Virus record (IMG/VR): IMGVR_UViG_3300032092_000201
Coordinates: 1-26,718 of that record
DNA: 26,718 nt
Strand: one strand, 5' to 3'
Origin: a virus
The notes under the pieces: model-generated
The model's input: the letters and a program-made list of their open reading frames with translations, nothing else
The model's database searches: none
What the model was told of the DNA's origin: nothing
Program-made: the position numbers and the translations under genes
In this document: positions 1-26,718 of the stretch, one piece after another
Layout of the letters: each line of letters starts with the position of its first letter
Position numbering within the stretch: position 1 is the stretch's first letter

Positions 1-30
1 ATAATTAATTCATCAAACCAATACTTAAAC

Positions 31-267
31 TTATTTCCCATTCTTTTTAGTTTTATTGTTAGTACTCTTTTGAAAACTCACATGATACTTTTCTTCACCT
101 TGCTTAGGACCGTTCATATAGGTCTGAAGGGTGTAGTTATCATTGCGGCGCGCCTCACCCAATTTGGAATCTACTTCCGCGCGTGTATTCAATCCGTTAA
201 AGGATAGGGTGGTAATGGATCTCTTCTTTGGATCCTTTTGGTTTACATGAACTGTTAATCTATACAT
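31..267 (-). CDS. Small basic protein of unknown function
   Basis: This 78-residue protein is not recognised. It is rich in Lys, Arg and Asn, and the C-terminal 15 residues are strongly basic (a TNNKTKKNGK tail), so nucleic-acid contact is possible but unproven. There is no signal peptide or membrane segment. It begins 4 nt after the stop of the two-helix membrane protein at 272-481 and is the last visible gene of the unit that starts with the VWA protein. No convincing gene is seen in bases 1-30. Confidence 0.6.
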   Translation of the reverse strand: MYRLTVHVNQKDPKKRSITTLSFNGLNTRAEVDSKLGEARRNDNYTLQTYMNGPKQGEEKYHVSFQKSTNNKTKKNGK

Positions 268-271
268 ATGT

Positions 272-481
272 TTAATCGTTTAATGTTTCTGCGTCATCAA
301 ATTTAATTACTAATCTGGTACATACTATGATGACAACAATTGCTAGTACGTTCCAAAGTGAATAGGCGATATTGGCTCCTAAGGTATTAAATGCCCATAT
401 CAAAGCTAAAGGTATACAAGCTGCAATAGCTAATACCACTATGGATCCTATTAGGAATCCTATTAGTTCGGCTGGTTTCAT
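272..481 (-). CDS. Small two-helix membrane protein
   Basis: This 69-residue protein has two hydrophobic stretches, about residues 7-30 and 40-61, joined by a short NTLGAN-containing loop, and ends in an acidic tail (DDAETLND). It is an inner-membrane protein by prediction only; no family is recognised. Its ATG overlaps the stop of the preceding gene by 4 nt (ATGA), which implies translational coupling. A GGGAGG sequence lies 7 nt upstream of the start (489-494 on the plus strand). That is a good Shine-Dalgarno match, unusual here, and supports the start. Confidence 0.65.
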   Translation of the reverse strand: MKPAELIGFLIGSIVVLAIAACIPLALIWAFNTLGANIAYSLWNVLAIVVIIVCTRLVIKFDDAETLND

Positions 482-684
482 ATTGTAGCCTCCCTACCAT
501 TTACAGTGGCATGAATATCCTTTAACCTTTGATAGGTATCACGATCAATCATAATACTAATGTACTTACCTACACGGCCGTGCCATAATGGTTCCGCTAA
601 TGCATATCCTATCGGCACTCCCGAGTCTATCAAGCTCATGAAGTTGATGGCATGCTTTTCCTCGATCCAAATTATCACTTTCAT
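478..684 (-). CDS. Hypothetical small soluble protein
   Basis: This 68-residue soluble protein of mixed alpha/beta composition has no motif I can name. Both ends overlap neighbours by 4 nt (ATGA), with the small membrane protein at 681-896 upstream and the two-helix membrane protein downstream. The coupling suggests co-translation within the VWA-headed operon. Function is unknown. Confidence 0.55.
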   Translation of the reverse strand: MKVIIWIEEKHAINFMSLIDSGVPIGYALAEPLWHGRVGKYISIMIDRDTYQRLKDIHATVNGREATI

Positions 685-896
685 TCTTTTATTATTTTAT
701 AGATTCCTATTACATTTAATACTATGATAATGATACTAAGAACCATATGGCTTATGTTATCAATATATAGGTCATAAGCGATCCATCCAATATCGCCTAC
801 GATCCATGCTAGCATTGCTGGGAGATATCTCTTTTGGCTATTAAGATAATACCCGGTCAATACTAACATGGTGCATATCCAACTTACTGTTTCCAT
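681..896 (-). CDS. Small three-helix membrane protein, PnuC/PQ-loop-like half
   Basis: This 71-residue protein is almost wholly membrane-embedded, with hydrophobic segments near residues 3-18, 26-44 and 48-68. The pattern of an aromatic-rich first helix, a G-x-x-x-W-x-x-Y second helix and a short polar loop resembles one three-helix repeat of small PnuC- or PQ-loop-type proteins, but this is a weak impression. A single repeat would have to dimerise. The start codon overlaps the stop of the VWA gene (TAATG), so it is coupled to it. Confidence 0.6.
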   Translation of the reverse strand: METVSWICTMLVLTGYYLNSQKRYLPAMLAWIVGDIGWIAYDLYIDNISHMVLSIIIIVLNVIGIYKIIKE

Positions 897-3139
897 TATG
901 CTACTTCTAAAAATTTATCATTCATTGTCTTGGCTACTTCAAAAATACTTTCTACATTCACAAATGCCGAATCCTTACCATACATCTGTCTAAACATCTT
1001 ACCAGATCTGCTACCGGCATCTTCATACTCACTAATGAAGTAACTCAATACCTTGATACCTTCATACTGCATTTTTCTAACTTGGGTACCGGTATGCTTG
1101 GCAGCACCAGCTCCATGATAGCTATCATAACATGGTTCACCATCACTAAAGTTAATGAAATATGAATCCTTACCACGGCTGGACGATACGATATCTTTCA
1201 TGATGGCATCAAAACATAATCCTTCTGGAGTACTACCAGATGGAATAAACCATGGCATATGACTTCTCAATTGCGTTACACTATGCTTACGACTATCATA
1301 GGCATAAACAATTGCCGGATAACTAGTACCATTGAAATGCGTTCCGGATCGGAATGTAATCACACAATCCATATTCTCAATCATACTACATGCCTTGGCA
1401 ATTGCCGTAGCCGTTACTATGGACTTACGCATCTTACTACCACCCATACTACCACTAGAGTCAATACTGATATGTATCATACTTGGCTTATAAGAAAAGG
1501 TTTCTAACTTCTCAAATATATTCTCCATACCATAACCAGCATTGGCAATCATTCGTTTATCAATCTTACCAGACGCTAATCGATTGAACTTGGTACTACG
1601 ATCTTCGTTACGAACTTTCAACTTACGTCCTAACATATGTCCTAAACGAATACCTTCATCAACTGCCTTTGTTCTATCACTACCACCATATCTATTAGTC
1701 GGTTCAGACCATAAACCACATGACAACTCATCGGCAATCTTAGGAGTAAAGTTACGAATCACCAATACCTTGGTACTCTGCTTTTTAGCTTGACCATGCC
1801 AATCATAATCGTCATACTTTACTTCATGAAGTTCAGCGCCTGCCTCATCTACACTATTAACAGCATCGGCATCCTTTCTAGACATTTTAGTCTTCTTCAT
1901 ATCACCATCAACAACTTTCTTCTGTTCACGAATGCTCTTCAAAAGCTTCTCACGCTCCCTAGCTGACAGCTCTGGCAGGCCGGATGTTCCCAACTCATCT
2001 TCTTCACTATCACCATTACTACCAGATCCTTTACCATTACCTGACTCACTGGACTTGGTAGGATCATCGCCTTCGGCATCACCATCGGTATCATCGGTGT
2101 CATCACTATCTGGAGAATTCTGTCCGGTACCTTGACCTTTCATATTGTCATCAGTATTTGGAATATCAAAATTCTCTGGGTCAATATCACCACCTCCACC
2201 ATTCTGGTTCTTTGAAGTACCCGGCTGGTCTGTATCACCTTGATCCGGCGTACCACCATCCGGATCTTCAGACTGGAACGGCCTTACAATATTACTTTGG
2301 ATGATACTAAAGATCTGAGCTGCTACCTTAAAGGCATCTTCGCTATTCTTCATGCGCTTGATATTGGCTAGGTCAAATACATTCCAGATCTCTGTCAACC
2401 CTTTAAGCGCTTTCAAGTCACGATTAGGATTGGTTATGTTAATCAAACGGAACATATATGACTCCCATTCTTCATCACGATACTCAGATGACTTAAGACC
2501 CTTATCAATAATTGGAAGGTTGAAATACTTGTCATACAATGCTTGGTAATAGGCCTTATAACCCGGCGCGGTAGTATACACAAAATAATCAATACGTCGG
2601 TCCTCAACAATATTGAACACATCTTTTAATGAAGTGGACCACTTATATGCTACTTGTTTCAATGCCGCAAGCTTCTGACTATCACTAGCATTCTCAGGGT
2701 CGGGGTGGCCTACATAATTAGCTAAGAGACGATACATGTCTGCCTTTGCCCATTCAGGTAAGTTATTAACATCAATATCTTCGCCAAACAAAACAACCAT
2801 GGTCTTCGCTACATAGTCAGTTGTAAACAAACTAAAATCGGTTAACTTGCAATGCGATCCTTCATGAAGGGCTAACCCAACATTAACATCAAACTTAGCA
2901 GGATCCGTTGAAGTTGAAATGGTTACCTCTTTACCATTAGTATAAGAATCCTTACCTGTACTAAAACGTACTGGAATGTTCTCACCAGTTACAATCCTAA
3001 CAAAGTTAGATACGGCTCTACGGTATCCACTCAATTGTATTAGGTCCTTACCATTCTCTTCAACACGGTCTAGGAACTCATCATTTAACCAAAAACTAGA
3101 AGCCATTGCTGGCTTGGTGGGCTTTTTAAACTTCTTCAT
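896..3139 (-). CDS. VWA-domain protein with zincin-like HExxH, CobT-like
   Basis: This 747-residue protein has three parts. The N-terminal part carries H92-E-G-S-H96 in LALHEGSHCKL and an E-D-R motif at 178-180, a pattern seen in the metallopeptidase-like domains fused to VWA (DUF2201/CobT-type families). An Asp/Gly/Ser-rich low-complexity linker spans about 288-390. The C-terminal VWA domain has a complete MIDAS: D559-x-S561-x-S563, a later GSTPEG threonine and an FSDGEP aspartate. Such proteins work with MoxR/CobS-type AAA+ ATPases, and one is encoded immediately upstream (3275-4435). CobT itself is a cobaltochelatase subunit, but no cobalamin gene is present, so a chaperone or remodelling role is more likely. 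It has its own promoter at 3159-3190. Confidence 0.9.
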   Translation of the reverse strand: MKKFKKPTKPAMASSFWLNDEFLDRVEENGKDLIQLSGYRRAVSNFVRIVTGENIPVRFSTGKDSYTNGKEVTISTSTDPAKFDVNVGLALHEGSHCKLTDFSLFTTDYVAKTMVVLFGEDIDVNNLPEWAKADMYRLLANYVGHPDPENASDSQKLAALKQVAYKWSTSLKDVFNIVEDRRIDYFVYTTAPGYKAYYQALYDKYFNLPIIDKGLKSSEYRDEEWESYMFRLINITNPNRDLKALKGLTEIWNVFDLANIKRMKNSEDAFKVAAQIFSIIQSNIVRPFQSEDPDGGTPDQGDTDQPGTSKNQNGGGGDIDPENFDIPNTDDNMKGQGTGQNSPDSDDTDDTDGDAEGDDPTKSSESGNGKGSGSNGDSEEDELGTSGLPELSAREREKLLKSIREQKKVVDGDMKKTKMSRKDADAVNSVDEAGAELHEVKYDDYDWHGQAKKQSTKVLVIRNFTPKIADELSCGLWSEPTNRYGGSDRTKAVDEGIRLGHMLGRKLKVRNEDRSTKFNRLASGKIDKRMIANAGYGMENIFEKLETFSYKPSMIHISIDSSGSMGGSKMRKSIVTATAIAKACSMIENMDCVITFRSGTHFNGTSYPAIVYAYDSRKHSVTQLRSHMPWFIPSGSTPEGLCFDAIMKDIVSSSRGKDSYFINFSDGEPCYDSYHGAGAAKHTGTQVRKMQYEGIKVLSYFISEYEDAGSRSGKMFRQMYGKDSAFVNVESIFEVAKTMNDKFLEVA

Positions 3140-3158
3140 ATTTTTTAAATTTATTTCA

Positions 3159-3190
3159 TAAAATTAAGTACAAACTCTCATATAACCAAA
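3159..3190 (-). promoter_or_regulatory. Promoter A, for the VWA operon
   Basis: On the minus strand a TTTG (-33) is followed by 20 nt and TAATTTTA (-7), then TGAAAT. A GTAAC box (GTTAC on the plus strand, 3206-3210) lies exactly 15 nt upstream of the -33 element. The ATG of the VWA gene is about 20 nt downstream of the -7 element. It belongs to a family of eight promoters in the window with identical spacing. Confidence 0.7.
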
Positions 3191-3217
3191 GCTTTTTTAA
3201 GAAAAGTTACTTTTACC

Positions 3218-3268
3218 AATGATTTGGGGGGAGCGAAAGCCCTAAAAACGCTACCCCCCACCATCATT
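3218..3268 (-). terminator. Strong hairpin after the AAA+ gene
   Basis: A long stem pairs AATGAT with ATCATT, six G with six C, and AGCG with CGCT, closed by a 13-nt loop. It starts 6 nt past the AAA+ stop codon and precedes promoter A. No clear U-run follows, so it may act as a terminator, an RNA-stabilising 3' end, or both. Confidence 0.7.
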
Positions 3269-3274
3269 TGGCTA

Positions 3275-4435
3275 TTAAAATGGCATATTTGAATTAACAG
3301 GAGCTCCGGTATTGAAAATATCTTCTTCTACCTTAGCACCACAATACTTTTGAACTACCTGCTTAACATAGGTACGCTCAGAATCCAATCCACCAGCATC
3401 ATCAAAGAATGGATAGATACATACTTCGGCCGCTTCGCCTAAGCTAAAACCATCTTCAATCAATCCAGCAATCTCAACACACAAACGCGTACTCACAGCA
3501 CTGGTTAACTTTGGACTTTCGGATCGGCACTCCTTTCTGGTAATGGCCGCAATCTCGGCAATATCAGCTGCGATCTGGTTATCTAAATTCGGATGTAACA
3601 TTTTCAACAAGGATGCCTCATTAACAGCATCTAATGCTTCCATCTCAATAATAATGAATCGATCCACCAAGGCACGGTCCATCACACGAGTCGCGGTATA
3701 CTCAGTACCAATGTTAGCTGTTGCAATAAAGGTAACACCTGGCGCTACCGCAATGGTAGGAGCATCTTGGTGCTCATCTAAGCGTAAATATCTTTGTCCT
3801 GGATCCAATACCGTCATCAAGATATTCCAAGCCTCAGGATGCGCTCTGCTCAACTCATCCAATAGGATAACGGCATTCTCGGTCTGAATGGCTTTCACAA
3901 ATACGGACTCACAAAAGGTAGTACCGGTATCCTTCTTGAAGTGGGTGTTACCAATCAAAGTACCTCTTGGATCCTGAGTGGCTCCTAAGTTAAAATAGAA
4001 ATCTGGACGATTCAAAGCCGTAACCAAGGTCTTGGCAGCTTGGGTCTTACCAGTACCAGCAGGCCCGGTCATCATAATGTTCTTACCTCTCATAGCCGAC
4101 CTAACCAAATATTTCCACTTAAGGTCTGGCATAATTAATGTCTTTGGCTTGAGGCCTACTGCCTCGTTATGAACAAAATTCAATACTGGATTCTCCATCA
4201 TTTCTTGTTTAGGCGCTACTGGCGCATTGGTTACTTTATTTTTATGACCGGTGGACTTGATACGCTTGGCTCTACCTGTATCGGTATTGAACTCAAGCAA
4301 CTCACCGCGGTCTGAAGCTATCTTGGCAATACTATCTCGGATGGCTACTGCCTCATAAGCATTAGTATCAACATTAACAAACTTCCATGACTTTGAGTTG
4401 GCAATAAACTCGGGCTTAACAATAACTGTTTTCAT
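3275..4435 (-). CDS. MoxR/CobS-type AAA+ ATPase
   Basis: This 386-residue AAA+ ATPase has Walker A GPAGTGKT at 124-131, Walker B ILLDE at 190-194, and a DRALVDRF segment typical of the arginine-finger region. The first ~100 residues are a poorly conserved basic N-terminal region. MoxR-family ATPases form hexamers that remodel partner complexes through VWA-domain adaptors, and the gene just downstream (896-3139) is such an adaptor, so the two probably act together. CobS of aerobic cobaltochelatase is the best-known relative, but nothing else of that pathway is here. It has its own promoter (4469-4500) and a strong hairpin behind it. Confidence 0.92.
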   Translation of the reverse strand: MKTVIVKPEFIANSKSWKFVNVDTNAYEAVAIRDSIAKIASDRGELLEFNTDTGRAKRIKSTGHKNKVTNAPVAPKQEMMENPVLNFVHNEAVGLKPKTLIMPDLKWKYLVRSAMRGKNIMMTGPAGTGKTQAAKTLVTALNRPDFYFNLGATQDPRGTLIGNTHFKKDTGTTFCESVFVKAIQTENAVILLDELSRAHPEAWNILMTVLDPGQRYLRLDEHQDAPTIAVAPGVTFIATANIGTEYTATRVMDRALVDRFIIIEMEALDAVNEASLLKMLHPNLDNQIAADIAEIAAITRKECRSESPKLTSAVSTRLCVEIAGLIEDGFSLGEAAEVCIYPFFDDAGGLDSERTYVKQVVQKYCGAKVEEDIFNTGAPVNSNMPF

Positions 4436-4468
4436 TTTTTATTAGGGTTTTAAATTATTAATATTTCA

Positions 4469-4500
4469 TAAAGATAAGTACACTTTCTCATTAATCCTAG
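4469..4500 (-). promoter_or_regulatory. Promoter B, for the AAA+ gene
   Basis: The minus strand reads CTAG, 20 nt, TATCTTTA, followed by TGAAATATT. A perfect 14-bp palindrome AAAAGTTAACTTTT lies just upstream at about 4503-4516, where other promoters of the family carry GTTAC. The leader to the ATG is about 33 nt. Confidence 0.65.
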
Positions 4501-4517
4501 AGAAAAGTTAACTTTTT

Positions 4518-5381
4518 TTAAAAAGCCATATTATTCAAGGCTTCTAACACTTCACCGGCCGTTCCTTTTGGGACTTCTGGGGTTGGGAACTTAACATTCC
4601 ATACTGACCATGAACCATCTGCCCAAGGCTTCATACTAACCGTAACACCATTGGCCAACACAATCCTGGTACCCATGAATGGCTTGGCAAACTTGTCATA
4701 CCTATTACGGTTCCAACCACCTTCATACATGGTCTCTTGGGTCACTTCGGCATTTGGATACAAATGGCTCCAATCGGTATTTTTACGCAAATCCTCAATG
4801 GCCTTCTTACGAGCTGCCTCTTGTAACTTGGCATGGTAATGGTCCTCAATCTTCGTGATGACGGTCTTGGCATTGGTATACATTTTACGTTCTGCTTCCC
4901 AACCCATACCAACAATGCTCATTTTATAACCTTTGCTTTTGGCATGCCAAGAAAAGTGACCAGACCCGCTCGATACAACATGTTCTGATACCTTTATCCA
5001 ATAAGTGGTATCCTTCTTATAGGAAATATGAGCCTTTGGTACCATACCTTTGATCTCACATACCATCTCCTTGGTGTTGGCCTTATGGTCATAATCATAC
5101 ACACTACGGTCTGATTCAGATTCGGTCAACACAAATTCAAACTTACCAAATTGCTTGGTCGAGGCCTCTAGGTCATCGGCAAATTTTCTAGTGGCCGCTA
5201 CTTGGGCCTCACCTATTTTTATATCTTGCTCTAAAAACTTTCTGGCCTTCTCAATACGAGCTTGGTCAGCTTTCTGTTTTTCAATGGCTTGCAACTTCTT
5301 GTCCAGTTCAGCTTGGGCCTGGGCAATAATAGCCTTTTGTTCTTCGATGTCTGTCATAATAGGGTTTTTTTCGTTATTCAT
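4518..5381 (-). CDS. Coiled-coil protein of unknown function
   Basis: This 287-residue protein begins with a long charged helix (about residues 8-75) with strong heptad character, rich in Ala, Gln, Lys and Glu. The remaining ~210 residues are mixed and rich in Trp, Tyr and Lys, with no motif I recognise. It lacks a signal peptide and is probably cytoplasmic. It is a single-gene unit with its own promoter (5405-5436) preceded by an operator-like repeat array, so its expression is likely controlled separately from the AAA+ gene downstream. Confidence 0.75.
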   Translation of the reverse strand: MNNEKNPIMTDIEEQKAIIAQAQAELDKKLQAIEKQKADQARIEKARKFLEQDIKIGEAQVAATRKFADDLEASTKQFGKFEFVLTESESDRSVYDYDHKANTKEMVCEIKGMVPKAHISYKKDTTYWIKVSEHVVSSGSGHFSWHAKSKGYKMSIVGMGWEAERKMYTNAKTVITKIEDHYHAKLQEAARKKAIEDLRKNTDWSHLYPNAEVTQETMYEGGWNRNRYDKFAKPFMGTRIVLANGVTVSMKPWADGSWSVWNVKFPTPEVPKGTAGEVLEALNNMAF

Positions 5382-5404
5382 ATTTCTATCTTATTAATAT
5401 TTCA

Positions 5405-5436
5405 TAAAATTAAGGCCAAAATCCACCAAATCCTAG
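5405..5436 (-). promoter_or_regulatory. Promoter C
   Basis: The minus strand reads CTAG, 20 nt, TAATTTTA, TGAAAT. A GTTAC box (plus strand 5452-5456) lies exactly 15 nt upstream of CTAG. It drives the coiled-coil gene that starts at 5381. Confidence 0.7.
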
Positions 5437-5451
5437 AAAAAAGTTGAAAAT

Positions 5452-5568
5452 GTTACTTTTGGTCCGGTAACTTATTGATTTACAATACGTTATATGACCT
5501 TCCCACCCGCTTCTGTAACTCATTGATTTTCAATGATTTATAACCTATTGATTATCAATGAGTTACAG
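5452..5568. repeat. Operator-like repeat array upstream of promoter C
   Basis: The array opens with GTTAC-N10-GTAAC and continues with three diverged copies of a palindromic unit based on ATTGATTATCAATGAGTTAC. Two outer arms form a perfect 15-bp inverted repeat (CTGTAACTCATTGAT at 5513-5527 and its complement at 5554-5568). The same layout recurs upstream of promoters D, E and F. The symmetry and constant position suggest binding sites for a dimeric regulator. Confidence 0.65.
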
Positions 5569-5578
5569 ACTCTATTAC

Positions 5579-5653
5579 CGTTCATATAAAGAACTGCCCC
5601 TATATAGGGTATTCTGATACCTAATCAACTATAAAATAGGTATATATGAACGG
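5579..5653. repeat. Inverted-repeat segment behind the 5661-6080 gene
   Basis: CCGTTCATATA at 5579-5589 pairs with TATATGAACGG at 5643-5653, enclosing a perfect CCCTATATAGGG palindrome and an ATACCTA/TAGGTAT pair. It lies directly after the stop of the gene at 5661 and may act as a 3'-end or terminator structure. Part of it is duplicated near 17,032-17,076. Confidence 0.5.
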
Positions 5654-5660
5654 ATATCAA

Positions 5661-6080
5661 TTAATTCAAACAACATTCACCACATGAACAAGGCTCATCC
5701 CTATCATCCATACTAAAACCAGCACTATCAAATTCTGAAGGCATCTCGGCATCCAATTGTGCCTGAACATATTCACGATGTGCCTTTAACTTTTGCTCCA
5801 AGATTATCTTGGCTGTTAAAGTATCTGAATCAGTAAACCCACCAATATGCCAATCCACCTTATCCTTAAAGGCATCAATAGTAAAACTGGTCTTCCAGTC
5901 ATAAACAGTGAACAACAAATCATTTTCCGGAATCTCCAATATCCATTCCCATTGAGTCTTGTCACCATTGCGTTCTGTGGCATCTCCTAACACATTAAGT
6001 AATTCCATAACAGTTGCGGTTACTTCGTGACCATGGAAGCTAGTGCCACTCACGGATCGGTTTGTTTGCTTGATATTCAT
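5661..6080 (-). CDS. Hypothetical acidic protein with C-terminal Cys cluster
   Basis: This 139-residue acidic protein is not recognised. The last twelve residues contain four cysteines (C131, C133, C136, C137 in a CSCGECC arrangement), which could bind a metal or form disulfides. No signal peptide or membrane segment is present. It is a single-gene unit between two operator-repeat arrays, with its own promoter (6105-6136). Confidence 0.7.
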   Translation of the reverse strand: MNIKQTNRSVSGTSFHGHEVTATVMELLNVLGDATERNGDKTQWEWILEIPENDLLFTVYDWKTSFTIDAFKDKVDWHIGGFTDSDTLTAKIILEQKLKAHREYVQAQLDAEMPSEFDSAGFSMDDRDEPCSCGECCLN

Positions 6081-6104
6081 ATACCTTTATTTTTAATTAG
6101 ATCA

Positions 6105-6136
6105 TAAAGATAAGTACAGAATACTAGAAAACCTAA
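6105..6136 (-). promoter_or_regulatory. Promoter D
   Basis: The minus strand reads TTAG, 20 nt, TATCTTTA, TGATC. A GTTAC box (plus strand 6152-6156) lies exactly 15 nt upstream. It drives the Cys-cluster protein that starts at 6080. Confidence 0.68.
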
Positions 6137-6151
6137 AGAAATGTTAGAAAT

Positions 6152-6259
6152 GTTACTTTCGATCCGTTAACCAATTGAGTATCAATGAGTTATACGTCCG
6201 TCGACTACCAGCTGTAATAATTAATTGGGTATAACCCGTTGATTATCAATGAGTTACAG
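6152..6259. repeat. Operator-like repeat array upstream of promoter D
   Basis: After GTTAC-N10-TTAAC come two units, 6166-6193 and 6231-6259, each ending in ATCAATGAGTTA. The outer unit overlaps the stop codon of the gene at 6246-6935, so the last four codons of that gene are part of the repeat. Confidence 0.62.
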
Positions 6260-6935
6260 GTTTATTCCATTGTGTTTTATATTTCCATACCTTTCTTTTA
6301 TCGGTAGCTGGTTTCTTCAATCGTTTAATGTTCATATCCGTACGGAACTGCCAATAGGCTTGTTCTGGTAATCCATACGTTTGCTTGAACGCTTGGTACT
6401 TTGCATACTCCTTTGCTGACATTTTAACCATAATGATTCCAAAGTCATCAGTAGCCATATAATACTCAGATAGGTCCATTAAGTACACTACATTAGTATC
6501 GGGCCATTGTGTATAGATCAATGTAGGGCCCAATGCCCATTTCCATAAACTATCTTGTAGAGATGTATACTCATAGTTGATACTATCCTTGTTCACTTCT
6601 ACATACACTATGCGTTCTGTATATTTGGTAATGGTGTCAGTCTGGGTTCTAATGATAACATCCTTTTTAACAATAGTATCATATTGTGTTTGGATCACTA
6701 CTTGTTGTTTGGTTATAGTATCTCTTTGGTAACGGATCGTGGCTTTGAGATCATTTAGTTCCCGTTCCATATCCTTGTACTTCTGATTGATGGCATCTGC
6801 TTGTGCAGTTGTCATTACAACAATCTTAGTACCGTCATCATCTGTAGTTGTGTAAGGGTAAGTCTTACTTGATTGGGACAGTAAGTTCCCAAGACTCGCG
6901 AGGACGAGAGTTGCGAGCAGAATCAGCTTTTTCAT
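6246..6935 (-). CDS. Secreted coiled-coil protein, possible spanin-like partner
   Basis: This 229-residue protein starts with a cleavable-type signal peptide (MKKLILLATLVLASLG, about residues 1-20) without a lipobox cysteine. A heptad-rich segment from about 50 to 115 has repeated D-T-I-x-K motifs, followed by an aromatic C-terminal domain I do not recognise. Its first 71 nt overlap, in another frame, the end of the TM/coiled-coil gene at 6865-7158. That nesting is reminiscent of Rz/Rz1 spanin pairs. It sits downstream of holin-like genes, so a periplasmic lysis role is plausible, not shown. The stop codon lies inside an operator repeat. Confidence 0.75.
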   Translation of the reverse strand: MKKLILLATLVLASLGNLLSQSSKTYPYTTTDDDGTKIVVMTTAQADAINQKYKDMERELNDLKATIRYQRDTITKQQVVIQTQYDTIVKKDVIIRTQTDTITKYTERIVYVEVNKDSINYEYTSLQDSLWKWALGPTLIYTQWPDTNVVYLMDLSEYYMATDDFGIIMVKMSAKEYAKYQAFKQTYGLPEQAYWQFRTDMNIKRLKKPATDKRKVWKYKTQWNKPVTH

Positions 6936-7158
6936 AGGTTTCTACCTGTTCATGCAGAACCTCGACTTGCTCATTTAATTGTTTGTTCTCTGTAGCTAGT
7001 TGTTGGTTCTGTTTTGTTAATGTTGTGTTTGTTTCTTCTAATGTAACATTTTCTTTCACAACCTCAACATGACCAGTGCCAGCCATACCGATATTTAACA
7101 CTACCAATCCAATAACTGATATTAGAACCCCGAATAATATAAGTGTTTTCTTGTTCAC
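6865..7158 (-). CDS. Membrane-anchored coiled-coil protein, candidate i-spanin
   Basis: This 97-residue protein has one N-terminal transmembrane helix (about 6-26), then a Gln/Glu/Lys-rich coiled coil (about 33-78) and a short polar tail. This is the architecture of phage inner-membrane spanins (Rz-like), which bridge to an outer-membrane partner in the last step of lysis. The 3' end overlaps the secreted coiled-coil gene by 71 nt, and the 5' end overlaps the holin-like gene by 4 nt (ATGA). Position and topology support the call; sequence identity to a spanin family is not visible. Confidence 0.65.
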   Translation of the reverse strand: MNKKTLILFGVLISVIGLVVLNIGMAGTGHVEVVKENVTLEETNTTLTKQNQQLATENKQLNEQVEVLHEQVETYEKADSARNSRPRESWELTVPIK

Positions 7159-7454
7159 TTTCTACTACCCTTACTCATTATAATTATTTCTCTTAAATCT
7201 TTAAGAGCTTGTGTATTGTTCTCCAATGCATTTTGTACCTTACCTGCATCCGTACGAACATAGTCATTTACTTCTTTCTGTAGATCATCTACTTTCTTTT
7301 TCAATTCATCTTCAGATGCCAACTGACGCTTGAGCATGTACCATAGTACAGCACCTAAACCCAATACAATAACTCCTAGAGCTCCGTATTGTGTTAAAGT
7401 TTCAAATACGCCAAAGCTTTGTGCCTGAAGAAATATGGTATGCAGTAATAACAT
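7155..7454 (-). CDS. Holin-like membrane protein, paralogue 1
   Basis: This 99-residue protein has an N-terminal hydrophobic stretch, then a transmembrane segment in YGALGVIVLGLGAVLWYML, then a charged coiled-coil tail of about 55 residues. The FGVF-x-x-L-x-x-YGALGV core is repeated in the gene immediately upstream (7454-7639), so the two arose by tandem duplication. Small single-helix proteins with charged tails next to spanin-like genes are often holins or holin regulators. The assignment rests on topology and context only. Confidence 0.6.
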   Translation of the reverse strand: MLLLHTIFLQAQSFGVFETLTQYGALGVIVLGLGAVLWYMLKRQLASEDELKKKVDDLQKEVNDYVRTDAGKVQNALENNTQALKDLREIIIMSKGSRK

Positions 7455-7639
7455 TACTTATCCTTTTCATCCAATTTGCGACGTAAACGATCTTGTTCGT
7501 CCAAATTACGTTTAATAAATACCCAAGCCAATGCTCCCAACGCTAGTACAGCAACTCCGAGAGCTCCGTAATCGGCTAATTGGTTGAATACTCCGAAGTC
7601 GGCTGGCTTACCTACTGATGTTGATAATGTGTCTTTCAT
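7454..7639 (-). CDS. Holin-like membrane protein, paralogue 2
   Basis: This 61-residue protein carries the same FGVF-x-x-L-x-x-YGALGV core as its downstream neighbour, one transmembrane helix (about 26-43) and a short Lys/Arg/Asp/Glu tail. It ends one base into the start of paralogue 1. A pair of related short membrane proteins could act as holin and antiholin, but nothing in the sequence decides which is which. Confidence 0.6.
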   Translation of the reverse strand: MKDTLSTSVGKPADFGVFNQLADYGALGVAVLALGALAWVFIKRNLDEQDRLRRKLDEKDK

Positions 7640-7641
7640 AG

Positions 7642-8283
7642 TTAATTAGTCTTTAAGTGATTAGATAATACTCCACCTAATGCAATTGCTGTATGTGTAA
7701 GATCGTTTACTTGGTCTTCTGATAAAGTATATTTCTTACTGCAATAGTCTATACCAAGAACAGCAATGAACTTGCCTTCAAAGTTTTTAATTGCAAATAG
7801 GTATTGTGATTTTGTTTTGTTTTCATCTGCAAAATATCGTAATCCGTAAGTGGCTACGTTTTCATTTTTGAAATCCGGTATAACTATTGCTTCATTGGTA
7901 AGTAACTGATTGAAACTTCTGGAAAATAATGCTACGGGGATGTTTTTCAATGTTAATTGTACGGAAGAGGCCGAAGGTGAAACTGTTTCATAGAATATAC
8001 TAAACTTGGCTATACTCTTTCCGGTTGGATAAAAATGACCTCCGTTATGGAATTGGCTGATCCATACTCGATCTGCTCCATATTCCTCTTTAAGGTCTTC
8101 CATTCGAGATGTTACCAATTCTCCGACTTGCAGAGCTTCGGTAACCATATCACCCGTCTTGTGTCGTTTGGCAGCTATGTTATCAATAAGTTTTTTAATA
8201 CTAAGTACTGCGATAGGTCCTATAACACCACCTATTATTGCAATCCAAATACCTTCTGTCATTCCTATTCCCATGAACATCAT
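7642..8283 (-). CDS. Membrane-anchored GAF-like domain protein
   Basis: This 213-residue protein has one N-terminal transmembrane helix (about 9-28) and a short linker. A globular domain with RVWISQFHNGG, a central SIFYE segment and a FIAVLGIDYCS strand has the look of a GAF-type sensor domain. It is the first gene of the probable lysis/envelope block and ends 2 nt before paralogue 2 begins. GAF domains bind small molecules; a cytoplasmic sensor next to holin-like genes could couple lysis timing to cell state. That role is inference. Confidence 0.65.
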   Translation of the reverse strand: MMFMGIGMTEGIWIAIIGGVIGPIAVLSIKKLIDNIAAKRHKTGDMVTEALQVGELVTSRMEDLKEEYGADRVWISQFHNGGHFYPTGKSIAKFSIFYETVSPSASSVQLTLKNIPVALFSRSFNQLLTNEAIVIPDFKNENVATYGLRYFADENKTKSQYLFAIKNFEGKFIAVLGIDYCSKKYTLSEDQVNDLTHTAIALGGVLSNHLKTN

Positions 8284-8303
8284 TGTTACTACAAATAAAT
8301 ATG

Positions 8304-8510
8304 TTACAGGCTAATAGTACAGTCAATAATTTCCAAGTCTAGAGATGCCCGGACATGTTCAATGCTATTCTTAATTAGGTTGGCATTATGTAATGATTCA
8401 CATGTGCAGATTAGTTCATGTGTTTGTTTGTTACGGATCTGATAATTTCCTTTCATAACTGATTGATTAAATAAATTTCTGTATATTGATGAGTATTCGT
8501 CTTTGGCCAT
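8304..8510 (-). CDS. Hypothetical small protein
   Basis: This 68-residue soluble protein is not recognised. It contains a central QIRNKQTHELICTCE stretch and no membrane segment. It lies between the LpxH-like phosphoesterase and the GAF-like membrane gene, with about 20-nt gaps on both sides. Confidence 0.55.
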   Translation of the reverse strand: MAKDEYSSIYRNLFNQSVMKGNYQIRNKQTHELICTCESLHNANLIKNSIEHVRASLDLEIIDCTISL

Positions 8511-8530
8511 TTTGATTATATACAGGTGAT

Positions 8531-9235
8531 TTAATGAGTAGGAGCGATTACAGTAAATTTTCCATTCTTACATATAATGTAACTATTATTTTCAATCCAA
8601 TCACCACAATTTAAATAATGTATATTGTTAATATGAATATCAACAGGTGTATGTATATGTCCTACTATCACACCATGACAGTTACGTATTTTGGCTTGGT
8701 ACACTGCTTGTTTCTCAAAGTCTGTAATAAACTTAATAGCGTTTTTTACATTCTTTTTTAAGAACTTGCTTAATGATTTTTTATATCCAATCCGTTTAAG
8801 AGCATTATCAATCCAAATTGCAGCTTCATAACCCCAGGATCCTAATACACCTAACCATTTCATTTTTACAATGCCATCAAATTGATCACCATGAACTATG
8901 TAATAACCATTCCATACACATTCATTAACTATTTGGATATTTTCTGAGAATGACATTGGAGTATAACTACGTAAAAAGTCATCATGATTACCTGTCACAT
9001 AAACTACTTTAGTTCCATTTTTACTATAGGATAATATTTTACGTATCACATTTGTGAAGTCTTGAGTCCAATAATGTCGTTTCTTCAGTAACCAACCGTC
9101 GATAAAATCACCAACAATGAAAAGATATTTTGGTTCATATTGTTTTAATACTTCCAATAGGTCATCAGCGTTACTGCCTTTCGATCCTAAATGAACATCT
9201 GATATAAATAAGGCATCAACTTTTTTCATTTCCAA
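8531..9235 (-). CDS. LpxH-like calcineurin-type phosphoesterase
   Basis: This 234-residue binuclear-metal phosphoesterase shows the standard blocks in order: SDVHLGS (D13, H15), GDFIDGW (D43), GNHDD (N83, H84, D85), a VHGD block and GHIHTP. The SDVHLG/GDFIDGW/GNHDD combination is typical of UDP-2,3-diacylglucosamine diphosphatase (LpxH) and its relatives, which cleave a pyrophosphate bond in lipid A synthesis. Whether the phage enzyme acts on that substrate is unknown. The gene overlaps the preceding glycosyltransferase by 10 nt, suggesting both modify the same cell-surface glycan or lipid. An alternative start at Met3 is possible. Confidence 0.85.
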   Translation of the reverse strand: MEMKKVDALFISDVHLGSKGSNADDLLEVLKQYEPKYLFIVGDFIDGWLLKKRHYWTQDFTNVIRKILSYSKNGTKVVYVTGNHDDFLRSYTPMSFSENIQIVNECVWNGYYIVHGDQFDGIVKMKWLGVLGSWGYEAAIWIDNALKRIGYKKSLSKFLKKNVKNAIKFITDFEKQAVYQAKIRNCHGVIVGHIHTPVDIHINNIHYLNCGDWIENNSYIICKNGKFTVIAPTH

Positions 9236-9933
9236 TAATTTATGTCTTTACGGAAGTACTCGATATTATTCCTATTGAGATAATTCATGTACATCATTTT
9301 TAAAAATTTACCATAACCCATATACTTGAAACGTCTATCATCTTGGGTAGCATGTTTAGGTAATATGCAAAACTCTTTAAGCGAGTATTGTCGACTTAAT
9401 AGATAATCTTCGCTATTAGTAACTGTTTCATCAAACCCTCCCAACTGATTAAATGACTCAACACTAGTTAAGAAAAACACTCCTGTACAAAAAGGTTTAG
9501 TCATAAAGTATTTTCTTATAGTATTGAATAACTTAAATATCAATTTAGATTTGAAAGTATCAACTGAACTTTTAACTTGACAAGTCACTAATTCATAGTC
9601 ATCTAACTTATCAACAGCTGTTAATAATATATCTGTTTCTACTAATTCAGTGTCGGCATCTATGAATAGAACATAAGGTGTAGTTACTAATTCAGCTCCT
9701 CTATTTCTTCCAACTGCTACAGGTCCACCATCAATTATTTCAATTTGTAAATTTGATAATTGTTTTTGACATTTAGCAATTACTTGTCGAGTATTATCAG
9801 TTGAATTAGCATCTGCTATAATGACTCGCAGCTTGTTGACTCCGATTTGACCGGATATAGATTTTAACGTTTTACCAATGTATAATTCTTCATTCTTACA
9901 AGGTATTACTATTGTAACTAATTTATGTATCAT
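9226..9933 (-). CDS. Family 2 glycosyltransferase
   Basis: This 235-residue GT-A enzyme has an N-terminal VTIVIPCKNE nucleotide-binding strand, an ADANSTDNT loop, a GRNRGA motif and the metal-binding FIDADTE (DxD at 92-94). Later, a GGFDE motif is the usual acceptor-side loop. It transfers a sugar from a nucleotide-sugar donor; the acceptor cannot be read from sequence. There is no transmembrane segment. It is coupled to the LpxH-like gene, which points to envelope modification, such as altering the receptor against superinfection, more than to DNA glucosylation. Confidence 0.88.
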   Translation of the reverse strand: MIHKLVTIVIPCKNEELYIGKTLKSISGQIGVNKLRVIIADANSTDNTRQVIAKCQKQLSNLQIEIIDGGPVAVGRNRGAELVTTPYVLFIDADTELVETDILLTAVDKLDDYELVTCQVKSSVDTFKSKLIFKLFNTIRKYFMTKPFCTGVFFLTSVESFNQLGGFDETVTNSEDYLLSRQYSLKEFCILPKHATQDDRRFKYMGYGKFLKMMYMNYLNRNNIEYFRKDINYWK

Positions 9934-9934
9934 A

Positions 9935-10309
9935 TTAATTATATTTTGTTACTTTAACAATTGCTGACCATGGAATCACTCCTGCATATTCTAAAGTATC
10001 GCCTTCGTTATCTTGCACATTTGTATCCGTAGAAAGTTTATTAGAATCTAATTTAGTCGCATCAATATGTAGTACAACAATATTATCTATATAACTATCC
10101 GGAACCATTTCAGATGCTTCAGCATACGATCCTGCTACATCGATATCCGTAGCCAAGTAAACTAATCCTGGTTTAGAATCTTCCCATGCTTTTTTACTTT
10201 TGGTAGTATCTAAACCATCCGTTTGTATTTTCTTAAGCAATGGTTTATATGTAGCATGATATAGTATCTTACCGGATTCTTCTTTGAGTAGATCTTTTAA
10301 TCGTATCAT
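9935..10309 (-). CDS. Putative ADP-ribosyltransferase-fold protein
   Basis: This 124-residue protein starts with MIRLKDLLKE, a leader seen on many phage proteins. It then has LYHAT (about 17-21), GLVYLATD followed by A-x-S-YA, and TLEYAGVIPW near the end. The order H/Y...Y...E fits the catalytic triad of small ART-fold proteins (KptA/PARP-like and phage ART families). If active it would move ADP-ribose from NAD+ to a protein or nucleic acid, but the match is by motif pattern only. It lies 1 nt upstream of the glycosyltransferase and 15 nt downstream of thymidylate synthase. Confidence 0.55.
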   Translation of the reverse strand: MIRLKDLLKEESGKILYHATYKPLLKKIQTDGLDTTKSKKAWEDSKPGLVYLATDIDVAGSYAEASEMVPDSYIDNIVVLHIDATKLDSNKLSTDTNVQDNEGDTLEYAGVIPWSAIVKVTKYN

Positions 10310-10324
10310 ACTAATAAATATCGA

Positions 10325-11521
10325 TCAATTCGATAAAGGTGCTTTGATTGTTAGGTGTGATTGGTAATTAATTAACATGATATCATTAGGATCAATTTCA
10401 TTTAGGTTTCCTTTCAAAGCAGCTCTTAGGTTATGGCCTGAACTTAATTTAACAATAGGTAACTTGTATGGCTCTCTAGTTTTTCTTGGAACAGAATAAG
10501 AGTCACATATTTCGTGACAATGTTCATCAGTAACCTGCTCACCAACTCCAAAATCCCCAGGATCAAAAACTGGATCTTTGGAAGCTAGTTCTATTCTTTC
10601 CTCGAGAGAGAGTTCTCTTCCAATTTGTTCCTTAGCTTGCTCAATATGGTTGTTATATAAATGCACATCACCTAAGTTACCAATCAATTCATCTGGTACC
10701 ATATTCACTTCCTTAGCAATGATTTCAAGTAACAATCCATAACTTGCAATGTTGAATGGTAACCCTAAGAATGTATCTACCGACCTTTGATTCCACATTA
10801 AAGAGATTGCTCTGGTTGGTATTCCTGCTGCCTTTGCTGCTTCTTCAACACTATTACCTGTCAGTCGAGCAAACTCTTTTAAGTCGTCCCATGCTTTAGG
10901 TGTTGTAGGATGGCATCTTGCTCGTTGTTCATCATCGCTCAACTCTCTTGTATAAACTTGAAATCCATAATGACAAGGTGGAAGAACCATCAAACTCACT
11001 TCTCCAACATTCCAAGCATTAACTATCATTCTCCTTGAGTCAGGATTTGTTTTAAGGTCTTGGATTAGATCTGCAATTTGGTCTACTCCAGCATCAAATA
11101 TAGCATCCCAATTTCTCCACTGCCTTCCATACACAGGACCTAACTCACCCCACGTATTAGCAAACTCATCATCGGTTTTGATTTTGTTGATGAATTCTTC
11201 TTGTGTTAATGTCTCAACTTGGGTTGTCACTCCCGCAGTAACCAAATACCTCTTATACGCATCACCATCCCAAATATGACAATTGTTATCAACAAGGTAT
11301 TTGATGTTGGTATCACCTCTTAGAAACCATAACAATTCAGTTACAATCTGTTTCCAAGCCATCTTCTTGGTTGTGAGTAATGGGAAGCCCTCACTCATTT
11401 TATGACGGATTTGTCTACCAAATACTGATATAGTTCCGGTACCTGTTCTGTCTTTCTTCACTACTCCATTATCAAGAATGTCTTGAAGTAGGTTTATGTA
11501 TTGTTTATCTAAGCTGTTCAT
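10325..11521 (-). CDS. thyA: Thymidylate synthase
   Basis: This 398-residue enzyme converts dUMP to dTMP with methylene-tetrahydrofolate, supplying nucleotides for phage DNA synthesis. It shows DRTGTGT, the LLWFLRGDTN block, DSRRM (R163/R164), the catalytic cysteine in PPCHYGFQVY (C183), NQRSVDTFLGLPFN and LGDVHLYNNH. It is far longer than the usual ~264 residues. One insertion of about 40 residues follows the catalytic block (about 192-238), and another of about 50 interrupts the region before YKLP. Inserts at the first site are known in Bacteroidota enzymes, which supports the host assignment. It overlaps the next gene upstream by 4 nt. Confidence 0.96.
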   Translation of the reverse strand: MNSLDKQYINLLQDILDNGVVKKDRTGTGTISVFGRQIRHKMSEGFPLLTTKKMAWKQIVTELLWFLRGDTNIKYLVDNNCHIWDGDAYKRYLVTAGVTTQVETLTQEEFINKIKTDDEFANTWGELGPVYGRQWRNWDAIFDAGVDQIADLIQDLKTNPDSRRMIVNAWNVGEVSLMVLPPCHYGFQVYTRELSDDEQRARCHPTTPKAWDDLKEFARLTGNSVEEAAKAAGIPTRAISLMWNQRSVDTFLGLPFNIASYGLLLEIIAKEVNMVPDELIGNLGDVHLYNNHIEQAKEQIGRELSLEERIELASKDPVFDPGDFGVGEQVTDEHCHEICDSYSVPRKTREPYKLPIVKLSSGHNLRAALKGNLNEIDPNDIMLINYQSHLTIKAPLSN

Positions 11522-11784
11522 GATTCTATATCTAAATTACTCTCTCGTAACATTTCTCTAATAACATCTCTTACCCTATAACATACATCTCTTTCTTCCT
11601 CAGTCGCTTCTCCATTACTATCAAGAGAGCCTCCGTATTTATGCACACTCCGAAGTTTTTGATCAAGCTGCCAAAGGAGTGCTTTGTACTTCCATCCATT
11701 CAATGCTTCTATAGCATCTGCTTTTTCTTCAATGCTATCAAATTCTAGTATTATCTTTCCCATAACGTTTTCTAAATGTTTCAT
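11518..11784 (-). CDS. Conserved-looking small phage protein
   Basis: The protein has 88 residues from the first ATG. The core GKIILEFDSIEEKADAIEAL followed by W-KY-x-x-x-LW-x-x-DQ-x-LR is of a type often seen in T4-like phages, with no known role. The first ATG overlaps the upstream gene by 47 nt. An internal ATG at 11763 (MGKIILEF) gives a shorter overlap and starts at the conserved part, so it is the likelier start. Confidence 0.65.
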   Translation of the reverse strand: MKHLENVMGKIILEFDSIEEKADAIEALNGWKYKALLWQLDQKLRSVHKYGGSLDSNGEATEEERDVCYRVRDVIREMLRESNLDIES

Positions 11785-12010
11785 TGTTTTTTAATTCATG
11801 TTTAAACCACTCATAATCAGGTATATCTTCATATCCAACAAAATGTTTAGTATATTCTTCATACAATTTCCATTCAATAGGTGGATTGTTTAATTCCTCA
11901 ATTATAGGTCTAATATCATCAGCCCATTTCTTTTTCCATTCCTCAAATGTAAAAGTTGATGTTGGGTTACTTTTAAGAAAGTTTTTGTACTGTGTTTCTA
12001 ATGTTGCCAT
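11738..12010 (-). CDS. Hypothetical small protein
   Basis: This 90-residue highly charged protein is rich in Trp, Lys and Glu (EEWKKKWADD near residue 23). It has no membrane segment or recognisable motif and is probably helical. Its 3' end overlaps the following gene, and it starts 3 nt after the stop of the gene at 12014-12328. Confidence 0.6.
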   Translation of the reverse strand: MATLETQYKNFLKSNPTSTFTFEEWKKKWADDIRPIIEELNNPPIEWKLYEEYTKHFVGYEDIPDYEWFKHELKNNETFRKRYGKDNTRI

Positions 12011-12013
12011 AAT

Positions 12014-12328
12014 TTAATCCTGTTGTTCTACTTCATATCTCGTTTCTGGGTAAAAATCTATACAGTATACGTTAACTGTTTCTAACTCCAAACCTCCATT
12101 AAAGTCATCAACTTCATATCGATAAGATCCTTCGAAGTCATCTGGGTACTTACTGACATATGGAGTCCAGTCAAGGTACTTTGCTTTTGAGTCTTTACCT
12201 ATGCCGTAGTACTCATCCAATCCTACTTTGAGATCCTTCTGTGTGTGAGCAGTTACTATTGGCTTTCCATATGGAGACATTGCTACGTATGTTACTCTTA
12301 TGTATGTTCTTGTCATTCTCATAACCAT
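12014..12328 (-). CDS. Hypothetical small protein
   Basis: This 104-residue protein is rich in Tyr, Val and Asp with alternating hydrophobics, suggesting a beta-rich fold. No family is recognised. The first ATG overlaps the upstream gene by 10 nt; starts at Met3 or Met5 (MTRTYIRV) are also possible. Confidence 0.6.
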   Translation of the reverse strand: MVMRMTRTYIRVTYVAMSPYGKPIVTAHTQKDLKVGLDEYYGIGKDSKAKYLDWTPYVSKYPDDFEGSYRYEVDDFNGGLELETVNVYCIDFYPETRYEVEQQD

Positions 12329-12723
12329 CCTCGCATACTTAAAAATAATAGAAACGATCTAAGTTTCGATACATCAGATTCAGTCATATTATTTTCTGTA
12401 TATAAATGTTTTATTGATTCCGGATTATCTTGTAACACTCCACGGATCCAATTCATGTTGTCCCAGAGCTCTTCCTTCCATGGCTTAACTCTTTTATCTG
12501 TGAATTCTATATCAATATCGTCATAAAACTCTCCTTCTTCAAATGGCCCGTCCTTTTCTAATTTAATTGCAGTAAAGCAAAAGTCTTTCGTTTCATGTGT
12601 AAGTGTCTTACATGCCGTTACATCCTCACGGTTTAAAGGTACAAGCACTGTTGCATCGCTTTGAGACTCTTCTTCTCGTTTATACCAAACTCCATTTATT
12701 TGTATTCTATCTTCCATTAACAT
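12319..12723 (-). CDS. Hypothetical protein
   Basis: This 134-residue acidic soluble protein opens with a short beta-like segment (DRIQINGVWYKREE) and closes with a helical region. No domain is recognised. The ORF starts with ATG-TTA-ATG; either Met1 or Met3 may be used, and Met1 overlaps the stop of the tiny membrane ORF upstream by 7 nt. Confidence 0.6.
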   Translation of the reverse strand: MLMEDRIQINGVWYKREEESQSDATVLVPLNREDVTACKTLTHETKDFCFTAIKLEKDGPFEEGEFYDDIDIEFTDKRVKPWKEELWDNMNWIRGVLQDNPESIKHLYTENNMTESDVSKLRSFLLFLSMRGWL

Positions 12724-12830
12724 AAAAATTTACAAGCTATTCCTATAATATATAAAATTATCATCGTGAAACCAAATATAATTGCCGTTCCAGATATACA
12801 ACCTACTGCCTTATCATTTATTTTTTCCAT
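12717..12830 (-). CDS. Tiny single-helix membrane protein, 37 residues
   Basis: This short ORF encodes 37 residues: a charged start (MEKINDKAVG) followed by one strongly hydrophobic helix (about 12-33) and a C-terminal KFLC. It begins 4 nt after the stop of the tandem-PAS gene and its stop overlaps the next start, so it fills what would otherwise be a gap in a tightly packed operon. Function is unknown; it could be an accessory to the PAS membrane protein. Confidence 0.55.
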   Translation of the reverse strand: MEKINDKAVGCISGTAIIFGFTMIILYIIGIACKFLC

Positions 12831-12834
12831 TGTA

Positions 12835-13938
12835 TTATTTTTTTTCTTGTGTTGCATACTTAATACCCATAATTGTACCAACTATTGAAAATGCATTTGT
12901 TAATAAGACACTAAACATGTTACTCCAAGTAGAGCCAATAATCTGGGTGTCTTGATTGGTTATGATAGCCATCCAGTACAAGCCTGTCGTTACAATTCCA
13001 ACCCCAACTATAACAGCCAAAGCAACTTTAACAATAATTTTAATCAGTTCACTTTGACTTTTTTTCATCATGACATCCAAGTCATTCAAAGCTGCATCCT
13101 TTTCTATCTCTATTGCATTTTTAAGTTTTTCTGAATTAGCTAACTCTATTTGCAAATTATTTGAAAGGTCATCTATTTTCTTCTTATCGTTTATCGCATC
13201 AGTAACATCAGTTGCAATCTTAACTACATCGGTAATATTTCCTTCGCTATCAAACACCGGATTGTAAGATGCTTGTAGATATACAATAGACCCATCTACC
13301 TTTCTTCTTTCAAATACTCCATCAAAATACTTACCCTTTCTTAATGTTTCCCAAAACTTTGCATACTCATCAGTTTTAGAATACTCGTAACTAACAAAAA
13401 TGCTATGATGTTTTCCAACGACTTTATCTTTTTCATTGGATTTATATCCCATGGTTTCTAAAAAGATAGAATTAACATCTGTTATGAAACCTTCAGTATT
13501 AAAACTAATAAGAGCGGTACTTCTGTTAATTGCATCTATTTGCTTCTTACTACTAACTATTTCACTGATGTCGGTAGCAATCTTCATTATCTTGGTAATC
13601 TTATTATCCTCGTCAAAAATAGGATTATAAGTTGCTTGGAGATTGATAAGACTTCCATCCTTTTTTCTTCTCTCAAACTCACCTTGATAATATTTACCAC
13701 TCCTTAATATATCCCAAAATTTTTCATATTCAAGCGATCTTGCATAATCTTCGCATACAAAAATGCTATGTTTTCTGCCAATGATATCAGCATGATTACC
13801 TTTACCATAGCCCATCGCTTCTAGAAAAATATCATTAACACCTAATATAACTCCATTCAGATCAAAGTATATAATAGCGTTACTTCTATTGATTGCTTCA
13901 AGTCTGCTTAGTAGTTCTTCTTTTGATAAGTTTTTCAC
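12835..13938 (-). CDS. Tandem-PAS membrane protein without output domain
   Basis: This 367-residue protein has PAS domain 1 at about 15-125 and PAS domain 2 at about 135-247. Both carry AINRS, VN-x-IFLE-x-MGY, HSIFV and FERRK-x-DGS, and each ends in a PAC-like segment (KIATD). A coiled coil follows at about 250-300, then two transmembrane helices at about 301-325 and 340-360. PAS domains of this subtype sense flavin, haem or redox ligands in Aer-like chemoreceptors, but no kinase, HAMP or receptor signalling domain follows. The two PAS units are an internal duplication. It starts one base inside the stop of the upstream gene and is in the long operon. A phage-encoded sensor anchored in the membrane is unusual, and its output is unknown. 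Confidence 0.85.
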   Translation of the reverse strand: MKNLSKEELLSRLEAINRSNAIIYFDLNGVILGVNDIFLEAMGYGKGNHADIIGRKHSIFVCEDYARSLEYEKFWDILRSGKYYQGEFERRKKDGSLINLQATYNPIFDEDNKITKIMKIATDISEIVSSKKQIDAINRSTALISFNTEGFITDVNSIFLETMGYKSNEKDKVVGKHHSIFVSYEYSKTDEYAKFWETLRKGKYFDGVFERRKVDGSIVYLQASYNPVFDSEGNITDVVKIATDVTDAINDKKKIDDLSNNLQIELANSEKLKNAIEIEKDAALNDLDVMMKKSQSELIKIIVKVALAVIVGVGIVTTGLYWMAIITNQDTQIIGSTWSNMFSVLLTNAFSIVGTIMGIKYATQEKK

Positions 13939-14141
13939 TATTTATCCTTTGTTTTTGTTTTAGTTGATCCGTTTAACCAATATCTATCATCCTTATCTTC
14001 ATCTTTCATAGGAGCATTTTGTAGCCATTCATAGAGCTCATCCGCTACTTCAAGGATCGATCCCGGGTATTCCATTTTTCTTGCTTCGATAGCCATCTGT
14101 AAGGCTACTTGTCGGTTGGTGTGAAATTTAATATTACTCAT
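13938..14141 (-). CDS. Hypothetical small protein
   Basis: This 67-residue soluble protein is mostly helical by composition, with a basic, low-complexity C-terminus (TKTKTKDK). No family is recognised. It overlaps the DNA ligase gene by 8 nt and the PAS gene by 1 nt, so it is embedded in the operon. Confidence 0.6.
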   Translation of the reverse strand: MSNIKFHTNRQVALQMAIEARKMEYPGSILEVADELYEWLQNAPMKDEDKDDRYWLNGSTKTKTKDK

Positions 14142-15225
14142 AACTTTCTCTGTCTATTTTAATTAAATATGGAAATCTTGGAACACCGTCTGGTGTTAAA
14201 TTGAAATACTTTACAGTTGCTGATTTACCTATCAACTCATTGCGTTGCTGCCACATGGCAATGCATTCATCCCAATTGAACTTAGGTGCAGCACTAAATC
14301 GTTTTCCATCCTTAGTCTCAAATAGAAATGCCCCTGCCATTCCAGTCTTGTTACCTAACCCTTCAACAATATCCAGGATGGTATATTCTTCATCAATAAA
14401 TGATTTGTATTTGAGCAAGGAACGTGAACGTTTGTTTTCATACTTCTTATCCAACCGAACCATTAATCCTTCATACCCTTGAGCTACATACATCTCATAC
14501 TCATTAATCACATCCTTCTCACTATTGACAATGTGTGTACTAACTCTCTTGCAACACTTAGGAAGTGACATACCGGTTATAGCAGCACATCGTTCACTAA
14601 ATACACCACCGTGTGATGGTAAGTCGTAAATATGATACTCAATGGCACCAGCACTATCAATAAGATCCTGAGCTGTTGGTTTAGTTTTCTTTACAAGTGA
14701 TACAATAGCATTGAAGTCATTTGCAAACTTATCGGCATACAACTCACCATCAAATATCAATGTCGGATCCTGCTCGAACAAAGGCTTCAAGGCGTCATAG
14801 ATATGTGGTACTGATATAATTGGTTTACCGTTCCTTGTCCACATACCATCTGCCTTCATTATGCAACGTATACCATCCAGCTTGGGTTGACTATAAACTG
14901 GAAATGTTAAGTCAGGATAGTCGGTGTAACTATGAGCTAGCATTGGTTTAAAGTATACGGCTTGGTCCACTTGCTTGATATCTTCAAATGATCCTTGTTC
15001 AACACGCTTGGTCCATATGGCTTTGGCTTCTGACAAGGCTTGCTCGGCCGGAGTGGTTTCATTACTGCGTCCAATGTTCTTACCTTGGCATAAGGTCCAT
15101 TCCGTAGTGGTCTTAACACCATCGGTATAACCTGCCGTTGAACGATATTGGTTGTCTTCAATCTCAATTGTCCATTCGGTAATTTTACCAGTACTGGCTC
15201 TTTTATATAATGTTGGTAATTTCAT
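14134..15225 (-). CDS. ATP-dependent DNA ligase
   Basis: This 363-residue ligase seals 3'-OH/5'-phosphate nicks in duplex DNA using ATP. It has the adenylated lysine in KLDGIR (K115), then LIFDGELY (motif III), YEGLMVRL (motif IV) and LLKYKSF (motif V). A C-terminal OB-type domain ends in GKSATVKYFNLTPDG and RFPYLIKI (motif VI region). The first ~85 residues resemble a small WGR-like N-terminal module. The size and layout match phage DNA ligases. It would join Okazaki fragments and repair phage DNA. Confidence 0.92.
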   Translation of the reverse strand: MKLPTLYKRASTGKITEWTIEIEDNQYRSTAGYTDGVKTTTEWTLCQGKNIGRSNETTPAEQALSEAKAIWTKRVEQGSFEDIKQVDQAVYFKPMLAHSYTDYPDLTFPVYSQPKLDGIRCIMKADGMWTRNGKPIISVPHIYDALKPLFEQDPTLIFDGELYADKFANDFNAIVSLVKKTKPTAQDLIDSAGAIEYHIYDLPSHGGVFSERCAAITGMSLPKCCKRVSTHIVNSEKDVINEYEMYVAQGYEGLMVRLDKKYENKRSRSLLKYKSFIDEEYTILDIVEGLGNKTGMAGAFLFETKDGKRFSAAPKFNWDECIAMWQQRNELIGKSATVKYFNLTPDGVPRFPYLIKIDRESYE

Positions 15226-15228
15226 GTT

Positions 15229-15474
15229 TTACTTTTTAAATGTTTTTTCTGTAACTAAACCATTTTCACTTCGGCTGTACTCAGATGCATCCACATAACC
15301 TAACTTCACCAATTGCTCTCTATAAGCATTTAGTTCAGCATCGGTCATCTGTCTAAACAATTCATAAATGCAAGACTCATATCGATTGGCCTTATGCATG
15401 TCCTCCTCATACTTTTCCGGAGTGGATTGTTCATAGCAAAATATTGCTTCTTTAACTCGGTCTGTCATGTTCAA
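15229..15474 (-). CDS. Hypothetical small protein
   Basis: This 81-residue helical, charged protein has no recognised motif. It ends 3 nt before the DNA ligase start and begins 18 nt after the zinc-ribbon gene. Confidence 0.6.
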   Translation of the reverse strand: MNMTDRVKEAIFCYEQSTPEKYEEDMHKANRYESCIYELFRQMTDAELNAYREQLVKLGYVDASEYSRSENGLVTEKTFKK

Positions 15475-15492
15475 TTTATTTAGTTGTTTAAA

Positions 15493-16044
15493 TTATTTTT
15501 TCCAATTGCGAAAGGCATAGTCTATTTCTGTTAACCCCGGATCTAATGCCTCTGACTTTGAGTATGCAGATAGATTAATCTTTCGCAATTTTTCCTTTGG
15601 CTTTAGGGTGTCGATAATAGCCATGAATTGATTACGTTGATCAAGAGTGATTTGATACTCTTTATATTGAGTGTTAATGTAATCAACAGCTCCTATGTAA
15701 TTAGCGGAATCAATCATTAACATCATTTCAGTGCCTACGGAATCAAAATTACCAGTGGCTGGCTTCGGTAACATTCTTACAGGTCTTGCTCCTTCAACTA
15801 CTATTTTTTTATTAGTAGTCTTACCTGGACGCATACCACGCATAATACCAAACCCCATTCGCTTTGAGCTGTTTCGTACCGCCTGAGCATGTTCTTGAGT
15901 AGTGACTTCAACAGTATTACCAGTCTTATGATACACTACGTCAATGCAACCATATGGCTGAGCGGTCGAGCAATCAACACAAACTTTAAATCCTAGCTGA
16001 ACTCTACCAGCTGGAATTATTGTATTACATTTTGCACAATTCAT
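15493..16044 (-). CDS. N-terminal zinc-ribbon protein
   Basis: This 183-residue protein starts with CAKC (C3, C6) and CVDC (C22, C25), a compact zinc ribbon of the DksA/TraR-like type. A VVYHKTGN strand and a basic MGFGIMRGMRPGK stretch follow. The C-terminal ~100 residues are helical and unrecognised. Such ribbons often contact nucleic acid or RNA polymerase, so a regulator is possible. It is the fourth gene from promoter E. Confidence 0.72.
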   Translation of the reverse strand: MNCAKCNTIIPAGRVQLGFKVCVDCSTAQPYGCIDVVYHKTGNTVEVTTQEHAQAVRNSSKRMGFGIMRGMRPGKTTNKKIVVEGARPVRMLPKPATGNFDSVGTEMMLMIDSANYIGAVDYINTQYKEYQITLDQRNQFMAIIDTLKPKEKLRKINLSAYSKSEALDPGLTEIDYAFRNWKK

Positions 16045-16047
16045 TAG

Positions 16048-16218
16048 TCAATAAGATAAGTTAAAGTTATCAATGTCCTCGGCTTCAATGTCTAGTTCTC
16101 CGTCCTTTGAACTACCTACGGTATACATTGGAGTTCCGTTACGAGCGGTATATGTGTTTTGTATTCTAACTCTTTCGCGGTCAAGTACCGCCCAATCACC
16201 TATTTGAAATTTATACAT
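16048..16218 (-). CDS. Hypothetical small beta-rich protein
   Basis: The protein has 56 residues from the ATG at 16218 (MYKFQIGDWAVLDRERV). An upstream ATG at 16251 would add 11 residues but overlap the previous gene. The internal start follows that gene's stop by 11 nt and begins at a plausible beta-barrel-like segment, so I prefer it. The fold resembles a KOW- or SH3-like small barrel, by composition only. Confidence 0.55.
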   Translation of the reverse strand: MYKFQIGDWAVLDRERVRIQNTYTARNGTPMYTVGSSKDGELDIEAEDIDNFNLSY

Positions 16219-16229
16219 ACTCTTATATT

Positions 16230-16469
16230 TTAAAAATACATCATGTACCATGGTAATTGTCCTTGCTCTTTTTTAAGCTGTTGTTCATGGTGCTCAACTT
16301 CACTATAGACAGCTAGGTTGAGATATGTTTTTGTCCATTTATCAAAGTGGAGATTTTCAGAAGCCCATTCGGGTTCAAGTGTATGAAGTATTCCACCTTC
16401 ATAGTCTGAGATCTTTTCTTTAAGCTTAAGGTCTGCGATCATCTGATCTAATACTTGTTCTGCTGTCAT
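16230..16469 (-). CDS. Hypothetical small helical protein
   Basis: This 79-residue protein is rich in Glu, Lys, Leu and Trp, mostly helical by pattern, without known motifs. It lies 18 nt downstream of the first gene of the operon driven by promoter E. Confidence 0.6.
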   Translation of the reverse strand: MTAEQVLDQMIADLKLKEKISDYEGGILHTLEPEWASENLHFDKWTKTYLNLAVYSEVEHHEQQLKKEQGQLPWYMMYF

Positions 16470-16487
16470 ATTTTTATTTTTTAATTA

Positions 16488-16841
16488 TTACTTACTGTAC
16501 CCTACCAATTTAACATCCAAATCCTTTACAAAACCTTCCATAACCATATCCGGCCACAAATCACTATTCATCCAATGGCCGGCAGTCATATCAAGCTGTC
16601 TACAAGCATCTTCATGTATAGCATCCATATCAACGCTACCAGCAAAACCATACCCACAAATGAACTTGGCAATCTGTCTCAAATCCTCTTCATTGTCATC
16701 GGTATATGCTCGACTCAATACTACAAAAATAGCTTCTTTCATCGTGGCCATAACCTTGTCATTATGCTCATACATTTCTGGACTCCATGGACGGGTAATC
16801 TCAATACCATACTCCATACCTAACACTTTTGTTTTACTCAT
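16488..16841 (-). CDS. Hypothetical protein, first gene of the long operon
   Basis: This 117-residue mostly helical protein is rich in Met, Asp and Trp. No family is recognised. It is the first gene after promoter E (16868-16899) and its repeat array, and heads an operon that runs without a visible promoter to 6246. It may act early in infection. Confidence 0.65.
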   Translation of the reverse strand: MSKTKVLGMEYGIEITRPWSPEMYEHNDKVMATMKEAIFVVLSRAYTDDNEEDLRQIAKFICGYGFAGSVDMDAIHEDACRQLDMTAGHWMNSDLWPDMVMEGFVKDLDVKLVGYSK

Positions 16842-16867
16842 AGGACTTATTATTTTTAATTATTTCA

Positions 16868-16899
16868 TAAAATTAAGGACAGAATCCTAGAAAACCTAG
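16868..16899 (-). promoter_or_regulatory. Promoter E, for the long operon
   Basis: The minus strand reads CTAG, 20 nt, TAATTTTA, TGAAAT. GTTAC (plus strand 16915-16919) lies exactly 15 nt upstream of CTAG. It is the only member of the family between 6.1 and 21.5 kb, so it probably drives all genes from 16841 to 6246. Confidence 0.7.
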
Positions 16900-16914
16900 A
16901 GAAAAGTTGAAAAT

Positions 16915-17031
16915 GTTACTTGAGCACCGGTAACGCCTTAAGTATCAATGAGTTACAAGCTCGTACCGTTAACGTAGGTAACCCATTGATTACCAATAAG
17001 TTATAAGTTATTGATTATCAATGAGTTACAG
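16915..17031. repeat. Operator-like repeat array upstream of promoter E
   Basis: GTTAC-N10-GTAAC is followed by three palindromic units at about 16930-16957, 16977-17005 and 17009-17031, each a variant of ATTGATTATCAATGAGTTAC. It has the same arrangement as the arrays at promoters C, D and F. Confidence 0.65.
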
Positions 17032-17076
17032 ACTCTATTAGAGAACGTTTAAAGAACTTCCCTATTTTAGGGTATC
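17009..17076. repeat. Long repeat shared with 5546-5615
   Basis: About 68 bp match the segment at 5546-5615: the last operator unit, an identical GACTCTATTA, an AAAGAACT block and a hairpin CCCTA-N4-TAGGG (CCCTATTTTAGGG here). The copy lies just behind the phosphoesterase gene, as the other lies just behind the 5661 gene, so it may be a 3'-end module as well as part of the regulatory region. Confidence 0.5.
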
Positions 17077-17123
17077 TTAACCCCAGTTATACTATAAAAC
17101 CATTAGATTTGGGCGGTATTAGT

Positions 17124-17825
17124 TTATAATTCACCCAAACTGAACTCCTGGTTCTCATAGACTAGATATTGGTGTTCTGGAATGGCATCAATAAAGTAAT
17201 ACCTACCTCCAGTTGCTTTACCCATATCAATATACTTGACTTGAGTATGACCGACAATCTGGATGTAATCCTTTTTAAGGAATGTTTCCTTGTTACCGGA
17301 CATTAAACTGCCAGGTCGGATCCAAATTGGTGTTTGTGTTTTACTATCACCGTACGGATCCCAACCTGTGAATATAAATGCATTTGGTCTATGTTGCCAA
17401 ATCTGATTCACAAAGTCAGCAATTGGTTCATCGGTATATCCTTGCTGTGTAACTAACCAGTTATGTCCAATACCAGCATGCGTACATAAGATGTTATCCA
17501 ATTGATAACACATTTGCATATGATGCTTGTTCTCTTCCAGTAACTGTCTAATAGCAGCAGCTGCACCATATTGGTAACCGGAATATGTTTCGCCGCCTGG
17601 ATAATAATGGAAGTCATGATTACCAACGAGTAAGATAACTTCTATATCCTTGGCTTGTTCTTTGAACTCAATTATCTCTTTGAAGTTATGCATTTGCTCA
17701 GTTGCGCCGAGATCAAAACTATCAAAGTAGTCTCCTATAAACACGACACGATCCGGATTCTCCTTGGTGATAATGTCTTTCCATAATGCGCGACCATGGG
17801 TGTCGCCTAAAAATATTGTTTTCAT
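17124..17825 (-). CDS. PPP-type metallophosphoesterase
   Basis: This 233-residue calcineurin-like enzyme has GDTHG (8-12), GDYFD, GNHDF, a CTHAGIGH block and VGHTQV, the pattern of the PPP/lambda-phosphatase branch. Substrates could be phosphoproteins, 2',3'-cyclic phosphates or nucleotides. Bacterial Pnkp carries a phosphoesterase of this general type between its kinase and ligase domains. Here it is the last gene of an operon with a kinase and an RNA ligase, and it overlaps the preceding phosphoesterase by 4 nt. A role in RNA 3'-end healing is therefore an attractive inference. Confidence 0.88.
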   Translation of the reverse strand: MKTIFLGDTHGRALWKDIITKENPDRVVFIGDYFDSFDLGATEQMHNFKEIIEFKEQAKDIEVILLVGNHDFHYYPGGETYSGYQYGAAAAIRQLLEENKHHMQMCYQLDNILCTHAGIGHNWLVTQQGYTDEPIADFVNQIWQHRPNAFIFTGWDPYGDSKTQTPIWIRPGSLMSGNKETFLKKDYIQIVGHTQVKYIDMGKATGGRYYFIDAIPEHQYLVYENQEFSLGEL

Positions 17826-18481
17826 ATTAATCGTTTTTCGTGATGATCTTTTGGTAATGTTAATTTAGCAATTGGTTGTTTGTCCATTATTTTTAATACG
17901 TCTTCCATACTAATAGGTGCCATACAATTTCCATCCACTCCTACATCCATTGCTTTACCATCGGCTACCCTAAGGTGAATAGGTAAGTGAACGTGTCCAT
18001 GCAAGTGAATAACTCCATTGTTCATGTTATTCCAACTAGCAATTGGATAATGCATACAAACAAAAGTGAATCGATCCATGGCCTCTTTCTTAGACCTACC
18101 AGGACGTTTAACTTCCAAGTACAAGTATTCATGTACTGAACTGAATAAGCTTTGCACATTGTCTTTGTTTCGTTGGATATGGTGATCGTGGTTACCTAAA
18201 ACCAAATGTACATTCTGGCATACAATACGATCCCTGAAAGCTTTAATACTCTCGAACCCACCAAATGACCAATCGCCTAAGTGAATCAAAATATCATTTT
18301 GTCCAACATAGCCGTTTATCCAATACACTAACTCATCATTCATTCTATCCAATGAACTGAAGTCGCGGGTTAAATTATCGGCTCCAGTCCAATTGGTAGT
18401 CGCTCTGCATATGTTAGCATGGTTGTAGTGAGTGTCACTTGTAAACCATAATCTTTGCCCTTGTTTCAATTCTATTTTCAT
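17822..18481 (-). CDS. Calcineurin-like phosphoesterase
   Basis: The protein has 219 residues from the ATG at 18481 (MKIELKQGQRLWFTSDTHYN); an upstream ATG at 18502 adds 7 hydrophobic residues and is less likely. Metal-binding blocks are SDTHYNHANI, HLGDWSF, LGNHDHH, CMHYP and LHGHVH. This set is common in phage phosphoesterases of unknown substrate. It lies between the RNA ligase and the PPP-type enzyme and overlaps the latter by 4 nt, so it is probably part of the same end-processing pathway. Confidence 0.87.
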   Translation of the reverse strand: MKIELKQGQRLWFTSDTHYNHANICRATTNWTGADNLTRDFSSLDRMNDELVYWINGYVGQNDILIHLGDWSFGGFESIKAFRDRIVCQNVHLVLGNHDHHIQRNKDNVQSLFSSVHEYLYLEVKRPGRSKKEAMDRFTFVCMHYPIASWNNMNNGVIHLHGHVHLPIHLRVADGKAMDVGVDGNCMAPISMEDVLKIMDKQPIAKLTLPKDHHEKRLI

Positions 18482-18524
18482 AATGCTTAAATATAATAAC
18501 AAAAACTTTTAAATCCAAATCTTT

Positions 18525-19664
18525 TTAATGCGAATCTCCTACATCATGTTTCTCTCCGTAGATTAGGTAGTCTGGGTTGATCACCTTAGCTACCTTATTA
18601 CGCTCTCCAGTAAAGTACTTGATCACAATACCTTCGTGTGGTACTTTGGTTCCTTCAATGTAGTTGTTGAATGTATATTTGTCTTGGATCTCCTGAGACC
18701 AATCTCCATAGTATAAAATTGGAACGAAAGTTAATCCTAACCAAGAGTCAATAATCTTCCAAGCATCATAAGTTGTTTGATACTCACCATTGACTTTAAC
18801 ATCAAAGCCATTAAAGTCCATATCAACCAAACCGTAGTCATAATTCTTCTGTATACCAGCTCCAAAGATTTCTCCATAAATGATAATACCTTCACCAATC
18901 TCTTCAATACTATACTCCTTTGCTAATGCCCAAAGCTTATTTTTGATATCAAGTTTCTCAGCAACGGTTGCCCACACATCTGTATCATAGAACCCTTGTG
19001 AGTCAGACCCTTTCTCTACGTTATGGGATCCATACACATATTCATACTCAATCCATTCATTACCGAAGAACCTTTTAACCTTATCCCAGATCGTTAACCT
19101 ACGTTTCTTAACAATACCATAGCGAGCATTTGTACCATGAATCTTTCTAGTAATCTCAACTAGATCATTCTCAGTAAACATACCAGCTACATTCTTCAAG
19201 TTAGGGAATTTGTAATACACATGAAAGTTAGGATTCTGATGATATCTAATCTTACGACCTGAAGACAATTGCACTTGTACGGCAGGTGGTTCGTACTTAA
19301 AGATCTTTAACACATCCATCATATCCTCACCTTCATCCCATTTTGTGTTAGCGTGTCTAGTAGCTTCACGGGCATACTTTAAAGGTATAATTAAGCACTC
19401 GGAATATACTCCTCTTAATTTAACAGTACGCACCCGTTGACCTTTACGTAGGTAGTTAGTCACATTCATTGCATCCGACAACTCTTGTGGTATGACTGCA
19501 TCTGTTGTTGCTACTACCACTAGGTCATCTACTCGGTAATGTCCTTTTTGTATAATACAATTCCATCCACCGATAACAGCTTGTTCGATATTATCTGCTC
19601 CTGGGATTGGTTTAATTTCATTTATACGTGCTATATAGCACACTGAGTTATTATTTTCCATCAT
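18525..19664 (-). CDS. RNA ligase, DraRnl/Rnl5-like with N-terminal OB domain
   Basis: This 379-residue RNA ligase has an N-terminal OB-like module of about 120 residues (CYIARINEIKPIPGADNIE). The nucleotidyltransferase domain has the adenylated lysine in KIHGTNAR (K174), IIIYGEIFG (motif III), FDVKVNG (IIIa), EGIVIKY (IV) and KVINP (V). An OB domain ahead of the catalytic domain is the hallmark of the Deinococcus RNA ligase group, which seals 3'-OH/5'-phosphate nicks in duplexes whose 3' end is RNA. It overlaps the polynucleotide kinase gene by 4 nt. Together they can rephosphorylate and reseal cleaved RNA, such as tRNA cut by host anticodon nucleases. Confidence 0.9.
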   Translation of the reverse strand: MMENNNSVCYIARINEIKPIPGADNIEQAVIGGWNCIIQKGHYRVDDLVVVATTDAVIPQELSDAMNVTNYLRKGQRVRTVKLRGVYSECLIIPLKYAREATRHANTKWDEGEDMMDVLKIFKYEPPAVQVQLSSGRKIRYHQNPNFHVYYKFPNLKNVAGMFTENDLVEITRKIHGTNARYGIVKKRRLTIWDKVKRFFGNEWIEYEYVYGSHNVEKGSDSQGFYDTDVWATVAEKLDIKNKLWALAKEYSIEEIGEGIIIYGEIFGAGIQKNYDYGLVDMDFNGFDVKVNGEYQTTYDAWKIIDSWLGLTFVPILYYGDWSQEIQDKYTFNNYIEGTKVPHEGIVIKYFTGERNKVAKVINPDYLIYGEKHDVGDSH

Positions 19665-20077
19665 AGTTCTATTTCAAATCTGTTTTTCATTTCTTTTACT
19701 TTTTCGGCCGGACACCCATGCACATTTATTCCATCGTGTCTATTCTCTACAATGACGGAATGTACTCGATATCCATACTTCTCAGCTAATCCATAGTAAG
19801 CATACATTTCCCATTCCTGGGTAAAGGTGTTGGATACTACTATTTCAGAATAGTCGAGCCCATTGGTGTCTTGATTCTGTTTCATTCTAGCTTCAACTTC
19901 GTCTTTGCACCATTGATGTGCAATTTTAAGATCTGCTGGATTGAATTTATATTCGCCTGTCTCAGCATCGATAAAGTATTTATCCGCTTCACAAACTGCA
20001 TTGTTATCTACAATTACATTTGCTAATGTCGACTTACCTGATCCAGGTAGCCCTCTTAATAGTATTAACGTTTTCAT
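19661..20077 (-). CDS. P-loop polynucleotide-kinase-like protein
   Basis: This 138-residue P-loop kinase has Walker A GLPGSGKST (9-17) near the N-terminus, a CEADKYF segment typical of the phosphate-acceptor region of AAA_33/Pnk-type kinases, and an EIVVSNTFTQEWEM strand in place of a classical Walker B. It contains no phosphatase domain, unlike T4 Pnkp. It is coupled by 4-nt overlaps to the primase-like gene before it and the RNA ligase after it. It most likely phosphorylates 5'-OH RNA ends for the ligase; a small-molecule kinase role cannot be excluded. Confidence 0.85.
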   Translation of the reverse strand: MKTLILLRGLPGSGKSTLANVIVDNNAVCEADKYFIDAETGEYKFNPADLKIAHQWCKDEVEARMKQNQDTNGLDYSEIVVSNTFTQEWEMYAYYGLAEKYGYRVHSVIVENRHDGINVHGCPAEKVKEMKNRFEIEL

Positions 20078-20673
20078 ATTGCGTATAGTATTGTTGGGTT
20101 ATCTTTATGTATTTCTGGAATATCGCCTTGTAAGGATAGATACTTATTAAATGCATCGGTATCAAACTTCTTGGTAATCAAATGATATCCGTTACTAGTT
20201 GGAATACAAGTAATAATCTTCGGACCGTCTGGTTTCATGATAGCATCAATGATATGAGCAATCCTATGAATGATAATCTCATCCTTAGTGTCAATATCGA
20301 CAATCCAAGTCTTGGTATTATACGGTTCGCTGTTATTACGACCGATAATAGTTTCAAAGCTTGACTTGATACCTTCATACTGCTCATTGGCAATCAACTC
20401 AGCATTGTGACGCAAACATTCCAAAGCAATCTTACGCCATTTCCTTCTATTCAAATGAATATAAGCTCTGGCATTAAACGTTTCACACAACTTGATAATC
20501 TCATCTTTGTTCTTATCAAACTTTTCCAGACTGGAAATGTTATATGACCGTATAATACGATTATTGGATCCTAGCTCTGAGTTCTCTTTCTTGCGTTGGA
20601 TAATCTGAATAAAGTAAAAGTAATCAGATTCAAATTTAAGCAAGTCTCTTATTTGGTCAAAGTTATTAGTCAT
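20074..20673 (-). CDS. Archaeo-eukaryotic primase-like (AEP) candidate
   Basis: This 199-residue protein has no confident family. WIVDIDTKD (D126-x-D128) followed by CIPTSNGYHLI (S160...H164) matches, in order and spacing, the DxD and S-x-G-x-H signature of AEP/PrimPol nucleotidyltransferases. The N-terminal ARAYIHLNRRKWRK is also reminiscent of that fold. A third acidic motif is not clear. If it is a polymerase, the operon would combine polymerase, kinase, phosphoesterase and ligase, as LigD and Pnkp systems do. It overlaps the SWIM gene by 8 nt and the kinase by 4 nt. Confidence 0.55.
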   Translation of the reverse strand: MTNNFDQIRDLLKFESDYFYFIQIIQRKKENSELGSNNRIIRSYNISSLEKFDKNKDEIIKLCETFNARAYIHLNRRKWRKIALECLRHNAELIANEQYEGIKSSFETIIGRNNSEPYNTKTWIVDIDTKDEIIIHRIAHIIDAIMKPDGPKIITCIPTSNGYHLITKKFDTDAFNKYLSLQGDIPEIHKDNPTILYAI

Positions 20674-20941
20674 AATTCAATTTGGTTTCTTCAATATGCC
20701 TACATTTACTTCTAAACTCATATCCCTTGCAGGTGCAGGAATAATGGCCATGGCTCCTTGTCACTGTATAATATGATCCTGGCTTACTGGCTTTAACTTG
20801 TACGGATAATACCTTTGGTACCGTTACTACAGCTTCTGGCTTTGGTTGTTCTGATAACACATAATCATCAGCAACCTTTTGCCAACCGTTGGCATCCACC
20901 AACCAGTTCTGTCCTAATATTTTTGTTACTATGGCTTTCAT
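20666..20941 (-). CDS. SWIM zinc-finger protein
   Basis: This 91-residue protein ends in a SWIM-type zinc finger: C69-x-C71, then C80-x-H82 (CTCKGYEFRSKCRHIEE), preceded by a beta strand (YYTVTRSHGHYSC). SWIM domains bind DNA or proteins and accompany recombination and repair factors. The N-terminal half resembles a small beta domain with IVTKILGQNWLVDANG. It sits in the RNA-repair operon, with a 1-nt overlap to the upstream gene. Confidence 0.82.
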   Translation of the reverse strand: MKAIVTKILGQNWLVDANGWQKVADDYVLSEQPKPEAVVTVPKVLSVQVKASKPGSYYTVTRSHGHYSCTCKGYEFRSKCRHIEETKLNYD

Positions 20942-21192
20942 TAGTTTAAACTTGCTACTAGTTGTTGTTTCTGTTTCTCAATAGCGTCATCCATCATGGG
21001 AATTGCTATTTTGGCTTGCAATAATAAAAGAGAAAGCTCTAATAAACGAGATGCCTTTTCTTGTGTATCACCAATACCCAATTCCAAATCCACTGTCAAG
21101 GAATCTCCTTCTTCTTGTAATTGGTCAACGGCTTCTTGTAATTGGGCTCTCAACTCTTTAAGAGTATGATAATCTTTCTGTAAATCAATCAT
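20941..21192 (-). CDS. Small coiled-coil protein
   Basis: This 83-residue protein is almost wholly helical, with Leu/Gln/Glu heptads broken around a GIGD turn (about residue 40), suggesting an antiparallel hairpin. No family is recognised. It is the second gene of the operon driven by promoter F. Confidence 0.62.
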   Translation of the reverse strand: MIDLQKDYHTLKELRAQLQEAVDQLQEEGDSLTVDLELGIGDTQEKASRLLELSLLLLQAKIAIPMMDDAIEKQKQQLVASLN

Positions 21193-21197
21193 AGGGC

Positions 21198-21548
21198 TTA
21201 TTTTGTTAGTTTATGAATTTTAATATTAACACGACGTTTAAAGCATTTCCATTGCTTTTCAAAGCTTTGTTCACTAGCATCGCCATTCCATAACTGGTCC
21301 TTACACTTATTCAGTTTATGAATAATACCTTTAGGATAGTGTCTCATGAAACGAAAGAACTGATTCTTATTAACATGATTCTCTCCTTCCCAAACACCGC
21401 CTGGCATCCTTTCATTACCACGGAATGAAATCAATTTGGTACGAGTTTCATGATAAGGTTGATAATAATAAACATCGATAGCTCGAGTATCAAAATTAGG
21501 TTCAAACCAAAGCTGTTCGGCTCCATTGTTAATGTTTAACTTTTCCAT
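21198..21548 (-). CDS. Hypothetical basic protein, first gene of the RNA-repair operon
   Basis: This 116-residue protein is rich in Asn, Phe and Trp, with a basic C-terminal half (KRRVNIKIHKLTK at the end). It contains no recognisable domain. It is the first gene after promoter F. A nucleic-acid contact is plausible from its charge, nothing more. Confidence 0.65.
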   Translation of the reverse strand: MEKLNINNGAEQLWFEPNFDTRAIDVYYYQPYHETRTKLISFRGNERMPGGVWEGENHVNKNQFFRFMRHYPKGIIHKLNKCKDQLWNGDASEQSFEKQWKCFKRRVNIKIHKLTK

Positions 21549-21565
21549 ATTTTTTAATTAGATCA

Positions 21566-21597
21566 TAAAGATAAGTACAAAATCCTTGTAGTCCTAG
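21566..21597 (-). promoter_or_regulatory. Promoter F, for the RNA-repair operon
   Basis: The minus strand reads CTAG, 20 nt, TATCTTTA, TGATC. GTTAC (plus strand 21613-21617) lies exactly 15 nt upstream. The start codon at 21548 follows about 18 nt later. Confidence 0.7.
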
Positions 21598-21612
21598 AAA
21601 AAAGTAAGAAAT

Positions 21613-21708
21613 GTTACGTTTGGACCGGTAAACCACTGATTATCAATGAGTTACCGGACCTTCGACACCTATTATAAAATGTAAGTTATTGATTATCAAT
21701 GAGTTACA
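21613..21708. repeat. Operator-like repeat array upstream of promoter F
   Basis: GTTAC-N10-GTAAA leads into one unit (about 21627-21656) and a second (about 21681-21708), both with TGATTATCAATGAGTTAC. The outer unit contains the stop codon of the 27-residue ORF at 21704-21787, mirroring the overlap seen at 6246. Confidence 0.63.
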
Positions 21709-21787
21709 AATCTATATCATCTGGACATCTATCTATGATATGACGTTTAACAAATTGGCACCACCAGGCTTTAAAGTTATTCCACAT
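21704..21787 (-). CDS. Tiny ORF, 27 residues (WWCQFVKRHI type)
   Basis: This short ORF starts inside the 3' end of the preceding membrane gene (11-nt overlap) and encodes 27 residues including KAWWCQFVKRHIIDRCPDD. The aromatic-basic core looks like the short cytoplasmic tails or mini-proteins of other phages. Its stop codon lies in the operator repeat. Supported by coupling and composition only. Confidence 0.4.
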   Translation of the reverse strand: MWNNFKAWWCQFVKRHIIDRCPDDIDL

Positions 21788-22127
21788 TACGCAATATTGT
21801 TGCTGTTCCGCCAATTATAAATGTTATGCCGATTGGAATCATTAATGGTCGAGTTCCTTGTTTCATGTAAGGCTTATAAAACCATCCAGATTGACCTTGT
21901 TTAGCATACTTCCATGCTTCATTACCTTCAAATTGATGAGCAATAATAATTGCTGTACCTGCTATAACAGCAGCTATTCCGGCCTTTCGCATAACAGCAG
22001 CATCGCTTACATAGTTCCTACGCATTGCAGAATTCATTCTGTCAAATGCAGCGTTACGTTGTTGTCTTGTTTGTGCCTGACTAAATAACGTCATCAAACA
22101 CAGAATTATAACCATTAGTCGTTTCAT
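21777..22127 (-). CDS. Secreted or membrane protein of unknown function
   Basis: This 116-residue protein has an N-terminal signal peptide (MKRLMVIILCLMTLFSQAQ) and two later hydrophobic segments (about 49-64 and 92-110) separated by a Trp/Tyr/Lys-rich loop. This predicts an envelope protein with two further membrane passes. No family is recognised. Its start codon overlaps the stop of the tiny lipoprotein gene (TAATG). Confidence 0.65.
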   Translation of the reverse strand: MKRLMVIILCLMTLFSQAQTRQQRNAAFDRMNSAMRRNYVSDAAVMRKAGIAAVIAGTAIIIAHQFEGNEAWKYAKQGQSGWFYKPYMKQGTRPLMIPIGITFIIGGTATILRNVE

Positions 22128-22267
22128 TACTTTACTGTTTCAATTTTATCATATGCGGCACACTTAGGATGTTTGGATACACATCCAGTTAAGATTACTG
22201 ATAATGCTACTCCTAAAATAATACCTGTTACCACAGCTATTGTTAATCGTTGATCTTGTTCTGTCAT
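22127..22267 (-). CDS. Tiny lipoprotein, 46 residues
   Basis: This 46-residue ORF encodes an N-terminal charged stretch, a hydrophobic helix (about 9-26) and a lipobox-like LTGC with the cysteine at 29, leaving a mature part of 18 residues. That is the architecture of a small outer-membrane lipoprotein, such as an Rz1-like o-spanin, although the long N-terminal region before the helix is atypical. It overlaps both neighbours by 1-4 nt (ATGA upstream, TAATG downstream), which supports it as a real gene. Confidence 0.6.
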   Translation of the reverse strand: MTEQDQRLTIAVVTGIILGVALSVILTGCVSKHPKCAAYDKIETVK

Positions 22268-22380
22268 TGTTTTTCTTTTTTAATTGCTATATAATTTGCT
22301 CGATACCAACCAAATATTTCATCATGATATTCATTAGCTGGTCTAAATTCATCCATGTCAATGTATATCTCATCATACAT
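22264..22380 (-). CDS. Tiny acidic ORF, 38 residues
   Basis: This ORF of 38 residues has an acidic, Tyr-rich N-terminal half (MYDEIYIDMDEFRPANEY) and a basic C-terminus (IKKEKQ). It begins 4 nt after the thioesterase stop and overlaps the lipoprotein start by 4 nt (ATGA). Function is unknown; packing in the operon is the main support. Confidence 0.5.
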   Translation of the reverse strand: MYDEIYIDMDEFRPANEYHDEIFGWYRANYIAIKKEKQ

Positions 22381-22384
22381 TGAT

Positions 22385-22849
22385 TCATTTGGAAGTCTTA
22401 TTTTCTTTTTTACCAATTGGCCCATCGTTTTGTTGTATTAATCCACGTCCATATTTTTCAATGCGTTCCATATAACGCTCTTTAACATAATTATGAATTG
22501 GTAATGGTTTACCGTCATCATCTATACGTACAAACTTAATCATGGTTTCTGTAACAACTCTTTGTTCTCCGGTGTACACATTATGCTTACGAACTTCAAT
22601 CCAACAATCAACTGAAGTAGTTCCAAACTTATGTATCTTGCCGTACACTTTTAATATGTTACCAACCTTAACTGACTGTTTGAAAAGCAATTCATTGATC
22701 TTAAGTGTCACTACACGTTGGGTGTCACAGATCTGAGATACATATGCGGCTGCGGCATCATCAATGATTGAAAGGATAGTACCGCCAAACATATTGTCAT
22801 GTACTCCTATATCACCTTTCTTGCAAATGTATGTTGTAATCAATTCCAT
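22385..22849 (-). CDS. Hotdog-fold acyl-CoA thioesterase-like protein
   Basis: The protein has 154 residues from the ATG at 22849 (MELITTYICKK), preferred because the first ATG at 22870 lies inside the preceding gene. It shows the YciA/BFIT-type hotdog pattern: HDNMFGGTILSIIDDAAAA (with the conserved N and the acidic catalytic position), then VTLKINELLF, VKVGNILKVYGKIHKFGTTS and a WIEV strand. Such enzymes hydrolyse acyl-CoA thioesters. A thioesterase is uncommon in phages; it might adjust membrane lipids or remove CoA-linked signals. It starts 1 nt after the preceding stop. Confidence 0.8.
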   Translation of the reverse strand: MELITTYICKKGDIGVHDNMFGGTILSIIDDAAAAYVSQICDTQRVVTLKINELLFKQSVKVGNILKVYGKIHKFGTTSVDCWIEVRKHNVYTGEQRVVTETMIKFVRIDDDGKPLPIHNYVKERYMERIEKYGRGLIQQNDGPIGKKENKTSK

Positions 22850-22850
22850 A

Positions 22851-23342
22851 TTAGTCCCACCATCCATCAATATGATCTGCTAAATACTTATATGCCGCGC
22901 GCTTATCCTTTGTGTAATCTTTACGAGCCTTATTGGAAAGCTCTGCAAACTCTCTGGCATATTGGTCTTTATGTTCTTTAGTTTTAACACCGTCATAGTC
23001 AATATGCATTTCAGATGAGTCTGTTCCAGGTATCGGTACCATTCTCAATACTCCTTTACCCCATTTAGCATCTAGTTCCTGCATTACCGGACATTCATAG
23101 AACTCCCAAGAGTCTCTGGTCATATGCAACAAATCAATAGCTGTTTGAATTTCATTGGCTACTCTTTTTGCTTCAGCAATATTAGTTCTGTCTGACAAGA
23201 AGAAGTCTCGTGTATGTTCTAGTTTCTTAATGAAGATCTCATTGATAAAACTATTGTCCCAATCTTCGTCTCTCCAAATGGTAGGCATCCAACGTATCAC
23301 GTTATGGCACTTTCTAAAAAATCTTTTAATCTTGTATTTCAT
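22851..23342 (-). CDS. Conserved-looking phage protein
   Basis: This 163-residue protein starts with a strongly basic, aromatic segment (KIKRFFRKCHNVIRWMPTIW) and is helical throughout, ending in HIDGWWD. I have the impression of a widespread phage protein family without known function. It lies between the lytic transglycosylase and the thioesterase. Confidence 0.65.
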   Translation of the reverse strand: MKYKIKRFFRKCHNVIRWMPTIWRDEDWDNSFINEIFIKKLEHTRDFFLSDRTNIAEAKRVANEIQTAIDLLHMTRDSWEFYECPVMQELDAKWGKGVLRMVPIPGTDSSEMHIDYDGVKTKEHKDQYAREFAELSNKARKDYTKDKRAAYKYLADHIDGWWD

Positions 23343-23350
23343 ATGCTTAA

Positions 23351-23842
23351 TTATAATGAATCTTTTTCAGTAATCCAATTTCTTTGGTAATCTTTTTTAA
23401 CAGCCTCTTTGGCATATCTGTTAATTACGGGCCTTCCGGTATTATATGCTCCGGCTGCTTTTGCCCAACTCTTATATCGTTTAAAGTTCTGGGCTAATAT
23501 CTTCATACTTAAATTAACATTGAACTCAATGCTATCTCGTAATTCATTTTTAGTAACCTTACGTTCTGCAAAATATGAAGCATACTTGTATCTAATTTGC
23601 ATAGGACCCATGGCACCTGCCTTAGATACTCTGGAAGGATTATAAGTTGAATCTTGTGGGCCACGATATGTTGTTTCTAAATGTGCAATATTGAATGCCA
23701 CATGTCTAGGAATTTGATACATTCCAGAATAAAGCATGATGGCTCTGTACATACGTGTTGCCGGATCCGGCTTTTCAATTGGCTGAACTGTTACAGCACT
23801 TAATAAAATGCATGATAATGCAATTAATATAATTGTTCTCAT
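23351..23842 (-). CDS. Exported lytic transglycosylase (SLT/GH23-like)
   Basis: This 163-residue protein has an N-terminal signal or anchor segment (about 1-20) and a goose-type/SLT lysozyme domain. The catalytic glutamate is in AHLETTYR (E56), followed by SKAGAMGPMQI (about 73-83) and AAGAYNTGRPVINRYA. The enzyme cleaves peptidoglycan between MurNAc and GlcNAc with 1,6-anhydro product formation. With its own export signal it could serve as a secreted endolysin or in entry. It is separate from the holin-like block at 6.9-8.3 kb. Confidence 0.88.
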   Translation of the reverse strand: MRTIILIALSCILLSAVTVQPIEKPDPATRMYRAIMLYSGMYQIPRHVAFNIAHLETTYRGPQDSTYNPSRVSKAGAMGPMQIRYKYASYFAERKVTKNELRDSIEFNVNLSMKILAQNFKRYKSWAKAAGAYNTGRPVINRYAKEAVKKDYQRNWITEKDSL

Positions 23843-23859
23843 AACTTATTTAATTTTAA

Positions 23860-24304
23860 GGTAGACGTTCTTTAACGTGTTTTATTTATTTATTTTTCTT
23901 TTCAGTTTGCTTCATTTCATTGAAATAAACATCGATTAATTTATCAATACGCTTGTCAGTATAAGAATGACTTTCCGTAACCGCATCTGTGATTTGATCA
24001 TTGATCTTCATATCCATTTCACGTTGCAGTTCCGTTACATTTTGATAAACATGTCGTTCTATATTGTCTTGTCTACGTTCTAAATCTTCTCGTAAACGTT
24101 GTGTACCGTCCCATACGTTGCGATCATTATTCATGATCCATTCTTCTTGTTGTCTGATTGTTTTTAGCAATTTGGTAATCTTAAGCACACCCCAAACGAT
24201 TAGCGCTATTGCAATAGCTCCAATAATCGAGAGCATACCTAAAACAAAATACATTGTTTCCATATTATTATCTCCTATAAGTTTTATGTCAAAGAACGTC
24301 TACC
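23860..24304. repeat. 14-bp inverted repeats flanking one gene
   Basis: GGTAGACGTTCTTT at 23860-23873 is the exact reverse complement of AAAGAACGTCTACC at 24291-24304. They bracket the membrane/coiled-coil gene at 23886-24263. The outer arm begins 6 nt past the tRNA-Met 3' end. Possible roles are mRNA ends that pair, a protein-binding site pair, or an invertible segment. Confidence 0.5.
23886..24263 (-). CDS. Membrane-anchored coiled-coil protein
   Basis: This 125-residue protein has one N-terminal transmembrane helix (about 5-28) and a long charged coiled coil (about 34-118) facing one compartment, ending in EKKNK. It resembles Rz-like i-spanins in layout. It precedes the lytic transglycosylase, which fits a lysis role. 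A clear Shine-Dalgarno (AGGAGA, 7 nt before ATG, plus 24270-24275) is unusual in this window and supports the start. Confidence 0.7.
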   Translation of the reverse strand: METMYFVLGMLSIIGAIAIALIVWGVLKITKLLKTIRQQEEWIMNNDRNVWDGTQRLREDLERRQDNIERHVYQNVTELQREMDMKINDQITDAVTESHSYTDKRIDKLIDVYFNEMKQTEKKNK

Positions 24305-24309
24305 GTTAG

Positions 24310-24383
24310 TGCGCCTTCCTGGGATCGAACCAGGCACCTACTGATTATGAGTCAGTTGCTCTAACCGAATGAGCTAAAAGCGC
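24310..24383 (-). tRNA. tRNA with CAT anticodon (Met, or Ile if modified)
   Basis: The 74-nt cloverleaf has acceptor GCGCTTT paired with AAGGCGC, D-arm AGCTCATTCGGTTAGAGC, anticodon arm ACTGA-CTCATAA-TCAGT with CAT at 24347-24349 (plus ATG), T-arm CCTGG-TTCGATC-CCAGG and discriminator A. CCA is not encoded. It reads AUG as elongator Met, or AUA if the wobble base is lysidine-modified. Confidence 0.88.
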
Positions 24384-24387
24384 TAAA

Positions 24388-24429
24388 TGAGTGCAGCGGG
24401 GCTGCAGACCCCTGAGGCTCCTGCACTGA
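24388..24429 (-). ncRNA. Minihelix-like hairpin (acceptor + T-arm shape)
   Basis: On the minus strand AGTGCAG pairs with CTGCACT (7 bp). Inside, GGGG-TCTGCAG-CCCC forms a stem with a 7-nt loop placed just before the 3' strand, as a T-arm is placed before an acceptor strand. Only about 8 nt lie where D and anticodon arms would be. It might be a tRNA-like minihelix or a processing signal between tRNAs. Confidence 0.45.
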
Positions 24430-24444
24430 GTTGATCCTCTTTAG

Positions 24445-24543
24445 TACTCAAGATTGGACTTGCACCAACATGTTCTTTCGAACTCGTTACCTTAGCGTCT
24501 ACTATCGGGTTTACCATGGTAACCTCGCTTCCGCCACTTGAGC
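24445..24543 (-). tRNA. tRNA-like element A, aberrant core
   Basis: The 99-nt element has acceptor GCTCAAG/CTTGAGT, T-arm GTTGG-TGCAAGT-CCAAT and discriminator A, plus a variable-arm-like hairpin GTTC-GAAA-GAAC. The core has Leu-type D-arm ends (GTGGCGGAA ... GTAGACGC) separated by an extra ~27 nt containing a GGTTACC/GGTAAACC hairpin. No ordinary 5-bp/7-nt anticodon arm follows. It could be a degenerate tRNA-Leu, a tRNA with an insertion, or a dedicated tRNA mimic. Confidence 0.5.
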
Positions 24544-24548
24544 ATTTG

Positions 24549-24620
24549 TAGTCGGTACGGGAATCGAACCCGTGTTACCAGAATGAAAATCTGGTGTCCT
24601 AACCCCTAGACGAACCGACC
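24549..24620 (-). tRNA. tRNA-Glu (TTC)
   Basis: The 72-nt cloverleaf has acceptor GGTCGGT/ACCGACT, D-arm region TCGTCTAGGGGTTAGGAC, anticodon arm CCAGA-TTTTCAT-TCTGG with anticodon TTC, T-arm ACGGG-TTCGAAT-CCCGT and discriminator A. Its first seven bases overlap the 3' end of the upstream Lys-rich protein gene. Confidence 0.92.
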
Positions 24621-24899
24621 AAGATTCGTATTCACTTTATCTTTCTTAACTGTTTTGGTAATTTTCTTTTTTACTGGCTTGGCTTTCTTAACTGCTTTAG
24701 CTTTTTTAGTTGGCTTTGGTTTAACTACCTTAGCCGGCTTTTCAGTCTTTGCCTTTTTAAGTTTGCGTTCTACTAGGCCATCATGGTATTCAATTTCAAC
24801 TGATACCGGACCATTACGGAACTTACTTAAATCATATGTCCAAGTACTTGTCGTTTCAGCATTTTTATATACTACTGAATATCGTGTCTTGTTTTCCAT
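24606..24899 (-). CDS. Small protein with Lys/Pro/Ala histone-H1-like tail
   Basis: The protein has 97 residues from the ATG at 24899 (MENKTRYSVVYK). The longer ORF from 24971 is rejected because it would run through a tRNA. A small N-terminal beta-type domain (about 1-48) is followed by a tail of repeated K-K-A-K, K-P-x-K and K-K-x units (about 49-88), as in H1-like or other DNA/RNA-compacting proteins. The gene lies between two tRNAs, and its last 15 nt, including the TAG stop, overlap the 5' end of tRNA-Glu. Processing of that tRNA would cut the mRNA before its stop. Confidence 0.65.
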   Translation of the reverse strand: MENKTRYSVVYKNAETTSTWTYDLSKFRNGPVSVEIEYHDGLVERKLKKAKTEKPAKVVKPKPTKKAKAVKKAKPVKKKITKTVKKDKVNTNLGRFV

Positions 24900-24913
24900 A
24901 ACTATTAATTTGG

Positions 24914-24987
24914 TTGCGGGGAGTGGACTCGAACCACTGACCTTCAGCTTATGAGACTGACGAGCTACCAACTGCTACCACCCCACA
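24914..24987 (-). tRNA. tRNA with CAT anticodon (Met, or Ile if modified)
   Basis: The 74-nt cloverleaf has acceptor TGTGGGG/CCCCGCA, anticodon arm TCAGT-CTCATAA-GCTGA with CAT at plus 24951-24953 (ATG), T-arm AGTGG-TTCGAGT-CCACT and discriminator A. It lacks the three G-C pairs of initiator tRNA. It is the second CAT tRNA in the cluster, so one of the two may be tRNA-Ile2. It begins 8 nt after the end of the large structured RNA. Confidence 0.85.
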
Positions 24988-24994
24988 ATTTTAA

Positions 24995-25862
24995 ATTCAG
25001 CCTGAGACTACAGCTTCAATGTTAGGTCTTTTGTCGGATTATGTTTTCCCTTCTTGTCCACCAACTTTTGGTTGGTATCCTAACAATGCCGGTGATTTAA
25101 GTACACCACTCTTTGAGTCACTTTTTTGGACTACTCACCCTCTACTTATTCTATTCAACCCTGCCGGGCTAATTAACTCTTGCGGAGCTATAGACCTTTC
25201 AAAGATATCACCTTAGACTTGCGGCCTTTGGTGGCAATGGACAACCCATTACTGTGTAGGCATCTTTCGTCCGTGACTGGTAAGCGCTTTTGCTTTTCAT
25301 TATTAGTTTTGCTAATCATGCAAAAGGTTTGGTCGCAGATGCTGAAAGTAGTGGCTTACCTTTAAGCTAACCCATCTTTTGAACGAGTCAATACTCAACT
25401 ACTCTCTGAAGTGTCCCCACCTCCATACTTTAAGAATTCTTCATGACACATGCCTTGGTAGGCTAAGGTCAAGGTAAGTAACAGCACCACCTGTACTCTT
25501 ACATGCCTTTCGGCTTTAAGATCTCTCTTGTATTGGAACCCGTAATCATATACTTGGATAAGCATATTTCTCACGTGGAAGTTCCTATAGGTTATTCTTA
25601 TTGCTCTTCCGAGCTCAACCAGATGACCTGCATCACCTAGTCACCAATCCACTTCCCTTACAGTGTCACCCTCAGGTACAAAGGATCAATGATATCCTAC
25701 TTGCCTACTCGAGCTCCGTTCGAAGCCGCAAACCATATTAACCAATACGATTCACATTATCCTGGTTTCCCAGTTTATTTAACGACCATAGGCGGCCGAC
25801 TATCATTTATCAGATTAAATGTCTCATAATCAACCCGAAGGTCTCATAATCAACTACTGAAT
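24995..25862 (-). ncRNA. Large structured non-coding RNA candidate, 868 nt
   Basis: No convincing ORF exists here. The ends pair: ATTCAG (25857-25862) with CTGAAT (24995-25000), and TGAGAC (25841-25846) with GTCTCA (25003-25008). Internal helices include a three-tier arm (25279-25285/25354-25360, 25287-25293/25320-25326, 25302-25306/25312-25316), GTTAGG/CCTAAC (25021-25026/25079-25084) and 25804-25809/25816-25821. GNRA tetraloops lie at 25762-25773 (GAAA), 25505-25514 (GAAA) and 25603-25614 (GGAA), and a UUCG loop at 25833-25842. A family promoter lies ~45 nt upstream and tRNA-Met follows 8 nt downstream. Size, ornate folding and tRNA neighbours recall GOLLD and ROOL RNAs of phages; I cannot assign the class by sequence. 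Confidence 0.75.
25821..25854. repeat. Two 14-bp direct repeats in the RNA 5' end
   Basis: GTCTCATAATCAAC occurs at 25821-25834 and 25841-25854 (plus strand), 6 nt apart; the spacer with flanks forms the UUCG hairpin. In the minus-strand RNA each copy reads GTTGATTATGAGAC, which is complementary to the anticodon loops of both CAT tRNAs nearby. Confidence 0.7.
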
Positions 25863-25905
25863 GGATAATAATATTTCAAAGAACTTATCTCTCTCAATTA
25901 TTTCA

Positions 25906-25937
25906 TAAATATAAGTACAACTTTTTGATTTACCAAA
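25906..25937 (-). promoter_or_regulatory. Promoter G, for the structured RNA and tRNA cluster
   Basis: The minus strand reads TTTG, 20 nt, TATATTTA, TGAAAT. It directs transcription into the large RNA and then the tRNAs. It lacks the long operator array of promoters C-F, so it may be constitutive or use a different control. Confidence 0.68.
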
Positions 25938-25964
25938 TCTTTTTGTAACTTTTTTAAGAAATTT

Positions 25965-26108
25965 TTAATACTCTTGTTTATCAAGTTTCCACTTGCGGCA
26001 TGCTAACTTCTTAGCTTTCTTTTTGCGATCTGCGTACTGCTTAGGAGCGAATCGACCATCAAAGAAGCCGGCTTCGATTCTAAGCTCTCTATCAGATGCT
26101 TTTGCCAT
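25965..26108 (-). CDS. Small highly basic protein, 47 residues
   Basis: The protein has 47 residues from the ATG at 26108 (MAKASDRELRIEAGFFDGRF), with a Lys/Arg-rich second half (DRKKKAKKLACRKWK). An upstream ATG at 26129 would place the start at or before the expected transcription start of promoter H, so the internal ATG is preferred. The FFDGRF-x-P core followed by a basic tail looks like a small conserved phage protein. It could bind nucleic acid. The stop lies 28 nt before promoter G's -33 element. Confidence 0.65.
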   Translation of the reverse strand: MAKASDRELRIEAGFFDGRFAPKQYADRKKKAKKLACRKWKLDKQEY

Positions 26109-26135
26109 TTTAAACAATTTCTTATTCATCTTTCA

Positions 26136-26167
26136 TAAATATAAGAACGTTATCTTAAAAAACCAAA
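26136..26167 (-). promoter_or_regulatory. Promoter H, for the small basic gene
   Basis: The minus strand reads TTTG, 20 nt, TATATTTA, TGAAAG. The -33 element overlaps the 3' arm of a hairpin terminator that follows tRNA-like element B. Confidence 0.65.
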
Positions 26168-26182
26168 TCTTTGTTAAGATTT
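26157..26182 (-). terminator. Rho-independent-type terminator after tRNA-like element B
   Basis: On the minus strand AAATCTT-AACA-AAGATTT makes a perfect 7-bp stem with a 4-nt loop, followed by GG and six T. It lies 12 nt past the 3' end of element B and overlaps promoter H. The stem is AT-rich, so efficiency is uncertain. Confidence 0.55.
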
Positions 26183-26193
26183 TTTTCTTTTTG

Positions 26194-26340
26194 CAGTCAG
26201 GACAGGACTCGAACCTATAACACCAACCAGTAACTCCTCAGGTCATCATGCCTTTGGTCGTCGTTGGACTTACTTGTAGCGTCTAACCAAATCAACTCCG
26301 TCGGCTTAAGCTTCCAGAGCAAACATTCCGCCACCTGACT
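26194..26340 (-). tRNA. tRNA-like element B, 147 nt, expanded core
   Basis: It has a perfect acceptor AGTCAGG/CCTGACT and a T-arm ATAGG-TTCGAGT-CCTGT. Leu-type D-arm ends (GTGGCGGAA ... TTAGACGC) are separated by about 35 extra nt. A further ~60-nt stretch follows, with TTTGGT/ACCAAA and CCAAC/GTTGG pairings instead of a normal anticodon arm. It is about 60 nt longer than a type II tRNA. It shares both ends with element C. Confidence 0.5.
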
Positions 26341-26417
26341 ATGTTGTTTAGTGGGACTCATACCACCATGCTTCATTGCCTTGTATCATGTTTTTTTGTT
26401 TAAGCTAATTTGTTTAG

Positions 26418-26505
26418 TAGTCAGGACAGGATTCGAACCTGTATGAATGATTGGTTTCGCTTTCATCCAATTACCACTCACTAGCTACCATAACGCCACC
26501 TGACT
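26418..26505 (-). tRNA. tRNA-like element C, 88 nt, 12-nt central loop
   Basis: The acceptor AGTCAGG/CCTGACT is identical to that of element B, and the T-arm is ACAGG-TTCGAAT-CCTGT with discriminator A. A D-arm TGGC/GCTA with a GTTATGGTA loop is possible. The middle contains ATTGG/CCAAT closing a 12-nt loop instead of a 7-nt anticodon loop. It could be a tRNA with a small insertion or an evolved mimic. Confidence 0.55.
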
Positions 26506-26511
26506 ATGATT

Positions 26512-26718
26512 TTAATTATCGCTTAAAACCACTTCATCTTTTGAAAAGTTTGTACCTCTTGTGTTATACCATTCCAAAGCATCTTCATACGTGCCATGTA
26601 TACTATTTCTAGACTCGCCACCATCACCGTCTTCCCACTTACCCCAAAAGTTTTTAGTTTGACCGATATAACGTACTGATCCATCAAAGTTAGTTCTTTT
26701 TACAATTCTTTTTTCTCT
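26512..26718 (-). CDS. Truncated hypothetical protein (5' end outside window)
   Basis: An open frame enters from the right edge and stops at 26512-26514, giving the last 68 residues of a protein. The visible part (RTNFDGSVRYIGQTKNFWG then GTYEDALEWYNTRG) is Trp/Gly/Asp-rich and unrecognised. No start is present in the window. It ends 6 nt before tRNA-like element C. Confidence 0.6.
   Translation of the reverse strand, partial: REKRIVKRTNFDGSVRYIGQTKNFWGKWEDGDGGESRNSIHGTYEDALEWYNTRGTNFSKDEVVLSDN

What the first reader, a model, noticed from the sequence alone, without database searches (positions are those of the whole stretch)
24995..25862. An 868-nt ornate RNA with its own promoter beside a tRNA cluster
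The block has no real ORF. Its ends pair in two helices, and inside are a three-tier arm and at least four stable tetraloops (GAAA twice, GGAA, UUCG). It sits between a family promoter and a tRNA. GOLLD (~800 nt) and ROOL (~600 nt) are large phage-borne RNAs that often neighbour tRNAs and assemble into multimeric cages. This could be a divergent member or a new class.
Basis: partly seen in the sequence, partly recalled or inferred. Interest (0 to 1): 0.87.

Follow-up and report, generated by a model that had tools for sequence, protein, structure and literature searches.

The report
Phage GOLLD RNA with rRNA-like leader
This stretch of a bacterial virus genome encodes a GOLLD, a known kind of giant RNA that builds hollow RNA cages; it is a new member of that family, and it and all 32 distinct relatives checked begin with the short signal that bacteria use to transcribe ribosomal RNA without interruption.

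Summary
The block is real and is a GOLLD RNA (Rfam RF02032) on the minus strand: 268.1 bits against a cut-off of 150, E about 1e-75, all 416 model positions. It is not ROOL and not a new class. Rfam models only the conserved 3' domain (24999-25406). About 90 viral homologues were found; in a non-redundant set both halves are supported by covariation (72 of 99 pairs in the 5' domain and 67 of 89 in the 3' domain have compensatory changes). The gene has a Bacteroidota-type -33/-7 promoter and ends 11 nt before a tRNA-Met. Beyond the claim: 33 of 33 non-redundant members carry GTTCTT[TA][GA]A between promoter and RNA body (0.04 expected), mostly preceded by a covarying hairpin. GTTC[TA]TTGA lies upstream of 16S rRNA in 21 of 26 Bacteroidia leaders, so this is very probably an rrn-type boxA (NusB/S10 antitermination). 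A mycobacterial GOLLD has a boxA matching its own genome's rrn spacer. Several other GOLLDs and three ROOLs lack it. No report of this link was found in the held library. Verdict: new member of a known family with one testable, apparently unreported regulatory feature.

The parts
25906..25937 (-). Promoter, Bacteroidota -33/-7 type: TTTG (25937-25934), N20, TATATTTA (25913-25906); predicted start of transcription about 25899
   Evidence: TTG-N-TAnnTTTG conserved at this place in most homologues
25876..25884 (-). boxA-like element GTTCTTTGA in the leader
   Evidence: 33 of 33 non-redundant members, 0.04 expected per 320 nt; same 9-mer in Bacteroidia rrn leaders
25407..25869 (-). GOLLD 5' domain (not covered by the Rfam model)
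   Evidence: homologous ahead of about 70 viral 3' domains; 72 of 99 pairs compensated in 31 sequences over its conserved part
24999..25406 (-). GOLLD 3' domain, RF02032
   Evidence: 268.1 bits, model 1-416/416; 67 of 89 pairs compensated in 33 sequences
25299..25329 (-). Variable A/U-rich linker inside the 3' domain; no tRNA in it here. Corresponds by position to the disordered linker of the solved GOLLD (inference)
   Evidence: columns 83-132 of alignment A2 vary in length and sequence; coordinates
25178..25184 (-). Loop CCGCAAG with self-complementary GC, probably equivalent to kissing loop L21a (inference)
   Evidence: GC replaced by CG in five members of A2; switch described in PMC12286853
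24911..24987 (-). tRNA-Met (CAT), 11 nt downstream of the GOLLD 3' end; probably co-transcribed
   Evidence: relative L135 has the same order
24548..24620 (-). tRNA-Glu (TTC) of the same cluster
24309..24383 (-). second tRNA-Met (CAT anticodon) of the cluster

Best explanation
The block is the gene for a GOLLD RNA of a large phage, probably of a Bacteroidota host. SHOWN by computation: RF02032 membership of the 3' domain; covariation-supported folding of both domains; a -33/-7 promoter; a boxA-like element in the leader of every non-redundant member; a tRNA directly downstream. INFERRED: host RNA polymerase starts near 25899; boxA in the nascent leader recruits the host's NusB-S10 rRNA antitermination complex, so the roughly 900-nt untranslated RNA and the tRNAs behind it are made without Rho cutting them short; RNase P cleavage at tRNA-Met sets or trims the 3' end; the RNA folds into a 5' cap domain and a 3' ring domain and assembles into a homo-oligomeric cage like the solved GOLLD 14-mer. 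What the cage holds or does is unknown for any GOLLD; holding or delivering phage tRNA or another cargo is the leading suggestion in the literature.
For: cmscan 268.1 bits, cut-off 150; covariation; fold z -4.85; promoter; motif in 33 of 33 members against 0.04 expected; same motif upstream of 16S rRNA in 21 of 26 Bacteroidia leaders; hairpin upstream of the motif with strands that change together in about 25 members; three members keep hairpin and motif with a tRNA-Met in place of the promoter; mycobacterial GOLLD L377 with GTTGTTTGACAAGTG against GTTGTTTGAGAAGTG in the rrn spacer of the same genome; boxA upstream of other long untranslated RNAs (PMC7862264, PMC12691694); cage structure of GOLLD env-38 (PMC12286853).
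Against: No transcript, NusB/S10 binding or cage has been measured for this RNA. boxA is missing near GOLLD in Mycobacterium phages Weiss13 and Send513, Streptococcus phage Javan636 and two Acinetobacter phages. The window itself lacks the upstream hairpin. The host is not identified directly.
Confidence: 0.8

Rival explanations
1. It is a GOLLD, but GTTCTTTGA is not a boxA: it is another conserved part of the RNA or of the phage's own control, for example a pairing partner inside GOLLD or a site for a phage protein.
For: In most members the motif can pair 9/9 (G-U allowed) with the conserved 3'-domain segment CUCAA(A/G)GAGUGGU; it is kept where the promoter is replaced by a tRNA.
Against: Variants of the motif are not compensated on the 3' side, about 0.1 such match per RNA is expected by chance, and the 3' segment is conserved in GOLLDs without the motif. 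The match to rrn boxA, and the host-matched variant in L377, are not explained.
Confidence: 0.15
2. The copy is a decayed GOLLD remnant in a phage fragment.
For: It scores lower than several relatives (268 against 282-322 bits), and the leader hairpin is missing.
Against: The whole model and the whole 5' domain are present with promoter and boxA, and paired positions keep pairing in the alignments.
Confidence: 0.04
3. It is ROOL or a new class of large RNA.
For: Similar size and tRNA neighbourhood.
Against: Full-length RF02032 match; no ROOL match at E up to 1.
Confidence: 0.01

Closest known systems
GOLLD RNA (Rfam RF02032), including GOLLD env-38, 833 nt, cryo-EM 14-mer (PMC12286853)
   Same: 3' domain matches all 416 model positions; a separate 5' domain of about 420-460 nt; similar total length; phage genome; next to tRNA-Met; self-complementary loop with the GC/CG switch.
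   Different: Leader with an rrn-type boxA, which I did not find described; tRNA-Met lies downstream here, whereas env-38 lies downstream of its Met-tRNA; no tRNA in the linker. The oligomer is untested.
rRNA operon leaders of Bacteroidota (rrn boxA)
   Same: Same 9-mer GTTCTTTGA ahead of a long untranslated RNA; several rrn leaders also have a hairpin just upstream.
   Different: The downstream RNA is phage GOLLD, not 16S rRNA; antitermination is inferred.
CRISPR arrays with boxA leaders (reported in PMC7862264 and PMC12691694)
   Same: boxA ahead of a long untranslated RNA.
   Different: A phage gene, not a host defence array.
ROOL RNA (RF03087)
   Same: Large phage RNA near tRNAs that forms a cage.
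   Different: Unrelated sequence and structure; no ROOL match in the window; three lactobacillal ROOLs show no boxA in the stored flanks.

Membership tests
GOLLD (RF02032) | Match above the curated gathering score over the conserved 3' domain | tested here: met
   268.1 bits against 150, model 1-416/416
GOLLD (RF02032) | Helices of the 3' domain supported by covariation among homologues | tested here: met
   67 of 89 predicted pairs with compensatory changes, 33 sequences; RNAalifold counts, not an R-scape test
GOLLD (RF02032) | A less conserved structured 5' domain ahead of the 3' domain | tested here: met
   5' domain homologous in about 70 contigs, 72 of 99 pairs compensated
GOLLD (RF02032) | Phage or prophage location near tRNA genes | tested here: met
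   virus record; tRNA-Met 11 nt downstream
GOLLD (RF02032) | Self-complementary loop L21a with GC/CG switch | tested here: inconclusive
   loop CCGCAAG here, CG form in five members; equivalence to L21a inferred from position
GOLLD (RF02032) | Assembly into a 14-mer cage | not testable with these tools
   needs mass photometry or cryo-EM
ROOL (RF03087) | Match to the ROOL covariance model | tested here: not met
   no match at E up to 1
rrn-type boxA leader | boxA sequence of the host group between promoter and RNA | tested here: met
   33 of 33 members; same motif in 21 of 26 Bacteroidia rrn leaders; host group itself inferred from promoter type
rrn-type boxA leader | Hairpin upstream of boxA | tested here: not met
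   absent in the window; present in about 25 of 33 members. Not required for boxA function
rrn-type boxA leader | NusB/S10 binding and antitermination | not testable with these tools
   needs binding and reporter assays

The most novel reading that the evidence does not exclude
Phage GOLLD RNAs in Bacteroidota, and some elsewhere, are transcribed with the host's ribosomal-RNA antitermination machinery, each copying its host group's rrn boxA. GOLLD would then join rRNA and CRISPR arrays as another natural class of long untranslated RNA under boxA control, tying synthesis of the RNA cage to NusB/S10 during infection.
Probability: 0.65. Interest if true: 0.62.

Novelty: new member of a known kind. 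Interest (0 to 1): 0.46.

Why it matters
GOLLD cages have a solved structure but no known role and, in what I could read, no described control. A conserved boxA leader suggests how a cell makes a 900-nt untranslated phage RNA in quantity, gives a nine-base handle to turn GOLLD down in an infection, and links it to the ribosome-synthesis machinery. The 33-member set also supplies covariation for the 5' cap domain, which Rfam does not model.

Tried and rejected
ROOL or new class: rejected. Helix joining the two ends: not conserved. boxA as an internal pairing partner: possible 9/9 pairing but not compensated, judged coincidence. boxA as a feature of all GOLLDs: rejected; not found near GOLLD of Weiss13, Send513, Javan636 and two Acinetobacter phages. 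boxA in ROOL: not seen in three lactobacillal cases. GOLLD in cellular genomes by the loop pattern: 114 matches, none confirmed by the profile. Lactobacillales GOLLD search failed for machine reasons. A Rhodobacteraceae rrn leader to check the boxA of DSS3_MAL1: no 16S match returned. The first loop pattern was too loose and gave mostly chance hits. Cultured phages with this 5' domain: none in the phage collection, only two uncultured megaphages.

Full report
What is there. The minus strand of 25869-24999 encodes a GOLLD RNA. cmscan against Rfam 15 gives RF02032 at 24999-25406 (-), 268.1 bits (cut-off 150), E about 1e-75, model positions 1-416 of 416. The Rfam model covers only the conserved 3' domain. 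The upstream half, 25407-25869, is also homologous to other GOLLDs: the window's upstream 556 nt finds it in about 70 viral contigs directly ahead of their 3' domains, and blastn finds it in two uncultured megaphages.

Homologues. A DNA pattern from the loop GGAAA..ATAATC...CAAAAG retrieved 107 stretches in IMG/VR; together with an earlier, looser pattern, a profile search confirmed about 90 GOLLD 3' domains. The 114 pattern matches in prokaryote genomes were all negative. After removing near-duplicates (95%), 33 members, the window among them, cover leader, 5' domain and 3' domain. Several related contigs are 116-322 kb long and carry a thymidylate synthase mostly 58-69% identical to the window's, so the window is probably a fragment of a large phage. 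The promoter type points to a Bacteroidota host; the host itself is not identified.

Structure. RNAalifold on 31 aligned 5' domains gives 99 pairs, 72 with at least one compensatory change; on 33 aligned 3' domains, 89 pairs, 67 compensated. These are counts over related sequences, not an R-scape test. The window RNA alone folds with z = -4.85. The helix said to join the ends (AUUCAG with CUGAAU) belongs to the window sequence: of 23 members with the 5' motif only two, the window included, make six pairs with their 3' tail; the 5' segment can pair nearby instead, in the 5' domain (the nearby test searched a longer stretch and is weak by itself). A loop in the 3' domain carries a self-complementary GC, replaced by CG in five members, the switch described for kissing loop L21a of the solved GOLLD 14-mer (PMC12286853); my mapping of that loop is an inference.

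Transcription unit. The window has TTTG-N20-TATATTTA at 25937-25906, of the Bacteroidota -33/-7 type (established knowledge of that phylum's promoters), and similar elements ahead of three other minus-strand genes. Downstream, tRNA-Met begins 11 nt after the GOLLD model ends; the relative L135 has GOLLD, tRNA-Met (16 nt on), tRNA-Glu in the same order. RNase P cutting at tRNA-Met is a natural way to make the 3' end; this is inference.

The leader. Aligning the homologues showed a motif between promoter and body that stays while everything around it changes. GTTCTT[TA][GA]A occurs in 33 of 33 members, 38-147 nt ahead of the conserved core; 0.04 would be expected per 320 nt from the same contigs. 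Mean information is 1.89 bits per position in the motif, 0.58 upstream and 0.40 downstream. The pattern fixes seven of the nine positions (all but the seventh and eighth), so their invariance is by construction, but the presence in all 33 is not. The members are related, so they are not 33 independent events. About 25 have a small hairpin directly upstream whose two strands change together (TCGGA/TCCGA, CAGG/CCTG, TTCTC/GAGAA, TAAGG/CCTTA, TGAGG/CCTCA); the window lacks it. In three members a tRNA-Met stands where the promoter would be, and hairpin and motif are still kept.

What the motif is. It matches the boxA of ribosomal RNA operons. GTTC[TA]TTGA lies upstream of 16S rRNA in 21 of 26 Bacteroidia genomes examined, and three of the five misses have under 200 nt of leader in the record (positions). 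The longer match is close too: L157 GTTCTTTGACATATTG against GTTCTTTGAAGTATTG in rrn leaders L365, L366 and L368. A chromosomal GOLLD of an actinobacterial genome, Mycobacteriales-like by its rrn operon (L377, 144.5 bits, just under the cut-off), starts with a strong hairpin and GTTGTTTGACAAGTG; a sequence in the record around that genome's 16S gene, in the position of the 16S-23S spacer, has GTTGTTTGAGAAGTG. Phage DSS3_MAL1 has a hairpin and GCTCTTTGACAATTTGG ahead of the tRNA cluster that contains its GOLLD, but its host's rrn could not be checked. boxA binds NusB-S10 and protects long untranslated transcripts such as rRNA and CRISPR arrays from Rho (PMC12691694, PMC7862264).

Limits. No boxA was found near GOLLD in Weiss13, Send513, Javan636 and two Acinetobacter phages, nor ahead of three lactobacillal ROOLs, so this is a feature of the window's group with scattered cases elsewhere. 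Lactobacillales GOLLDs could not be searched. The held papers show no text that joins GOLLD or ROOL with boxA (the four GOLLD+boxA hits are unrelated plant papers; one search found none), but most subscription papers, including the 2009 paper that described GOLLD, are not held. Binding, antitermination and cage formation need experiments.

Verdict. The 'new class' alternative and the end helix fall. The apparently unreported boxA leader is the part worth a specialist's time.

Noticed in passing
window 26418-26505, 26194-26340 and about 24428-24545 (- strand): Three tRNA-like elements that ARAGORN misses: 26418-26505 scores 30.2 bits for tRNA and 26194-26340 scores 23.9. They have good acceptor and T arms but an enlarged anticodon arm or D loop; the third, found by eye, has little room for an anticodon arm. 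Decayed tRNAs, tRNAs with inserts, or tRNA mimics; no similar D-loop insert was found in the related loci.
   Followed up: partly
L133 1028-7903: A phage GOLLD between a tmRNA gene and about 25 tRNA genes, i.e. nearly a full tRNA set.
   Followed up: no
L384 91-2525 (phage DSS3_MAL1): Hairpin plus GCTCTTTGACAATTTGG ahead of a tRNA cluster that holds a GOLLD with a tRNA-Arg inside it and a tmRNA just after it.
   Followed up: partly
L377 1090-1953: GOLLD on the chromosome of an actinobacterial genome with a tRNA inside its linker, a strong hairpin and boxA at the 5' end.
   Followed up: yes
window 12835-13938 (-): Phage protein with two PAS domains and probable membrane segments at the C-terminus, unusual cargo for a phage.
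   Followed up: no
window 896-4435 (-): MoxR-type AAA ATPase next to a large protein matching a phage 'cobalamin biosynthesis' (CobT-like) family, a pair like MoxR plus vWA chaperone systems; best phage relatives are an uncultured huge phage and Microcystis phage Mel-JY01.
   Followed up: partly
window 25965-26129 (-): 54-aa lysine-rich ORF between the GOLLD promoter and the upstream tRNA-like element, with its own promoter of the same type.
   Followed up: no
window 25108-25116 (-) with 25876-25884 (-): boxA can pair 9/9 (with G-U) with a conserved 3'-domain segment in most members; variants are not compensated, so probably chance.
   Followed up: partly
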